A stretch of 64,000 nt of DNA from Jiangella gansuensis DSM 44835 (GCF_000515395.1 NZ_KI911782.1:3408606-3472605); one strand, 5' to 3'; shown: positions 1-64,000, counted from the first letter of the stretch. Program-made: numbers and translations. The notes: generated from the letters alone by a model not told the origin.

Positions 1-109
1 GGCCGGGCAGCGCTCGCAGTCCATGCTCGTCGCGCAGCTGGTGCTGTGTGTCGGCTTCCTGCTGTTCCTCGTCTATCCCGCCCTGATTGGAGTGCTCGAC
101 CAGAGCTGA
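1..109 (+). CDS. TadC-like pilus assembly membrane protein, C-terminal end only
   Basis: Only the last 35 codons are in the window, read in frame from base 2 and ending with TGA at 107-109. The visible part is one hydrophobic helix (LVAQLVLCVGFLLFLVYPAL) followed by a short tail. A terminal transmembrane helix immediately before Flp/TadE-type genes fits TadC, the inner-membrane platform protein (type II secretion F family) of the Tad pilus machine. The assignment rests mainly on this position; the conserved F domain lies outside the window. Confidence 0.6.
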   Translation, partial: AGQRSQSMLVAQLVLCVGFLLFLVYPALIGVLDQS

Positions 110-157
110 GACCGACCCGATCCGACCGACCGAAACACATCACCAGGAGACCCCAGC

Positions 158-391
158 ATGAAGCCCCAACTCTCGCCGGCCACGCCGATCGGCTGGCTGC
201 TGCTGAGCCTGCAGGTGCACACCGACCGGGCTCGCCGCGCACCTGAGCGTGGTGCGTCGGCCATCGAGTTCGTGATCATCACGGCGATCCTCGTCGCGCT
301 GGCCGCCGCCGTCGGCGTCGTGATCTACAACCTCGTGACGGAAGAGGCCGACTCCATCGACATTCCGGACGCTCCCGGCGGAAACCCGTAG
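158..391 (+). CDS. Flp/TadE-type small pilin-like protein
   Basis: A 77-residue protein with a class III prepilin signature. A basic leader is followed by ERGASAIEF (Gly32, Glu37), which gives the Gly/Glu(+5) cleavage pattern read by the TadV prepilin peptidase. A single hydrophobic helix follows (residues about 38-58), then a short acidic tail. It is probably the pilus subunit or a minor pilin assembled by the Tad machine. The start is an ATG preceded by ACCAGGAGACC. It lies between a tadC-like gene and two TadE genes, the usual Tad gene order. Confidence 0.72.
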   Translation: MKPQLSPATPIGWLLLSLQVHTDRARRAPERGASAIEFVIITAILVALAAAVGVVIYNLVTEEADSIDIPDAPGGNP

Positions 392-405
392 GCCGAGGTC
401 CTGAC

Positions 406-816
406 GTGCTGGCACGGTTCGAACGGCTACGGTCGAGATCAGAGCGGGGAGCGAGCTCCATCGAGCTCGCCCTGTACACCCCGATCATGTTCTTGATCAT
501 CTTCGTGATCGTGCAGTTCACGCTGACCTGGCACGGCAACCAGATCGCGGCGGCGGCGGCCCGGGAGGCCGCCCGCGAGGCGCGCATCGGCGGCGGGACC
601 CCGGAGGCGCTGGCCGCCGCCGAGGCACGCGGACGCGAGTACGCCGAGGCCGTCGGCAACGGCCACCTCATCGTCATCGAGGTCGAGGCGGTGAACCTCG
701 GGGACAACGTCCGGGTGACCGTCACCGGCCGGGCCACCGAGATCGTCAACAACCTCGCCCCGCAGGTCTCGCAGACCGTCGAGGGCCCGATCGAGCAGTT
801 CGTACCGGATCTATGA
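406..816 (+). CDS. TadE family pseudopilin
   Basis: A 136-residue protein with ERGASSIELALYTPI near the N-terminus. Gly precedes the cleavage point, Glu is at +5, and a hydrophobic helix continues through LIIFVIVQF. This is the TadE-like domain of minor pilins that help assemble Flp pili. The rest is Ala-rich helix and then a small beta-rich domain exposed outside the membrane. The start is GTG at 406. The stop overlaps the next start as ATGA (813-816), so the two genes are translationally coupled. Confidence 0.78.
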   Translation: MLARFERLRSRSERGASSIELALYTPIMFLIIFVIVQFTLTWHGNQIAAAAAREAAREARIGGGTPEALAAAEARGREYAEAVGNGHLIVIEVEAVNLGDNVRVTVTGRATEIVNNLAPQVSQTVEGPIEQFVPDL

Positions 817-1238
817 GCACCTGGCAGCGGGTCGCGCGCGCGGCGAGAAGGGAGGCGGGTTCCATGGCCATCGAGGTCGTGATCCTGGCGCCCATCCTCA
901 TCGCCGTCATGATGCTGATCGTCGGTTTGGGCCGCTACGTCGACCGCTCCGGCGACGTCGAGGCGATGGCCCGGGACGCGGTCCGCGCGGCGTCGCTGGA
1001 GCGCGATGCCGGGTCGGCCCGCAACGCCGCCCAGGCCATCGTCGACAGCACCACCCCTGGTGGCGTCACGTGCCAGCCGGTCCGTCTCGGCGGGAACTTC
1101 GCACCCGGCGAGATCATCAGCGTCGAGGTCTCCTGCGAGGTGTCGTTCAGCGGCCTCGGCTTCGCCGGCTTCCCCGGCACCGCGACGATGACCGGCGAGA
1201 GCTCGGCGCCGATCGACACGCTGCGGAGGACGACGTGA
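813..1238 (+). CDS. TadE-like pseudopilin, second copy
   Basis: A 141-residue protein. The N-terminal REAGSMAIEVVILAPILIAV again has Gly then Glu(+5), followed by a membrane helix, as in TadE/TadF minor pilins. The exposed part contains two cysteines (around VTCQP and EVSCEV) that could form a disulfide outside the membrane. It overlaps the previous gene by four bases and the next gene (GTG at 1235) by four bases, so this is a tightly coupled operon. Confidence 0.76.
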   Translation: MSTWQRVARAARREAGSMAIEVVILAPILIAVMMLIVGLGRYVDRSGDVEAMARDAVRAASLERDAGSARNAAQAIVDSTTPGGVTCQPVRLGGNFAPGEIISVEVSCEVSFSGLGFAGFPGTATMTGESSAPIDTLRRTT

Positions 1239-1681
1239 GCCGGCCCCGCCTCGCGCGGCGTCCCGCGGACGAACGTGGCGCCATCAGCGCCATGATCGTC
1301 ACGCTGATCGTGATGTTGTTCATGCTGGCCGGCCTCGTGGTCGACGGCGGCTTCGCCATCAACGCCCGGCAACGCATCTTCGACGACGCCGAGCAGGCAG
1401 CCCGGGTCGGCGCCAACCAGATCGACCTGGACACCCTCTACTCGACGGGCGAGGTAGTGCTGCTCACCGACCGGGCGGCCGCGGAGGCGCGGGCGTACAT
1501 GACCGCGCGCGGCTACGACGCCGGCCAGGTCGACGTCCGGGTCGGTCCGGGTCAGGTCTACGTGCATGCGGAGGACACCGTCGGGACGTCGCTACTCCAA
1601 CTGATCTTCATCGAGGACTTCGACATCGCGGGCGAGGCGACGGCACGTCCTGCGGTCGGCATCACGGGGGAGGCACCATGA
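1235..1681 (+). CDS. Tad secretion protein with TadE/TadG-like N-terminal helix
   Basis: A 148-residue protein whose start is best placed at GTG 1235, overlapping the previous stop. After a basic leader it has DERGAISAM and a long hydrophobic helix (IVTLIVMLFMLAGLVVDGG). It resembles the TadG/RcpC-type N-terminal anchor but lacks the Glu(+5) of the two preceding pseudopilins, so it may not be processed. The downstream domain ends in a repeated Ala/Gly segment. The stop codon overlaps the ATG at 1678. Confidence 0.7.
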   Translation: MSRPRLARRPADERGAISAMIVTLIVMLFMLAGLVVDGGFAINARQRIFDDAEQAARVGANQIDLDTLYSTGEVVLLTDRAAAEARAYMTARGYDAGQVDVRVGPGQVYVHAEDTVGTSLLQLIFIEDFDIAGEATARPAVGITGEAP

Positions 1682-4656
1682 GCGGCGATCCGAGAAGGGG
1701 AGCGCGACCAGCCGACATGAGCACGAACACGGGCGGGCAGCGTGGCCGCCGGGCGGCGCAGCGCGGTGAACGCACTGGACGGCCGGTGTCGCCGGTCGAG
1801 GCGGTGGCGGCTGCCAGCGCGACCCGGGAGGTCGGTCCGCAACGCTTCCAGCGGCGCGGCGTCCCGGAGCCGCAGCGCAGTCTGCCTCAGGCGCTGGCGG
1901 CCGGCTTCGCGCTGGCGTTGCTGGTCGTCGGGGTGCCGGTGCTGCTGCTGGTGCTGGGCGGCCCGCCGCCCGTGCCCACGTCGTGGCCGACCCGGGACGA
2001 CCTCACCGCCACCATCGGCGTCGAGCAGCTGGTCGGCGTGCTGCTGTGGGTGGTCTGGCTGGCATGGCTGCAGTTCACCGTCTGTGTGCTGATCGAGCTG
2101 CGCAGTGCCGTGCGCGGCGTCGGGCTGCCCGGCCGGGTGCCGCTGTCCGGACCGACCCAGCGGTTCGCGCGGGCGCTGGTCGCGTCGGTCCTGGTCGCCA
2201 CGGCCGCCGTCGGGCAGGCCGCCGCGGCGTCGCCGGCCGCTGCGCCGGAGGCCCCGCCGACCCCCAGCGTCTCGGTGTCGGACAGCTACGACGGCCAGGC
2301 CGAGGCCACCGTGCAGCACGAGGATGCCGCGCCGGTGCCGGCCGCCGCAGCCGAACAGGCCGAGGTCGAGTACCGCCTCGGTGATCTGGTCCTCGACCCG
2401 GAAGAGGGCGCGGAGCTGTTGGGGCAGAAGGTGTACGTGGTCCAGCCGCCCGACGGCCGCTACCACGACAACCTCTGGGACATCGCCGAACGCACCCTCG
2501 GCGACGGGCGCCGCTATCAGGAGATCTTCGAGCTCAACCGGGGCCGCGAGCAGCCGGACGGTCACGAGTTGTCGCTGGCCCGGCTCATCTACCCGAACTG
2601 GCTGCTGATCGTCCCTGCCGATGCTGCCGGCGTCGATGTCGTCACTGCACACACCCCGGCACCGCCGGAGACGCCGCCGGTACCGCAGCCACCGACGGCG
2701 CCGGAGCAGGACGGCAGTGGCCACGGCGAGGCCGGCGGCGAGCTCGGGGCCGGGCTGTTCGCCGACTACACCGCCACCGCGGAGGCCGAGCAGGTCAGCA
2801 CGAACCCGCACGCCGGTCTCCTCGACGCCGGCCTGCTGGGCGCGGGGGTGCTGGCGGCTCTGGAGATCCTGCGGCGGCGCCGGCGGACCCCGGAGCCGGG
2901 CGACGACGAGGTCGAGGCCGAGGTCGCGTTGCGCATCGGAGCCGACCCGGACCGAGCCCGCTGGCTGGACTACGCGCTGCGCACGCTCGCCGCGGGCTGC
3001 CAGCAGGAGGGCCGCCCCCTGCCCCCGGTCTACGCGGCCGTGGTGGACAGTACATCGGTGGAGTTGCTGCTGGCGCCGGCGCGGGCGGACGCGCCGATGC
3101 CGTGGACGGTGCTCGACGAAGGCCGCCGCTGGACGCTGGCGCGAGCCGATGTGAAGATCGACACCGAGTTGCGCGGCCGGGTGCTGGCTCCGTACCCGGG
3201 GCTGGTGTCGCTGGGCCGAAGCGGCGAGGCCGACGTGCTCGTCGACCTCGAGGCCGCCGGCGGGCCGATCTGCGTCGACGGCGATCCGGAGGTGACGTTC
3301 GAGGTCGTCACCGCGCTGGCGGTGGAACTGGCGACCAACCAGTGGTCCGACCATCTGCGGGTCACAGCGGACGGCCTGCCGGACGCCCTCAGCGCCTTCG
3401 ACCCGGGCCGGCTGCGGCTGGTCGACGGTGTCGAACCGCTGCTGCCGGAGCTGGCCGCGCGCCGGTCCGACCGCCTTGGCGCCGACGTACTGACCGGCCG
3501 GGTCCGGCCGGGTGGAGCGGGCAGCTGGATGCCGGAGTACCTGGTGCTCGGCACGCCGCCCACCGGCGAGCTCGCCGAGCAGCTGATGACGTTGACCAAC
3601 GCGGCCGGGCGGTCCCCGCTGGGCGTCATCTGCGCCGGCGACGTCCCGGGCGCGCGGTGGCGCATCTCCGTCGACAGCGCCGGGACGCTCGAGCTGCCGG
3701 CATTGGGCCTGTCGGTGCGCGCCAACCGCCTGACGTGGCGCAGCATCGAGGCCCTGGTCGGTCTGGTCGACCCGGAGCGCAGCAACGACCCCGATCCGGC
3801 CGGACCCGGCTTCAACGAGGCCTGGCTGCCGGAGGTCCGCCCGGAGGTGCCGCAGGTACGCACCCTGGTCACCGAGGCAGAGCTCGCCACCGCACCGGTG
3901 CGGGTCTACATCCTCGGCCCGGTGGTGGTGCAGGCCCGCGAGGAGATCGAGGTGGAGCGGCGGGCGCTGGCGACCGAGATCGTCACGTACCTGGCATTGC
4001 ACCGCGACGGCGTCCACCCGACGGTGTTGGCGTCGGCGGTGTGGCCGCGCGGCGTCACCGCGGCGGTACGGGAGTCCACGTTCGCCCGGGTCCGCGAGTG
4101 GCTGGGCGTCGACCGGACCGGCTCGCCGTACCTGCTGACCACCGAGGACGGCCGGCTCAAGCTGAGCGACGCGGTCGTCCTCGACTGGGACGTGGTGTGC
4201 GCGCTGCTGAGCCAGGCCCGGCAGGTGCGCCGGCCGTCGGAGGAGTCCGACCTGTTGCGCCGGGCGCTGCGGGTGGCCCGCGGCCCGGTGCTCAGTGACC
4301 GTCCGCAGGGCCGGTATGCGTGGATCGCGCGGGCCCGGGTGGAACGTGTGGCGTCGGACCTGCTGGTCGACGCCGCGCATCGATTGTCCGTCATCACCCG
4401 CGACGGTGGCGACCCGGCCACGGCCGCAGCCGCGGCCCGGGCCGGGCTGCGGGTCAGGCCCGCGGAGCAACTGCTCTGGCGCGACCTGATCCAGGCCCAG
4501 CATGCCGTCGACGGGCGGGACGGAGTCATTGCGGTGGAGGGCGAGATGAGCGAGACCCTCCTGGGCATCGGCGGCATCGACCTCGCGCCTGAGACTCAGG
4601 CGCTGCTCGAGGAGCTGGTGCCCAGCTCGGGAGGGAGACATCGCGATCTCGCTTAG
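1678..4656 (+). CDS. Large membrane protein with LysM and C-terminal BTAD (SARP-like) domain
   Basis: A 992-residue protein. Two hydrophobic segments lie near residues 75-95 and 115-140 and another near 165-185. A LysM-like peptidoglycan-binding module follows (about 247-312, around NLWDIAERTLGDGRRYQEIF), then another membrane helix (about 378-392, followed by RRRRR). The C-terminal third (about 740-990) has the winged-helix plus helical-repeat arrangement of bacterial transcriptional activator (BTAD/SARP) proteins, including VRVYILGPV and a region rich in ARVERVASDLL-type helices. Proteins of this layout sit at the end of actinobacterial Tad loci. A wall-anchored regulator or scaffold is inferred; no role is proved. 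The gene starts on the ATGA overlap at 1678. Confidence 0.8.
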   Translation: MSGDPRRGARPADMSTNTGGQRGRRAAQRGERTGRPVSPVEAVAAASATREVGPQRFQRRGVPEPQRSLPQALAAGFALALLVVGVPVLLLVLGGPPPVPTSWPTRDDLTATIGVEQLVGVLLWVVWLAWLQFTVCVLIELRSAVRGVGLPGRVPLSGPTQRFARALVASVLVATAAVGQAAAASPAAAPEAPPTPSVSVSDSYDGQAEATVQHEDAAPVPAAAAEQAEVEYRLGDLVLDPEEGAELLGQKVYVVQPPDGRYHDNLWDIAERTLGDGRRYQEIFELNRGREQPDGHELSLARLIYPNWLLIVPADAAGVDVVTAHTPAPPETPPVPQPPTAPEQDGSGHGEAGGELGAGLFADYTATAEAEQVSTNPHAGLLDAGLLGAGVLAALEILRRRRRTPEPGDDEVEAEVALRIGADPDRARWLDYALRTLAAGCQQEGRPLPPVYAAVVDSTSVELLLAPARADAPMPWTVLDEGRRWTLARADVKIDTELRGRVLAPYPGLVSLGRSGEADVLVDLEAAGGPICVDGDPEVTFEVVTALAVELATNQWSDHLRVTADGLPDALSAFDPGRLRLVDGVEPLLPELAARRSDRLGADVLTGRVRPGGAGSWMPEYLVLGTPPTGELAEQLMTLTNAAGRSPLGVICAGDVPGARWRISVDSAGTLELPALGLSVRANRLTWRSIEALVGLVDPERSNDPDPAGPGFNEAWLPEVRPEVPQVRTLVTEAELATAPVRVYILGPVVVQAREEIEVERRALATEIVTYLALHRDGVHPTVLASAVWPRGVTAAVRESTFARVREWLGVDRTGSPYLLTTEDGRLKLSDAVVLDWDVVCALLSQARQVRRPSEESDLLRRALRVARGPVLSDRPQGRYAWIARARVERVASDLLVDAAHRLSVITRDGGDPATAAAAARAGLRVRPAEQLLWRDLIQAQHAVDGRDGVIAVEGEMSETLLGIGGIDLAPETQALLEELVPSSGGRHRDLA

Positions 4657-4924
4657 TCGACGCTCTTGTATGACGAAACGGAGGTGACACGAACGTAGGG
4701 CGATTTCGATTCCGGAATGTCTGGGCGAATTCGGCGATCCGTCGATGACGGGTCTACGAAGCACCGGACCGGCCGCGTCAGCATTTGTCGCGGAGCAATC
4801 GCCGAGTCATGAGAGCGGGCCTGACCGAATGTCACCGAGCAATCGGCGACCGGTAGGCTCTTGCGATGTCGTGCCACACCCGACGCGGTGAGGCAAGAAG
4901 AATTCACAAGGGAGATAAAAAATC
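4657..4924 (+). promoter_or_regulatory. Intergenic region with candidate promoter for the WXG100 gene
   Basis: No gene is seen in this 268-base gap. A candidate promoter has -35 TGTCAC (4830-4835), an 18-base spacer and -10 TAGGCT (4854-4859). A near-repeat, GAGCAATCGCCGAG / GAGCAATCGGCGAC, lies around it. A strong Shine-Dalgarno (AAGGGAGAT, about 4909-4917) precedes the ATG at 4925. The -35 match is weak. Confidence 0.35.
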
Positions 4925-5197
4925 ATGGGTGTCGGTGCAGAGCTAAGTACCCTTGCGGAGCTCCACAGGACGTTCACGAACAACGCCGAGGCTGCTGAAG
5001 GCATCAAGACCGAGGTCGATGGCGGCGTCTCCAACGCGGTGTGGACCGGTCGGTACGCCGACGACTTCCGCACGGCGTGGGAGGACTACAAGCAGAACCT
5101 CGACACGCTGCGTGACGCCCTGAACGGTGCCGCGGACGATGTCCGGATCAACCACAACAACATCGCCGAGGCGACCGGCGAGCCGGACCGCATCTGA
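4925..5197 (+). CDS. WXG100 family type VII secretion protein (ESAT-6-like)
   Basis: A 90-residue, cysteine-free, helical protein of the usual WXG100 length. The turn motif is VWTGRYADDF, with Trp-Thr-Gly in the middle of two predicted helices. ESAT-6-like proteins are exported as helical-hairpin dimers by EccC-type ATPases. No classic C-terminal YxxxD/E signal is obvious in the tail (ATGEPDRI), so recognition may differ or may depend on a partner. The next gene downstream encodes a large EccC-type ATPase, which supports the assignment. Confidence 0.88.
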   Translation: MGVGAELSTLAELHRTFTNNAEAAEGIKTEVDGGVSNAVWTGRYADDFRTAWEDYKQNLDTLRDALNGAADDVRINHNNIAEATGEPDRI

Positions 5198-5218
5198 GTC
5201 CCTCGCATTGTCACAAGT

Positions 5219-5262
5219 GGTGGCCCGCATCCGCACGGCGCGGATGCGGGCCACCGCCTTTT
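5219..5262 (+). terminator. Intrinsic terminator after the WXG100 gene
   Basis: A perfect 16-base-pair stem, GGTGGCCCGCATCCGC (5219-5234) with its complement at 5240-5255, a five-base loop and then CGCCTTTTC. It would let the small secreted protein be made in excess over the downstream ATPase. Confidence 0.85.
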
Positions 5263-5302
5263 CCCGGCCACAGTGCGGGTTTCGTGAATGCGTTTCGTCA
5301 CC

Positions 5303-5358
5303 GGTCGCGCCGCCGGGTCGGCGCGACCGTCAGGTACGGTCGTCGGCGCCGGTAAGAT
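5303..5358 (+). promoter_or_regulatory. Palindrome and -10 box upstream of eccC
   Basis: A perfect 10-base-pair inverted repeat (GGTCGCGCCG, 5303-5312, with its complement at 5319-5328) is followed by a TAAGAT -10-like hexamer at 5353-5358. If transcription starts about 7 bases downstream, the TTG at 5362 lies upstream of the transcript start, which favours the GTG at 5404 for the ATPase. The palindrome could be a regulator site or a second hairpin of the preceding terminator region. Confidence 0.35.
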
Positions 5359-5403
5359 GCCTTGGGGGATCGTGATCTCCGGCTCGAAGCGAAAGACGGT
5401 GAC

Positions 5404-8400
5404 GTGCGGCTACTGGTGAGTGCCACTGCTGCGGGCGACGGCGACATCGTCGACCTCGCCATCGACTGCGAGGACGACGCCACGATCGCCGACATCGCCC
5501 GGCAGCTCGCTGCTCAGGTGCGCCCGCAACCGCAGGCGCAGATCGTGCACACCGCCGGCCGGCACCTTGGTGTCGTCGGCGAGAGCGTGTTCGACGACGG
5601 CCCGGGCGAGGGCGCCGGGGTGCCGCCCACGCTCTACCTCGGCAGCGTGCCCCTGGACCCCACCACGAAGGTGGCCGAGTCCGATCTGCGCAACGGCGCC
5701 CTGGTGGGTGTCGGCGTGCCGCTGCCGGACGTCTTCGCCGAACGTACCGGCGTGGTTCAGGTGCGCACCGTCTCCGGTCCGGGCGCGGGCCACATCGACT
5801 ACCTGTCGGCGGGCAGCCACGACGTCGGCGGCCGCGTGGGTGCGGCGGTCCGGCTGCGCGGCGAGGACGCGCCCCCGGTCGCGCTGCGCTTGGACGTCAC
5901 CGTCGACGGCAGCGTGACCGTCACTCCGGAACCGTCCCTGGCCGGGGTCATGCTCCCGCCGCCGCCGCGGGAACGGCCGCTCGACGGCCCCATCGTGGTG
6001 CCGAAGGACGAGGAGCCGGAGCCGGCGAAGAAGAAAAAGAAGAAGAAGGCCCGCCGCTTCAACAAGCGGATGGAGGAGCTGGCCCGCCTCAAGCATCCCA
6101 ACCTCACGGTCGATCCGGAGGCCGACCGTCCGTTCATGCACCTGGACCGGGTGCCGCTGGACGGGCCGGTCACCTGGCCGCCGGGTGGCGCCGTCGTCGT
6201 CGGCGACACCGTGCTGGAGCTGGCATTGCCGGCCGACCCGGACGCGTCGCTGTCGCCCAGCCCGGGCGGGGTGACGCTGGACTACAACCGGCCGCCACGG
6301 CTGCTGCCGCCACCCAGGCAGACGGAGTTCCGGCTGCCCAACGAGCCGCGCAAGCCGGACAAGGAGCCGTTGCCCTGGGCCATCGCCATGGCGCCGATGA
6401 TCATGGGCGGCGCGATGTTCTACTTCACCCGTTCGCCGTTCAGTCTCATGATCATGGTGCTGTCGCCGATCATGATGCTCTCGCGCTGGCGCAGCAGCCG
6501 CCACCAGCGCCAGACCCGCTTCTCCACTGACATGAAGACGTACGTCGAGCGGATGCGCAACATCGAGAACCAGGCGTATCGAGGCCTGGTCGCCGAGCGT
6601 TCCGCCCGCCGCCGCGATGTTCCCGACCCTGCGGCGCTGCTGCTGTTCGCCACCGGGCCGCGGTCGCGGCTGTGGGAGCGCCGGCGCACCGACCCGGACT
6701 GGATGCTGGTGCGGGTCGGCACCGCCGACGTGCCCAGCGAGGTCTCGCTGACCGACCCCGGCCGCGAGGACCACGAACGCGTGCTGCACTGGACCGCGCC
6801 GGACGTCCCGGTCGGCGTGCCGCTCGAACAGGCCGGGGTCACGGGCGTGGCCGGCCACGACGACGTCCGGCGTCAGGTGGCCGGCTGGATGGTGGCGCAG
6901 ATCGCGGCCCTGCACAGCCCTGCCGACATCGAGATGGTGGTGCTCTCCGACCCGGAGGGCGGGGCGGCCTGGAACTGGATGCGCTGGCTCCCGCACGTGC
7001 GGCGCGGCGAGGCATCCGAGATCATCGCCGGAATCGGCGCCGACGACGAGACCACCAGCCGGCGGGTCGCGGAGCTCATGGCCATCATGGAGCAGCGCAA
7101 GGCCGCCGCGGCCGACCGCGGTGGCGGCCTGATGTCGTCGCGCAACATCAGCTTCCCGCCGCTGCTGGTCGTGCTGGACGGCGCCCGCCGCATCCGGTTG
7201 ATGCCGGGCCTCATCACGTTGCTGCGCGAGGGTCCCCGGCTGGGCATGTTCTTCCTCTGCATCGACGCCGACGAACGGCTGCTTCCGGAAGAGTGCCGGG
7301 CGGTCGTCTCGGTCGGACCCACCTCCACCTCGGTCCGCCACACCGGGCAACCGACCATCGAGGGCATCCGCCTCGACATCGTCCCGCCGGAGTGGTGCGA
7401 ACGGCTCGGCCGGGCGCTCGCGCCGGTGAAGGACGTCAGCTCCGAGGACCTGTCCTCGTCGCTGCCGATGTCCAGCCGGCTGCTCGACGTCCTCAAGCTC
7501 GACCCGCCGACACCCGAGGCCATCGTGCAGTGGTGGACCACCGTCGGGCGTACCACCAAGGCGATCATCGGCGAGGGCATGGACGGGCCGTTCTCCGTCG
7601 ACGTGCGCGCCGACGGCCCGCACGGCCTGGTGGCCGGCACCACCGGTTCGGGTAAGTCGGAGCTGCTGCAGACGCTGATCGCGTCGCTGGCGGTGGCCAA
7701 CCGCCCGGACGAGATGACCTTCGTGCTGGTCGACTACAAGGGCGGGGCGGCCTTCAAGGACTGCAACAATCTCGCCCACACCGTCGGCATGGTCACCGAC
7801 CTCGACGGCCACCTCACCACCCGCGCGCTGGAGAGCCTGGCCGCCGAGCTGCATCGGCGCGAGCACCAGCTTGCCCGCGCGGGCAAGAAGGACATCGAGG
7901 ACTACCTGGCCGCCAAGGGCCCCGACGACGAGCCCATGCCTCGGCTCATGATCATCATCGACGAGTTCGCCGCCCTGGTCACCGAGCTGCCGGACTTCGT
8001 GAAGGGCCTGGTCGACATCGCCCGCCGAGGCCGTTCGCTCGGCGTACACCTGCTGCTGGCCACCCAGCGGCCGGCCGGTGTGGTCAGCGCGGAGATCAAG
8101 TCGAACACCAACCTGCGCATCGCGCTGCGGGTCACCGACGGCAACGACAGCCAGGACGTCATCGAGGCGAAGGACGCCGCCGAGATCTCCAAGTCCACGC
8201 CGGGCCGCGCCTATGCCCGGCTCGGTGCGTCGTCGCTGGTGCCGTTCCAGTCGTCCCGCGTGGGTGGCCGCCCGACGGCTCCGGACGCCGAGGTCTCGGT
8301 CGACCTGCGCCAGCTGTCCTGGGAGAGCCTGGGCCGGCCGCCGGAGCGCACCGAGTCCAGCGACGCCGACGAGGACGTCTCCATACCGTCCGACCTGGAG

Positions 8401-10068
8401 AGCCTGGTCACGGCCATCAATGCGGCCTCTGAGCGCACCGGGATCGGCGCGCCGCCGCCGCCGTGGCTGCCGCCGCTGGCCGACTCGGTGACCCTGGACG
8501 AGGTCCTGGCCGATCCGGCCGGCGCGGTCGAGCGCGGCCGCGAGATCCGTATCCCGTTCGGCATCGTCGACGTCCCGCGCGAGCAGCGTCGCGCCGTCGC
8601 GTCCTACGACCTGTCCGGGGGCGGGCACCTGTCGATCGTGGGTGCGCCGCGAAGCGGCCGGTCCACCGTGCTGCGCGCGGTGGCCGGCGTCGTCGGCCGC
8701 ACCCTGTCGCCGCGCGACGTCCACCTGTTCGGCATCGACTGCGGCAACAACGCGCTGCTGCCCATGGTCGGCCTGCCGCACACCGGCGCCGTCGTCAGCC
8801 GCGACCAGCCGGACCGGCTGTCCCGGCTGTCCGCCCGCATCCGCGCCGAGATCGGCCGGCGCCAGCAGATCCTCGCCGAGCAGGGCTTCGCCGACCTCAG
8901 CGAGCAGCGGGCCAACGCCGCCCCGGAGGCCCGGCTGCCGTACATCCTCATCCTGTTCGACCGGTGGGAAGGCTTCGTCCAGTCGTTCGAGAACTTCGAC
9001 AGCGGCCGGCTCATCGACCAGTGGATGCAGATCATGCAGGAGGGCCCCGGCGTCGGGGTCAAGGTCGTCATGGCGTCGGACCGCACCACCCTGGTCGGGC
9101 GCATCTCGGCGTTGATGGAAGACAAACTCATGCTGCGCATGACGGACAACGCCGACTTCGGCGCCATCGGCATGAGCCCGAAGAAGGTCCCCGAGTCCAT
9201 GCCGGCCGGCCGCGCGTTCCGCACCGAGGGCCTGCTGGAGACCCAGGTCGCCCTGCTGGTCGACGACCCTGAAGGCACCGCGCAGGTGGCCGCGTTGCAG
9301 ACGCTCGCGCGGGAGGCCAAGGAACGGCACGCGGACGTCCCCCGCAAGTACCTGCCGTTCCGGGTCGACCCACTGCCCACCCGCATCACCCACGCCGACG
9401 CCATGGCGCTGGCCGAACGGCCGCTGGCACCCACCGAGCTACCGGTCGCCGTCGGTGGCGACACCCTGACGTTGCGGACGCTGGACGCCATCGACCACGG
9501 GCCCGGCATCCTCGTGCTCGGGCCGCGGCGGTCCGGCCGCAGCACCACGCTGCTCACGATGACGACGTCGATGCTGGAGCGGGGCTGGAAGCTGCTCGTC
9601 ATCACGCCCCGGCGCAGTCCGCTGAGTGCGCTGGCCGGTCGCGACGGCGTCGAAGCGGTCATCAACCTCGAGGCCGAGAAGGACGAGGTCACCAAGCTGT
9701 ACGAAGGCATGGTGCCGGAGAAGGGCGGCCGGCCGACCGCCGTCGTCATCGACGACCTCGAACTGATGGGCGTCGACGGCTGGATGGTCGACCTGATGAC
9801 CAAGCACCTGCCGAAGCTGCGCGACACCGGCAGCGCCATCGTCGCGGCCGGCACCACCGACGACCTCGGCAGCAGCTACCGCGGACCGGCCGCGGTGCTG
9901 AAGAAGTCGCGCTCCGGCGTGCTGCTGTCGCCGGGGGCGCCCGCAGACGGCGACCACTTCGGCATCAAGCTGCCGCGCTCGCTCACCGGCGGCATGCCGC
10001 CCGGCCGCGGCCTGTTCGTCGCCGCGGGACAGTGGCAGCTGGTGCAAGTGCCGGAGACGACGACGTAG
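5404..10068 (+). CDS. eccC: EccC-type FtsK/SpoIIIE ATPase of type VII secretion
   Basis: About 1554 residues from GTG 5404; a TTG at 5362 would add 14. Order of parts: a ubiquitin-like N-terminal domain; an FHA-like region (about 250-305); a Lys-rich linker (KKKKKKKARR, about 205-215); two membrane helices (about 324-365); then three FtsK/SpoIIIE ATPase domains. Walker A of domain 1 is GTTGSGKS (about 745) with Walker B MIIIDEFAAL. Domains 2 and 3 have GAPRSGRS (about 1080) and GPRRSGRS (about 1374), with Arg in place of the catalytic Lys. Degenerate second and third sites are typical of EccC, which moves WXG100 substrates across the membrane. No EccB, EccD, EccE or mycosin gene is present in the flanks. 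Confidence 0.9.
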   Translation: MRLLVSATAAGDGDIVDLAIDCEDDATIADIARQLAAQVRPQPQAQIVHTAGRHLGVVGESVFDDGPGEGAGVPPTLYLGSVPLDPTTKVAESDLRNGALVGVGVPLPDVFAERTGVVQVRTVSGPGAGHIDYLSAGSHDVGGRVGAAVRLRGEDAPPVALRLDVTVDGSVTVTPEPSLAGVMLPPPPRERPLDGPIVVPKDEEPEPAKKKKKKKARRFNKRMEELARLKHPNLTVDPEADRPFMHLDRVPLDGPVTWPPGGAVVVGDTVLELALPADPDASLSPSPGGVTLDYNRPPRLLPPPRQTEFRLPNEPRKPDKEPLPWAIAMAPMIMGGAMFYFTRSPFSLMIMVLSPIMMLSRWRSSRHQRQTRFSTDMKTYVERMRNIENQAYRGLVAERSARRRDVPDPAALLLFATGPRSRLWERRRTDPDWMLVRVGTADVPSEVSLTDPGREDHERVLHWTAPDVPVGVPLEQAGVTGVAGHDDVRRQVAGWMVAQIAALHSPADIEMVVLSDPEGGAAWNWMRWLPHVRRGEASEIIAGIGADDETTSRRVAELMAIMEQRKAAAADRGGGLMSSRNISFPPLLVVLDGARRIRLMPGLITLLREGPRLGMFFLCIDADERLLPEECRAVVSVGPTSTSVRHTGQPTIEGIRLDIVPPEWCERLGRALAPVKDVSSEDLSSSLPMSSRLLDVLKLDPPTPEAIVQWWTTVGRTTKAIIGEGMDGPFSVDVRADGPHGLVAGTTGSGKSELLQTLIASLAVANRPDEMTFVLVDYKGGAAFKDCNNLAHTVGMVTDLDGHLTTRALESLAAELHRREHQLARAGKKDIEDYLAAKGPDDEPMPRLMIIIDEFAALVTELPDFVKGLVDIARRGRSLGVHLLLATQRPAGVVSAEIKSNTNLRIALRVTDGNDSQDVIEAKDAAEISKSTPGRAYARLGASSLVPFQSSRVGGRPTAPDAEVSVDLRQLSWESLGRPPERTESSDADEDVSIPSDLESLVTAINAASERTGIGAPPPPWLPPLADSVTLDEVLADPAGAVERGREIRIPFGIVDVPREQRRAVASYDLSGGGHLSIVGAPRSGRSTVLRAVAGVVGRTLSPRDVHLFGIDCGNNALLPMVGLPHTGAVVSRDQPDRLSRLSARIRAEIGRRQQILAEQGFADLSEQRANAAPEARLPYILILFDRWEGFVQSFENFDSGRLIDQWMQIMQEGPGVGVKVVMASDRTTLVGRISALMEDKLMLRMTDNADFGAIGMSPKKVPESMPAGRAFRTEGLLETQVALLVDDPEGTAQVAALQTLAREAKERHADVPRKYLPFRVDPLPTRITHADAMALAERPLAPTELPVAVGGDTLTLRTLDAIDHGPGILVLGPRRSGRSTTLLTMTTSMLERGWKLLVITPRRSPLSALAGRDGVEAVINLEAEKDEVTKLYEGMVPEKGGRPTAVVIDDLELMGVDGWMVDLMTKHLPKLRDTGSAIVAAGTTDDLGSSYRGPAAVLKKSRSGVLLSPGAPADGDHFGIKLPRSLTGGMPPGRGLFVAAGQWQLVQVPETTT

Positions 10069-10092
10069 GACCGACACCACAGCCGCTCCTCG

Positions 10093-10164
10093 GTTGATCT
10101 TGGAGTAACCGCGGAATCGCGGCCCGAAATGTCCGATAGATTCCGCGGTTACTCCAAGATCAAC
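10093..10164. repeat. 72-bp palindromic intergenic repeat, family 1, copy A
   Basis: A perfect 26-base inverted repeat: left arm 10093-10118, beginning GTTGATCTTGGAGTAACC; right arm 10139-10164; 20-base loop containing CCCGAAATGTCCGAT. A second copy of identical length lies at 25853-25924 and shares the ends and the loop core. It sits between convergent genes, where it could also terminate transcription from both sides. Confidence 0.85.
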
Positions 10165-10287
10165 GGGAGTCTGTGTCGCGTGCTGGGTCTGAGTGGCGTT
10201 TCCGGGCCGCGTTTCAGCGTTTCGCGACGCCCTAGACCCAGGATGCGACTGAGACCCAGCCAGGTCCGTGCCCGCCCGAGGGCCGGG
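10165..10287. other. Gap between palindrome and the convergent gene
   Basis: This stretch holds no credible gene. A six-frame reading gives an uninterrupted plus-strand frame running through to 11754, but it is only the antisense shadow of the two minus-strand genes, with the composition expected from their codons. Confidence 0.5.
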
Positions 10288-11391
10288 TCAGGCCGGTCGC
10301 AGCCGCGCGGCCGCCGCCGCGACCTCGGGGTCGTCACTCTCACGCAGCGCCGCCCACTGCTCCTCGTAGCCAGCCGGCGGCGACAGCTCACCGGTGCCGC
10401 GGGACGCGGTGGCGACCGTCGACGCGGTGAGCTCGGTCAGTTCCGCCGACCCCTCGCCGTCACCGGCCGACACGATGGCGCGGACCAGCGTCTCCGGGTC
10501 GGCGGTGTGCGCGAACTCCCGCGCGTAGTACGGGTCGTGGCGGCCGGCCCGCAGTTCGGCGACGAGCTGACGGGTCGTGTCGGCGTCGTGCAGCAAGGTG
10601 AACCGCTGCGCGGTGTTGCGGGCGTTCTCGTAGGACTCGCTGGGCGGGCAGACGGGCAGGCGGGACTCGTCGCCGACGTAGGGGCGCGGCACCTGGGGCC
10701 GGTCGGGCTGGGTGGAGAAACCGCCCTCGCCGGCGAGGTCCTGCGCCATCGCCAGCCGGCGGCGCAGGCCGGGCAGCTCGTCGGCGATCCAGGCCGACAC
10801 CTCCTCGAACCGGTTGGTCTCGGAGGTCGTGAGGTGCACACCGGACAGGATGGAGCGCATCTCCTCGCGCAGCGCCTGGATCTGCTCGCCGGCCCGCTCC
10901 ATGGCCGCCACCAGCCGCGTCATCGCCTCGATGTCGATGGAGACCTGGTTGGGGTTCGGCGGTTGCGGCTCCTCGGGGCTGAGGGGCCGGGTGGGCCGCT
11001 CGGTCTCGAAGTCCTCCTGGACCAGGGAGTCGTCGTCGGGGTCGCTGTCGGCGTGCAGCGGGTCGTCGGTCTCGGCGTCCGGTTCGCTCCCGGGGTCGTC
11101 GGCGCCGTCGCCGGAGTCGGTCTCGGCGTCGACCTCGCTGTCGGCCTCGGTGTCCGGTTCGGTGCCGCTACCGCCGCCGTCACCGGTGTAACCGCCGGAT
11201 CCGCCGTCGCGGGACCCGCCACCGTCGCCGGACCCGCCGCCGTCGCTAGACCCGCCGCCGGAGGCGTACGGATCGGTCGAGGGGTCGTAGTCGGCGTACG
11301 GGGACTCGTTCTCGGCGGGGAGGGTGTCCTTGTCCAGCGTGCCGCCGGTCTTGCCGGCATCGGGCCCGAGGCCGCCTGCTGCTTTCATCAC
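10288..11391 (-). CDS. Probable type VII secretion substrate, acidic linker plus helical domain
   Basis: A 367-residue protein of unknown function. Residues about 30-140 are a disordered Gly/Ser/Asp/Glu-rich linker. Residues about 150-240 form a predicted coiled helical domain with SAWIADELPGLRRRL. The end contains AELRAGRHDPYYAREFA, which resembles the helical repeat found in actinobacterial WXG-linked polymorphic toxins and DUF6571-like proteins. There is no signal peptide or membrane helix. Its start overlaps the stop of the upstream gene (ATGA at 11388-11391), and the pair converges on eccC. Substrate or chaperone of the EccC system is an inference from context and fold. Confidence 0.6.
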   Translation of the reverse strand: MMKAAGGLGPDAGKTGGTLDKDTLPAENESPYADYDPSTDPYASGGGSSDGGGSGDGGGSRDGGSGGYTGDGGGSGTEPDTEADSEVDAETDSGDGADDPGSEPDAETDDPLHADSDPDDDSLVQEDFETERPTRPLSPEEPQPPNPNQVSIDIEAMTRLVAAMERAGEQIQALREEMRSILSGVHLTTSETNRFEEVSAWIADELPGLRRRLAMAQDLAGEGGFSTQPDRPQVPRPYVGDESRLPVCPPSESYENARNTAQRFTLLHDADTTRQLVAELRAGRHDPYYAREFAHTADPETLVRAIVSAGDGEGSAELTELTASTVATASRGTGELSPPAGYEEQWAALRESDDPEVAAAAARLRPA

Positions 11392-11879
11392 ATCGGCCTC
11401 ACGTCGATGACGTCGTCGTCGCCCCGGCTGTCCAGTGTTTCCTGGATGAGGTCGACACAGCCGCCGGCCACGGTGCCGGCCAGCCGCGCGTGGGTGGTGA
11501 GGCCGGTGAAGAACTCGTCGGCCAGGCGGCTCACCCAGGCGCCGTCCTCCATCGCCCGGATGGCCGGGTCGAGGAGCGTCTCGCAGTCGTCCATGACCAG
11601 CTGGGCCCGGCGCAGCGCCATCTCCAGTTCCTCCCGGCTGGCGAACTCGGGGAGGCAGCCGTCCGGCAGCTCGGCCTCCGGCAGCTGGATCTCCGGCCGG
11701 TCGGGAAGGACCGCGTCGTCGGGCTGGGTGTGGAAGTCGGGCATGGTGCCGTGATCGGGCTGGACCTCCAGCGGCCGGGTCTCCACGGACGGCCCGTCGA
11801 ACTGGTCGGGGAGGACGTGAACCTCGTCGGGCGCCGTCTGGACACCGTCACTGGGCGGGGCGCCGTCGTGGTCCGTCAT
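11388..11879 (-). CDS. WXG-related helical protein of the type VII module
   Basis: A 163-residue protein. The first 75 residues are acidic and Pro-rich, with repeated P-D motifs. The remainder is helical and contains DGAWVSRLADEF, closely parallel to VWTGRYADDF of the WXG100 protein at 4925 (Trp, Arg, Ala-Asp and Phe in the same spacing). This suggests a WXG-like hairpin, perhaps an export or dimer partner. It is translationally coupled to the 367-residue gene that follows. No family can be named with confidence. Confidence 0.6.
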   Translation of the reverse strand: MTDHDGAPPSDGVQTAPDEVHVLPDQFDGPSVETRPLEVQPDHGTMPDFHTQPDDAVLPDRPEIQLPEAELPDGCLPEFASREELEMALRRAQLVMDDCETLLDPAIRAMEDGAWVSRLADEFFTGLTTHARLAGTVAGGCVDLIQETLDSRGDDDVIDVRPM

Positions 11880-12051
11880 GCTCTCGCCTTTCGTCGCTGA
11901 CGTCGATCACTCCGGTCGTGCCCGAGACTCGGGGTTTTCGTGGTGGTTACCCTACCTGTCGCCTGGTCCGTGCCACGAGCCGAGCACGGTGCCGCCGGGG
12001 CCGATAGGCTGGGCACGACCGTTGTCGTCGTCCGCGGAGTCGAGCCCGTCC

Positions 12052-13974
12052 ATGCCCGTCGAGTCGCTGTTCGAACGCCTCGAGCCACTGCTGGCTCGGG
12101 TGGCCAAGCCCATCCAGTACGTCGGCGGTGAGCTGGGCGCGACGGTCAAGCCGTGGGACGACGCCCAGGTGCGCTGGGCGCTGATGTATCCCGACGCCTA
12201 CGAGGTCGGACTGCCCAACCAGGGCGTGCAGATCTTGTACGAGCTGCTCAACGAGCAGGACGGCGTGCTGGCCGAACGCACCTACGCGGTCTGGCCCGAC
12301 CTCGAGCGGCTCATGCGCGAGCACGGCATCGGCCAGTTCACCGTCGACGCCCACCGTCCGGTCGGCGCGTTCGACCTGCTGGGCGTCTCGTTCGCCACCG
12401 AGCTGGGCTACACGAACCTGCTCACGGCCCTCGACCTCGCCGGGATGCCACTCATCGCGGCCGAGCGCTCGCTGGACCACCCGGTCGTCATCGCCGGCGG
12501 CCACGCCGCGTTCAATCCGGAACCGGTGGCCGACTTCCTCGACGCCGCCGTCCTCGGCGACGGTGAGGAGGTCGTTCTCGCCATCACCGAGGTCGTGCGC
12601 GAGTGGAAGGCCGAGGGCCGGCCCGGCGGCCGCGACGGCCTGCTGCTGCGGCTGGCCGCCAGTGGCGGGGTCTACGTGCCCAAGTTCTACGACGTCGAGT
12701 ACCGGCCCGACGGCACCATCGCCCGGGTCGTGCCCAACCGTCCGGGCGTGCCGGCCACGGTGCGCAAGCACACGGTCATGGACCTCGACAAGTGGCCGTA
12801 CCCACGCAACCCGCTGGTGCCGCTGGCCGAGACCGTCCACGAGCGCTACAGCGTCGAGATCTTCCGCGGCTGCACACGTGGTTGCCGGTTCTGCCAAGCC
12901 GGCATGATCACCCGGCCGGTGCGGGAGCGTTCCATCGAGACCATCGGCAACATGGTCGAGGACGGCCTGAAGAACTCCGGTTTCACCGAGGTGGGGCTGC
13001 TGTCGCTTTCGAGTGCCGATCATTCGGAGATCGGCGAGGTCGCGGCCGGCCTGGCCGATCGGTACGAGGGCACCAACACGTCGCTGTCGCTGCCGTCCAC
13101 GCGGGTCGACGCGTTCAACGTCACGCTGGCCAACGAACTGTCCCGCAACGGCCGCCGGTCCGGGCTGACGTTCGCGCCGGAGGGCGGCACCGAGCGGATG
13201 CGCAAGGTCATCAACAAGATGGTCAGCGAGGACGACCTCATCCGCACCGTCAGCACGGCCTACGGCAGCGGCTGGCGGCAGGTGAAGCTGTACTTCATGT
13301 GCGGGCTGCCCACCGAGACCGACGAGGACGTGCTGGCCATCGCCGACCTCGCGAAGCGGGTCATCAAGGCCGGCCGCGAGGCGTCGGGCCGCGGCGACAT
13401 CCGCTGCACGGTCTCCATAGGAGGGTTCGTGCCGAAGCCGCACACGCCGTTCCAGTGGGCCGCGCAGGCCGATCACGAGGTCGTCGACGCCCGGCTGCGC
13501 AAGCTGCGCGAGGTGGTCAAGTCCGACCGGTCCTACGGCAAGGCGATCGGCCTGCGCTACCACGAGGGCAAGCCGAGCATGGTCGAGGGCCTGCTGTCCC
13601 GCGGCGACCGCCGGGTGGGCCGGGTCATCAAGGCGGTGTGGGAGGCCGGCGGCCGCTTCGACGGCTGGGGCGAGCACTTCTCCTATCAGCGCTGGGTCGA
13701 CTGCACGGAGCGTGCGCTGGCCGGCGAGCCGGTCGACCTCGCCTGGTACACCACCCGTGAGCGTGACCGCGACGAGGTGCTGCCGTGGGACCACCTCGAC
13801 TCCGGCCTGGACCGCGACTGGCTCTGGGACGACTGGCAGGACGCCCTGGACGAGGTCGAGATCGACGACTGCCGCTGGACCCCGTGCTTCGACTGCGGCG
13901 TCTGTCCGCAGATGGGCACCGAGATCCAGACCGGCCCGACCGGCCGCACGCTGCTGCCGCTCACCGTCGTCTGA
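12052..13974 (+). CDS. TIGR03960-type B12-binding-like radical SAM protein
   Basis: A 640-residue protein from ATG 12052, preceded by GCGGAGTCG and by a TAGGCT -10 box at 12005-12010. It has an N-terminal region with PDAYEVGLPNQGVQILYEL, typical of the TIGR03960 family. The radical SAM cluster motif is CTRGCRFC (about 274-281), which binds the 4Fe-4S cluster, and a C-terminal region holds a second cysteine set (CFDCGVC). The substrate is not established. Its normal partner, the DUF2344/TIGR03936 protein, is usually the next gene but here lies 3.8 kb downstream at 17786. It heads the conserved rne-rplU-obgE neighbourhood. Confidence 0.9.
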   Translation: MPVESLFERLEPLLARVAKPIQYVGGELGATVKPWDDAQVRWALMYPDAYEVGLPNQGVQILYELLNEQDGVLAERTYAVWPDLERLMREHGIGQFTVDAHRPVGAFDLLGVSFATELGYTNLLTALDLAGMPLIAAERSLDHPVVIAGGHAAFNPEPVADFLDAAVLGDGEEVVLAITEVVREWKAEGRPGGRDGLLLRLAASGGVYVPKFYDVEYRPDGTIARVVPNRPGVPATVRKHTVMDLDKWPYPRNPLVPLAETVHERYSVEIFRGCTRGCRFCQAGMITRPVRERSIETIGNMVEDGLKNSGFTEVGLLSLSSADHSEIGEVAAGLADRYEGTNTSLSLPSTRVDAFNVTLANELSRNGRRSGLTFAPEGGTERMRKVINKMVSEDDLIRTVSTAYGSGWRQVKLYFMCGLPTETDEDVLAIADLAKRVIKAGREASGRGDIRCTVSIGGFVPKPHTPFQWAAQADHEVVDARLRKLREVVKSDRSYGKAIGLRYHEGKPSMVEGLLSRGDRRVGRVIKAVWEAGGRFDGWGEHFSYQRWVDCTERALAGEPVDLAWYTTRERDRDEVLPWDHLDSGLDRDWLWDDWQDALDEVEIDDCRWTPCFDCGVCPQMGTEIQTGPTGRTLLPLTVV

Positions 13975-13983
13975 CACCCCCGC

Positions 13984-14046
13984 AAATGATCACGCTCGGC
14001 ATGGGTGTTCCCGCCGCACCATGGATGCTTGCCCGGTTCGGCGGGA
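13984..14046. repeat. Palindromic repeat family 2, right-truncated copy
   Basis: CAAATGATCACG followed by a GGCATGGGT-like arm, a GGATGCTTGCC loop and GGCGGGA. It aligns over about 60 bases with the copy at 24553-24640, but the right arm stops after GCGGGA. It starts 9 bases after a stop codon, as does the CAAATGATCAC motif at 14599, which overlaps the end of the next gene. Confidence 0.7.
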
Positions 14047-14166
14047 GATCGCCTGCCGTTGGCCGCCTGGCCGCGTGCGAGGGTTGCCCGGCTGGAGGGT
14101 TGCCCCTTGGAGGCGCGCGTGCCGCCGAGGCACGGATACGAGCTGCGGCGGACCGATCACGCGGCT

Positions 14167-14266
14167 CGCGCCTTGGTACGCGATATCGCTTCCGAGCCGG
14201 GACAAACTGGACTCTCGAGCGGTGAGTTCGCGTGCCAAGGCGCCGATATCGCGTGCCAGGGTGCGC
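14167..14266. repeat. Inverted repeat around CGATATCG
   Basis: The left arm GCGCCTTGGTACGCGATATCG (14167-14187) pairs imperfectly with 14244-14266. Its first 15 bases also pair with 14230-14244, with one mismatch. It probably forms one or two alternative hairpins; the function is unknown. Confidence 0.55.
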
Positions 14267-14385
14267 TGCGCGGTTCAGCTCGAGCGACTCCTTCCCAGGG
14301 CATGGGACGGCGCCTGCGGGACGTCCGCGGCCAGTCGGTCACCCCGCCCACATGTGTCGTCGCCGGGTCACGTAGTGGGCCTTCA

Positions 14386-14462
14386 GGTCACGTCACTCGC
14401 CTCGGAGGCCGTACCGGACGGTGAAAACGCCAGAGTCCGGCCGCGTTGCGAGTGACGTGACC
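14386..14462. repeat. 77-bp palindrome with GGTCACGTCACTCGC ends
   Basis: A perfect 15-base terminal inverted repeat, GGTCACGTCACTCGC (14386-14400) and its complement (14448-14462), with further pairing of the GGCC/CCGGA inner segments. Size and layout resemble the other intergenic palindromes in the window, but the sequence differs. Confidence 0.65.
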
Positions 14463-14605
14463 CGAAACGCTGCACAGTAGGCGCGGCAACCTGGTCTGTG
14501 AGCCACCACCGGGAACGACGATGTGAAGCTCGCTGGGTGTGCGACGCGGCAGGCGATCGGCTCCCCGGACGTCACGCCCACGCGGATGCGTCAAGCCGCA
14601 AATGA

Positions 14606-15313
14606 TCACCCACGCAGGGCGGCCAGCACTTCGGCCCGGCGCCTGGGCACGTCGTGGCTCTCGACGTACCACTCGACGTCGTCGCTGACCAGCGACGCGG
14701 CCAGCTCCAGGTCTGGCCCGTCGCCAGGCCGGCGCAGGTGGTAGGCGGGCGGGTAGTAGCAGTCGCCCAGGAACAGCACGCCCGCCGACGACACCCGCAC
14801 CACCGTCGAGTCCGGGGTGTGGCCGCCGCCGACATGCTCCAGTTCGACCTCCGCGCCGCCGGCGGCGACGGTGAGCCGGTGGTCGAACGTCGTCGCCGGC
14901 GCCACGAACGACAGGTCCGCGAAGTCGTCGACGGCCCGTCCCCGCGCCCGGAAGCTGGGTTCGAGCAGCGGATTCTCGGCGACCCGTGCGCGGAGGTACG
15001 CGTGGCTCCACGGCTCCCGCGACTCGGCGGCCATCAGCTCGGCGCACAGCCGGTGCGCCACCACCGGCGCCTCCCACGCTGCGGCGCCCCACGTGTGGTC
15101 CCAGTGATGGTGGGTGAGGACCACCCGGGCGGCCGGCGGCAGCCCGGCCACGGCCATCGCCGCGCGCACCTGTCGTGCGAGCGCCGGGCTGTGGCCGGCG
15201 TCGACGACGATGCTGCCGGTCTCGCCGGCGACGACGCCGACGGCGGCCTGGACGTTGTCGGGGTCCGGGTCGGCCGGCCAGAGCCAGACCGGCCCGGTCA
15301 GGTGGCGCAGCAT
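14606..15313 (-). CDS. Metallo-beta-lactamase fold hydrolase
   Basis: A 235-residue protein from ATG 15313, the start with a good Shine-Dalgarno (GAGAGGA). Upstream ATGs at 15331 and 15388 fall inside a palindrome. The metal motif HHHWDH sits in a VVLTHHHWDH context, followed by a later His in GGGHTPDSTV and a conserved Asp in LFLGDCY, the set expected for a binuclear zinc hydrolase. The substrate cannot be told: glyoxalase II-like, lactonase and general ester hydrolase are all possible. It is divergent from the phzF-like gene, with a palindrome between them. Confidence 0.82.
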   Translation of the reverse strand: MLRHLTGPVWLWPADPDPDNVQAAVGVVAGETGSIVVDAGHSPALARQVRAAMAVAGLPPAARVVLTHHHWDHTWGAAAWEAPVVAHRLCAELMAAESREPWSHAYLRARVAENPLLEPSFRARGRAVDDFADLSFVAPATTFDHRLTVAAGGAEVELEHVGGGHTPDSTVVRVSSAGVLFLGDCYYPPAYHLRRPGDGPDLELAASLVSDDVEWYVESHDVPRRRAEVLAALRG

Positions 15314-15329
15314 CCACCCATCCTCTCCC

Positions 15330-15381
15330 ATGATCATCAACGATCCGGCCCGCACCGGCTGGCCCAACGGTTGATGATCAT
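15330..15381. repeat. Palindrome between divergent MBL and PhzF genes
   Basis: Perfect 12-base arms ATGATCATCAAC (15330-15341) and GTTGATGATCAT (15370-15381), with extra GGCC pairing inside. The terminal GTTGAT recalls the ends of repeat family 1. In this position it could be an operator for the divergent pair. Confidence 0.65.
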
Positions 15382-15408
15382 GCGCCATAGGCCCGTACGC
15401 TGGTGATC

Positions 15409-16230
15409 GTGCGGATCCTCGTCGTCGACGCTTTCACCGATCGACCCTTCGGCGGCAACCCGGCCGGAGTGTGCCTCCTGGATCGTCAGGTCACCGACGC
15501 ATGGATGCAGTCGGTCGCCGCGGAGATGAGGCACTCCGAGACCGCGTTCGTCGAGCCGGTCGAGGGTGACGAGGCCGCCCGCGCCACCCCTGCGGTCGAC
15601 TACCGGTTGCGCTGGTTCACCCCCGCCACCGAGGTGGATCTGTGCGGCCACGCCACCCTGGCCACGGCGCACGTGCTGTTCGAGCGGGGCGAGGCCGGCC
15701 CGATCCGGTTCAGCACGCGCAGCGGAGTCCTGACGGTGCGCCGCGATGACGGCGGCGAGGTCGGCATGGACTTCCCGGCGCTGCCGCCGGACGAGGTGCC
15801 GGTGCCGGACGGGCTCGCGGCCGCGCTCGGGGCACCGCCGGTCCGGGCCGGCCGGAGCCGTTTCGACCTGCTGGTGGAACTGGCCGACGAAGCCACCGTC
15901 CGGAACCTCGCGCCTGACCCGGCCGCGATGGCCGCCGTCGATGCCCGGGGCTTCATCGTCACCGCCCGGGCCGATGTCGGTGCACCCTACGACTTCGTGT
16001 CGCGCTTCTTCGCTCCCCGCGAAGGCATCCCGGAGGATCCCGTCACCGGTTCGGCGCACTGCGTGCTGGCGCCCTACTGGGCCGCGGCGCTGGGTACGCG
16101 GGACGGCGCGACGCTGACCGGCGCCCAGCTGTCCGAGCGCGGCGGCACAGTGCGGGCGACGGTCCGCGGCGACCGGGTGGAACTGGCCGGCCGGGCGCGC
16201 ACCGTCCTGGAGGGTCTGCTCGCGGTGTGA
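15409..16230 (+). CDS. PhzF family isomerase/epimerase
   Basis: A 273-residue protein from GTG 15409; GTG 15403 would add two residues. A -10-like TACGCT (15396-15401) lies seven bases before 15409, so the message is probably leaderless. Family marks: N-terminal VDAFTDRPFGGNPAGV, the catalytic Glu in RHSETAFVEP, CGHATLATAH, and DPVTGSAHCVLAPYW near the end. PhzF-like enzymes act as isomerases on dihydro-hydroxyanthranilate in phenazine producers, but most members, including probably this one with no phz neighbours, have unknown substrates. Confidence 0.9.
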   Translation: MRILVVDAFTDRPFGGNPAGVCLLDRQVTDAWMQSVAAEMRHSETAFVEPVEGDEAARATPAVDYRLRWFTPATEVDLCGHATLATAHVLFERGEAGPIRFSTRSGVLTVRRDDGGEVGMDFPALPPDEVPVPDGLAAALGAPPVRAGRSRFDLLVELADEATVRNLAPDPAAMAAVDARGFIVTARADVGAPYDFVSRFFAPREGIPEDPVTGSAHCVLAPYWAAALGTRDGATLTGAQLSERGGTVRATVRGDRVELAGRARTVLEGLLAV

Positions 16231-16242
16231 CACGTGCCGCCG

Positions 16243-17622
16243 TCAGGCCGGCCGCACGTTGTGATTGCGGTGGAACATGTTCGCCGGGTCGTACCTGGCC
16301 TTGACGGCGGCCAGCCGCGCGTAGCCGTCAGCGCCGAACCCGGACACCACTCGCTCGCGTCCCTCGTCGCCGATGAAGTTCAGGTATACGTCGCCGGTGC
16401 TCCAGGGGCGGACGGCGGCGCGCACGGCGCGGGTCCAGCGGATTCCGCGTTCGTCGTCGGCGGCATCGGTCCACAGCCCGAACGGGTGCACGACCCACGA
16501 CGCTCGGCGCCAGGGGACAGGGTGGTCGGCCGGTCCCCGCGCGATCGCGCCGCCCATCGAGAACAACACGTGTTGTGACGCCGACGGCACCAGCATGTCC
16601 GCGGCACCGGCGCAGAAGGCGTCGGCCGCCTCGTCCGGCAGCGCGTGGAGGTGCTCGGCCGACCAGTAGTTGCGGTATCCGGGCGGGTCGTCCATCGCCG
16701 ACTGAAGCTCGTCGTACGGCAGCTCGGCCACGTACTGGCCGGCCGGAGCGGCGTCGAACAGTGGGCCGGCCACCCGTCGAAGCTCCGTCTCGGTCCCGGC
16801 GTAGACGAGCACAATCGCCAGCGCCAACTGGCCGACCAGCGCCGCGGGGACGAAATCCTCGCCCGCCGGGCCGGTCAGGAAGATGACGCCGCCGCCGAGC
16901 TCGTCCGGCCCGTTCTCGATGAGGTCCCGGAAGGCGCGGACCAGTTCGGGACCCCGTTCCGGTTGCCACAGCAGCAGGCCGAACGTCGACGCCGGCAGCG
17001 GATGCAGGCGCAACACCATCGATGTGACCACCCCGAAGTTGCCGCCACCGCCGTGCAGCGCCCAGAACAGGTCGGGATGGCTGTCTGGTGCGGCCCGCAC
17101 GACCTCGCCGCCGGCGGTCACCACCTCGGCTTCGAGCAGGTTGTCGCAGGCCAGTCCGAACAGGCGGTCCAGCCAACCCGTGCCGCCGCCGAGTACGAAG
17201 CCGCCGACACCAGTGGTCGAGACCCGTCCGCCGGTGGTTGCCAAGCCGTGCGCCGTGCAGGCCCGGTCCAGGTCGGCCATGATGGCGCCGCCGCCGACGG
17301 TGGCCGTGCGGGCCACCGGGTCGACGGAGACGTCGTTCATCCGGCGCAGGTCGATCACCAGCCCGTCGGTCAGGGCCAGCCCGGCGACGCTGTGGCCGCC
17401 GCCGCGCACCGCCACCTCGAGTCCGTGGTCTCGCGCGAACGCGACCGACACCGCCACATCGGTGCGGTCCTCGCACTGGACGATCAGCGCCGGGTGGCGG
17501 TCGATCATGGCGTTGAACACCCGGCGCGCGTCGTCGTACCCGGCAGTTTCCCGGGTGAGGACGTCGCCGGTCAGCAGCGAGCGCAGCTCGCCCCCCATCG
17601 CGTCGTCACGAAGACCCGTCAT
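16243..17622 (-). CDS. FAD-linked oxidase with BBE (berberine bridge-like) C-terminus
   Basis: A 459-residue protein from ATG 17622, preceded by a GGGGGGCGAG Shine-Dalgarno. The FAD-binding PCMH domain has AVRGGGHSVAG, whose His is the likely covalent flavin attachment site, and GVGGFVLGGGTGWL. The C-terminal BBE motif is YDPANMFHRNHNV. Enzymes of this type oxidise sugars, lactones or alkaloids with oxygen. It converges on the PhzF gene with only 12 bases between the stops. Confidence 0.88.
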   Translation of the reverse strand: MTGLRDDAMGGELRSLLTGDVLTRETAGYDDARRVFNAMIDRHPALIVQCEDRTDVAVSVAFARDHGLEVAVRGGGHSVAGLALTDGLVIDLRRMNDVSVDPVARTATVGGGAIMADLDRACTAHGLATTGGRVSTTGVGGFVLGGGTGWLDRLFGLACDNLLEAEVVTAGGEVVRAAPDSHPDLFWALHGGGGNFGVVTSMVLRLHPLPASTFGLLLWQPERGPELVRAFRDLIENGPDELGGGVIFLTGPAGEDFVPAALVGQLALAIVLVYAGTETELRRVAGPLFDAAPAGQYVAELPYDELQSAMDDPPGYRNYWSAEHLHALPDEAADAFCAGAADMLVPSASQHVLFSMGGAIARGPADHPVPWRRASWVVHPFGLWTDAADDERGIRWTRAVRAAVRPWSTGDVYLNFIGDEGRERVVSGFGADGYARLAAVKARYDPANMFHRNHNVRPA

Positions 17623-17785
17623 CGTCTCGCCCCCCAGCACACGAATGACTGCTTGTGAACGTACGCCCGCGGGGGAGCGGTGACAATGGTGGTCATCCGA
17701 GATTTGTGAGTCGCGGCCGACCGCGGCACCGACGTCGCCGAGAGGAACCGCCCTGAACACTCCACCGCACCAGCAGCTCCCGGCC

Positions 17786-18478
17786 GTGCAGAAGCTGCGG
17801 GTCCGTTTCGCCAAGCGCGGCCGGCTGCGCTTCACCAGCCATCGCGACTTCCAGCGGGCGTTCGAGCGTGCGCTGCGCCGCGCCGACGTCCCGATGGCCT
17901 ACTCGCACGGCTTCACCCCGCACCCGAAGGTGTCCTACGCGGGTGCGACGCCCACCGGGGCGGCCAGCGAGGCGGAGTACCTGGAACTGTCCCTGACCCG
18001 TGTGTGCGACCCGGGCGACATCCGCGCCGCGCTGGACCGGGCGCTGCCGCCGGGACTGGACATCGTCGAGGTGGTGGAGGCCGGCGCCGGTGCGCTGGCC
18101 GACAGGCTCCAGGCCTCGAGGTGGCGGATCGAGCTGCCGGGCGCCGACGGCGCCGAGGTCGCCGCCGCGGTCGAGACGTTCCTGGCCGCCGACTCCGTCG
18201 AGGTCGAGCGGCTGACGAAGAACGGTGTGCGCCGGTTGGACCCGCGGCAGGCGGTGTTGTCGGCGTCGGTGGACTCCGCGGACGACCCGGTGACGGTGCG
18301 GCTGGTGGTCCAGCACCAGTCGCCGACGGTCCGGCCGGAGGAAGTGCTGGCCGGGCTGCGGTCCGTGGCCGGGTTCGTGCCGCCCGCTCCGCCCCGGTCG
18401 GTTCGTCTGGGCCAAGGGATCTGGGACGGCGACGACGACACACTGCGTGACCCGCTTGCTGCCGACCGGCGCGGCTGA
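17786..18478 (+). CDS. TIGR03936/DUF2344 radical SAM-associated protein
   Basis: About 230 residues from GTG 17786. The start region LRVRFAKRGRLRFTSHRDF and the HGFTPHPKVSYA segment are characteristic of the family, which is almost always encoded right after the TIGR03960 radical SAM gene. Here the partner is at 12052. The reading frame is open upstream to a CTG at 17753, preceded by GAGAGGA six bases away, so a longer form starting at a rare CTG is possible. The exact role is unknown. Confidence 0.87.
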   Translation: MQKLRVRFAKRGRLRFTSHRDFQRAFERALRRADVPMAYSHGFTPHPKVSYAGATPTGAASEAEYLELSLTRVCDPGDIRAALDRALPPGLDIVEVVEAGAGALADRLQASRWRIELPGADGAEVAAAVETFLAADSVEVERLTKNGVRRLDPRQAVLSASVDSADDPVTVRLVVQHQSPTVRPEEVLAGLRSVAGFVPPAPPRSVRLGQGIWDGDDDTLRDPLAADRRG

Positions 18479-19006
18479 GTCGACGGCGGCACGCAGGACG
18501 GCACGGTACGGACGTGATCTCGGGCACAGTCGGCCGCGGTGGCTCCGGCCTGCGTGAACATGCTCCGGAGCGCGCCTCCACGGCGGTGCCCGGGCGGCCG
18601 GCGTCACGGCTTTCACGTCAACCTGTGCGATACTCGGTATCGGTCGTGTGGTCAATGCCGCGCGATCCGACGACGTCCACGCCGTCGTCCCGCGCGTGAT
18701 CCGCTCGACGCCGCAGGCTCGCTCACAGGCGACCCGCTGGCGACGGCGGCCGGTGCGGAGACGGTCGGCACGGCAGGCTGGTGAGAAGGACCAGCCGCGA
18801 GGCGCCTGAACATGGGTGCGCCGCCGCGGCAGTCCAGGAGCACGGTCTCCGACGCGAAGGTTCGGTGGACGTCGCCGCAACAGGCTTTCCGCCTGTCGCG
18901 GCCACTGCAGGCTGCGACAGGTGGCCGACGTACCGCTCCGACGTGGGCAGCAGCGCGCCGATCACGGCGCGGCGCGCCCCCGCCGGAGCCGACGGGAGTG
19001 CACCAC
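18479..19006 (+). promoter_or_regulatory. Leader region of rne with hairpin
   Basis: No gene is supported in these 528 bases; the frame open from 18812 lacks family sequence before the ATG at 19007. A hairpin CCGCAACAGGC / GCCTGTCGCGG (18875-18901, five-base loop, one mismatch) lies 105 bases before the start. RNase E is known to control its own message through 5' hairpins in other bacteria; that it does so here is inference. Confidence 0.35.
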
Positions 19007-22000
19007 ATGCAGGAAGACAACACCGGCTCGTCCGGCGATATCGGCTCTAGCGAGAACGCTCCGGCCGGTACCGACACCCCTCAGCCGCGTCGGCGGCGTG
19101 CGGCCAGTCGGGCAGCCGGCCCGCCGGTAGGCGCCGACACGCTCGACGGCACCGATACCGCGTCGACCGGCCCCGACGCGTCCAGCGCGACCGGCCCCGA
19201 CGGGTCCGGCGAGGCCGCCGACGCGCCCGCGCCCGCGAAGCGCCCGGCACGCAAGACGGCGGCCAAGAAGACCACCGCGAAGAAGACTGCCAAGAAGCCG
19301 GCGGCTCGCAAGAGCGCCGCGGCGACAGCCCAGGCCGAGATCTCCGAGGTCGACGAGACCGCGGCGGCCACGCCGCCCGCTGTCGAGACCGCCACCGAGC
19401 CCGCGGTCGAGCAGCCCACCGGCGACGCCGCCGCGGCTGCCGAGCCAGCCGAGAAGCCGGCGGAGAAGCCGGCCAAGGCGCCGCGCAAGCGTGCCAGCCG
19501 GTCCCGTAAGGCCGCTCAGTCCGCCTCCGACCAGCTGTCCGTCGACGCCACCGCGTCCGGTCCCGATGCCGAGGTCGGCACCGCCACCTCAGCCGGCACG
19601 GACCCCGCCGCTGACGTGCCGGCCGAGCAGTCCGCTGCTTTCGCTCCGACCGGTGACGAGAGCGCGTTCGTCGAGGAGCGTGCGTCCGCGGGCGTGCTGT
19701 TCCAGCCGCCGTCGTTCGACGCCACCCCGCTGTTCGCCGCGCCCGATCCCGAAGCCGCGCAGCCGGTCAAACCCCGTCGCAGCCGCCGTACCGCGGTCGC
19801 CGAGGCCGAACCCGAGGTCGAGGAGAAGCAGCCGGACGAGGCCGAGTCGCCCGCCGCGGAATCCGACGAGCCCGACGACGACACCGACGGTGACGGCGAT
19901 GGCGACGCCACCCGCCGCCGGCGTCGGCGCCGCGGCGGCCGCGGCCGGCGACGCAAGTCCGACGACGGCCCCGACAGCGGCGACGACGCCGAATCCGACT
20001 CCGACGAGAGCCAGGACAGCGACGACGACTCCGGTTCCGAGGACGCTCAGGACAGCGACGACGGCGACGAGTCCGGCACCCGCCGACGGCGTCGCCGGCG
20101 GCGCCGCCGCAGCGAGGACGGCGAGGACACCCGCCCGGACGACCCGCCGAACACCGTCGTGCGCGTGCGTGAGACCCGCGAGCTGGACGACGAGGTCACC
20201 TCGGTCAAGGGCTCGACCCGGCTGGAGGCGAAGAAGCAGCGCCGCCGCGAAGGCCGTGAGGCCGGCCGGCGCCGCCCGCCCATCCTGTCCGAGGCCGAGT
20301 TCCTGGCCCGCCGTGAGGCCGTCGACCGTGTGATGGCGGTCCGGCAGTCCGGCGACCTCACCCAGATCGCCGTCCTCGAGGACAGCGTCCTGGTGGAGCA
20401 CTACGTGAGCCAGGCCTCGCAGCAGTCGCTCATCGGCAACGTCTACCTGGGCCGGGTGCAGAACGTGCTGCCGGCCATGGAGGCTGCGTTCATCGACATC
20501 GGCCGCGGCCGCAACGCCGTGCTCTACGCCGGAGAGGTCGACTGGACCGGCCCGGGCAGGAACGACGGCCCCAAGCGCATCGAGGACGTCCTCAAGTCCG
20601 GCCAACCGGTGCTGGTGCAGGTCACCAAGGACCCGATCGGCCACAAGGGTGCCCGGCTGACCAGCCAGGTGAGCCTTCCCGGTCGTTACGTCGTCTACGT
20701 GCCCGGCGGCTCCATGAACGGCATCAGCCGCAAGCTGCCCGACACCGAACGCACCCGGCTGAAGAAGATCCTCAAGCAGGTCGTCCCCGAGGACGCCGGT
20801 GTCATCGTCCGTACCGCCGCCGAGGGCGCATCGGAGGAGGAGCTGACCAACGACGTCGCACGGCTGAAGGCTGAGTGGGAGGCGCTGCAGAAGAAGTCCG
20901 CCGGCGGCAATGCCCCGCAGTTGCTGCACGGCGAGCCCGACCTCGCCATCAAGGTCGTCCGCGACCTGTTCAACGAGGACTTCACCAAGCTCGTGGTCTC
21001 CGGCGACCGCGTCTGGGACACCATCGACGAGTACGTCACCAGCGTGGCCGGCTCGCTGCGCGACCGCGTCGAGAAGTGGACCGGCCCCGACGACGTCTTC
21101 GCCGCCTACCGGATCGACGAGCAGATCGCCAAGGCCATGGACCGCAAGGTCTGGTTGCCCAGCGGCGGCTCGCTGGTCATCGACCGCACCGAGGCGATGA
21201 CCGTGGTCGACGTCAACACCGGCAAGTTCACCGGCTCCGGGGGCAACCTCGAGGAGACGGTCACCAAGAACAACCTGGAGGCGGCCGAGGAGATCGTGCG
21301 TCAGCTGCGGCTGCGCGACATCGGCGGCATCATCGTCATCGACTTCATCGACATGGTGCTCGAGGCCAACCGTGACCTCGTGCTGCGCCGCCTGGTCGAG
21401 TGCCTGGGCCGTGACCGCACCAAGCACCAGGTGGCCGAGGTGACGTCGCTAGGGCTGGTGCAGATGACCCGTAAACGCATCGGCACCGGCCTGCTGGAGG
21501 CGTTCAGCGAGCCGTGCCCGCACTGCAAGGGCCGTGGCCTGCTCGTGCACACGCACCCGGTCGAGTCCGGGTCCGGCGGCGGGTCCAACGGTTCGTCCGG
21601 GTCCGACGACACCCGCGGCGGCCGCTCGGAGCGACGCGGACGCCGGCGCAAGAACGAGCAGCCGCCGGTGGAGAAGCCGGCCGAGCCGCTGACCCCGAAA
21701 CTCGAGGCGCTGGCCAGCCCCGGCGAGGCGTCGCCGGCCGATCTGATGCCGGTGGCGGCCAACGGGACCTCGGACGAGGGCGACGAGCGGGCTGCCGCGA
21801 CGCCACCTCCGCCTCCGCCTCCGCCGCAGCCGGCCGAGACGCTGGCCACCGGCCCCGGCGCGGTCGAAGCGGCCGCGACTGGGCAGGCGCCCGCCGGCCA
21901 GACTGCGGCAGGCCAGGGTGCGGCCGACGACGCACCGGCCTCGGAACGTCAGCCGGAGAAGAAGCCCCGCCGCAGGTCCAGCCGGCGATCCAGCGGGCCG

Positions 22001-22270
22001 GCGGCCGAGGCCGCACCGGCCGAACCGCTGACCCCGTCGGCGGGCGAGTCCGCGGCACCGGCCAGGAGCACGGAGAGTCCCGGCAGCGGGGCGGCCGAGA
22101 TCGCCACCGACGGTGCCGGCGCCGCGACCACCGTCGGCACCGCGTCGGTGTCGTCGGGCGCTGCGAGCGAGCCGGTGTCGTCCGACAGCGAGCCGGCCCG
22201 GCCGCGTCGCACCCGGCGCCGCGCCCAGCGACCTGCTGGCAGCCCGGACGAGCCGGTCAGCGTCCCATGA
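19007..22270 (+). CDS. rne: Ribonuclease E/G with long disordered arms
   Basis: A 1087-residue protein from ATG 19007 (GGGAG upstream). The first 400 residues or so are Ala/Lys-, Asp- and Arg-rich low complexity. The catalytic core begins near 475 with the S1 RNA-binding segment SLIGNVYLGRV and IDIGRGRNAVLY. It contains the metal-binding Asp motifs VVDVNTGKF (about 735) and IVIDFIDM, and the zinc-link CPHCKG (about 837). The C-terminal 230 residues are again disordered and Arg/Pro-rich, as in actinobacterial RNase E, where catalysis is central with an arm on each side. It acts in mRNA decay and rRNA processing. Confidence 0.94.
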   Translation: MQEDNTGSSGDIGSSENAPAGTDTPQPRRRRAASRAAGPPVGADTLDGTDTASTGPDASSATGPDGSGEAADAPAPAKRPARKTAAKKTTAKKTAKKPAARKSAAATAQAEISEVDETAAATPPAVETATEPAVEQPTGDAAAAAEPAEKPAEKPAKAPRKRASRSRKAAQSASDQLSVDATASGPDAEVGTATSAGTDPAADVPAEQSAAFAPTGDESAFVEERASAGVLFQPPSFDATPLFAAPDPEAAQPVKPRRSRRTAVAEAEPEVEEKQPDEAESPAAESDEPDDDTDGDGDGDATRRRRRRRGGRGRRRKSDDGPDSGDDAESDSDESQDSDDDSGSEDAQDSDDGDESGTRRRRRRRRRRSEDGEDTRPDDPPNTVVRVRETRELDDEVTSVKGSTRLEAKKQRRREGREAGRRRPPILSEAEFLARREAVDRVMAVRQSGDLTQIAVLEDSVLVEHYVSQASQQSLIGNVYLGRVQNVLPAMEAAFIDIGRGRNAVLYAGEVDWTGPGRNDGPKRIEDVLKSGQPVLVQVTKDPIGHKGARLTSQVSLPGRYVVYVPGGSMNGISRKLPDTERTRLKKILKQVVPEDAGVIVRTAAEGASEEELTNDVARLKAEWEALQKKSAGGNAPQLLHGEPDLAIKVVRDLFNEDFTKLVVSGDRVWDTIDEYVTSVAGSLRDRVEKWTGPDDVFAAYRIDEQIAKAMDRKVWLPSGGSLVIDRTEAMTVVDVNTGKFTGSGGNLEETVTKNNLEAAEEIVRQLRLRDIGGIIVIDFIDMVLEANRDLVLRRLVECLGRDRTKHQVAEVTSLGLVQMTRKRIGTGLLEAFSEPCPHCKGRGLLVHTHPVESGSGGGSNGSSGSDDTRGGRSERRGRRRKNEQPPVEKPAEPLTPKLEALASPGEASPADLMPVAANGTSDEGDERAAATPPPPPPPPQPAETLATGPGAVEAAATGQAPAGQTAAGQGAADDAPASERQPEKKPRRRSSRRSSGPAAEAAPAEPLTPSAGESAAPARSTESPGSGAAEIATDGAGAATTVGTASVSSGAASEPVSSDSEPARPRRTRRRAQRPAGSPDEPVSVP

Positions 22271-22278
22271 TCGTGATC

Positions 22279-22312
22279 GCGTCCGGGCGGCAACGGCGCC
22301 GCCCGGCGCGTG
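22279..22312 (+). terminator. Hairpin downstream of rne
   Basis: A perfect CCGGGCGGC (22283-22291) / GCCGCCCGG (22298-22306) stem with flanking GCG pairing, starting 8 bases after the rne stop. There is no T-run, as is common for actinobacterial terminators. Confidence 0.6.
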
Positions 22313-22334
22313 ATCAGCACAGGCTCCGGTGAGT

Positions 22335-22364
22335 TTGACCGGACCAGGCAAGATTCCGTACCCT
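22335..22364 (+). promoter_or_regulatory. Promoter of rplU-rpmA
   Basis: -35 TTGACC (22335-22340), 18-base spacer, -10 TACCCT (22359-22364). A small GGCGCA-TCT-TGCGCC hairpin (22373-22387) follows in the leader and may be part of an L21-type leader structure. Confidence 0.6.
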
Positions 22365-22458
22365 AGGGCGTCGGCGCATCTTGCGCCTATACCCGCACGC
22401 CTCGCGACTTTCGCGGGAGCATGCGCGCCCGAAGCCCGAGTGAGAGAGTGAGTCCGCG

Positions 22459-22773
22459 GTGTACGCGATCGTCCGCAGCGGCGGCAACCAGAGGAAGGTC
22501 TCCGTCGGAGACGTCATCGACGTCGACCAGCTCAACAACGCCGAGGTCGGCGCCACCATCACGCTGCCGGCGGTCCTCCTCGTCGACGGTGAGACCGTGA
22601 CGTCCGACGCCAAGGCGCTGGCCGGGGTGAGCGTGACGGCTGAGATCGTCGGCGCCACCAAGGGCCCGAAGATCCACATTCTTCGGTACAAGAACAAGAC
22701 CGGGTACCGCCGGCGCCAGGGGCACCGGCAGAAGTACACCCAGGTCAAGGTCACCGGCATCGAGACGAAGTAG
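22459..22773 (+). CDS. rplU: 50S ribosomal protein bL21
   Basis: A 104-residue protein of standard length. The start [18 protein letters not shown] and the Lys/Arg-rich end [19 protein letters not shown] are the conserved bL21 features that contact 23S rRNA. GTG start at 22459. It is followed 13 bases later by rpmA in the usual two-gene operon. Confidence 0.97.
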
Positions 22774-22786
22774 GCAGGAACCACTC

Positions 22787-23047
22787 ATGGCTCACAAGAA
22801 GGGCGCCTCGTCCAGCAAGAACGGGCGCGACTCCAACGCGCAGCGGCTCGGCGTGAAGCGCTTCGGCGGCCAGCTGGTCAACTCCGGCGAGATCATCGTC
22901 CGCCAGCGCGGGACCCACTTCCACCCGGGCGAGAACGTCGGCCGGGGCAAGGACGACACCCTGTTCGCCACCTCCGCCGGTTCGGTCGAGTTCGGCGTCA
23001 AGCGTGGCCGCAAGGTCGTCAACATCGTCGTGCCGGCGGGGGAGTGA
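22787..23047 (+). CDS. rpmA: 50S ribosomal protein bL27
   Basis: An 86-residue protein. The N-terminal [20 protein letters not shown] is the arm that reaches the peptidyl-transferase centre. There is no N-terminal extension of the Firmicutes type, so no processing is expected. AGGAACC precedes the ATG. Confidence 0.97.
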
Positions 23048-23082
23048 TCCCCGCTCCGCGCGAGCAACACGTGTGAACGCAG

Positions 23083-23120
23083 AAGGGCGGGCCGGTCACC
23101 TCGACCGGCCCGCCCTTTTC
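23083..23120 (+). terminator. Intrinsic terminator after rpmA
   Basis: A perfect 15-base-pair stem AAGGGCGGGCCGGTC (23083-23097) / 23103-23117 with a five-base loop and a TTTTC tail. Confidence 0.93.
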
Positions 23121-23187
23121 TCCGTCTCGAACCACTCCGTGATCCACTCGTGATCGACGCCATGATCGAACCAGAGGAGGTGCAGTG

Positions 23188-24537
23188 ATGGCGATTCCCA
23201 GCTTCGTCGACCGCGTCGTGCTGCATCTCGCGGCCGGTTCCGGCGGCCATGGTTGCGTGTCGGTTCACCGCGAGAAGTTCAAGCCGCTCGGCGGCCCGGA
23301 CGGCGGCAACGGCGGCCGCGGCGGCGACATCGTGCTCGTCGTCGACCCCAACACCACCACGCTGCTCGACTACCACCGCTCGCCGCACCGCAAGGCCAAG
23401 AACGGCGCGCCCGGCGAGGGCAGCAACCGTTCGGGTGCCGACGGCGACGACGTCGTCCTCCCGGTCCCCGACGGCACGGTCGTCAGCACCCGGGGCGGCG
23501 AGGTACTTGTCGATCTCGTCGGCGCGGGCACCCGCTTCGTGGTCGCCAAGGGCGGCAACGGCGGGCTGGGCAACGCCGCGCTGGCCTCGAAGCGCCGCCG
23601 GGCGCCGGGGTTCGCGCTGCTGGGCGAGCCCGGGGACACCCTCGATGTCGTCCTGGAGCTGAAGAGCGTCGCGGACGTGGGCCTGGTCGGCTTCCCCAGC
23701 GCCGGCAAATCCAGCCTGATCGCCGCCATCTCCGCGGCCCGGCCGAAGATCGCCGACTACCCGTTCACGACGCTCACGCCGAACCTCGGCGTCGTCGAGG
23801 CCGGCGACATCCGGTACACCGTCGCCGACGTGCCGGGCCTGATCGAGGGCGCCAGCGAGGGCCGTGGGCTCGGGCACGAGTTCCTGCGCCACGTCGAACG
23901 CTGCAAGGCGCTGGTGCACGTCGTCGACGGCGCCACCATGGAGCCCGGCCGCGACCCGCTCAGCGACATCGACGTCATCGAGGCCGAGCTCGAGAAGCAC
24001 GGCGGCCTGGACGACCGGCCGCGGATGGTCGCGCTGAACAAGATCGACGTGCCGGACGCGCGCGACCTGGTCGACCTGGTCCGGGCCGATATCGAGGCGC
24101 GCGGCTGGCGGGTCTTCCCGGTGTCCGCGGCGTCCCACGAGGGCCTGCGCGAGCTCACGTTCGCGATGGGTGAGCTGGTCGGTGCCGCCCGGGCTGCTGC
24201 GCCGCCGCCGGAGGCCACCCGGCTGGTGCTGCGGCCGACCGCCGTCGACGACTCCGGCTTCACCGTCACCAACGAGGGCGAACGGTTCCGGGTGCGGGGC
24301 GTCAAGCCTGAGCGGTGGATCCACCAGACCGACTTCACCAACGACGAGGCGGTGGGGTACCTCGCGGACCGGCTGGCCCGGCTCGGGGTCGAGGACGCGC
24401 TGATCGAGGCCGGTGCGCAGCCCGGTGACGAAGTGGTCATCGGCGGCGAGGACGCGGTGGTGTTCGACTGGGAGCCCAGTGTTCACGCCGGCTCCGAGCT
24501 GCTCGGCCCGCGTGGCTCTGATCCCCGCCTCCAGTGA
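23188..24537 (+). CDS. obgE: GTPase Obg
   Basis: A 449-residue protein from ATG 23188, with AGAGGAGGTG upstream; the GTG at 23185 is less likely. The Gly-rich N-terminal Obg fold ([25 protein letters not shown]) is followed by the G domain with P-loop [12 protein letters not shown]3 DVPGLIEG and G4 NKID, and by the OCT C-terminal domain. It associates with the 50S subunit and couples ribosome assembly to growth and (p)ppGpp. Location after rplU-rpmA is conserved. Confidence 0.96.
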
Positions 24538-24552
24538 CCAGCCAGTGACCCC

Positions 24553-24640
24553 CAAATGATCACGTCCGGCATGGGTCCTCCCGCTACCCCAGGAATGCTT
24601 GCCTGGTGAAGCGGGTGCACCCATGGAGGACGTGATCATT
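24553..24640. repeat. Palindromic repeat family 2, complete copy
   Basis: Left arm AATGATCACGTCC (24555-24567), right arm GGACGTGATCATT (24628-24640), perfect over 13 bases and extended by GGCATGGGT / ACCCATGGA and CCCGC / GCGGG with few mismatches. The loop carries GAATGCTTGCC. It lies between obgE and proB and would fold into a 30-bp stem. Confidence 0.85.
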
Positions 24641-24664
24641 CCCAACCGACGAGGGGAGGACGAC

Positions 24665-25819
24665 GTGGCCGACGACGGTGCCCGAACGCGTTCGGCGGTG
24701 GCGACCGCTCCGCGCGTCGTCGTCAAGGTGGGGTCGTCCTCGCTCACGACGGCACACGGCGGCCTCGACGACGGCCGGGTCGCGGCTCTGGTGGACGCGC
24801 TGGCGAAGGCCCGGGCGGCCGGACGCGAGGTCGTGCTGGTGTCGTCCGGGGCGATCGCGGCGGGTCTGGCGCCGCTGGGATTGCCGCGCCGCCCGCGTGA
24901 CCTGGCCCGTCAGCAGGCCGCCGCCAGTGTCGGCCAGGGCCTGTTGATGGCCAACTACACCGCCGCGTTCGCCGCGCACGGGCTGCGCGTGGGCCAGGTC
25001 CTGCTCACCGTCGACGACGTCACCCGCCGCTCGCACTACCGCAACGCCTACCGGACGCTGCACCAGCTGCTCGCGCTCGGCGTGGTCCCGATCGTGAACG
25101 AGAACGACACGGTCGCCACGCACGAGATCCGCTTCGGCGACAACGACCGGCTCGCGGCCCTCGTCGCCCAGTTGGTGCACGCGGACCTGCTGGTGCTGCT
25201 CTCCGACGTCGACGGGCTGTACGACGGCAATCCGCACCGGCCGGAGACCAGCCGTATCTCCGACGTCCACGACCTCGCCGATCTCGCCGGCGTCGATGTC
25301 GGCTCGGCCGGCAAGTCCGGTCTGGGCAGCGGCGGCATGGTGACCAAGGTCGAGGCGGCCACCATCGCCACCGGCTCCGGTGCCGACGTCGTGCTGGCCG
25401 CGGCGCCGCAGGTGTCGGCCGTCTTGGACGGCGACCCCGTCGGGACCTGGTTCCATCGCCGCGCGTCCCGCCGCGCCACCCGGCTGTTGTGGCTGGAGCA
25501 CGCCACGGACGGCCGCGGCAGCCTCACCCTCGATGCCGGCGCGGTGCGCGCCGTCGTCGAGCGGGGCGCATCATTGTTGCCCGCCGGTATCACGGCCGTC
25601 GACGGTACGTTCACGGCCGGCGACCCCGTCGACCTGCTCGACGAGCACGGGCACGCGGTGGCGCGCGGGCTGGTGAACTACGACGCGGCCGAGCTGCCGA
25701 GTCTGCTGGGCCGCTCGACGAAGGACCTGGCTCGCGAGCTCGGCCCGGAATACGAGCGGGAGGTCGTGCACCGCGACGACCTCGTGCTGCTCGGACGGGC
25801 GACGACCCGCCGGCCCTGA
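24665..25819 (+). CDS. proB: Glutamate 5-kinase
   Basis: A 384-residue protein from GTG 24665, with GAGGGGAGGA seven bases before. The amino-acid-kinase domain opens with VVVKVGSSSL and includes VSSGAIAAG, IVNENDTVA and GSGGMVTKVEAA. The last 90 residues form the PUA domain of long-form ProB. It phosphorylates glutamate as the first step of proline synthesis and works with ProA, the next gene, to channel the unstable gamma-glutamyl phosphate. Confidence 0.95.
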   Translation: MADDGARTRSAVATAPRVVVKVGSSSLTTAHGGLDDGRVAALVDALAKARAAGREVVLVSSGAIAAGLAPLGLPRRPRDLARQQAAASVGQGLLMANYTAAFAAHGLRVGQVLLTVDDVTRRSHYRNAYRTLHQLLALGVVPIVNENDTVATHEIRFGDNDRLAALVAQLVHADLLVLLSDVDGLYDGNPHRPETSRISDVHDLADLAGVDVGSAGKSGLGSGGMVTKVEAATIATGSGADVVLAAAPQVSAVLDGDPVGTWFHRRASRRATRLLWLEHATDGRGSLTLDAGAVRAVVERGASLLPAGITAVDGTFTAGDPVDLLDEHGHAVARGLVNYDAAELPSLLGRSTKDLARELGPEYEREVVHRDDLVLLGRATTRRP

Positions 25820-25852
25820 CCGTGGCTGGGTCCGTCCCGCCCCACCCTGGGC

Positions 25853-25924
25853 GTTGATCTTGGAGTCGTTCGGCGAACTCGGCGCGAAATGTCCGATTGA
25901 TACCAGAACAGGTTCAAGATCAAC
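25853..25924. repeat. 72-bp palindromic intergenic repeat, family 1, copy B
   Basis: Same length as copy A (10093-10164). It begins GTTGATCTTGGAGT and ends CAAGATCAAC, and shares the loop core GCGAAATGTCCGAT. The inner stem has drifted, so only the outer 10 bases pair perfectly. It lies between proB and proA, 63 bases before the proA start. Confidence 0.82.
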
Positions 25925-25973
25925 CGAGGGTGGGGGAATGGCTGGCGGCGGCGAGGACCAACGGGACCGGAAC

Positions 25974-25979
25974 TAGACT
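25974..25979 (+). promoter_or_regulatory. -10 box of a probable leaderless proA transcript
   Basis: TAGACT ends seven bases before the GTG at 25987, the spacing expected when transcription starts at the first base of the start codon. No Shine-Dalgarno is present. No clear -35 is seen. Confidence 0.5.
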
Positions 25980-25986
25980 GAGCAGC

Positions 25987-27228
25987 GTGAGTATCGCCGA
26001 CCTGGGCCACCGTGCCCGCACCGCTGCCGCTGACCTGGCCGTGCGCATCCGCGCCGAGAAGGACGCCGCGTTGCACGCGATGGCTGACGCGCTGGAGGCG
26101 AACGCCGACTCCATCGTCGAGCGCAACGCCGCCGACGTCGACCGTGCCCGTGCGGTCGGCACCAGCGACGCCATCGTCGACCGGCTGCGCCTCGACGCCA
26201 CGCGCATCGCGGGCATGGCAGACGGGCTGCGCCAGGTGGCCGGGCTGCCCGACCCGGTCGGCGAGGTCGTGCGGGGCTACACGCTGCCCAACGGGCTGCA
26301 GGTCACCCAGCGGCGGGTACCCATGGGCGTCGTCGGCATCATCTACGAGGCCCGGCCCAACGTCACCGCCGACGCCGCCGGCCTGGCGCTGAAGAGCGGC
26401 AACGCCGTGCTCCTCAAGGGCTCGTCGAGCGCCGCGACCTCGAACGAGGCCATCGTCGACGTGCTGGCCGCCGCCGTCGCGAGCGCCGGGCTCCCGGCCG
26501 ACGCCATCCAGTTGGTGCCGGGCGGCCACGACGAAGCCAAACAGCTCATGCGCGCCCGCGGCCTGGTCGACGTGCTCATCCCGCGCGGCGGCGCCGGGCT
26601 CATCCGCAGCGTGGTCGAGGAGTCCACCGTTCCGGTCATCGAGACCGGCGTCGGCAACTGCCACGTCTACGTCGACGCCGACGCCGACCTCGAGAAGGCA
26701 CTGGCCATCGTGCTTAACGCCAAGGTCCAGCGGCCGAGCGTCTGTAACGCCGCCGAGACGCTGTTGGTGCACGCCGACGTCGCCGACACGTTCCTGCCGC
26801 AGGTGCTGGCCGCGCTGCGGGCCGAGGGCGTCACCGTCCACGGCGACGATCGGGTGCGTGCCCACGACGACGCCGTCGTTGCGGCCACCGACGACGACTG
26901 GTCCGCGGAGTACCTCTCGCTCGACCTCGCGGTCGCCGTCGTCGACACCCTCGACGACGCGGTGGCGCACATCCGGCGCTGGGGGAGCGGTCACACCGAG
27001 GCGATCGTCACCCGGTCGCTGGCAGCCTCGCAGCGGTTCGCGGCCACCACCGACTCCGCCGCGGTCATGGTCAACGCGTCCACCCGGTTCACCGACGGCG
27101 AGCAGTTCGGTTTCGGCGCCGAGATCGGCATCTCCACCCAGAAGCTGCACGCCCGCGGTCCCATGGGCCTGCCGGAACTCACTACGACGACGTACGTCGT
27201 CACCGGTGACGGACACGTCCGCGACTGA
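25987..27228 (+). CDS. proA: Gamma-glutamyl phosphate reductase
   Basis: A 413-residue protein from GTG 25987. Aldehyde-dehydrogenase-like fold with [19 protein letters not shown] in the N-terminal domain and the catalytic Cys in [14 protein letters not shown]. It reduces gamma-glutamyl phosphate to glutamate semialdehyde with NADPH in proline synthesis. A long in-frame extension upstream of 25987 runs through the palindromic repeat and is not credible. Gene order after proB is conserved. Confidence 0.95.
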
Positions 27229-27245
27229 CGGTAGGCTGTCGGCCC

Positions 27246-27392
27246 ATGAAGACCCTGGTGCTGATGGCCGAAGAGGCCCACTCCGAATCCGAAGGCTTCC
27301 CCGCCGTCGGCTGGGGCATCTCCGCGTTCGCCATTCTGGTGGTGCTGCTCCTCGTCGTGCTGGCGTTCGGCAGGGGCCGGCCGCACGCCTGA
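27246..27392 (+). CDS. Small single-pass membrane protein between proA and nadD
   Basis: A 48-residue reading frame: short acidic N-terminus, then one hydrophobic helix ([18 protein letters not shown]) and a basic tail GRGRPHA, so an N-out/C-in or reverse single-pass protein. A TAGGCT -10 box at 27232-27237 ends eight bases before the ATG, suggesting leaderless translation. Small membrane proteins at this place are common in actinobacteria, but no function is known. Confidence 0.7.
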
Positions 27393-27411
27393 GCGCGGCA
27401 CAGGCATCACG

Positions 27412-28008
27412 GTGAGCAACCGCACCCGGATCGGGGTCATGGGCGGCACGTTCGACCCGATCCACCACGGTCACCTGGTCGCGGCCAGTGAGGTCCAGCA
27501 CTGGTTCGGCCTCGACGAGGTCGTCTTCGTCCCGACCGGTCAGCCGTGGCAGAAGACCGACCGGCAGGTCACCCCGGCCGAAGACCGTTACCTGATGACG
27601 GTCATCGCCACCGCGTCGAACCCGGTGTTCTCAGTGAGCCGGGTCGACATCGACCGCGGTGGCCCCACGTACACCGTCGACACCCTGCGCGACCTGCGAA
27701 CGCAGCGCGGCGAAGACGTCGAGCTGTACTTCATCACCGGCGCGGACGCCCTGGGGCAGATCCTGTCCTGGCGCGACCACGACGAGCTGTTCCAGTGGGC
27801 GCACTTCGTCGGCTGCACCCGGCCCGGGCACGACCTGTCCGCCGTCGGACTGCCGGAGGACAAAGTCACCCTGGTCGAGGTTCCGGCCCTGGCCATCTCC
27901 TCCAGCGAGTGCCGGCACCGGGTCACCGCCGGCGAGCCGATCTGGTACCTCGTGCCGGACGGAATCGTCCAGTACATCAACAAGCGCGGCCTCTACGTCG
28001 GAACGTGA
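27412..28008 (+). CDS. nadD: Nicotinate-nucleotide adenylyltransferase
   Basis: A 198-residue protein from GTG 27412. The nucleotidyltransferase signature is [12 protein letters not shown], followed by [11 protein letters not shown] and the C-terminal ISSSECRHR, the equivalent of the ISSTxIR motif. It adenylates nicotinate mononucleotide to deamido-NAD in NAD synthesis. It is followed by rsfS and a histidine phosphatase, the standard order. Confidence 0.95.
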
Positions 28009-28049
28009 GACGCTAGGACCGTCAGACCACAGGAGAGAGGGACGCCGGC

Positions 28050-28448
28050 TTGACCGCAACCGATCGCGCGACCCAGCTCACGATCGCGGCTGCCGAGGCC
28101 GCGGCCGACAAGCTGGCCGACGACATCGTCGCCTTCGACGTGTCCGACCAACTCGCCATCACCGACGTGTTCCTGGTCTGCTCGGCCTCCAACGACCGGC
28201 AGGTCCGCTCCATCGTCGACGCGGTGGAGGAACGGCTGCGCGACCTCGAGGCCAAGCCGGTCCGCCGCGAGGGCGAGCGCGAAGGACGCTGGGTGCTGCT
28301 CGACTACGTCGACATCGTGGTACACGTCCAGCATGCCGAGGACCGCGTCTTCTACGCCCTGGAGCGGCTGTGGAAGGACTGCCCGGTGATCGAGCTGCCC
28401 GAGGATGTGAATGTCGGACGGGCTGGCCGCTCAGGTGACGAGGAGTGA
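28050..28448 (+). CDS. rsfS: Ribosome silencing factor RsfS
   Basis: A 132-residue protein starting at TTG 28050, preceded by AGGAGAGAGG. It has the RsfS/Iojap core, with ITDVFLVCSASNDRQV and GRWVLLDYVDIVVHVQ. It binds uL14 and blocks subunit joining when nutrients are short. Its stop overlaps the start of the next gene, so the two are coupled. Confidence 0.94.
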   Translation: MTATDRATQLTIAAAEAAADKLADDIVAFDVSDQLAITDVFLVCSASNDRQVRSIVDAVEERLRDLEAKPVRREGEREGRWVLLDYVDIVVHVQHAEDRVFYALERLWKDCPVIELPEDVNVGRAGRSGDEE

Positions 28449-29080
28449 GCCGGCGCGTCGTCCTGTGGCGACACGGCCGGACGGAGTGGAACGCGGCTGG
28501 GCGCTTCCAGGGCCAGACCGACGTCGACCTCGACGACCTCGGCCGGCAACAGGCCCGGGAGGCCGCCGCCCGGCTGGCGGCACTGGCGCCGAACCTGCTG
28601 ATCTCGTCGGACCTACGCCGCGCCCAGGACACCACCGCGGCGCTGGCCGAGCTGGTCGGGCTGGAGGTACGGCTCGACCAGCGGCTTCGTGAGACGTACG
28701 CCGGCGAGTGGCAGGGCTGCACGACCGCAGAGATCGCGGCGCGCTGGCCCGACGAGTACAAGGGCTGGCGCGGCGGCGACCCGCTGCTGCGCGTCGGCGG
28801 TGGGGAGAGCCGGCAGGAGGTGGCCGAGCGGATCCTCGCCGCCATCACCGACGCCACGGCCCGGCTGCCCGAGAACGGCCTGGCGGTCCTGACCACACAT
28901 GGCGGCGCGGCACGACTGGGCATCGCGGCGGCGATCGGCATGCCGCTGCACCGGTTCACCAACATGGGCGGACTGTCGAACTGCTCGTGGTCCATGCTCC
29001 GCGAGGGCGACGACGGCTGGATCCTGGTCGAGCACAACGCCGGGACGCTGCCGACCCCCGTGGTGATCGAAGAGGGCTGA
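28445..29080 (+). CDS. Histidine phosphatase family protein
   Basis: A 211-residue protein from GTG 28445, overlapping the rsfS stop by four bases. The catalytic His is in LWRHGRTEWN and the second His in LTTHGGAARLG, as in the phosphoglycerate-mutase-like superfamily. Its position after rsfS matches the actinobacterial proteins annotated as phosphoglycerate mutase or glucosyl-3-phosphoglycerate phosphatase; the substrate is not determined by sequence alone. Confidence 0.9.
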   Translation: MSRRVVLWRHGRTEWNAAGRFQGQTDVDLDDLGRQQAREAAARLAALAPNLLISSDLRRAQDTTAALAELVGLEVRLDQRLRETYAGEWQGCTTAEIAARWPDEYKGWRGGDPLLRVGGGESRQEVAERILAAITDATARLPENGLAVLTTHGGAARLGIAAAIGMPLHRFTNMGGLSNCSWSMLREGDDGWILVEHNAGTLPTPVVIEEG

Positions 29081-29159
29081 AACCGGGCTGAGCTGCAGGT
29101 CCGGGGCCGATTATGAGCTTCCGGGTCCGGTCGGCTAAGCTAGCGGAGCCGTCGAGCAC

Positions 29160-29232
29160 GGGGCTGTGGCGCAGCTGGTAGCGCACCTCCATGGCATGGA
29201 GGGGGTCAGGGGTTCGAGTCCCCTCAGCTCCA
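29160..29232 (+). tRNA. tRNA-Ala (anticodon GGC)
   Basis: A 73-base cloverleaf. Acceptor GGGGCTG pairs with CAGCTCC (one G-T pair); discriminator A, no encoded CCA. The anticodon stem CCTCC/GGAGG encloses loop ATGGCAT with anticodon GGC. The T arm contains GGTTCGAGTCC. It is the last intact housekeeping gene before the decayed island, making its 3' end a likely integration site. Confidence 0.96.
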
Positions 29233-29245
29233 CTGAAACACCAGG

Positions 29246-30025
29246 TCAGAGGCCATGACCGGAATCCTTTTCATAGGAGGGCGGAGTGGCAACTCGACAC
29301 AAGTTCGACACTTCATGCTCGTTGCCAGGGTTCTTCGGGCCGTCTGGGCCGGGCTTGGCAGGTCTCGCGCACGTGGCTGTCATGGACCTCGAAATGGGTG
29401 CCGAGACTGACGGCGAAGCCGAGGCGGTAGGTGCGCCGCGTGATCCCCTTGGGCCGGTGGTGTCGCTGGCTGAGCTGGCCGATCGGCTGGGTGTCACTAT
29501 CCCGCCCAGGATGAGAACGATGATCGCGCCGACCCCGGGGGTGGCGAAGGTGATCGCGGTCAGGCCGAGTGCGAGCGCGGCGATTCGATCGCCCATCTGC
29601 TCCATCGTCGTTCCGGTGGGCTCGACGATCCCGATGCAGAGCTGGTCGACGATTTCCAGCAATGTTGCCGTCGATGTCACGACGAGGAACGACCCGAGCA
29701 CCGATTTGGCCAACCCCGGGACCGGGTGCTGCAGGGCGTCGGCGTCACGACGGATGAGCCCGGTGCCGAGTTGGAGGAAGGAGAACACCAGCATCACGAC
29801 GATCGCGATCCCGAACACGATGTTGTAGACCGCGATGTACTGCTCGGGCGTGAGGTCCACCAGCGTCGTGGTGTCGAAGACCGCCCACACGTTCTCGAAC
29901 ATCATCGCGGCGGCATGGCCGGCAGCGGAGGCGAGCCACTCGAACGGCGCGGCCACCATGACGCCGGCGACGTCACCGCCAAGATTGCAGACCTCGGCGA
30001 TGACCGGCACGTCGCAGATACTCAT
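29246..30025 (-). pseudogene. TrbL/VirB6-like conjugation membrane protein, C-terminally truncated
   Basis: Residues 1 to about 173 (30025 down to about 29505) are a believable membrane protein of actinobacterial conjugative elements: an N-terminal segment with MFENVWAVFDTTTLVDL and helices such as YNIVFGIAIVVMLVFSF and GVGAIIVLILGGI. After GGI the frame runs into unrelated Ser/Pro-rich sequence to a chance stop, so several membrane helices and the C-terminal domain are lost. It lies just downstream of a DUF6112 gene, its usual partner. Confidence 0.65.
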
Positions 30026-30041
30026 CGCCGACCTCGCACTC

Positions 30042-30371
30042 TCACGAGATGCCCTGGCCGACGTCCCAGAAGAAGTTCACCAGCGTCACCGCGGCGCCAC
30101 ACAGCACCGCGGCGCCGCAGGCGACCAGCACGCCGGACTTCCCCCGCCCCGCCAGGTGCGGGTTCGACGAGTTCGCGCCGAACCCCCACACCACCGTCGC
30201 GATGATCAACGCCAGCACGGACAGGACGAGACCGAACGTCATCCCCGCACCCACGACGTCGCGCAGCGACACGATGCCCGGCAGGCCGTCGTCATTCGGC
30301 GCAATATCGATCGCCCGGTTAGAGGTCTGGAAAGGTGGGGCGTACCGGGGCCCGGTCAGTTGAACCTGCAT
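30042..30371 (-). CDS. DUF6112-like small membrane protein of conjugative elements
   Basis: A 109-residue protein with two hydrophobic helices (TFGLVLSVLALIIATVVWGF and VLVACGAAVLCGAAVTLV) flanking the NSSNPHLAGRGKSG loop typical of DUF6112 proteins. The family is small, pilin-like and encoded beside TrbL-like genes in actinobacterial integrative elements. The first 20 residues (before DIAPNDDGLPGI) look non-homologous, so the native start may have been lost. Confidence 0.65.
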   Translation of the reverse strand: MQVQLTGPRYAPPFQTSNRAIDIAPNDDGLPGIVSLRDVVGAGMTFGLVLSVLALIIATVVWGFGANSSNPHLAGRGKSGVLVACGAAVLCGAAVTLVNFFWDVGQGIS

Positions 30372-30656
30372 ACCCCGCAGGTATGCCAGTAGGACCCTGG
30401 CTCACCAGTTGCACTCGTTCGGCGTGCGGTGACAGCGACGACGGACGCGCGAGGCGTGGCTACCGACCGGTGCGGCGGATCCGGCTCGCTCGTATCCACC
30501 TCTACGCAATCGAGACCTGAGCAGGAGGCCCTCTGCGAAGAGGGCGACCCGCCAACCTGTGATCAGTTGGAATCCGACAAACGTATGTGCGGGGGAGCAG
30601 TGGCGGGGCGGATGGCGCTTCGTCGGTGTCCAGCAGGGCTACCGCAACTCCGCCGC

Positions 30657-31026
30657 GACCGCCGTCGGGGTCCTCTACCGAGCGGTGGCCTGGTTCGCCG
30701 AACGCGGCGTCACCATCGAACGCGTGCTGTCCGACAACGGCTACGCCTACAAGTCGTTCCTGTGGCGCGACGCCTGCGAAGAGCTCGGCATCACGATTAA
30801 GAAGACCCGGCCCTACCGGCCACAGACCAACGGGAAGATCGAGAGATCTCACCGCGCCCTGTCCGACGGCTGGGCCTACAAGAAGCTCTACCGCTCAGAG
30901 GACGCCCGCCGCGCAGCACTGGCAGGGTGGCTCCACCAGTACAACCACCACCACCGGCCCCACTCAGTCCTCGGTGGCCTTCCACCCATCACCCGGTTGG
31001 ACAACCTGGTCGGAAATCACACCTAA
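30657..31026 (+). pseudogene. IS481-like transposase, C-terminal fragment
   Basis: The C-terminal half of a DDE transposase: VLSDNGYAYKS holds the second catalytic Asp, and TRPYRPQTNGKIERSH the Glu-bearing helix. The end YNHHHRPHSVLGGLPPITRL is typical of IS481. The N-terminal helix-turn-helix and first Asp are missing, and the sequence upstream of about 30657 is unrelated. The stop overlaps the end of the convergent SRPBCC gene. Confidence 0.85.
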
Positions 31027-31526
31027 GCGGCATCGCGGGTGAGGTAGGTTTCGATGCGGTCGAACGCACCCGGCAAGCCGGTCGTGGCCCAGAAGTCACG
31101 GAACTCGGCCGTAGGAAAGCCCGTCTGCACGACGGTCATGAGCGTGCCGTCGCCGTCGGCCTCGAAGGTGACCTCGACGCGTGTCGTCATAGAGCCGCCC
31201 GACGGATCGGAGCCCGTGGAGTTCGACACGAGTCGGCGCGGCGGTTCGACGACCTCCCAGATCTGCACCTCGGAGAAGAGTTGGTCGGCGTTCGGACCCC
31301 ACTTCGCGGTCTGTGTTCCGCCGACGCGCAGGTCGTTCTCGATCTCGACGACACCGGGCTCCTCATCGAGGATCGAGAACCAGATCTTCTGTTTGTCGGC
31401 ATCGGTGTAGGTGTCGAAGACGACCGCGGGGGTGGCGGGCAGGTAGCGGGTGAGCCGCATGCCGTACGTGCCATCGGGGGCATCGAACAGGTCAGTGGTC
31501 GCCGTGCGAGCGGTGTGCTCGGTCAT
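31023..31526 (-). CDS. SRPBCC (AHSA1-like) domain protein
   Basis: A 167-residue protein with the START-like fold features of the AHSA1/Hsp90-activator-type family: LTRYLPATPAVVFDTYTD at the start of the helix-grip, VGGTQTAKWG in the middle and a C-terminal helix. Such proteins bind hydrophobic ligands. It is co-translated with the preceding ArsR regulator (ATGA overlap at 31523-31526), a common ArsR-SRPBCC pairing. The ligand is unknown. This operon is intact inside otherwise decayed DNA. Confidence 0.88.
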   Translation of the reverse strand: MTEHTARTATTDLFDAPDGTYGMRLTRYLPATPAVVFDTYTDADKQKIWFSILDEEPGVVEIENDLRVGGTQTAKWGPNADQLFSEVQIWEVVEPPRRLVSNSTGSDPSGGSMTTRVEVTFEADGDGTLMTVVQTGFPTAEFRDFWATTGLPGAFDRIETYLTRDAA

Positions 31527-31858
31527 GACTGAGTTCCCTTCTGAAGTGTGAGATAGGCGTCGAGCCCGTCGAGGCGACGTTGCCAGAGCCGCCGGTAGAA
31601 CGCGATCCAGGCCATGGCGTCGTCCAATCCTTCGTCGCCCAGTCGCACCTGGCGGGTGCGACCGACCTTCGCGGTCGCGACGAGACCGGCCGCCTCGAGC
31701 GCCGCGACATGCTTCTGCATGCCTGTGATGGTGATGCCGAACGGCTCCGCGAGCTCGCTCAGCGAGGCCGGCCCCTCACCGAGCCGTGCGAGCACGGACC
31801 GGCGCGTGGGATCGGCGAGTGCTGAGAAGGCCTGATTGAGGCGCTCTTGCTGAACCAT
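31523..31858 (-). CDS. ArsR family transcriptional regulator
   Basis: A 111-residue winged-helix protein: ALADPTRRSVLARLGEGPAS then the recognition helix region ITITGMQKHVAALEAAGL and the wing GRTRQVRLGD. No metal-binding cysteine pair is visible, as in the subgroup paired with SRPBCC proteins. The start ATG is seven bases after a TACGCT -10 box, so the transcript is probably leaderless. It probably represses its own operon. Confidence 0.9.
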   Translation of the reverse strand: MVQQERLNQAFSALADPTRRSVLARLGEGPASLSELAEPFGITITGMQKHVAALEAAGLVATAKVGRTRQVRLGDEGLDDAMAWIAFYRRLWQRRLDGLDAYLTLQKGTQS

Positions 31859-31860
31859 GT

Positions 31861-31883
31861 GGTTGAGCGTACCACGTTGAACC
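31861..31883 (-). promoter_or_regulatory. Operator and core promoter of the ArsR-SRPBCC operon
   Basis: Inverted repeat GGTTGAGCGT-ACC-ACGTTGAACC (8 of 10 arm positions pair) overlaps the minus-strand -10 hexamer TACGCT (31866-31871). Repressor binding here would cover the promoter directly. Confidence 0.6.
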
Positions 31884-31910
31884 GAACGGTGCAGTATTGA
31901 AATCCTGGAT

Positions 31911-32421
31911 GTGGGCCTATTTCGGGCGCTGCAGTTGGGGGCAGCATCGGTGGACAGCGATCGCTATCGGAGGGCGACGCCACGAGAGCGCGCGCTGCTC
32001 GGTGTCGTCCACGCCCGGGCGCTGGCTATCGCTGGACGAGACGCCGACGCGGCAGCGGCGCTGAACCGAGCTGAGGCCGATCTCGCCGCAGCTGCGCCCG
32101 GCGGCGACGAACCGGCCCGAGTGTTCTTCTTCGCCGAAGCAAGCCTCGCCCACGAGACGGCCCGCACGCTGCGCGATCTCGGCGATCTCGCCGGGGCAGA
32201 ACGGCATTTCGTCCGAAGCGTCCGCACGCGTCGCGCCGCCACCTTTACCCGCACGCACGCGGTCACGCTTAGTTACCTGGGATCGGTGCGGTTCCGGCAA
32301 GGAGGCATCGACGGAGTATGCGAGTCGTGGTCGGTGGCGTTGGGCGCGATGGACGGCGTTCGGTCCGGCCGGACGCGACAGATCGTCCTCGACATGCGAT
32401 CGGCTCTGGCTCCGTACCGTC
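31911..32421 (+). pseudogene. TPR-type C-terminal part of an XRE-like regulator
   Basis: About 170 residues of tetratricopeptide-like helices (ERALLGVVHARALAIAGRD, FFAEASLAHETARTLRDLGD, AVTLSYLGSVRFRQGG), as in the C-terminal half of large Streptomyces-type XRE regulators. The DNA-binding N-terminus is absent. Around 32421 the homologous sequence ends and the strand switches to an ArdC fragment. Confidence 0.55.
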
Positions 32422-32658
32422 GCAGGCCGGGTGGTGCGCCGTCGTTGGTGGGTGGCTCGGGGAGTTGGTCGAGGATCCGCAGTGCGGTGGTCCGTACTCG
32501 TCCACCGGTCATGCGGACCACGTCGGCCGGTTCGGTGTCAGGCACTGTTGATGACCAGGACGCGATGTAGGGAACGGTGTATCCGCTGGTGTCCATGCCG
32601 TGGCTGGAGCCGATCATCATCGCGACGGATTCGGCTTCGACCTCGGCGATACCGCGAT
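32422..32658 (-). pseudogene. ArdC-like antirestriction metallopeptidase, C-terminal fragment
   Basis: The segment EVEAESVAMMIGSSHGMDTS, then YTVPYIASW, then RVRTTALRILDQLP matches the C-terminal region of ArdC/ImmA-type zinc peptidases in actinobacterial conjugative elements. The N-terminal DNA-binding region and the HExxH zinc site are missing. It is bounded on the left by the TPR fragment and on the right by the ParB fragment, with switches of strand at both joins. Confidence 0.55.
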
Positions 32659-32660
32659 GC

Positions 32661-33672
32661 AGGGAATGGCCTTCGTCCGTGTCAGCGTGCATGAGCGCGC
32701 CAAACGCGACGCCGTTGAGACCGGCCTGGCTGTGGCCGAGCACGAGGTCGCCCGGAAGGCCGGGGCGGACTACGAGCTGACACTGCACCAGGCCGCCGTG
32801 CTCATCCAGCTCGACGACGACCCCGACGCGGTGAAGGAGCTGCGGAAGGTCGCCAAGAAGAAACCAGCCGCCTTCGACCACGAAGCGCAACGCCTGATCG
32901 GTGCCAAGGCCACGCGCGATGAGATCGCCAAGACCCGCGCCGAGTACGAGGCCAACGGCGTCACAGTGGTGGACTGGCCCGCCTGGAACGACCCGGACAC
33001 GGCGTTCTTGCGCGATCTCCGCACCGGCGACGGCGAACCGTTGACCGAAGAGAACTACGCAGGCAAGCCCGGACACGCCGTCGCGGTAGGAGAGTCATGG
33101 CGTGGCGTTGCTGTCGAGCACGTCGTCGTGAACTGGAAACTGCACGGCCTACGCAAGCTCACCGGCACCGGGTCGACGGCGGGCCGGAAGCTGACCGAGG
33201 AGGAGAAGGCCACCCGGCGCGAGGTCATCACCAACAACAAGGCGTGGGACTCTGCCGAGAAGGGCCGCCGGACCTGGCTGACCAATCTGCTGAGCCGCAA
33301 GCGGCTGCCCGCCGACGCCCTGGCGTTCGCCGCGACCGTCCTTGCGTCGCGCAGCCACGAAGTCGGGCGAGCGGTCCAGAGCAGGCACCGGATAGCCCGC
33401 CTCCTGCTCGGCCTGGACCAGACGGTCGGGGACGACCCGCTGGCTGGCCTGATTGAGAAGACCCCAAACAAGGCCGAGAACGTCACCTTCGCGCTTGCCC
33501 TCGGCGCGCTCGAGGGCGCCACCCATCGGCATACCTGGCGCAACCCCACCGAGGCCGCACGCGCCTACTTCCAGCAGCTCTCGAACTGGGGCTACAACCT
33601 CGCCGAGGTCGAACAGTTCGTGACCGCCACCGACACAAGGACTGATAGCGCCGACGACGCCGCACGTGACTC
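32661..33672 (+). pseudogene. ParB-like partition protein fragment cut by IS3
   Basis: About 335 residues of a ParB-family protein of plasmid or integrative element type: VSVHERAKRDAVETGLAVAE, LIQLDDDPDAVKELRKVAKK and KLTEEEKATRREVITNNKAW are recognisable. The N-terminal nuclease-like ParB domain is missing at the ArdC junction. The C-terminus stops at the left end of the IS3 element. The rest of the frame to 33979 is IS3 DNA read antisense. Confidence 0.65.
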
Positions 33673-33712
33673 TGAACCGCCCCGGGGTTTCCGGAGGCTC
33701 CGGTGTGTGTCT

Positions 33713-34680
33713 CTACCGGGTCGGGGCGAGACGGTTTCGTGCAGCGTAGTGAGCTTCCTCGGCTTCGATAGGTGTGAGGTCGTCGATGGATTCGTGGGGC
33801 CGTTCGGTGTTGAACCGTCGACCCAGTTCAGGGTTCCAGTTCGACGTGTTCGACGTCGCGCCAGGGACCGTCGGGGCGGATCAGTTCGGCCTTGTAGACG
33901 CCGATCTGTGACTCCGCGAGGGCGTTGTCGTAGGTGTCGCCCACCGAACCCACCGACGGGTCGACGCCGGCCTCGATGAGCCGCTGGGTGAACGCGAACG
34001 AGGTGCGCTGGCTGCCCGCATCGGTGTGGTGGACCAGCCCGGTCAGGTCCTCGATGCCCTGCTGACGGCGTGACCAGATCGCGTGCTCGAGGGTATCGAG
34101 GACGAGTTCGGTGGTCATGTTGGTAGCCGCCCGCCAACCCACGATCCGGCGGGAGTAGACGTCGAAGACGAATGCCACGTAGACCGTGCCGGACCAGGTC
34201 GCGACGTAGGTGAAGTCAGCGACCCACAGCTGGTTCGGGGCGGTTGCGGCGAAGTCCCGGTCGACCCGGTCCTGCGGCCGCGGGTCATTCGCCGCAGGGA
34301 TGGCGGTCCGAACCCGCTTACCGCGCAGTGCTCCGCTCCAGCCTTCGGCGGCCATCAGCCGTTCCACCGTGCACCGAGCCACGTCGTGACCGTTGCGGCG
34401 TAGGTGGAGCCACATCTTGCGGGCACCGAATCGCTGCCGCAGCTTCTTAGTCGCCCGGGCGGTACGGATCAGCTCGACGACCTCGGCGTCCCACAGCGCA
34501 CGCTTCGACAGCTCGCGGTCGCGGGCCTCGTAGTAGGTGCTCGGGGCGATCTTGATCCCGTGCTCACTCAGCACGCGACAGATCGGCTCGACCCCGAGCC
34601 GGCGGCCCTCGACGACACGCTCGCGGTGCTCGTCGATGAACGCGATCAGTACCGACGTGGGCGGTCGAGCTCCGCCGCGA
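33713..34680 (-). pseudogene. IS3 transposase OrfB, frameshifted
   Basis: The integrase core is intact for about 270 residues (QLWVADFTYVATWSGTVYVA, HHTDAGSQRTSFAFTQRL, GDTYDNALAESQIGVYKAEL), which hold two Asp and the Glu of the DDE triad. The last 40 residues are split by two one-base deletions, near 33836 (after VELE) and near 33815 (after NWVD), before the expected RPHESIDDLTPIEAEEAHY tail and stop at 33713. Confidence 0.8.
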
Positions 34681-34971
34681 AGAAAGCCGACGCACTCTTG
34701 AGGATCTCGTTCGCCCGACGCAGCTCGGCGACCTCCTTCCTCAGCTCCGGATCTCAGCAATCTCCTCGCTGGTCTTCTCCGGCCTGGCGCCACCATCGAT
34801 CTCAGCGCGCCGCACCCATTTGCGCAAAGTCTCCGACGACCCGATGCCCAACTTCGCGGCGATCGACCGGATCGCCTCGAACTCGCTCGGATAGTCGCCC
34901 TTGGACTCCACCACCAACCGAACAGCGCGCTCGCGCAGCTCACGGGGTACTTCGAGGGACGTGCCATGCAT
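34646..34971 (-). pseudogene. IS3 OrfA, frameshifted
   Basis: Starts at ATG 34971 (MHGTSLEVPRELRERAVRLV). It has the helix-turn-helix of IS3 OrfA (SIAAKLGIGSSETLRKWVRR). A one-base deletion near 34743 creates a stop after EIAEIRS. In the shifted frame the leucine-zipper tail LRKEVAELRRANEILKSASA continues to a stop at 34646. In working IS3 elements OrfA and OrfB are fused by programmed -1 frameshifting farther downstream, so this break is separate damage. Confidence 0.75.
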
Positions 34972-35012
34972 CCTCCAACTAATGAAGTCTCCCGACATCC
35001 CGGGGCGGTGCA

Positions 35013-35326
35013 AACAGCGCGCAGACACCTTGGTGCAGACCGCCCTCACGGACGGCGAGGCGTGGATACAACGCTGCGGACACCCACCCGCCGACCCCGC
35101 CCGGCAGGACCGCTGGCGTGCCGCCGCGCGAGTCGTCGCCGCCTACCGCGAACTCCACAGCATCACCGCCACTGACCCGCTCGGCCCCATGCCATCCACC
35201 GACCGGCAACGCATCGACTACCAGCGCGCCCTGCGCGCAGTCCGTGCCACACGGGCGCTGACTTCCGTCCGGGACGCCGCGCTATTGGCGCCAGAGGCGA
35301 CCGGGCACCAATTGACTGGTCGCTAG
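35013..35326 (+). pseudogene. MobF/TraA-type relaxase, C-terminal remnant
   Basis: About 105 residues in the frame QRADTLVQTALTDGEAWIQR, then AAARVVAAYRELHSITATDP and LGPMPSTDRQRIDYQRA, the layout of the extreme C-terminus of large relaxase-helicases in actinobacterial conjugative elements. The relaxase and helicase domains are gone; the fragment begins at the IS3 right end. Confidence 0.55.
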
Positions 35327-35606
35327 CGGTGATCCGTGAGTCCGGCAGCGTGAACGTCTGGCCGGTCCCGAATCGCCTCTTCGTTAGGCTCGTCAACCAT
35401 GACCCCGGCGTTGAACCTGCTGGGAAGTTCGGCGTGGACCATCTCACGCCCACGTGCCCGCACCTGCGCCACGAGTCATCAGCGGGCGGCTGGAACTACG
35501 GCGCATGTGCTGGTGAAGGTTCTGTCCTGGCCGTGCGCTATCGTTCAGCGACCCAATCAGGGGTAAAGCGAGTTCCACGTCCTTACAGCGGCGGGGTGCT
35601 AGACCT
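35327..35606 (+). other. Spacer upstream of the restriction gene
   Basis: These 280 bases contain no gene that can be supported. They should hold the promoter of the DUF262 gene, but no clear -35/-10 pair stands out. Confidence 0.4.
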
Positions 35607-37476
35607 ATGAAGCCTGACACGCATACCGTTCAGCAGTTGTTTGAGCGAGATGTGCGCTATGTCGTCCCCTTGTACCAGCGTCCGTACGTCTGGGACGAGG
35701 GCGACCAGTGGGCGCCGCTGTGGGACGACATCACCGCGCTCCTTGAGCACCAGGGCGACACCGTCTCCGGTGTGCAGACGCACTTCCTCGGTGCGATCGT
35801 GCTCGAGCAGGAAAAGACCAGCCCCGGCCAGATCCCGCAGTTCACCGTCATCGACGGCCAGCAACGACTGACCACGCTCCAGATCCTGCTCGCAGCCTCA
35901 GCCAACGTTATGCATAGGGCCGGCGCGCCGATGACGCCGACCTGCTGCGCGACCTCGTGTTCAACAACCCGCGCAAGGCAAAGGGCACAGACCGGCTGAA
36001 GGTCTGGCCGACCAACGCTAACCGAGCCGCCTTCGCCACCGTCTTGAATCCTGATGGGCTACCGCCCGACCACGTCGACGATCCCGGGAACCGAATCGAC
36101 GAGGCGTTCGGGTACTTCTCTCAGCAGGTAGAGCTGTATCTCGACGAACTCGACTCCGACGAGATCGCCGAGACACGCGACGTGCTGGCCGGCGTCGACC
36201 AGGACCAGCTGCCACAAACTGTGAAGTTGCGGCGAGCCGAGCGCCTGCGGATCACACTCAGTGACCTGCTGAAGGTCGTGTCGATCACGCTCGAGACCGA
36301 CGACAACGCCCAGGTCATCTTCGAGACCCTCAACGCCCGCGGTACGCCGCTGCTGGCCCTAGACCTGGTGAAGAACGCTGTCTTCCACGAGGCCGCGCAG
36401 CAGCGCACAGACACCGACGCCTTATACGACCAGGTGTGGCGACCCGAGCTCGATGACGAGTACTGGCGCGTGAAACGTCGGCAGGGTCGACTTAACCGGC
36501 CCACGGGTGAGTTGTTCCTCATGCACTGGCTCACCATGCGGCTGGAGCACATCATCCCGGCGACCGAACTGTTCGCCACGTTCCGCCAGAGCGTCCTCAG
36601 ACCGGCAACAGATCCAGCAGCCCTTGTGCACGAACTGACTGCCGACGCGGCCGTCATGCGCTCGTTCGACAACCCGCGCCCAGGGACACCGGAGGCAGAG
36701 TTCTTCCGGCGCATGGTGCCACTGGATGCGGGGACGGTGATGCCGATCGTGCTCTTGTTGTTCCGCTCGCCAGAGGTAACCGTGGAGCGGCGCCGTCGCG
36801 CGCTGCGGATCCTGGAGAGCTGGCTGGCTCGCCGCGCCTTGATGCGGTTGACCGCCAAGAACTATAACCGGCTCGTTCCGCGGCTAATCGCAACGATGAA
36901 GGCAGACCTGCAGCGCGCCGACGAGGCACTCTTCGCCGCGTTGTCTGGCGGTGAGGGCGAGATCAGCCGGTGGCCCGACGATGACGAGTTCTTTGACTTC
37001 CTCATCGCCCGGGAGGTCTACGGGACCGTCGCAAAGCCGCGCATCGTGATGGCGCTCGCCGCTGTCGAGGCCAGCCTCTACACGAGCAAGACCGACGTCC
37101 TGGACATCCCTGTGGACCGGCTCTCCATTGAGCACTTGATGCCGCAGGAGTGGGAAGAGCATTGGCCCATCACCGGGCCAGACGGCAAGCCGCTCGAAGG
37201 CGAGGCTCAGGACAAGGCGACCGAGCAGCGTAGAGCGAGACTGCACAGACTCGGCAACCTCACGATCGTCACCCAACCGCTCAATTCCGCGCTCTCCAAC
37301 GCCGCGTGGCTCACGAAGCGGACCGCGCTCAACCGGAGTAGTCGCCTCCTACTGAACGCGCGCCTAGCTGAGCGCGACCGCTGGGACGAAGCATCGACGA
37401 TCAGAACGCCAAGTGGCTCGCGGCCCAACTCCTCAGGATCTGGCCTGGCCCTTCGGCGTCGACCTGGAATCTCTGA
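35607..37476 (+). pseudogene. GmrSD-type (DUF262-DUF1524) restriction nuclease, two frameshifts
   Basis: Starts at ATG 35607. The DUF262 domain shows VVPLYQRPYVWDEGDQW and VIDGQQRLTTLQ, the nucleotide-binding/ParB-like motifs. The DUF1524 nuclease end shows IEHLMPQEWEEHW and LHRLGNLTIVTQPLNSAL, the His-Me finger site. Such proteins cut modified (glucosylated) phage DNA. The frame breaks near 35930 (after MHRAGA; the sequence resumes as DLLRDLVFNNPRKAKG) and again near 37397, before a short tail ending at 37476. Full length would be about 620 residues, so this looks like a recently inactivated defence gene, unless the breaks are sequencing errors. Confidence 0.75.
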
Positions 37477-37639
37477 GGCGCGCCGCTACCTGGCAGGTGT
37501 GCACCCAGTTGCGTCACGCTGGGCGCGGACGTACTCATCAAGATCGTGTTCGTACGCCACGAGGCGCCGAAAGCTGAACGGATCCCGGCGTGGCGACGCG
37601 ACCGTCTGAATGGGCATGCGAAGGGCTCGTCCGAGTACT

Positions 37640-37969
37640 TCCGCCGAGGGAGTCACGGTGCGCTGACCCGGATGTGGCTTGATAGACGTCGATGGGCTTC
37701 ACCCAGACGCCTTGGCCGGCGAGGCGGCCGCCGGAGTCGTCGCGGACGTAGACGTGGGTGGTGTCCCATCGGGTGGCCGTACCGGCAAGCCATACTTCGC
37801 CGGCGACGCCGTGCTCGTCGCCCCACACGATGCGGACTCTGACCCGTCGTGGTGTCGGCTGGACTGTGAAGTCGCGCGGGTTGTCGGGCCAGTGCGTGTT
37901 GAGCACGTCGCGCCACTGTTGCACGTGCGGAGGCTGCGAGCGGCCACCCATGGCCCTAGAGTGGAACAT
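37640..37969 (-). CDS. Hypothetical protein, about 110 residues, divergent from dnaE2 fragment
   Basis: A minus-strand frame with protein-like sequence, HVQQWRDVLNTHWPDNPRDF, PRRVRVRIVWGDEHGVAGE and THVYVRDDSGGR, ending near VKPIDVYQATS. Downstream the frame continues into low-quality sequence to 37538. The start could be ATG 37969 or 37951. No family is recognised. A beta-rich fold is suggested by alternating Val/Arg strands. Its head-to-head position with dnaE2 suggests it once shared that gene's control region. Confidence 0.5.
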
Positions 37970-38302
37970 GGGTTCGATTCGGAGGCTTGATGTGGCTGGT
38001 TGGGACGGCAACGGCGACGTGCCGTGGGCCGAGTTCGAGCGGGCGCTGACCTGGGGGAGTGGGTGCCGCAGCGACGGCGCGAAGCTCCCACCTCGACGAC
38101 GACCGGATCCATCGGCGCCGCTGTCTCGACGCGAGCCGCCGGCGGCGCCTCGGGCCGAACTGCACTGCCATTCCGCCTACAACTTCCTGGACGGTGCGTC
38201 GGGGCCGCACGCGCTGGTGGCCGAGGCTGTGGCGCAGGGGATCGAGACCGTGGCTGTTACGGACCATGACGGCATGCATGGGGTGGTGCGGTTCCTGGTA
38301 GA
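37968..38302 (+). pseudogene. dnaE2: Error-prone DNA polymerase DnaE2, N-terminal fragment
   Basis: About 110 residues: GDVPWAEFERAL at the start, then the PHP-domain opening ELHCHSAYNFLDGASGPHAL and VAVTDHDGMHGVVRF, typical of DnaE2 (about 1100 residues in full). It stops at about 38300, where a minus-strand serine-recombinase fragment begins. The start may be ATG 37968 or GTG 37992. The break removes the polymerase domain entirely. Confidence 0.75.
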
Positions 38303-38589
38303 GAGCGGCCTTCTCCTCGTCTGTCGCGTCTCTGAGTGCGGACGCCAGCCCTCCGACGTAGTCCGATCAGCTGTTCCACTTCGTCGGCGGCGATGGCCTG
38401 CCGTGCGGTCAGCCTGGTGAGTTCACCCCTGAGCATGTCGCCCTCGTGCGTCCGTGTCGACAACTGCTGGAGCAGCACCTCGGGTGCGGCGTTGGCGCCT
38501 TCGATCGCCGCGACGAGGTTCGTGATCTTGCCCTCGAGGACGGCGAGCTTCTCACGCAGCACCTCGGCTCGTGCGACCTCTGCCACATC
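38300..38589 (-). pseudogene. Large serine recombinase, C-terminal coiled-coil fragment
   Basis: EVLREKLAVLEGKITNLVAA, then HEGDMLRGELTRL and ADEVEQLIG match the coiled-coil/C-terminal region of zinc-ribbon serine recombinases. After a frameshift near 38365 the homology continues as DYVGGLASALRDATDEEKAA. The catalytic resolvase domain is absent. Such recombinases drive integration of phages and actinobacterial elements. Confidence 0.55.
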
Positions 38590-39299
38590 AGGACCTGCCA
38601 CCGAGGTTCCATTCCGGATCGTTGAGCTCCGTCGCGAGCCAGCGATCGACATTTGCCGTGACGGCCCGTGCCGGTTGACGGCACTGTCAGCCTTGGCAAG
38701 TTCACGTACATGGGCGTGCTCATCGATATCGGAGCTAGCCTGCACTCATCCGGGCTCGGAGGGTAGCGGCCCAGCCGTTGGCCCAGTTGCGCGGCCACAC
38801 CCGCCGCCGACTGCCGACTCGGTCTGGCGTAACGCGTCGCCTGATCGTTGCGACACGAATGGCGGGCTGATACCCCCGCTCGGGCCGTCGCCTGGGCTGG
38901 CTCATCGCCACCCATCTGTGCTCAGGCTTCTTGAAGCCCCTCCTCATGTGCTGTCCAAGTATGGTCATGACGTACTGCCGTGCGCGACAACCTGTTGGCC
39001 GCTGTGGATTGCCCAACAACGGTGACGCTGACCCGGGAAGGCGCGCAGGCGCTGGCAAACCTCAGTCCTTCCGACTCTTCTCGATGGCTCCCCTTGACCG
39101 TCGATGTGATCAGCACCTAGTGTGCCGTCACGAACGTACCAACACTTGCACATGACGCTCCGCAGAGCAAGCCGGTGAACTCGGGTGGTTCGCGGGCCAC
39201 ACCGGTAGGTATACGGATGCTGCGGGTGCCGCCACGCCGGCGGCGAGCTCGGCGAACACACGAGGCATGTATGGCTCCTTCCACCAGAAAGGGAATGTC
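38590..39299. other. Degenerate stretch without recognisable genes
   Basis: Several short frames exist on both strands, but none has convincing family sequence. One minus-strand frame near 38600-38660 (VDRWLATELNDPEWN) reads like protein but is too short to place. The last bases contain AGAAAGGGAATGTC, the Shine-Dalgarno of the next gene. Confidence 0.45.
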
Positions 39300-41717
39300 A
39301 TGAACACCTCTCGCCACGATGGCGCTGACATCAGTCACCCGGTCGGCGCAATCAATGCCCCAGTGGCCAGGCGTACCTTCTTGCAAGCAGCGGCTGCTGC
39401 AGGCGTCGGGGGCGCGTTCCTCGGGCTTCCAGCCGTTGCCCACGCCAATCCGCACGCGCGCAGGCTGTTTCTTGCACGGCGTCTCCAGACGACGTACGCC
39501 ATCGTGGTCGGCCAGGACGAAGGCGCCGTCGTCGTCAATGCCGCGAACGAACTCGCTGACTACCTCGGGCAGATGGGCGGAGTGACCTTCCCCGTCTTTG
39601 CCACGGATGACCTTACGAACGGCCAACTACCGCCGGGCTATACGTCGAAGATCGTCGTGGGCCGACTGAACGAATGGGCGACCGATTCGGATCTCGTCGA
39701 TGACGATCCCCTTCCGCTGGAAGACGCCGAACGCGACGGATTTTCTTTCCGGTCCGTGGACGGAGACGTCCTGATCGCTGGCGTCTCGCCGCGGGGCACC
39801 CTCTACGGCGTGTACTATCTCCTGGACCATGTCCTCGGCGTGCGTTGGTTTGCCCCCGACACCACCTTGGTTCCCCAGCGGCCGGTAGTCACGCTCCTGG
39901 AATCGACAGTCAACGCTGACCATTTTCCGCGCTTCGATTACCGGGAAGTCTTCATTTCCGACGGGGTCTCCCAGTACGAATGGCGGCACCGTAACCTGAT
40001 GAACGGCCGACGGGGCTACCTCAGCCGAGACGCCGCGGTACCGCCACCCGCCGAACTGGATACGTGGTCGTACATCTGGCCGGGCATCAACCCTGGTCAG
40101 TTCAAAGAGATCATCACTGATCAGACCATGTGGCACAGCAATCAGGTCAAGTTCATGGACCCGGCCGTCCGTGACTTCGCGGTCACGTCGCTGGCCATGA
40201 AGATCACCCAACGTATTACGGCGAACGGCGACTACGGCCATCCGTTCCACATGAACGACGGGGCATACGACAACCCGGATGCCGCCTCCGAGGCATTCGC
40301 TCAAGCGCATGGTGACACGCTGGCGGCGCCCGCGCTGGACATGGTCAACGAAGTCGCACAGCGCCTGGAGGCCCAGATCCCGGGGGCGCGCCTGGAAACC
40401 CAGGCCTATCTCTGGGGATTCAAGCCCCCGACCGGGATGACTGTCGCCGATAACGTGACGATCACAACCGCGCCCATCCCACAGGCGGACCTCGGCACGA
40501 ACATGTTCCAGGGCCGGAATGCGCAGATCGGCGCCGATATCGACGGGTGGCGGGCGATCGCCTCATCGATCGTCATGTGGGACTACCACTACGCGACGAT
40601 GGACTTCCTCGTACCGTTTGCCGACTGGTGGGCGCATCCGGAAACGATCAAGGAACTCGCCGATCGGTCCGACGTGGTCGGGTACTTCGGCGAAGGTCAG
40701 TTCAGGGACGGGTCCTCGGGAATACAGCTGAAGGCACTCAAGGCGTGGGTGTGTGGCCGGCTACTGTGGGATCCCGATGCGGACATCGACGACCTGATCG
40801 AGGAGTTCTGCACAGCGTACTTCGGATCCGGCGCGCCCTACATCTTGCAGGCGCTGCAACTGCTAGACCAAGCGCGGACCACCTTTGACTACTCGCTACA
40901 CATCTCCAGGGTAACCGCGGGTTCGCGTTATCTGAACTGGCAGGTACTCCGTCAGTGCGATCAGTTGATGGACCAGGCCGCCGCGGCCACGACGTCTGAG
41001 CCGCTTGCCGCAGAGCATGTACTGACGACCCGCATGATGATCGACCACCCGATCCTCATGCGGCATGCGCAGCTTGCCCAAGACGCGATGGACGCGGGTG
41101 TCACGTGGAACATAGATTACAACGGACGGCTGGCACGGCTCCAGTCGGCAGTCGCTGCTGCCGGTCTTACGACGTGGAACAACTACGATGTCTCGATGCA
41201 GTCGCTCTACGACGCGTACGCCATAGCGCGCACGCCGAGCCAGCTCCCTCCGGCCTGCGTGGGTCTTCCGGAATCAGACTTCCACATCCTGGAAGACTAT
41301 GCGATGTGGAAGTACCCGTCGATGACGACTCCTGTGTTCGATAGCCAAGCCAACGACCACGCCGCCGTTCGACTCCTGGGTTCTGTAGAGACGTGGGGTG
41401 TGCAGCTCGCGCTGTCTGAGTTGCCGTCCGACGGCACCTGGCGCATACATTTCACCGTGCGCGCTGATCTCACAAGCGGGGCCGACCCGACGAAGGTCGC
41501 GCTCGTGCTGGGCATCTATCCCGAGTTGGATTCCCCGGCTGTGTCGGAATGGGGCTTTCCTGTCTCCGCCTTCTCGGATGGTCAATATCACGAGTTCGAA
41601 GTCCCTCGCGACTTCTCGCACGACCGATCGGGACAATACATCTACGTCACGGGCCGCAATACCCAAGTGCCGTATCTATACATTGACCGGATTTACCTGA
41701 CGAGAGCATCCGCGTAG
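39300..41717 (+). CDS. Tat-exported DUF4838 protein (putative glycoside hydrolase-like)
   Basis: An 805-residue protein from ATG 39300, chosen because AGAAAGGGAA lies 6 bases before; ATG 39267 would add 11 residues without a site. The N-terminus carries a twin-Arg signal: RRTFLQ then AAAAAGVGGAFLGLPA and an AHA cleavage site. Next comes an N-terminal GH-associated beta domain (SKIVVGRLNEWATDS, TLYGVYYLLDHVLGVRW) and the DUF4838 barrel-like region (WHSNQVKFMDPAVRDF, HMNDGAYDNPD). The C-terminal 130 residues are a beta-sandwich that may bind carbohydrate. An extracellular role in polysaccharide use is inferred from family and neighbours; catalysis is unproved. Confidence 0.82.
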   Translation: MNTSRHDGADISHPVGAINAPVARRTFLQAAAAAGVGGAFLGLPAVAHANPHARRLFLARRLQTTYAIVVGQDEGAVVVNAANELADYLGQMGGVTFPVFATDDLTNGQLPPGYTSKIVVGRLNEWATDSDLVDDDPLPLEDAERDGFSFRSVDGDVLIAGVSPRGTLYGVYYLLDHVLGVRWFAPDTTLVPQRPVVTLLESTVNADHFPRFDYREVFISDGVSQYEWRHRNLMNGRRGYLSRDAAVPPPAELDTWSYIWPGINPGQFKEIITDQTMWHSNQVKFMDPAVRDFAVTSLAMKITQRITANGDYGHPFHMNDGAYDNPDAASEAFAQAHGDTLAAPALDMVNEVAQRLEAQIPGARLETQAYLWGFKPPTGMTVADNVTITTAPIPQADLGTNMFQGRNAQIGADIDGWRAIASSIVMWDYHYATMDFLVPFADWWAHPETIKELADRSDVVGYFGEGQFRDGSSGIQLKALKAWVCGRLLWDPDADIDDLIEEFCTAYFGSGAPYILQALQLLDQARTTFDYSLHISRVTAGSRYLNWQVLRQCDQLMDQAAAATTSEPLAAEHVLTTRMMIDHPILMRHAQLAQDAMDAGVTWNIDYNGRLARLQSAVAAAGLTTWNNYDVSMQSLYDAYAIARTPSQLPPACVGLPESDFHILEDYAMWKYPSMTTPVFDSQANDHAAVRLLGSVETWGVQLALSELPSDGTWRIHFTVRADLTSGADPTKVALVLGIYPELDSPAVSEWGFPVSAFSDGQYHEFEVPRDFSHDRSGQYIYVTGRNTQVPYLYIDRIYLTRASA

Positions 41718-41836
41718 GGCGTGGAGATCTGCTCCTATCCGCACGCCAAAACGCGGGAATGCGTGAGTGATGATGCCAAGTATTGGCGTAGCAGGCCCCC
41801 GGAGACTTCGGCATGTTCCACTGCGATAGCTATGTG

Positions 41837-41865
41837 GAGGCCACCGGCATCGTGCCGGTGGCCTC
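41837..41865 (+). terminator. Hairpin downstream of the DUF4838 gene
   Basis: A perfect 13-base-pair stem GAGGCCACCGGCA (41837-41849) / TGCCGGTGGCCTC (41853-41865) with a three-base loop; no T-run. Confidence 0.7.
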
Positions 41866-41968
41866 GTACGGCGGATCATTGAGGGAATCGGGGTGCAGAC
41901 ACTGGCAGGTCATGCGTCTCCTGGTGATCTGCGTGGCGCAACCGTCGAGGTCGCGCGCCTGGGGCTGG

Positions 41969-42146
41969 TCATTGCCGACTTCGCCGATAGGCGGCCGGCC
42001 ACCCCGGTGCGCAATGTGAACTGGCGGGTGAAGTAAAAGACGTCCCGATAGCCGAGCCTCACCGCAATGGCCTTGATAGGCTCATCGGTCGCCCCGAGCA
42101 GCCGCCCCGCAACCCCTTGGCTTGTCCTGACGATTGACAAGGCCGA
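41969..42146 (-). pseudogene. AraC-type regulator, C-terminal HTH fragment
   Basis: TDEPIKAIAVRLGYRDVFYF is the second helix-turn-helix of an AraC/XylS regulator. A one-base frameshift after RTGV separates it from its expected end AAYRRSRQ and stop at 41969. Everything N-terminal is missing; the frame runs into an unrelated fragment at about 42146. Confidence 0.65.
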
Positions 42147-42440
42147 CTCGCCGGGAAGCGGTGGGGCCAGCGCGTCGTCTGTGTCCGCCGCCGGGTCGAG
42201 GCGGTCCACCTGCAGGGTCAGCTCGCGGTCTGGCGCGCAGAACCACAGGGCACGATATGCGTCGGACCCGGCGGCGGCGACCAGTTCCGACGACGGCTCC
42301 GCGGGCGCCGCGACGTCTTCGGGAAGCCGCAAGGTCAGCCGTCTCCGGGCCGGAACCGCGGCGTCGAGGGTCGCCTTCGCCAGCGGCTCGCCGGCGAACG
42401 AGGCGCGGGTGATGTCGATCTGGGCCTCCCACAATGTCAT
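42147..42440 (-). pseudogene. Fragment resembling the C-terminal beta domain of a glycoside hydrolase
   Basis: About 98 residues, TLWEAQIDITRASFAGEPLA, PARRRLTLRLPEDVAAP and YRALWFCAPDRELTLQ, with the feel of a C-terminal immunoglobulin-like domain of a family 2-type enzyme (for example beta-mannosidase). The match is by eye and uncertain. It ends abruptly at both sides against other fragments. Confidence 0.3.
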
Positions 42441-42688
42441 CCCTGCGAGGCCGTGCGGGTGTGGGACGCGATGGGCCGCGGCGACATCGACGGCGCACGG
42501 GCCGAACGGGCAAGTATGGCCGCACTGGAAGCTGCTGGCGGAACCGGCGTTCCCGGGCTGCCATCGATCTTGCGATATATCGTGGCCTATTGCGCATCTG
42601 GGGGCATCCGGCCGGCTTCTGTCGGCCACCGTTACAGGATTCGGACGTCGACTAGCTGATCGAGCTGGAGAAGTTGGTCGCGGCATAA
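42441..42688 (+). pseudogene. Dihydrodipicolinate synthase/KDG aldolase family, C-terminal fragment
   Basis: AVRVWDAMGRGDIDGARAER, then SILRYIVAYCASGGIRPASV match the C-terminal helices of DHDPS-like aldolases. A frameshift after ASV leads to RPPLQDSDVD, then an in-frame TAG, then LIELEKLVAA and a stop at 42688. The N-terminal barrel with the Schiff-base Lys is absent. Confidence 0.6.
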
Positions 42689-42754
42689 ACGGAAACGGCT
42701 GCTGCGCCGAACAGCGATCGGCGTCCGCCGCCGGATCGATTCAGGGAGTCAGGG

Positions 42755-43977
42755 ATGACGTTACGAGTGACCGGTGTCGAACGTTTTGTCGTCAACGTGC
42801 CGTTTCGGGAGCGGGTCAGGCCGTGGAACGAGCTGTTGGTGGCGAAGTGGGGCGTGATCGAGATCGTCAAGGTCACGACCAGTTCGAGGGGCATTGTCGG
42901 ATACGGCGAGACCTTGGTGCATTACACCTGGGAGCAGGTGACCGACGCGGATGTGAACCGGGTGGTCGGCACGAACCCGGCCAGGCGCTGGAGGTGCCGA
43001 TGTACCGGCTCCTCGGCGACCCTAAGATCCGCGACTGGTGCCCGATATCGTGGTGGAACACCAAGATGCCGCCCGGACTGCTCGCCCTCGAAGCGCGGGA
43101 TGCGGTCGCCGAGGGCTACCTGGCCCACAAGATCAAGGCAAGGCCGTGGTTCGACGTGCGCGAACAGGTCGCCGCGATCAGCGACGTCGCCCCCGAGAAC
43201 TATCTGATCGACATCGACTGGAACGGCATGCTGCGCAGTCCGGGAGAGGCACTGCCCGTGCTGCGTGAGCTGGACCAGTGGTCGCGGATCGGTCTGTTCG
43301 AGAGCCCGATCCGGCAGGACGACGTCATCGGCCATGCCCGTCTGCATGCTCAGTCGCCGCGGCCGCTGGCCGAGCACTTCCGCAAGGACCTCTTTCCGGT
43401 CTGGATGCGAGACGACTCGCTGGATGCCTTCGTGGTGTTCGGGGCAGGGGTCAGCGGCATGATGCGGCAGGGCCATCTCGCGGCGAGCTTCAACAAGAGT
43501 TTCTGGCTCCAGGTGGTCGGGACCGGGTTGACCACGGCCTTCACGCTGCATCTGGGTGCCGTGCTGAGCCATGCGACCTGGCCCATGGTCACCGGGATGA
43601 ACACCGTGGCCGACGATCTGATCGTCGAGCCGATCGAGATCCGCAACGGCCTGGCACGGACCCCTGAAATGCCCGGGCTCGGGGTCGCCGTCGACGACGA
43701 CGCGCTCGAGAGGTACCGCGTCGACACCTCCGAGGTGCCGGCCACGCCACGGCGGATCCTGGAGTTCGACATCGGCGACGGCCGGCGGCGGTACTACGCG
43801 GACATGCTCCAGCTATGGCGGGACTGCCGGGACGACCGGAACATGCCGGTGCAGCCGCGGCATGCGACGTTGACCCTGCGCGACGACAACCACTCGGTGG
43901 AGTTCGACCAGATCCACCAGCGGCTACAGCGTGCGCCGGTGTGGGACATGGATCTCGCGCTCCCCGCCTGGGGCTGA
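42755..43977 (+). pseudogene. Mandelate racemase/enolase superfamily sugar-acid dehydratase with internal deletion
   Basis: Starts at ATG 42755 with GGGAGTCAGGG upstream. The N-terminal capping domain (ERFVVNVPFRERVRPWNELL, IVGYGETLVHYTWEQV) runs to NPA at about 42975, then the frame changes and continues as ALEVPMYRLLGD. About 20 residues that normally join these parts are missing. The barrel keeps its catalytic HKIKARPW lysines and metal-ligand regions IDIDWN and LFESPI. The in-frame remainder is normal to 43977. Probably dead, unless the junction is an assembly error. Confidence 0.78.
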
Positions 43978-44084
43978 ACGAGAATGGTCGCGCTGTCGCC
44001 GACTCGGTGAGGTCCAGGGCCCTATGTTTTACCGTCAGGTCTCATAGAAAGAGTTCTCTGGCGAGGGGTGATGTGGCTTGACCG

Positions 44085-45428
44085 TCACCGTGGGGCGAGC
44101 AGGTCGGAGACGTCGATCTGCCGCCCTTCAGCGATCGAACGCCAGATAGCTTCGCCTGCTGCAACCGCGCTGGCACCGTCGGCTGACGACGCCAGAAGGC
44201 CTAGTTCCGTGCTCAGCTCGGACGGGCCGACGAACAGATCTTGCCGCAGCAGTGGGTCGGCGCCGTCGTGTCCGCCGGCAGCCGCTTCCAGCTCGATCGT
44301 GTCCGGCGAGCCGAAGATGGGACGATGAACGATGGATTCGGCTCCCGGCATTGGCTCCCCGCTGGGCAGCCGCCCGGTCGAGGCCTCAAGCTGGCCGTGC
44401 GTACCGTTGATCACCACTCGGTAGCCCTCCCAGGGCGAGGAGAAGTCGATCGAGTACGCCAGGCTGGCGCCGCCGGTGTAACCGACGAGCGCGCTGTAGG
44501 AGTCTTCGATGTCGATCTCGTCGTCGTAAAGGTAGCGCTCGGCGCCGGCGGGGTACTCGTGCGCGTACCGCAGCCCGAACAGGCCACGACGGTCGTCGTC
44601 GGCGCCGGGCGGGAAGGTGGAGCTGCCCAGCTGGGCGAGGTAGTACGGGTCGCGCCGGCGCAGCGCCTGGCCCTCGTACGGAGCACCGGCAGCGTCGCGG
44701 GGACGATGCGGGCTGTCAGGTCCGTAATAGTGCCGGCCGCCCAGCGCGAACACCCGCTCCGGCGTGTCGTCGAGCCACCAGGAGACCAGGTCGAGGTGGT
44801 GGGTGCTCTTATGCACCGACAACCCGCCGGAGCGGGCGCGCAGCCGGTTCCATCGCAGGAAGTAGCTGGCGCCGTGCCGGATGTCGACGTGGTACTCGAG
44901 CAGGACGTGGACCGGACGGCCGACGGCACCGGCCCGCAGCAGTTCCTTGATGCGCCGGTGCCGCGGGGTGTAGCGCAGGTTGTGGGTGACCAAGACACTC
45001 CCGCGCGAAGCCTGCTCGGCGGCCAGCACGCGGGCAGCCTGCTCAGCTGTGGACACCATCGGCTTCTCGGTGATGACATCGAGATCATGGTCGAGGGCCG
45101 CGAGGATGTAGTCGGCATGGGTATGGTCCGGCGACGTGACGATGACGGTATCTGGATTGACCTCGGCAACCATCGTTTCGAAATCGCCGGGAGCGAACCA
45201 CAGCAGGCCGGGGCCGCCGGGGAGCAGCTCCGCGTTGAACTGCTCGACCCGCCGCCGGTCCGGGTCTACGACGGCAACCACCTCGCCGTGGGCGGATAGG
45301 TCCTCCCAGCCGCCGCCGAAGCCCAGTGCGCCGTGCTCGCGCGCCTCCCCACCGCCGAGCAGGGGCAGCACGAAACCGGCAAGTCCGCGGTTGGACAGGC
45401 CGCACACCACGTATCTCCGGCGGGTCAT
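44085..45428 (-). CDS. Gfo/Idh/MocA family oxidoreductase
   Basis: A 447-residue protein from ATG 45428, with GAAGGAG 13 bases upstream. Rossmann start RRYVVCGLSNRGLAGFVLPL, then the family motif VITEKPMV, whose Lys is the active-site residue, and NLRYTPRHRRIKELL. The C-terminal beta-sheet domain contains GASYFLRWNRL and HKSTHHLDLVSWWL. NAD-dependent oxidation or reduction of a sugar or inositol is expected. Its start overlaps the stop of a 67-codon frame upstream (ATGA), and both follow a promoter with a LacI-type operator. Confidence 0.88.
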   Translation of the reverse strand: MTRRRYVVCGLSNRGLAGFVLPLLGGGEAREHGALGFGGGWEDLSAHGEVVAVVDPDRRRVEQFNAELLPGGPGLLWFAPGDFETMVAEVNPDTVIVTSPDHTHADYILAALDHDLDVITEKPMVSTAEQAARVLAAEQASRGSVLVTHNLRYTPRHRRIKELLRAGAVGRPVHVLLEYHVDIRHGASYFLRWNRLRARSGGLSVHKSTHHLDLVSWWLDDTPERVFALGGRHYYGPDSPHRPRDAAGAPYEGQALRRRDPYYLAQLGSSTFPPGADDDRRGLFGLRYAHEYPAGAERYLYDDEIDIEDSYSALVGYTGGASLAYSIDFSSPWEGYRVVINGTHGQLEASTGRLPSGEPMPGAESIVHRPIFGSPDTIELEAAAGGHDGADPLLRQDLFVGPSELSTELGLLASSADGASAVAAGEAIWRSIAEGRQIDVSDLLAPR

Positions 45429-45628
45429 CGGTCTTGCAACTCCTTCACGAACGTTGTCTCCGACCCGACCCGTTCCACGGCAGGGGTCCGCGTCGGGCGG
45501 CGCGGATCGCTCGCCGCCACGACGGTGGCGTTCGGGTCGACCTCCACCGCTGTTCGCCTGATGACTCCTCGGTTGCCGTTGCCGACGACGTAGCGGCGAA
45601 GCATGGCGTCCGGTTCGAGATTGACCAT
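45425..45628 (-). CDS. Short reading frame, N-terminal remnant of a Gfo/Idh-like gene
   Basis: 67 codons from ATG 45628, which lies eight bases after the -10 box TAGCGT and is probably translated leaderless. AMLRRYVVGNGNRGVI resembles the Rossmann start of a Gfo/Idh/MocA protein, and VVAASDPR the end of the second strand; then the sequence loses homology. The stop overlaps the ATG of the full-length oxidoreductase, so it may now act as a leader that brings ribosomes to that start. Confidence 0.5.
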   Translation of the reverse strand: MVNLEPDAMLRRYVVGNGNRGVIRRTAVEVDPNATVVAASDPRRPTRTPAVERVGSETTFVKELQDR

Positions 45629-45636
45629 GGGCCTCG

Positions 45637-45665
45637 ACGCTAGGCGATGCAAGCGATTGTCGCAA
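45637..45665 (-). promoter_or_regulatory. Promoter with LacI-type operator for the Gfo operon
   Basis: On the minus strand: -35 TTGCGA (45660-45665), 17-base spacer, -10 TAGCGT (45637-45642). The spacer holds GACAATCGCTTGCA (45648-45661), an imperfect copy of the LacI-family consensus TGNAANCGNTTNCA. The divergent lacI gene starts 110 bases away, so its product is the likely repressor. Confidence 0.65.
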
Positions 45666-45774
45666 GGACCAATGAAGCTACCTGCAGGACACCGCAACGG
45701 GTCCGATCGCCGAGGCCACGACCTACGGTAGACTAACGGAAGTTGCTGCACGTCGAGCTGGAGGAGCTTCCCTC

Positions 45775-46770
45775 ATGGGCGTCACCTTGGCCGACGTCGC
45801 TCGCGCCACCGGGCTGTCTCCGTCGACCGTCTCGCGCGCGCTGTCCGACCCGGAGAAGGTCAACCCGGGTACCCGTGAACGCGTCCGCAAGGCCGCCCGG
45901 GAGATGGGCTACGTCCCCAACCAGGTGGCCCGTTCGCTCACGTCCGGCCGCAGCGACTTGATCGGCCTCATCGTCCCCGACATCGCCAACCCGTTCTTCC
46001 CGCCCATCATCAAGGCCGTCCAGGCCCGCGCCACTGTCAAGGGCAAGACCGTCCTCATCGCCGACGTCGACGAGCATGCCGCGGACGAGATCCAGCGTGC
46101 GCGGGTCATGCGCAAGCGGGTCGACGGCTTGATCGTCGTTTCACCGCGCACGCCGGAGGACAGGCTCGCCGAGCTCGCCCAGCTGCAGCCCATTGTGTTC
46201 GTCAACCGGGAGGTCCCGAACGCCGCGAGCGTCATCATCGAGAACTCCGACGGCATGCGCGAGGCGGTCGAGCATCTGACCGCGCTCGGACACACCCGCA
46301 TCGGCTACCTCTCGGGGCCGCGCCGGTCGTGGTCGAACGTGCAGCGTCAGAACGCGGTTCGGCAGGCCTGCTCCGACCAGAACGTCGAGCTGGTCGAGTT
46401 CGGGCCGTTCGAACCGCAGATCCAGGCCGGGGTCCGCGCCGCCGACCTCGTGTACGCCGCCGGCATCACTGCCGTCATCGCCTACGACGACATGATCGCG
46501 TTGGGCCTGATGGCCCGGCTCAACGAGCGCGGCATCCGGGTCGGCCCCGACATCAGCGTCATCGGCATCGACGACAGTCCCATGTCCGGCATGGCGTATC
46601 CGACCCTGACGTCCATCCACGTGCCCGGTTCGGAGGCCGGTGCCGCCGCCGTCGACATCGTGCTCGACCTCGCCGACGCCGACGTCAACGCGCCGGCTCC
46701 GCTGGTGCAGCTGGAGACCCGGCTGGTGGTGCGCGGGTCCACCAGCCCGGCACCGGTCCCGGCCGGCTGA
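45775..46770 (+). CDS. LacI family transcriptional regulator
   Basis: A 331-residue protein from ATG 45775, with GGAGGAGC upstream and a TAGACT -10 box at 45729-45734. HTH and hinge: VTLADVARATGLSPSTVSRA and YVPNQVARSLTSGRS. The periplasmic-binding-like core begins LIGLIVPDIANPFF, with effector-pocket residues in VFVNRE and YLSGPRRSWSNVQRQ. It is expected to bind a sugar or sugar-acid ligand and to control the three operators at 45648, 51910 and 53496. Confidence 0.92.
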   Translation: MGVTLADVARATGLSPSTVSRALSDPEKVNPGTRERVRKAAREMGYVPNQVARSLTSGRSDLIGLIVPDIANPFFPPIIKAVQARATVKGKTVLIADVDEHAADEIQRARVMRKRVDGLIVVSPRTPEDRLAELAQLQPIVFVNREVPNAASVIIENSDGMREAVEHLTALGHTRIGYLSGPRRSWSNVQRQNAVRQACSDQNVELVEFGPFEPQIQAGVRAADLVYAAGITAVIAYDDMIALGLMARLNERGIRVGPDISVIGIDDSPMSGMAYPTLTSIHVPGSEAGAAAVDIVLDLADADVNAPAPLVQLETRLVVRGSTSPAPVPAG

Positions 46771-46777
46771 CGTCGCG

Positions 46778-48277
46778 TCAGCCCGCATGCTCGCGGGCGA
46801 GCCCGCGACAGGTCGCCGCCACGCCGTAGCGGCCCAGGTCGGCGTGGATGCGCGCCAAACCGGCGGCAACGACGGGGTCCGCGGCGACGGCATCCGGCAA
46901 CAGGCCCGCCCGGCGCACCACGACGCTCGCCATCTCAGCATCCCCGGCGGCGACGGCAGCAGCCCGCAATTCGTCGCGCGCCGGATCGGCGACGTCCAGC
47001 TCGCGCCCGGCCACGTCCTGCCCGCCGACGACGAACCGCGCCCAGGCGGCCAGCGTCACCAGGCTCCACACCGGCAGGTCGCCCGCGGCCCGAACGGACA
47101 GCAGTGTCGGGACCACCCGCACCGCCAGTTTCTGTGAGCCGTCCGCGGCCACCTGCTCGCACCGGTGCCCGAGCGCGGCGTTTCCGAACCGGGCCAGGAC
47201 CGACTCGGCGTAGTCGTGCAGGTTCCAGCCGGGCGGAGCGTCGATCGTCCTGATCGACTCGCGCTGCAACGCCCGGACCGCGCCCTCGATGGCCGGGTCG
47301 GCCAGCGCCGCGGCGATGGTGCGGTGACCGGCCAGTGCGCCCAGATACGCCGTCATCGAATGGGCGGCGTTGAGCAGACGAAGCTTCGCGGTCTCGTACG
47401 GCGTGACGTCGTCGACCAGCTCGGCCCCGGCCTGTCCCCAGGGCGGTCGCTCCCCGGCGAACCGGTCCTCGATCACCCATTGGGAGAACGGCTCGGCCAC
47501 GACGGTCGCGGCGTCGCGCAGGCCGGTCAGGTCGTGGACGGTGTCCTGATCGGTGGCCGTGGTGGCCGGGACGATGCGGTCCACCATGGTGGCCGGGAAC
47601 GTCACCGCGGCGTGCAGATACGCCGTCAGGTCCGCGGCCGCCGCGGCCGGGAGCCGCCCGGCGAACTCGCCCAGCACCCGGGCCAGGGCTGGCCCGTTGG
47701 CTGTCAGGTTGTCGCAGCTGAGCACCGTCACCGGCGCCCCGCCTGCAGCGGCCCGGCGCAACAACCCGGCCGCCAGCAGACCCACCGCCGTCGACGGCGT
47801 CCGGCCGGCGCCTACCTCGGCCAGGTCGGCCCGGACGGCGTCGTCGTCGCTCAGGCCCCCGGTGACCTGGTCGATCAGGTACCCCTTCTCGGTGATGGTC
47901 AGTGTGACGGCGCGGGTGCGCCGGTCGGCCAGTCGGGCGAGAACATCGTCGGGAGTACTCGGTGCGTGCACGGCGGCGGCGATCGCGTTGACGGCCCGGG
48001 CGCGGCCGCGGCCGCTGTCGCGTTCCAGCACGCAGAAGAGCCCGTCCTGCGCGGTCAGGGCATCGACCACACGGGCCGAGCGGGGCGCCACCGCGACGAT
48101 GCCCCACGATCGGTCGCTGGTCTCGGCCATGCCGCGCTCGGTGAAGACGGCCTGATGGGCCCGGTGGAACGCGCCGGCGCCGAGGTGGACGATGCCCGGT
48201 TGGGGAGCGGGCCCGCTGAGGACCGGCCGCGCGGCTACGGGCAGGGCGGCCGCCCCCGTTCGCGTCAGAGCGGTCAT
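46778..48277 (-). CDS. Mannitol dehydrogenase family / fructuronate-tagaturonate reductase
   Basis: A 499-residue protein from ATG 48277, sharing a base with the stop of the uxaA gene before it. N-terminal NAD fold IVHLGAGAFHRAHQAVF; catalytic signature KLRLLNAAHSMTAYLG (Lys, Asn, His). With an altronate dehydratase in the same operon, reduction of tagaturonate to altronate, or of fructuronate to mannonate, is the best guess; a polyol dehydrogenase is the alternative. It converges on lacI with seven bases between stops. Confidence 0.85.
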   Translation of the reverse strand: MTALTRTGAAALPVAARPVLSGPAPQPGIVHLGAGAFHRAHQAVFTERGMAETSDRSWGIVAVAPRSARVVDALTAQDGLFCVLERDSGRGRARAVNAIAAAVHAPSTPDDVLARLADRRTRAVTLTITEKGYLIDQVTGGLSDDDAVRADLAEVGAGRTPSTAVGLLAAGLLRRAAAGGAPVTVLSCDNLTANGPALARVLGEFAGRLPAAAAADLTAYLHAAVTFPATMVDRIVPATTATDQDTVHDLTGLRDAATVVAEPFSQWVIEDRFAGERPPWGQAGAELVDDVTPYETAKLRLLNAAHSMTAYLGALAGHRTIAAALADPAIEGAVRALQRESIRTIDAPPGWNLHDYAESVLARFGNAALGHRCEQVAADGSQKLAVRVVPTLLSVRAAGDLPVWSLVTLAAWARFVVGGQDVAGRELDVADPARDELRAAAVAAGDAEMASVVVRRAGLLPDAVAADPVVAAGLARIHADLGRYGVAATCRGLAREHAG

Positions 48278-49782
48278 CACATCACCGCGCCCAGCTGCCA
48301 CGGGGCGAACTCCTCATCGCCGAACCCGAGCTCCTCGCTGGCCGTCCGGCGCCCGGAGGCGGTGGCGACGACCAGCTCGTAGATGCGCCGGCCCATCTCC
48401 TCCAGGCTTGCCTCGCCGTCGGCGACCACACCGCAGTTGAGATCCATGTCCTCGGTCATGCGCCGGTAGACCGAGGAGTTGGTGGCGAGCTTGAGGCTGG
48501 GCACCGGTTTGCACCCGTAGACGGAGCCGCGCCCGGTGGTGAAGCAGACGACGTTCGCGCCGCCGGCCACCATGCCGGTCACCGAGACCGGGTCGTAGCC
48601 TGGGGTGTCCATGAACACCAGGCCCTTCGCGGCCACCGGTTCGGCGAAGCGGCGCACCGCGCGCAGCGGCGTGGTGCCGGCCTTGGCCACCGCACCGAGC
48701 GACTTCTCGAGGATGGTGCTGATGCCGCCGTCCTTGTTGCCCGGCGACGGGTTGTTGTCCAGCGTGCCGCCGTGTTTGGCGGTGTAGTCGCGCCACCACG
48801 CGATCCGTTCCAGCAGCGCGTCGGCGACGGCCGGGTCGTCGGCCCGGGCCGCGAGCAGGTGCTCGGCGCCGTAGATCTCCGGGGTCTCGCACAGAACCGC
48901 GGTACCACCCCGCGCGACGAGTAGATCCGCGGCGATGCCCAGCGCGGGGTTTGCGGTGATGCCGGAGAAGCCGTCCGACCCGCCACACTTCAGCCCGAGC
49001 ACCAGCTCGGACACGGGCACCGGGACGCGTTCCACGTCCAGCCGGTCCACGACGCCGGCGACGGCGCGCATGCCGGCCCGCACCGCCGCCGCCGTGCCAC
49101 CCGCCTCCTGGATGGTCATGCCCACCACCGGGGTGTGCTCCGGCAGCTCCAGTTCGGCGATCTGGTTCACCTCGCAGCCCAGCCCGAGCACGACCAGAGC
49201 GCCGAAATTGGGATGCGCGGCGTATCCGGAGAGGGTGCGCTTCAGCAGCTCCAGGCCCTCGCCGTCGCTGGCCAGGCCGCAGCCGCTGCCGTGCGTGATG
49301 GCCACGATGCCGTCGATGCTCGGATGCGCGGCCAGCAACCCGGACGACCGCACCTGCTCGGCGATCAGCTTCGCCACGGTGGCTGAGCAGTTCACCGAGG
49401 TGATGATCCCGACGTAGTTGCGGGTGGCGACTCGCCCGTCGGCACGCACGATGCCCTGGAACAGCTCCGGCCGGACGTGTTCGGGCTCGACCCCGGCGCC
49501 GGTCGCCACAGCGGCATCGGCAGTGTCGGCGAAGGCGAGGTTGTGCACGTGCACGTGATCACCCGGCTCGATCGGAGTCGTCGCGTACCCGATGACCTGC
49601 CCGTACTTGGTGACCGGCGCACCAATGGCGACGCCGGCCAGCGCCACCTTGTGCCCGGCGGGCACCGGCTGGCCGGTCTCGACCCCCGCCGCGACGGCGA
49701 CCCCGGCCGGCAGCGGGTCGAGAGTCACCGCCACCGTGTCGTCCGGCCGTAGCCGCAGTAGCCTGCTCGTGTCGGTCGTCAT
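48277..49782 (-). CDS. uxaA: Altronate/galactarate dehydratase (UxaA family)
   Basis: A 501-residue protein from ATG 49782, with CGGGAGGA upstream. An N-terminal SAF domain (IGYATTPIEPGDHVHVHNLA) is followed by the dehydratase core, with ITSVNCSATVAKLIAEQ, ITHGSGCG and GLKCGGSDGFSG. It dehydrates altronate to 2-keto-3-deoxygluconate using Fe(II). Full length for the family. Starts on an ATGA overlap with nagA. Confidence 0.9.
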   Translation of the reverse strand: MTTDTSRLLRLRPDDTVAVTLDPLPAGVAVAAGVETGQPVPAGHKVALAGVAIGAPVTKYGQVIGYATTPIEPGDHVHVHNLAFADTADAAVATGAGVEPEHVRPELFQGIVRADGRVATRNYVGIITSVNCSATVAKLIAEQVRSSGLLAAHPSIDGIVAITHGSGCGLASDGEGLELLKRTLSGYAAHPNFGALVVLGLGCEVNQIAELELPEHTPVVGMTIQEAGGTAAAVRAGMRAVAGVVDRLDVERVPVPVSELVLGLKCGGSDGFSGITANPALGIAADLLVARGGTAVLCETPEIYGAEHLLAARADDPAVADALLERIAWWRDYTAKHGGTLDNNPSPGNKDGGISTILEKSLGAVAKAGTTPLRAVRRFAEPVAAKGLVFMDTPGYDPVSVTGMVAGGANVVCFTTGRGSVYGCKPVPSLKLATNSSVYRRMTEDMDLNCGVVADGEASLEEMGRRIYELVVATASGRRTASEELGFGDEEFAPWQLGAVM

Positions 49783-51023
49783 GCCGTCGTCCTCCCGCTC
49801 GGGTGGTCCAGGTGGTCGTCCATGTCGTCGGCGGCAAGCCAGCGCCCACGCAGCACCGTGCCCCACGGCCGGAAGCCTTCGCCGAACACCGCCAGGTCGG
49901 CGTCCATGCCGGCGGCGACGGCGCCCTTGCGGTCACCTAGGCCGGCGACCGCGGCCGGACGCGACGTCACTGTCGCCACCGCCTCCGCCACCGGCCACCC
50001 CAGCTCGTCGTGCAGGTGGCGCAGCATCCGCGGCAGCGTCGCGGTGCTGCCGCCAAAGGCGTCGGCACCGACCACCATGCCCACGCCGTCACCGACCTCG
50101 CACTGCACGGCCCCCAGCTGGTAGGTGTAGCCGCGGGGCATCCCGGTCCCGGGGGTGCCGTCCGAGACCACCACGAGTCGCTCGCCGAGGCACCGCCGGG
50201 CGATCTCCAGCAAGTGCGGCGGCAGGTGCCGGCCGTCGGCGATGACCTCGGCCGTCAGCCCCGTCGATGCCAGTGCGGCTTCCAGCAGGCCGGGGACGCG
50301 CCACGCTCCGTGTCGCTGCGTCGTGGACTGCCCGCTCCACAGATGCGTCACGTGCCGTAGTCCAGCCGCCTGCGCCGCCATCAAGTCGTCGACGACCGCC
50401 GCGCTGTGGCCGGCCGCCACCACGATGCCCGCGGACGCGAACCGGGTGACCGCGTCGATCGCGCCCGGCAGTTCCGGCGCGAGCGTGACCATGCGGATCA
50501 AGTCTCGATGGCGGAGCAGTGCCGTAACGTCCGCCGGTGCCGGATCGCACAGGGCCGCCGGGTCGTGCGCCCCGCATTGCGCCACGGCCAGGAACGGCCC
50601 CTCGAGGTGGACGCCGAGGAACTGCGCGCCGTCGACGCGTGCCGTGTCCTGAACGGCGAGTTGCGCCAACCGGGCGCACAGCTGCGGCACTGGCGCGGAC
50701 ACCAGACTGACCTGGGCGCTGGTCACGCCGGAGCGGGCCAGTCGTCGCAGCACTGCCGGCACTGACGGTTCCGTGCCCAGCTCGTCGATCCGGTCGAAGG
50801 CATACCCGAACCCGCCGTGGACGTGCAGGTCGATCAGGCCGGGGGTGGCCAACCGGCCGCCGAGGTCGAGTATCGGGACACCGCCGAGCGTCGCGCGGTC
50901 CGCCGCGTCGACGACGGCGCCCACCGTTTCCCCTTCGATCATGACCGCGACGTCACGGCGGATCCCGTCCGGCAGCAGGAACTCGCCGTTGACCAGCGCC
51001 CAGCGCTCCGCTTTCGCCGTCAT
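49779..51023 (-). CDS. nagA: N-acetylglucosamine-6-phosphate deacetylase
   Basis: A 414-residue amidohydrolase. The metal site begins with PGLIDLHVHGGFGYAFD, then the bridging Glu in GVHLEGPF, His in VVAAGHSAAVV and HVTHLWSG, and the catalytic Asp in VVVSDGTPGTGM. It removes acetate from GlcNAc-6-phosphate. The VTHLFN motif of classic NagA is VTHLWS here, so a related N-acyl amino-sugar substrate is possible. It lies 42 bases after nagB and overlaps uxaA. Confidence 0.87.
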   Translation of the reverse strand: MTAKAERWALVNGEFLLPDGIRRDVAVMIEGETVGAVVDAADRATLGGVPILDLGGRLATPGLIDLHVHGGFGYAFDRIDELGTEPSVPAVLRRLARSGVTSAQVSLVSAPVPQLCARLAQLAVQDTARVDGAQFLGVHLEGPFLAVAQCGAHDPAALCDPAPADVTALLRHRDLIRMVTLAPELPGAIDAVTRFASAGIVVAAGHSAAVVDDLMAAQAAGLRHVTHLWSGQSTTQRHGAWRVPGLLEAALASTGLTAEVIADGRHLPPHLLEIARRCLGERLVVVSDGTPGTGMPRGYTYQLGAVQCEVGDGVGMVVGADAFGGSTATLPRMLRHLHDELGWPVAEAVATVTSRPAAVAGLGDRKGAVAAGMDADLAVFGEGFRPWGTVLRGRWLAADDMDDHLDHPSGRTTA

Positions 51024-51065
51024 GTCACCCCTTCGTGTGCAACGTCACATCCGATTGCCACCAGC

Positions 51066-51851
51066 TCAGGTGGGCTCAGGTGGCCGCACCCGTCTGGCGG
51101 AGGCAGGCTCGAGAAACAGCGTGGCGTGGGCGACACGACGCAGCGCCGTGGCCGGGCACGCCGGGCCGATCTCGTCGTACAGGGCCGCAGCCACAGCCTC
51201 GGCCTTGCGCCCCTCCGGCGCGCAGACCTGGACGTGACGCGCCGACAGCAGCGCCGGGACAGTCATGGTGATCGCGGTCGGCGGCACGGCGTCGACGTCC
51301 TCGAAGTGGCCCTCGCTGACCTGCTGCTTCCGGGACCGCTTGGTGAGCGTCACCACTCGGACCCAGCGGGGGTCGTCGACGTCGGCGTCGAACGGCTCGT
51401 TGAACGCCAGGTGACCGTTCTCGCCGATGCCCATGCATACGAGGTCCAGCTCCGCGGAGCGCAGAAGTCCCTCGTAGCGGTCGCATTCCGCCTGCGCGTC
51501 GGCGATGTCACCATCGATGTACTCGACCGACGCCGGGGCGAACCGCTGCTGGATGCGTTCCCTGATCCAGCGCCGGAAGCTGGCCGGGTGGTCGGCGTCG
51601 ATACCCACGTATTCGTCCATGTGGAACACCGTGATGCGATCCCACGGCACGTCCTGCTCGGCCAGCGCGTCCGTGAACGCGAACTGCGAGTTCCCGGTCG
51701 CGACGACGACTCGGGCGGAGCCGCGCGCGGCGACCGCCTCCCGCAGGATGCCGGCAGCCCGGCTGGCCGCCGCGCGGCCGAGATCGGCCGCCGACGGATG
51801 GACTTCGACAGCGAGCGCGCCGGCGTTGAACTGCGTGATCGATTGAGACAA
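51066..51851 (-). CDS. nagB: Glucosamine-6-phosphate deaminase
   Basis: A 261-residue protein. The start is TTG 51851, five bases after a perfect AGGAGG. Active-site segments: FHMDEYVGI (catalytic Asp), GIGENGHLAFNEP (Asp/Glu/His region), and TLTKRSRKQQ. It converts glucosamine-6-phosphate to fructose-6-phosphate and ammonia. It is the first gene of the nagB-nagA-uxaA-dehydrogenase operon, under a promoter with a LacI-type site. Confidence 0.92.
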   Translation of the reverse strand: MSQSITQFNAGALAVEVHPSAADLGRAAASRAAGILREAVAARGSARVVVATGNSQFAFTDALAEQDVPWDRITVFHMDEYVGIDADHPASFRRWIRERIQQRFAPASVEYIDGDIADAQAECDRYEGLLRSAELDLVCMGIGENGHLAFNEPFDADVDDPRWVRVVTLTKRSRKQQVSEGHFEDVDAVPPTAITMTVPALLSARHVQVCAPEGRKAEAVAAALYDEIGPACPATALRRVAHATLFLEPASARRVRPPEPT

Positions 51852-51905
51852 GGGAACCTCCTGGGCGATGCGCTGCCTTCGGCATGAGCGGAACCGGGTG
51901 CAACG

Positions 51906-51933
51906 ATACTGCAATCGCGTGCAGCACTGTCAT
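51906..51933 (-). promoter_or_regulatory. Promoter with LacI-type operator for the nag-uxa operon
   Basis: Minus strand: -35 ATGACA (51928-51933), 16-base spacer, -10 CAGTAT (51906-51911). TGCAATCGCGTGCA (51910-51923 on the plus strand) fills the spacer and matches 9 of the 10 fixed positions of TGNAANCGNTTNCA; flanks extend it to CTGCA/TGCAG. Confidence 0.65.
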
Positions 51934-52309
51934 CCGCCCGTAGAGCGACCTCCACCGGCGTGGCCATAGGACGTGCGGAGCACGAGCGAGAGGACGACTG
52001 CTCTGATCACGACGGTTGTCGACCAAGGCCCGCGGCTGGTCGACGAACCGGCGCCGGCTACCTGCTGCCCCTGGGGGTGAACCCATGCCGCCTGCAGGCG
52101 TCCGTCGACCATGCCCGCTCAGGTCGTGTGGGCCGATAGCCATGGTTGCGGGTGCGACAGAGCTGCTCAGCGTCAGGCCGCTGTACATCTAGCGCCGATT
52201 CATGCAGCAGATACTCGTGTGCCCCGTCGCCAAAGCTGTCCGTATGCCGTATTTGCAGGGGCATCTCTGCGCTTGGCGCTCGGCTGGCCGTCCGTGTTGA
52301 ACCGGCGAC
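51934..52309. other. Gap between nag promoter and SGNH gene
   Basis: No gene could be supported in these 376 bases. A minus-strand frame (51930-52112) has a hydrophobic run TTVVIRAVVLSLVL that could be a relic of a transporter, but nothing around it agrees. Confidence 0.4.
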
Positions 52310-53386
52310 TCACAACCCCGCCGCCGACGTGCCGAGCGGGCCGACATCCGCTATTCCGGTTGTCTCCAAGTACTGGGCCATGCGGCCGGCCATGAGCCGA
52401 TAGCCGTCGTGGTTCGGGTGGACGCCGTCGTGCAGCAGATGGGCGTCGTCAGGCCCGAGTAGCAACCGGCCGTCCAGCACATGCACCCTGTGGTCGCCGC
52501 GGTCACGGAAATCATGGGCGACCTGGTGAAGATGCTCGCGGTAGTCCGCCAGAGTCATGCCGGCGTCGTTCGGCGTTGCCTCATGTGCAGGGCAGAAGAT
52601 CGGCGACCCCACCACGATGGCGGTGGTCTCGCGCGCTTCACGGATGCGGCGAATCAGCTCCGCTACCTGACCCCGCCACGAGCGTACAGAAAAGCTGTTG
52701 TGGCGATAGACGTTTATCCCGAGACAGAGCGTGACGATCTCGGGTGCGAGGTGGGCGATCGCTCGGGAAACGACCGGATCGAGCTGGCATTCGCCGCTGA
52801 ACCCCATGCAGGTCAGCTTCCACCCCAGCGCCCGGCTCACGAGGGCGGGCCAGGTCTGCGATGGCCCGTTGCTGGCGGCGCATTGGGTGATGGAGCTGCC
52901 GTAGGCGACCCATCGTTTGGTCGCCGCAAGCGGGGCGATCGAGGTGACCTCGGCCGCGCGAATCGATCTGAAGGCCACGCTGCCTCGGTGCGGCAACCAG
53001 ACCTCCACCCGCACTTGTTGCGACGGCAACTCGATGCGGAGCCCGTCCGGGCCGGGCGGCTGCCGCGCAGCTAGCCGACCGTCGACCAGCACGTCGATGG
53101 GGCCAACTTCATCGCCTGTGCCGATGATCTCGATCTCGATCGCCCGAGCCTGGATCGACGCTCCGAATCGGACACCCGCGGCAGCCGCGGCGCTCTTGTA
53201 AAGAGACGGCGCATAGGCCAATGGTTGTTCTTCCGGGGGTAGCCGCCATGGCTGCCAGCCTGAGTCGTGGACGGTCCATGCCATCGTCCCGGACCAGAGG
53301 TCCGGACGTTCTCCCGGGCTGAGATCCACTTCCTGGGCCTCCATTGCAGGCTGGCATCGGTACTCGCTGGACTGATGGAACCTCAT
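52310..53386 (-). CDS. SGNH/GDSL hydrolase with N-terminal beta domain
   Basis: 358 residues from ATG 53386, or 344 from ATG 53344; neither has a clear Shine-Dalgarno. The N-terminal 150 residues look like a carbohydrate-associated beta-sandwich (VDGRLAARQPPGPDGLRIEL). The hydrolase part has the nucleophile in YGSSITQC, then GFSGECQL, CLGINVY and the catalytic Asp-His in HDGVHPNHDGY. Such enzymes remove acetyl groups from sugars. No export signal is seen, so it may act inside the cell. It is expressed from a promoter overlapped by a LacI-type site. Confidence 0.85.
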   Translation of the reverse strand: MRFHQSSEYRCQPAMEAQEVDLSPGERPDLWSGTMAWTVHDSGWQPWRLPPEEQPLAYAPSLYKSAAAAAGVRFGASIQARAIEIEIIGTGDEVGPIDVLVDGRLAARQPPGPDGLRIELPSQQVRVEVWLPHRGSVAFRSIRAAEVTSIAPLAATKRWVAYGSSITQCAASNGPSQTWPALVSRALGWKLTCMGFSGECQLDPVVSRAIAHLAPEIVTLCLGINVYRHNSFSVRSWRGQVAELIRRIREARETTAIVVGSPIFCPAHEATPNDAGMTLADYREHLHQVAHDFRDRGDHRVHVLDGRLLLGPDDAHLLHDGVHPNHDGYRLMAGRMAQYLETTGIADVGPLGTSAAGL

Positions 53387-53471
53387 CCGTCGAAGCAGAT
53401 GGCGCCGCAGCTCTCAGACGCCGCCCGCCACGGGCGCTCACAACAGCTCTCAGCAGCCCGGCAGCCGACTC

Positions 53472-53510
53472 ATAGTATGAGGCTTGCAGCAAGTATGCAA
53501 CCGGTTGGCA
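53472..53510 (-). promoter_or_regulatory. Promoter with two LacI-like sites for the SGNH gene
   Basis: Minus strand: -35 TTGCAT (53495-53500), 17-base spacer, -10 TACTAT (53472-53477). The palindrome TGCAACCGGTTG (53496-53507, followed by GCA) covers the -35, and CTTGCAGCAAG (53483-53493) sits in the spacer. Confidence 0.65.
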
Positions 53511-53859
53511 GATCAGGCAGCCGCGTACAGATGCTTGCGTCTGCCACGCCGGCGCCTGCGGGGGTTCGCTCAGTCGCGTCGGCGCGGCGCGTGGTCGGAT
53601 CCAACGCCGACAGCCACTCGATGCCCGGCCCCGAGAACATCGTGCTCCCCGCGGAACATGGCTGCTGCCTCCACCATGGGTCGGCCGGATCCTCGGCGAC
53701 GTTTCCGCGCGATGCCGCCAGGCATTCGTCCTGCATGCATGGTGTGCTACCGCTCAGGGGCCGTCTCCACCGTTTATACTCCGAACTGAGGTTCTATTTG
53801 ATAGATCGTCGTTCCGATTAACTGAACAACTCCGCCGACTGGGCGGGAGGGAGCGCGAC
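53511..53859 (+). other. Upstream region of pyruvate carboxylase gene
   Basis: No gene is supported. A TATACT -10-like box (53775-53780) without a good -35 and a GGGAGGGAG Shine-Dalgarno precede the ATG at 53860. A minus-strand stretch near 53540-53680 (TMFSGPGIEWLSALDP) looks protein-like but is too short to identify. Confidence 0.4.
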
Positions 53860-56800
53860 ATGTTCCGGAAGGTGCTCGTTGCCAATCGTGGTGAGATCGC
53901 GATCCGTGCGTTCCGTGCCGCCTACGAGCTGGGGGTCCGCACGGTGGCGGTCTTTCCGCATGAGGACCGCAACTCACTGCACCGGCTGAAGGCCGATGAG
54001 GCGTACGAGATCGGTGACGTCGGGCATCCGGTGCGGGCGTACTTGTCGGTGAGTGAGATGGTGCGCGCGGCGAAGGAGGCCGGCGCTGACGCGGTTTACC
54101 CAGGCTATGGCTTCCTGTCGGAGAACGCCGGGCTGGCGGAGGGGTGTGCCGATGTGGGCATCACGTTCATTGGTCCGCCGGCGGGGATCCTGAGCCTGAC
54201 GGGTAACAAAGCGCACGCTGTGGCGGCGGCCCGTGAGGCGGGCGTGCCAATGCTACGGTCGTCGGCGCCGTCAGCAGACCGGGACGAGCTGCTGGCGGCG
54301 GCGGAGAAGGTCGGGTTCCCGTTATTCGTCAAGGCGGTCGCCGGCGGTGGTGGCCGGGGAATGCGGCAGGTGGCCGACGCGACGCAGCTGGCCGACGCTA
54401 TCGACACGGCGGCGCGGGAGGCCCAGGCCGCTTTCGGCGACCGAGCGCTCTTCCTCGAGCAAGCGGTCATCAGCCCACGCCACATCGAGGTGCAGATCCT
54501 CGCTGACGGGCAGGGTGACGTCATCCACCTGTTCGAGCGAGACTGTTCGGTGCAGCGGCGGCATCAGAAGGTGGTGGAGCTGGCGCCGGCACCCAACCTC
54601 GATCCGGCCGTGCGCGAGCGGATCTGCGCCGACGCCGTCCGGTTCGCCCGGCACATCGGTTACCGCAACGCCGGGACGGTGGAGTTCCTGCTCGATCCGG
54701 ACGGTCGACACGTCTTCATCGAGATGAACCCACGCATTCAGGTGGAGCACACGGTCACCGAGGAGGTCACGGACGTCGACCTCGTCCAGGCACAGTTCCG
54801 CGTCGCGGCGGGAGAGCGGCTGGCCGACCTCGGGCTGTCGCAGGACGCGGTGAGCGTGCGGGGTGCGGCGTTGCAGTGCCGCATCACCACCGAGGACCCG
54901 GCTGACGGGTTCCGACCGGACACCGGCATCATCAGCGCCTATCGCTCACCGGGCGGCTCAGGGATCCGGCTCGACGGCGGCACTACCTTCGCCGGCAGCG
55001 AGGTCAGCCCGCACTTCGATTCACTGCTGGTGAAGCTGACCTGCCGGGGCCTCGACTTCGACACCGCTGTGGCGCGTGCTCGCCGCGCTCTGGCGGAGTT
55101 CCGCATTCGGGGTGTCCGGACGAACATCCCGTTCCTGCAGGCCGTGCTGGACGATCCCGACTTCCGCGCCGGTGGGGTGACGACGGCGTTCATCGACGAG
55201 CATCCGCAGCTGGTTGCCGGCCGAGCGTCGGCGGACCGCGGAACGCGGCTGCTGACCTATCTTGCCGACGTCACCGTGAACCGGCCGCACGGCGAGTCGC
55301 CCCGGGTGGGGAACCCGGTGACCAAGCTGCCGCCGGTTCCGGTAGGGGCTCCGCCGAACGGCTCGAAGCAGCGGCTGAAGGAGCTGGGGCCCGACGGCTT
55401 CGCGGCGTGGCTGCGTTCATCACCGTCGCTGCACGTCACCGACACGACCTTCCGCGACGCGCACCAGTCGTTGCTGGCCACGCGTGTCCGCACGAAGGAC
55501 CTGCTTGCGGTGGCGCCGGTGGTGGCGCGCACCGTGCCGCAGCTGCTCTCGCTGGAGTGTTGGGGTGGCGCCACCTATGACGTCGCGCTGCGCTTCCTGG
55601 CCGAGGATCCGTGGGAGCGGCTGGCCGCCCTGCGCCGGGCCGTCCCGAACGTCTGCCTCCAGATGCTGCTGCGGGGCCGCAATACAGTCGGTTACACGCC
55701 CTACCCGGTCGAGGTCACCACGGCCTTCGTCCAAAGAGGCCGCCATAACAGGGGTGGATATCTTCCGCATCTTCGACGCGCTGAACAACGTCGAGCCAAT
55801 GCGGCCGGCCATCGACGCAGTCCGGGAGACGGGGACGGCGGTCGCGGAGGTCGCCTTGTGCTACACAGGCGACCTGACCCACCCAAGCGAAACGCTGTAC
55901 ACGTTGGACTACTACCTGCGGCTGGCGGAGCAGATCGTCGCCGCCGGCGCCCATGTGCTGGCCATCAAGGACATGGCCGGGTTGCTGCGACCGCTCGCGG
56001 CCGCCCGGCTAGTGAGCGCGCTGCGGCGCGAGTTCGACTTGCCGGTGCACCTGCACACCCACGACACCGCCGGTGGGCAATTGGCGACGTATCTCGCCGC
56101 CGCCGCGGCCGGCGTCGACGCCGTCGACGGGGCGGTCGCGTCCATGGCCGGCACGACGTCGCAGCCGTCGCTGTCGGCGATTGCCGCCGCGACGGAGGGA
56201 GCCGATCGTTCGACGGAGCTGGACCTGCGCGCCGTTTGCGAGCTGGAACCGTACTGGCAGGCCGTCCGCGAGCTTTACGCTCCGTTCGAGGCAGGCCTCA
56301 GCGCCCCAACCGGGCGGGTGCACCACCACGAGATCCCCGGCGGACAGCTGTCGAACCTGCGCACGCAGGCGGTCGCCCTGGGTCTGGGCGATCGGTTCGA
56401 GGACATCGAAAGCATGTACGCCGCCGCCGACCGCATTCTCGGCCGCCTCGTCAAGGTCACGCCGTCGTCGAAGGTAGTCGGTGATCTCGCCTTGCACCTG
56501 GTCGGTTCCGGCGTGGACCCAGACGACTTTGCAGCCCACCCCGACCGATACGACATCCCCGACTCGGTGGTCCGGTTCCTGCGCGGTGAACTCGGCGACC
56601 CTCCCGGCGGCTGGCCCGAGCCGTTTCGCACCAAGGCGCTCGCCGGCCGGCCGTACACTCTGGCCGCTGCCGACCTTTCCGGCGAAGATCGTGCCGGCCT
56701 TGCCAGCGCCCGCCGCGATACCCTCAACCGGTTGCTGTTCCCGGGCCCCGCCCGCGAGTACCAGGCGCACCGAAACACCTATGGCGACACTAGCGTGCTG

Positions 56801-57235
56801 GCCACCAAGGAGTTCTTCTACGGACTGCAGCCGAACGAGGAGTACACCGTCGACCTGGAGCCTGGCGTCCGGCTGCTTATCGAGCTGCAGGCCGTGGGGG
56901 AGCCCGACGAACGGGGCATGCGTTCGGTCATGGCTACCCTCAACGGACAGCTCCGCCCGCTGCAGATCCGCGATCGGTCCGTCGCATCGGACGACACGCC
57001 GGCGGAGAAGGCCGACCACTCCAATCCGCGCCACGTCGCTGCGCCCTTCGCCGGTGTGGTCACCCTGGCGGTGGGCGAGGGCGACACCGTCGAGCCCGGC
57101 GGCACCGTCGCCACCATCGAGGCGATGAAGATGGAGGCCGCCATCACTACGTCCCACGGCGGGACCGTCCGCCGCCTCGCCGTCGGCACTGTACAACGCG
57201 TCGATGGCGGCGACCTGCTGCTGGAACTGGCCTGA
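53860..57235 (+). pseudogene. pyc: Pyruvate carboxylase interrupted by one extra base
   Basis: Corrected length is 1124 residues, normal for the enzyme. Biotin carboxylase domain: KVLVANRGEIAIRAFRAAYE, VKAVAGGGGRGMRQV, EMNPRIQVEHTVTEEVTD. Carboxyltransferase domain: VTDTTFRDAHQSLLATRVRT, DIFRIFDALNNVEPM, LHTHDTAGG. The C-terminal biotin domain carries EAMKMEA with the biotinylated Lys near 57129. Near 55733-55735 the sequence reads CCAAAGAGG where CCAAGAGG would keep the frame, so translation is shifted inside the carboxyltransferase domain. The enzyme would make oxaloacetate from pyruvate; as sequenced only the biotin carboxylase half could be produced. A base-call error is the main alternative. 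Confidence 0.88.
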
Positions 57236-57597
57236 CCCGTACACCTGCCGCAGCACGCTCGATTCCACGAACCGACGATATGCATCGAGGTGCATCGGCG
57301 ACCTGGGCTTGAACGTCCCGCCTTCCGAGCCAACGACGGCCGGCCGGGAGGTATCCGTCCTCGAAGATGCGCGACATGGAGCACGCGTGTGTCGCCAGGT
57401 CTACGAAGGTGGATGGGGTTGATCGTTCTTTGCTGGCCGCCGTGGAGACGACGCGGCTGCGGATTCTGTCCGCTCGACAACGGTGCCCGGCAGCAGGTTC
57501 GCCCTGCCGCGCCGTGACGCGCAGGTAGTGTCGCGTGATTATGATTAATGGACTATAGTTCTGATTATTAGAAGACAATGATCCTGGCGGTGACGGT
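57236..57597 (+). promoter_or_regulatory. AT-rich control region of the SDR-IclR-SDR operon
   Basis: No gene is supported in the first 290 bases. From about 57535 the DNA turns AT-rich: a TATAGT -10-like box (57554-57559) overlaps the palindrome TTCTGATTATTAGAA (57559-57573), and a TGATTAT direct repeat flanks it. This is a plausible operator for the IclR protein encoded just downstream. Confidence 0.45.
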
Positions 57598-58356
57598 ATG
57601 AACGATCTTGCGGGACTGTCGGCGATGGTGACGGGTGGCGTCTCGGGTATCGGCCGGGCGACGGCGGAGCTGTTGGCCGAGCGCGGCGCGAGAGTAGCGG
57701 TGTTGGACCGCACGATCGGCGCGTTGCCGGCGGGTCTTGTGCCGGTGGTGTGCGACGTGAGCGACGGGGACTCGGTGCGGCGTGCTGTCGGAGAGGCAGT
57801 CGAGGCGCTCGGTGGGGTGGATGTGCTGGTGAACAATGCCGGCATCGGGGCGGCGGGGACGGTGGAGGACAACGGCGACGCCGAATGGCATCGGGTGCTG
57901 GACGTGAACGTCGTCGGTGCGGCACGGGTGACCCGGGCGGTGTTGCCGTTTCTGCGGCGCTCGGGTCGGGCGGCGATTGTGAACACGTGCTCGGTTGCGG
58001 CGACGGCCGGGTTGCCGCAGCGGGCGTTGTACAGCGCGAGCAAGGGGGCGGTGTTGGCGTTGACGCTGGCGATGGCCGCGGATCATGTGCGGGAGGGGAT
58101 CCGGGTGAATTGCGTGAACCCGGGGACGGCGGACACGCCGTGGGTGCAGCGGCTGCTTGATGTCGCGGACGATCCGGTTGCGGAGCGGGCGGCTCTCGAG
58201 GCACGTCAGCCAATGGGCCGGCTGGTGAGCGCGGCGGAGGTGGCCGAGGCGATCGTGTACCTGGCCAGTCCGGCGGCTGGCTCGGTGACCGGGACGGTGT
58301 TGGCCGTTGACGGCGGGATGCAGGGTCTACGGTTGCGGTCGGCGGCGACCCGATGA
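57598..58356 (+). CDS. SDR family NAD(P)-dependent oxidoreductase
   Basis: 252 residues, the classical short-chain dehydrogenase length. Cofactor motif TGGVSGIG, NNAGIGAAG, catalytic Ser in IVNTCSVAATAG and YSASK. It ends in a typical DGGMQG loop. Substrate unknown; its linkage to an IclR regulator and a second SDR suggests two successive oxidation steps in the breakdown of one sugar or alcohol. It overlaps the IclR gene by four bases. Confidence 0.9.
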   Translation: MNDLAGLSAMVTGGVSGIGRATAELLAERGARVAVLDRTIGALPAGLVPVVCDVSDGDSVRRAVGEAVEALGGVDVLVNNAGIGAAGTVEDNGDAEWHRVLDVNVVGAARVTRAVLPFLRRSGRAAIVNTCSVAATAGLPQRALYSASKGAVLALTLAMAADHVREGIRVNCVNPGTADTPWVQRLLDVADDPVAERAALEARQPMGRLVSAAEVAEAIVYLASPAAGSVTGTVLAVDGGMQGLRLRSAATR

Positions 58357-59111
58357 CGGTCCCTGGTGAGGACGGCCGGGTCGTTGGCGCCGAGCGGGTG
58401 TTGGTGGTGTTGCGTGAGCTGGCTGGCCGGCCGGACGGTGCGAGTCTGGATGAGTTGTCTCGTGCGGTAGGCGGGTCGAAGCCGACGATCCATCGGGCGT
58501 TGGGTGCGCTGCGGCGGGTGGGGTTCGCTGTGCAGGATGAGCGTGGCCACTATTTACTGGGGGATGAGTTCTTGAGGTTGGCGTTCGCTCATCATGAGCA
58601 GCGCCCGGAGCATGTTCGGGTTCGACCCGTGTTGGAGGGGCTGGCGCGGCGTTTCGGGGAGACGGCGCACTACGCCGTCCTCGCCGGTCGCGAGATCGTC
58701 TACCGGGCCAAGGTCGATCCACCGTCGGGTGCGGTGAAGCTGACGTCGGAGATCGGCGGGCGCAACCCGGCACATTCCACCGGTGTCGGCAAGCTGCTGT
58801 TGTCCTTCGCCCTGCCCACCGATGACGCAGTGCGCGAATGGGTGCGCGCCGGCGGGTTGCCGCGCCGCACCCCTAACACGATCACCACGGTGGACGCATT
58901 CGTGGCGGAGCTGGCACGCATCCGCGAGCAGGAATATGCCCTGGACGATCAGGAGAACGAGGACGGTGTGGCGTGCCTGGCTGTGCCGGTGTGGCTGACC
59001 GGGCCCGGCCGGCCCAGCGGCGCGGTCAGTGTCAGCGCGGTCGCTTACCGCACCCCGCTGTCCGCATTGGTCGAGGCAGTTGATGAGGTTCGTTCGACGG
59101 TGGGGGCGTGA
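58353..59111 (+). CDS. IclR family transcriptional regulator
   Basis: A 252-residue protein. N-terminal winged helix: RVLVVLRELAGRPDGASLDE, then GGSKPTIHRALGALRRVGFA. The C-terminal effector domain has VYRAKVDPPSGAVKLTSEIG and NPAHSTGVGKLLLSF. It lies between two SDR genes, overlapping both, so the three are one operon and the regulator probably senses their substrate. Confidence 0.92.
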   Translation: MTVPGEDGRVVGAERVLVVLRELAGRPDGASLDELSRAVGGSKPTIHRALGALRRVGFAVQDERGHYLLGDEFLRLAFAHHEQRPEHVRVRPVLEGLARRFGETAHYAVLAGREIVYRAKVDPPSGAVKLTSEIGGRNPAHSTGVGKLLLSFALPTDDAVREWVRAGGLPRRTPNTITTVDAFVAELARIREQEYALDDQENEDGVACLAVPVWLTGPGRPSGAVSVSAVAYRTPLSALVEAVDEVRSTVGA

Positions 59112-59866
59112 AGAACGTGACAGTGTTCTCTGGTCAGACCGCGGTGGTGTTCGGCGCCGGCGCGGGGATCGGGCGTGCGGTGGCCGTAGCGCTCGCCGTG
59201 GACGGCGCGACGGTGATCTGTTCCGACATCAACGCGCGGGCCGCACGCGAGACGGCGGAACTCATCTGCGGCAGCGTCGATGCGGCCGCGGTGACGGCGG
59301 ATGTGGCTGACCAGGGTGCGGTCGAGGCCGCAGTGACTGAGGCGGCGGAGCGGTCCGGACAGGTCCACGTGGTGGTGAACTGCGTGGGGATTACCGGCAC
59401 GACCGGGATGCCCAGCCACGAGTACGACCTTGCCGAGTTCGACCGCGTCTACCGGGTCAACCTGCGCGGGGCGCTGGTGGTCAGCCAGGTGGCGGTACGG
59501 CACATGCTGGGGCACGGCTACGGGCGGGTGGTGCATTTCGCCTCTATCGCCGGCAAGGAAGGGAACCCGAACATGATCGGGTACTCGGCGACCAAGGCCG
59601 GATTGATCGGCATGGTGAAGGCCCAGGGCAAGGAGTACGCCGGCACCGGGATCACGGTGAACGCCATCGCGCCCGCGGTGATCCACACCGACCTGGTCGA
59701 CGCGCTGCCTGACGAGGTCGTGGACTACATGGTGGCGAAGATCCCCATGGGACGGACCGGCACACTGGAGGAGGCGGCCGCGTTGGCGACCTTCATCGCC
59801 TCCCCCGCATGCGGGTTCACCACCGGATTCACATTCGATCTGTCCGGCGGCCGGGCGACCTACTAG
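59108..59866 (+). CDS. SDR family oxidoreductase, second of the pair
   Basis: A 252-residue protein from GTG 59108, overlapping the IclR stop. Cofactor loop GAGAGIG (no Thr before it), NCVGITG in place of the usual NNAG, then the catalytic YSATK after HFASIAGKEGNPNMIG. The segment GKEGNPN is frequent in SDRs acting on sugars such as L-rhamnose or L-fucose derivatives; this is only suggestive. Confidence 0.88.
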   Translation: MKNVTVFSGQTAVVFGAGAGIGRAVAVALAVDGATVICSDINARAARETAELICGSVDAAAVTADVADQGAVEAAVTEAAERSGQVHVVVNCVGITGTTGMPSHEYDLAEFDRVYRVNLRGALVVSQVAVRHMLGHGYGRVVHFASIAGKEGNPNMIGYSATKAGLIGMVKAQGKEYAGTGITVNAIAPAVIHTDLVDALPDEVVDYMVAKIPMGRTGTLEEAAALATFIASPACGFTTGFTFDLSGGRATY

Positions 59867-60288
59867 CCTCGGACCGTGAAACCAGATCGATCAGCGGGCC
59901 TGAGGGGAATGGCCGTGTCAATCGGTGGTCGCCAACGCCGGATGATGTGGAGGCGGCGTGGTGGCTGTGAGGTTGCTGCTGAAGGCTAGAGATCGCGATC
60001 GGGAAGGTGCTGGCGGCACGGCGTCCGTACGTGACGCACCTGCACGGACCCCGCTCGGCCACAGCGTTCCCAAGATCCATCGTTGAACACTGCATCCGTC
60101 GCAACGAGAACACGAGCGCCGTCAGGGCCGATCTGCTCGACGAAGTCCTTCGAACGATTCTGAGTGCCGCCCGGTCGGGCAACGGTCCACTCGCACGCAA
60201 CCCTTTGCCGTCAGGCAGCCACCAGGATGCGGATGCGCCCGTGATCGCGACATCGCCTCAGCGCCCAGGTCACTCACCTGCAGGAACC
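59867..60288. other. Gene-free gap between convergent SDR and peptidase genes
   Basis: No gene is supported. A plus-strand stretch near 60105-60180 (NTSAVRADLLDEVLRTILSA) reads like a helical protein piece but has no start, stop or family context. No strong terminator hairpin was found. Confidence 0.45.
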
Positions 60289-61452
60289 TCAATCGCTCAG
60301 TTGACGGACTATTTCGGCGTAGACAGATGCGGCGGTCACGACGTCGATGAGATTGATCCACTCGTCGTCTGTATGTGCTTGGGCGATCGAGCCCGGCCCG
60401 AGAACTACGGACGGAACTCCGCCCCGCCGGCTGAGCTTGCTGGCATCGGTGCCGAACGTGACGTGTTGGGGGATCGCGTGCGCGCGGTGTGCCTTGCACG
60501 CGGAGATGACGGCGTGAACGAGTGGATGATCGGCGGGAGTATCGAGTCCGTAGTCGACCACCGGTGTATCGGTGATCGAAGCTCGAACGCCCGTGTCTTC
60601 GAGGTCGTCGAGCAGCTGCGTGATCTCATTGACGACGTCATGGGGCTCGTCGCTGGGCAGGGTGCGGATATCCACATCGAACGCGCAACGGTCCGGGACG
60701 ATGTTGAAGGCGTGCCCGCCGGTAATCCGGTTGACAGACAATGTGGGAGCGTGGGCGAAAGTAGCCAGGGTCCTGATGCGCTGGTCGTTCCAGTGGCGCA
60801 GCGCTTGGATCGCTGCGTACGCATCCATGATGGCGTTGCGCCCCTCACTGGGACGAGAGCTGTGCGCAGCTTGTCCGGCGACGGTGATCCGCATGCGCAC
60901 ACAGCCACTATGGCTGATGACCGGCGCCAGCCCGGTCGGCTCGACCACGATGGCCGCCGTGGCGTCGGGCCGCGTATCGACATAGTGCAGTACGCCGCGA
61001 TATTGGTGCTCCTCGTCAACGGCGCCCAGCAGGACGACGTCCATGTTCAGGTCGTCCGGCGAGGCGGCGAGTTCAGCGAGCGCTAGGAGGACTGCGGCGA
61101 GCCCGCCCTTGGCGTCGCAGGCCCCCCGCCCGTAGAGACGGCCGCCGATTATCCGAGCGTCTGGGGTGTGCGTGCCGGTCGGCAGTCCGACGGTGTCCGT
61201 GTGCACCTCGAAGACAATGACACCGGCAGGGCGGGGAGCGCACAGCCGGGCTGTGAGATTGGGCCGCCCAGGGAGCGCGTCGGAGAGTAGAGTCTCCATT
61301 CCCAACTGTGCGCAGTGCGCCGCCAGATATTGTGCGACCGCCTGTTCGCCCGGCGAGTCTGGGTCGTACGCCGGATTGACAGAGGGAATCTGTACCAGCT
61401 CGGTGAGCAGGTCGCCCGCCCGGTTCACGTCGACGCCGGGAGGCCGGGCCAT
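60289..61452 (-). CDS. M20 family metallopeptidase (ArgE/DapE/CPG2-like)
   Basis: A 387-residue protein. Metal ligands and catalytic residues in family order: IVFEVHTDTVG (His and Asp), GRGACDAKGG (bridging Asp), GAVDEEHQYRG (catalytic Glu pair), VVEPTG, and the final His in SIAQAHTDDEWI. The dimerisation domain lies between, around GQAAHSSRPSEGRNAI. Its ATG shares one base with the stop of the upstream fusion gene, so both are made together. It should release an amino acid or amine from an N-acyl compound. Confidence 0.9.
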   Translation of the reverse strand: MARPPGVDVNRAGDLLTELVQIPSVNPAYDPDSPGEQAVAQYLAAHCAQLGMETLLSDALPGRPNLTARLCAPRPAGVIVFEVHTDTVGLPTGTHTPDARIIGGRLYGRGACDAKGGLAAVLLALAELAASPDDLNMDVVLLGAVDEEHQYRGVLHYVDTRPDATAAIVVEPTGLAPVISHSGCVRMRITVAGQAAHSSRPSEGRNAIMDAYAAIQALRHWNDQRIRTLATFAHAPTLSVNRITGGHAFNIVPDRCAFDVDIRTLPSDEPHDVVNEITQLLDDLEDTGVRASITDTPVVDYGLDTPADHPLVHAVISACKAHRAHAIPQHVTFGTDASKLSRRGGVPSVVLGPGSIAQAHTDDEWINLIDVVTAASVYAEIVRQLSD

Positions 61453-63446
61453 CAGCTCAGTTCCTCGAGGTGGTGAAGGGCGGCGTCGATGTCGGCGTCG
61501 TCATTGAACAGATGAATGGAGAACCTGATCCGGCCGTCGCCGCCCCAGGCGAGGACGCCGCGCTCCGCCAGCGCCTTGGCGAGCTTCTGCCCATCCGAAG
61601 CCGCAGCGGTGATGGTGCCGGCGCGCTGCCGTGTATCGGTAGGGGTGAGCACGTCGTAGCCCGCCGCTGCCAGACCGTCGATGAGCCGTCCGCCGAGCCG
61701 ATGGACATGCGCTTCGATCTGCTCGGGCGGATAACGCCGCAAGTAGCGCAATGATGCGTCCAGCAGGTAAAGGCTCGGAAAGCTGGGGTAGCCGAGTTCG
61801 AAGCGACGAGTGCCGGGCCACAGGTCGTACCGGTCGAATCGATCGGGGGTGAACAGGTCGGGTACGGATCGCCAGCCGACACCGGTGCGTGCCAGATCGA
61901 TGCGCTGAGGGTCGCGGCAATGGACCACACCCGTGCCGTGGGGGCCTAGTAGCCACTTGTAAGTACTGGCAACGACGATGTCAGCCACCATAGCGTCGAC
62001 TGGGATCACACCGAGTGACTGGGTGGCATCGATGATCAGTAACGCGTCGGCGTCGTTGGCGACGGAGGCGAGCGCGGCAAGGTCGAGGCGGTGACCGGAC
62101 AGATAGCTCACGTGGCTTACGACGATTGCAGCGGTGCGGTCGTCGACAGCTGCTGCGATGTCCTCGACATCGAACTGCCAGGAACGGTGCGGGACGATGC
62201 GGGTCTCGACACCACGTTTGCGTAGGGCGAGGAGAGGCTGCACGACTGACGGGAACTCGAGGGTGGAGGAGACGACGTTGCTTCCGGGCGTCCAAGGGAT
62301 GGCGCCAACAGTCCGGTTGAGTGCCTCGGAGGCGTTGGAAAGCAGCGCCATTTCATCTGGTTTGCCGTTCAGCAGCGCGGCTAGGTGGCCGCGGCAGGCG
62401 ACGAGGACCTCTTCGTGGGCCGCTCGACCTTCTTCACCGGCGGCCTTGTTGCGCAGGTAGGCCGCTTGTGCAGTGGCGTGGGCCCGAAGAGGCGGGCCCT
62501 CGGCGCCGGTGTAGAAGTAGTGAACGTCCTTCAGCCCGATGAAGTCGTCTTTCGTGGCAGGCAGCGGATCGGACTGTGGCGTGTCAACAGCTGAAGCAGG
62601 ATCCGCAGGCGGGGCCGGGGCCGCGTTGGCGAGCAGTATGGCTAGGTTGCTGCCGAAGATGTCGGCGACCTCGGTGTTCGTGAGGCTCGGCGGCAGAGTA
62701 GGGTGCGCGGCCTGGTCGAAGGAAACCCAGTCCAGTGCGGGAGAGAAGTCGGAACCCCAGAAGAGTCGTCTGGTCCCGAAGCGCTCGACCAGCGCCTCGA
62801 TGTACAGAAGCGCATTGTGGTATGGATAAACGTGTGGCGGTTCCTGGGTGGCATAGAGCCCCGACACCTTGACGCCGACGTGTGGCAGGCTGGCCAAGGA
62901 GAGCAGCGGCCGCAACCGCTGCCGGGCCTGCGCTCCGGAGTGGATCGGATGCTGGCCCGGTAGACCGAGATGCGAGAAGAGCACGGCGCAGGGAGCCACC
63001 GCCGCCACCGCGTGGGCAATGGCCGAAGTGGCGGTCGGCGTCGCATTTAGGCTGAGTAGCCGTGCCCGTTGGCCAAGGGCCCGAAGGACCTCGGGCGGCC
63101 AAGCCGCAAACGCCGCCGCATCCTCGCTGTCGAGGAGATACAGGGAGAAGCCGAGAAATCCCCGTTCGACGAGTTCCTTGATCGACTCGATGCTCGGAGC
63201 CGGGGCCACAGATAGGTACGCCAGTGGGACCATCCACGGGTGCTCGCGTGAACGGCGCAGGATGTAGGCGTTGTTTCCAACGTATTCGGGGCTGCCCTCG
63301 TAGCCCACCACCACGGCGCGGTCGATCCCGTGCGCGCGGCGGATTCTGTCGTAGGTCCGCAGTTCCTCGTCGGCCTCGAGCCGTTGTGCGTATCGCCCGC
63401 CGAAACCACGCTCGAATACATGGATGTGCGCGTCAAGGCGGGGCAT
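61452..63446 (-). CDS. Amidohydrolase-class V aminotransferase fusion protein
   Basis: 664 residues from ATG 63446, with AGGAGAGGA upstream. Residues 1 to about 285 are an amidohydrolase-2 (TIM-barrel) domain: MPRLDAHIHVFERGF with the HxH metal motif, VLFSHLGLPGQHP, and FWGSDFSPALDW near the end. After a linker (about 286-300), residues 300-664 are a class V PLP-dependent aminotransferase/desulfurase fold: LLIIDATQSLG with Asp473, the Schiff-base Lys497 in ASTYKWLLGPHGTG, and RFELGYPSFPSLYLL. Both domains look complete. This pairing on one chain is unusual. With the co-translated M20 peptidase it suggests stepwise breakdown of an N-acylated cyclic or amino compound (inference). Confidence 0.88.
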   Translation of the reverse strand: MPRLDAHIHVFERGFGGRYAQRLEADEELRTYDRIRRAHGIDRAVVVGYEGSPEYVGNNAYILRRSREHPWMVPLAYLSVAPAPSIESIKELVERGFLGFSLYLLDSEDAAAFAAWPPEVLRALGQRARLLSLNATPTATSAIAHAVAAVAPCAVLFSHLGLPGQHPIHSGAQARQRLRPLLSLASLPHVGVKVSGLYATQEPPHVYPYHNALLYIEALVERFGTRRLFWGSDFSPALDWVSFDQAAHPTLPPSLTNTEVADIFGSNLAILLANAAPAPPADPASAVDTPQSDPLPATKDDFIGLKDVHYFYTGAEGPPLRAHATAQAAYLRNKAAGEEGRAAHEEVLVACRGHLAALLNGKPDEMALLSNASEALNRTVGAIPWTPGSNVVSSTLEFPSVVQPLLALRKRGVETRIVPHRSWQFDVEDIAAAVDDRTAAIVVSHVSYLSGHRLDLAALASVANDADALLIIDATQSLGVIPVDAMVADIVVASTYKWLLGPHGTGVVHCRDPQRIDLARTGVGWRSVPDLFTPDRFDRYDLWPGTRRFELGYPSFPSLYLLDASLRYLRRYPPEQIEAHVHRLGGRLIDGLAAAGYDVLTPTDTRQRAGTITAAASDGQKLAKALAERGVLAWGGDGRIRFSIHLFNDDADIDAALHHLEELS

Positions 63447-63508
63447 AACGTCCTCTCCTGGTCGTCGGAACTTGATGCAAATCATGAGCTATATGGATGA
63501 CGAGCCTG

Positions 63509-63538
63509 ACAATATGGGACGGTCGTCCCAGTGGTCAA
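63509..63538 (-). promoter_or_regulatory. Promoter with palindromic operator for the fusion-peptidase operon
   Basis: Minus strand: -35 TTGACC (63533-63538), 18-base spacer, -10 TATTGT (63509-63514). The spacer holds TGGGACGGTCGTCCCA (63515-63530), perfect 7-base arms around two bases. A repressor bound here would sit exactly between the two promoter boxes. Confidence 0.75.
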
Positions 63539-63612
63539 GGCGGTCGAATCATGGGCTAATATCTCAACGGCCGTGATCGTTGAGGCAGGGTCCACTCGTG
63601 TGAGGGGGAACC

Positions 63613-63735
63613 ATGAGCTCTGCTGAGGAGCGCTTGGCCGGGGTGCTGGCCCAGGCGCGAGCCCGCTGGGCCGGCAGGTGTTCCCGAGTGGTCCGGCAAG
63701 CTGTTCGGCTGGCGAAAGGACGGAGTGCGGTATGA
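63613..63735 (+). CDS. 40-codon reading frame coupled to the epimerase gene
   Basis: ATG 63613 with GAGGGGGAA upstream; stop at 63733-63735 overlaps the next ATG as ATGA. The peptide is short, basic and helical (SSAEERLAGVLAQARARW). No family is recognised. It could be a real small protein, a leader that couples translation, or a truncated relic; the alternative frame WSGKLFGWRKDG over the same bases makes the relic reading possible. Confidence 0.4.
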   Translation: MSSAEERLAGVLAQARARWAGRCSRVVRQAVRLAKGRSAV

Positions 63736-64000
63736 AGGTGTTGGTGATCGGGGGAGCAGGCCGGGTCGGTCACATGATCGTTGGACCTCTATCTCGGCGG
63801 CACACGGTCCGTGTTGCAGATCGTGGTCCGGGCAAGCTGCGTCAGGACGGGATCGAAGTCGTGACTGTCGACGTCACGGATGCCGCGTCGTTGCGCCGGG
63901 CGATGAGTTCACAGCAGGCGCTGATCTATGCGGCGATGGGGCGCCAGGAGGATTGGGGCACCATCGGGGGCTGGGCAGAGAGCCATTTTGACGTCAACGT
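63732..64000 (+). CDS. NAD-dependent epimerase/dehydratase family protein, partial at window end
   Basis: The first 89 codons are visible: the Rossmann start MKVLVIGGAGRVGHMIVGPL with GGAGRVG, acidic strand-end VRVADRGP, and VVTVDVTDAASLRRAM, the extended-SDR layout. The frame is open at the window edge. It is divergent from the fusion-protein operon, sharing its control region. Substrate unknown; probably a nucleotide sugar or sugar lactone. Confidence 0.8.
   Translation, partial: MKVLVIGGAGRVGHMIVGPLSRRHTVRVADRGPGKLRQDGIEVVTVDVTDAASLRRAMSSQQALIYAAMGRQEDWGTIGGWAESHFDVN

Follow-up and report, generated by a model that had tools for sequence, protein, structure and literature searches.

The window analysed here, a 64,000-nucleotide stretch of the Jiangella gansuensis genome, carries on its minus strand a gene (61452..63446) whose 664-aa product joins an amidohydrolase (AH) domain to a class V PLP enzyme (AT) domain, as judged from the open frame, its translation and Pfam matches. 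The plus strand across the same interval is full of stops. ORF prediction runs the fused frame to 63485, and an ATG at 63446 is the other candidate start; the ATG is the likelier of the two because AGGAGAGG (63452..63459, minus), read directly from the sequence as a likely ribosome-binding site, sits 5 nt upstream. The gene is the sole full-length match to the fusion within the J. gansuensis genome, which for strain YIM 002T comprises 5,585,780 bases obtained by Illumina/454 sequencing and assembled into one scaffold from 9 contigs (PMC5292007).

The fused gene is followed by that of an M20 metallo-deacylase/peptidase of the ArgE/DapE type (60289..61452, minus), the start codon of which lies within the stop codon of the fusion (TGATG; GAGCTGATGGCC). 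Because of this overlap, co-translation of the two proteins by translational coupling is plausible, as had been proposed in an earlier reading made from the sequence alone (the sequence-only reading). The M20 protein matches Peptidase_M20 (98 bits) and M20_dimer (84 bits) in Pfam, each above its gathering score. Its likeness to ArgE/DapE suggests that it removes an N-acyl group, and an amide-cleaving step is better given to M20 than to AH. The pairing of the fusion with M20 made in the sequence-only reading is upheld, and an N-acylated, cyclic amino compound, close to the N-acylated or cyclic one put forward there, is a reasonable substrate class.

Three plus-strand genes lie on the far side of M20: a short-chain dehydrogenase, SDR1 (57598..58356), which is 70% identical to the SDR that accompanies a FAH hydrolase in L049, the cluster of Microcella alkaliphila; an IclR-family regulator (58353..59111), recognised by Pfam/NCBIfam; and a second short-chain dehydrogenase, SDR2 (59108..59866), whose membership of the cluster is uncertain. 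A pyruvate carboxylase gene (53860-57235, plus) is frameshifted near 55735-55745, with one frame running from 53860 and the other through 57235, either by decay or by sequencing error. On the other side of the fusion, the start of a divergent NAD-dependent epimerase gene (63732..64000, plus) reaches the window end, and beyond it (L039 10337-14071) follow genes for a 396-aa protein, a creatininase-family protein and a Gfo/Idh/MocA dehydrogenase. The 396-aa protein (L039 11075-12262, plus) has no match in Pfam or NCBIfam; a homologue occurs at L037 10897-12627 (minus), so that the protein is present in the clusters of two Jiangella species. A SelA-like PLP protein (L039 16865-18133, minus) is also encoded near the cassette and has a homologue of 43% identity at L113 1280-3061 (minus). 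The J. gansuensis cluster holds neither FAH nor aldolase genes, and the FAH of this genome that comes closest by sequence (57% identical to the Microcella FAH) is encoded about 1.7 Mb away, next to ABC genes and an apparent rhamnosidase gene.

Pfam assigns residues 5-267 of the fusion to Amidohydro_2 (PF04909; E 1.3e-11, 45.3 bits vs a gathering cut-off of 26.4) and residues 346-654 to Aminotran_5 (PF00266; E 7.9e-32, 111 bits vs 21.5). Both domains are full length when compared with unfused homologues of 271 and 376 aa; identity to the J. muralis stand-alone proteins of these lengths is about 40% for AH and 51% for AT. The earlier claim of two complete domains on one polypeptide is thus borne out. 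Between them, at about residues 276-292 (62571..62621, minus), lies a Pro/Ala-rich linker, APAPPADPASAVDTPQS, and AlphaFold2 confidence falls below 50 from residue 277.

It could be argued that an assembly indel or a missing stop has merged two genes, as J. gansuensis has the single fused copy detected and the frameshifted pyruvate carboxylase gene, about 5 kb off, indicates that local errors or decay happen here. We consider such an artefact very improbable. Codons 262-312 are free of ATG and GTG in all three frames, and their one TTG is out of frame, so it is very unlikely that one sequencing indel masks a separate AT start. Codon-position G+C is coding-like, without a break, across AH, linker and AT, the linker is flexible and Pro/Ala-rich, and the overlap of the stop with the M20 start is typical of an intact operon. 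We are highly confident that the fusion and the cassette described below are, jointly, genuine.

The AH domain (about residues 1-275; 62622..63446, minus) is an Amidohydro_2/COG3618 TIM barrel by Pfam, alignment, AlphaFold2 and Foldseek. Residues H7, H9, H159 and D233 are invariant in an alignment of 25 relatives. The AlphaFold2 model of the domain has a pLDDT of 88.6, and Foldseek places it closest to 4do7/4dlf, 2ffi and 4i6k; a profile search of the PDB likewise returned 4dlf and 2ffi. Modelling of the whole fusion without an alignment gave a pLDDT of 37 and hence no usable domain placing. In NCBIfam, the best hydrolase match is L-fucono-1,5-lactonase (NF052480), which at 37.9 bits does not reach the cut-off of 400. 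Because the nearest structures are L-fucono-1,5-lactonase and 2-pyrone-4,6-dicarboxylate hydrolases, AH is probably a COG3618 lactonase-type hydrolase, for which a lactone ester is a more likely target than an amide. Of the ring or amide opening named in the sequence-only reading, ring opening, of a lactone, is the more likely. An amidase or hydantoinase type was set aside, since the nearest solved structures are all lactonases or 2-pyrone-4,6-dicarboxylate hydrolases. The HxH motif had been placed correctly at residues 7-9, but calling it a metal site is premature, since LigI, the best-known COG3618 member, is active without metal.

The AT domain (about residues 293-664; 61455..62570, minus) was delimited by Pfam and alignments as a class V PLP enzyme, the fold that had been predicted. 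The PLP lysine K497 and its partner D473, which had been located correctly, are conserved in the nearest relatives, as is a C-terminal RxRxSxH motif (R641) in the alignment; by analogy within the fold, this motif is expected to bind the carboxylate of an amino acid substrate. Among solved relatives, the nearest by sequence are SufS-type desulfurases and the C-S lyase C-DES, not transaminases. In the desulfurases, the catalytic cysteine sits in an inserted loop that the AT profile lacks, and this absence rules out a cysteine desulfurase of the SufS/IscS type.

No second fused copy was found among about 1,100 genomes, including 12 from the genus, 22 from the family/order and 397 from the phylum, together with 199 from the L067 genome's family and 400 from that of the Microcella genome, or among 30 AH loci, which were drawn from 84,980 species genomes by two short peptide patterns. 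Rare fused copies might escape this search, because few candidates were scored per genome at the first pass of the large searches and the loci came from two peptide patterns. A scan of genome contigs with the whole fusion as query returned no relative; the AH alignment as query did return relatives. In J. muralis, of the same genus (G009, contig NZ_LFXL01000030.1), AH and AT are separate genes on different contigs. The AT-domain tree places the fused AT as sister to a stand-alone protein from genome G829 (56% identity), within a stand-alone clade, and because it nests among stand-alone proteins the fusion is a derived, lineage-specific state. The AH tree gave no resolution around the fused row, and a combined AH and AT alignment was left out because its AT rows were misplaced.

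Two unfused loci appear ancestral-like. In an uncultured Propionibacteriaceae MAG (L067), AH and AT share a strand and a reading frame, a single TGA separates them, and the AT ATG follows 13 codons on; in a Microbacteriaceae-group genome (L113), the two genes overlap by ATGA. The J. gansuensis order of AH, AT and M20 is the L113 order with the first two genes joined. From such an arrangement, we infer that a single lost stop or a single small indel would have sufficed for fusion.

The strongest evidence comes from gene neighbourhoods elsewhere, where AH and AT are encoded by separate, adjoining genes within a widespread cassette. Such neighbouring AH and AT genes occur in several phyla, normally with M20 and Gfo/Idh/MocA. 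Across the 30 AH loci, which come from Actinomycetota, Planctomycetota, Chloroflexota, Latescibacterota and others, Gfo/Idh is near in 25, M20 in 20 and an AT of the fusion's clade in 10; these counts are lower bounds, as some loci end at contig ends. In the Microbacteriaceae genera Microcella, Cryobacterium, Microterricola and Microbacterium, genes for an HTH-cupin regulator, a CUT2 ABC transporter, Gfo, AH, AT and M20 are consecutive, and these cassettes adjoin a large glycosidase-looking gene. Its product of about 570 aa (L049 3527-5260, minus; also in L051, L053 and L072) is 66-84% identical among the four Microbacteriaceae and has no match in Pfam, NCBIfam or the PDB. In the Microcella locus (L049), that gene is followed by a FAH hydrolase and an SDR (70% identical to SDR1), and the best NCBIfam match of the FAH protein is 2,4-didehydro-3-deoxy-L-rhamnonate hydrolase (240 bits, below the cut-off of 500). 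This locus thus holds a dehydrogenase, a lactonase, an SDR and FAH together. In L113, a CUT1-type transporter, a creatininase and an enolase-superfamily gene precede AH and AT, and M20, Gfo/Idh, another amidohydrolase, a DUF4432 protein, which we take to be mutarotase-like, and RidA follow. Some kilobases from the nearest AT relative, in G829, there are a CUT2 transporter, Gfo, a COG3618 lactonase and a FAH 61% identical to that of Microcella. L048 carries KDG-aldolase-like and sugar-acid-dehydratase-like genes beside M20 and Gfo. Searches of the loci with E. coli YagE, YcgM and KduD gave matches, and those with E. coli KDG kinase, KDPG aldolase and GarL gave none. A long conserved gene block lies beside AH in Gemmatimonadota and Latescibacterota MAGs (L055, L058, L059, L062 and L052). 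A variant in L073, L075 and L076 has another class V protein, which matches transaminases over the full length, and a Cyclase/arylformamidase-like protein, both around Gfo, AH and M20.

The lactonase, the deacylase and the PLP enzyme co-occur with sugar transporters, a mutarotase-like protein, RidA, SDR and FAH, and for this reason our leading proposal is that the cassette of AH, AT, M20 and Gfo/Idh breaks down an N-acylated 2-amino sugar oxidatively and without phosphorylation. The Gfo/Idh dehydrogenase would oxidize the sugar to a lactone, which the AH domain would open to the aldonate. M20 would then take off the N-acyl group, leaving a 2-amino-aldonate, an alpha-amino acid, with which AT would form a Schiff base and eliminate the 3-OH to release ammonia and a 2-keto-3-deoxy acid. 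SDR and FAH hydrolase, or an aldolase in other lineages, would convert the latter to pyruvate and a small acid. The fusion would unite the lactonase and the PLP enzyme in one chain, and translational coupling would supply M20 beside them. We hold this proposal at somewhat less than an even chance for several reasons. L-amino acids are the usual substrates of M20 deacylases, and the data fix no stereochemistry; J. gansuensis has no FAH or aldolase of its own in the cluster; the best matches of the Gfo proteins are inositol dehydrogenases, far below cut-off; the creatininase, Cyclase and second class V transaminase of some clusters would be superfluous; and an AT of the fusion's clade is absent from the stretches analysed at 20 of the 30 AH loci.

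Other substrates and reactions are less probable. AT might transaminate or epimerize a lactone-derived amino acid, passing the nitrogen to a keto acid with nothing removed. Both activities occur in class V, and the transaminase-like protein of the L073, L075 and L076 clusters shows such an enzyme in the company of AH; nevertheless we regard this as unlikely, given that the closest solved relatives of AT are desulfurases and lyases and that the RidA gene in L113 suits the release of an enamine or imine. An N-acylated aminocyclitol or inositol derivative is a rather less probable substrate. On such a route, Gfo would produce a ketone, the creatininase-family protein would split a diketone ring in the manner of IolN, AH would open a lactone, and M20 and AT would treat the amine. 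Inositol 2-dehydrogenase is the best match of both Gfo proteins, the creatininase-family neighbour weakly matches the 3-dehydro-scyllo-inosose hydrolase IolN, and a creatininase is found in the J. gansuensis, J. muralis, L113 and L050 clusters. However, the Gfo and IolN matches lie far below curated cut-offs, MftE and creatininase score better than IolN, most cassettes are without a creatininase, and FAH and DUF4432 indicate aldose chemistry. Most doubtful of the three is a C-S lyase function, in which M20 would free an N-acylated cysteine S-conjugate and AT would convert it to a thiol, pyruvate and ammonia, with AH and Gfo processing the remainder. Solved relatives of AT include the L-cysteine/cystine C-S lyase 1elq, N-acetylated amino acids are possible M20 substrates, and a class V fold without the desulfurase cysteine suits a lyase, but sulfur genes were not recognised in the related clusters and the lactonase, sugar transporters and FAH would be left unaccounted for.

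We found no description of the AH-AT architecture or of the cassette in the searched families, structures and open literature; this agrees with the sequence-only reading, which knew of no described enzyme with such a layout. By itself the fusion is a modest curiosity of one species, and the cassette is the more useful result. As a Rosetta-stone link, the fusion implies that two enzymes encoded side by side in many cultured and uncultured bacteria share a pathway, and it gives a concrete, testable prediction to a cassette whose members carry only generic names (amidohydrolase, aminotransferase, M20 peptidase, Gfo/Idh). Should the assigned substrate be wrong, the fused protein would still be a convenient single handle for finding the right one. 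Should an amino sugar be correct, the cassette would join the ong chitin pathway as a second oxidative route for amino sugars, assembled independently of it. That it constitutes an undescribed, widespread oxidative N-acyl-amino-sugar pathway, in which a lactonase, M20 and a class V PLP deaminase take the place of the usual phosphorylating route and the lactonase and deaminase are fused in one species, is a tentative conclusion, which we put at clearly below an even chance.

Both domains fall into known superfamilies, and the proposed pathway is similar to established ones. L-fucono-1,5-lactonase BmulJ_04915 (PDB 4dlf/4do7) is a COG3618 member of the amidohydrolase superfamily (Hobbs 2013, as cited in PMC13406643). 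It is the best solved match of AH, resembles it in fold and in the pattern of HxH, His and Asp, and works in a sugar-acid pathway, the setting proposed for AH, but it is stand-alone and only about 20% identical. The 2-pyrone-4,6-dicarboxylate hydrolases of the LigI type (2ffi, 4i6k) share the fold and catalytic residue pattern; they belong to aromatic degradation, and their partner genes were not recognised around AH. AT shares whole-domain homology, the PLP lysine and aspartate and the C-terminal arginine with SufS-type desulfurases and C-DES; the desulfurases carry the catalytic cysteine loop that is deleted in AT, which is not tied to sulfur genes.

At the level of pathways, the non-phosphorylating diketo-hydrolase pathway for L-fucose and L-rhamnose has a dehydrogenase, a COG3618 lactonase, an SDR and FAH that recur in the related clusters, FAH being missing from that of J. 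gansuensis; its sugar-acid dehydratase is apparently replaced here by M20 and the PLP enzyme. In the ong pathway of Pseudoalteromonas, deacylation is followed by PLP-dependent deamination of an amino-aldonate to KDG, and a RidA protein is essential (PMC9537276); the enzymes OngB and OngC are, respectively, a D-aminoacylase and a D-amino acid deaminase-like protein (PMC9537276, PMC12017989). The ong pathway (OngB, OngC, OngD/RidA, KdgK) involves neither a lactonase nor a fusion, and where it uses OngB and OngC the fusion cluster has M20 and a class V AT in place of their homologues, yet the chemistry proposed for the cassette is chemistry proven, with other enzymes, in the ong pathway, which favours the amino-sugar proposal, and RidA also occurs in the related cluster L113.
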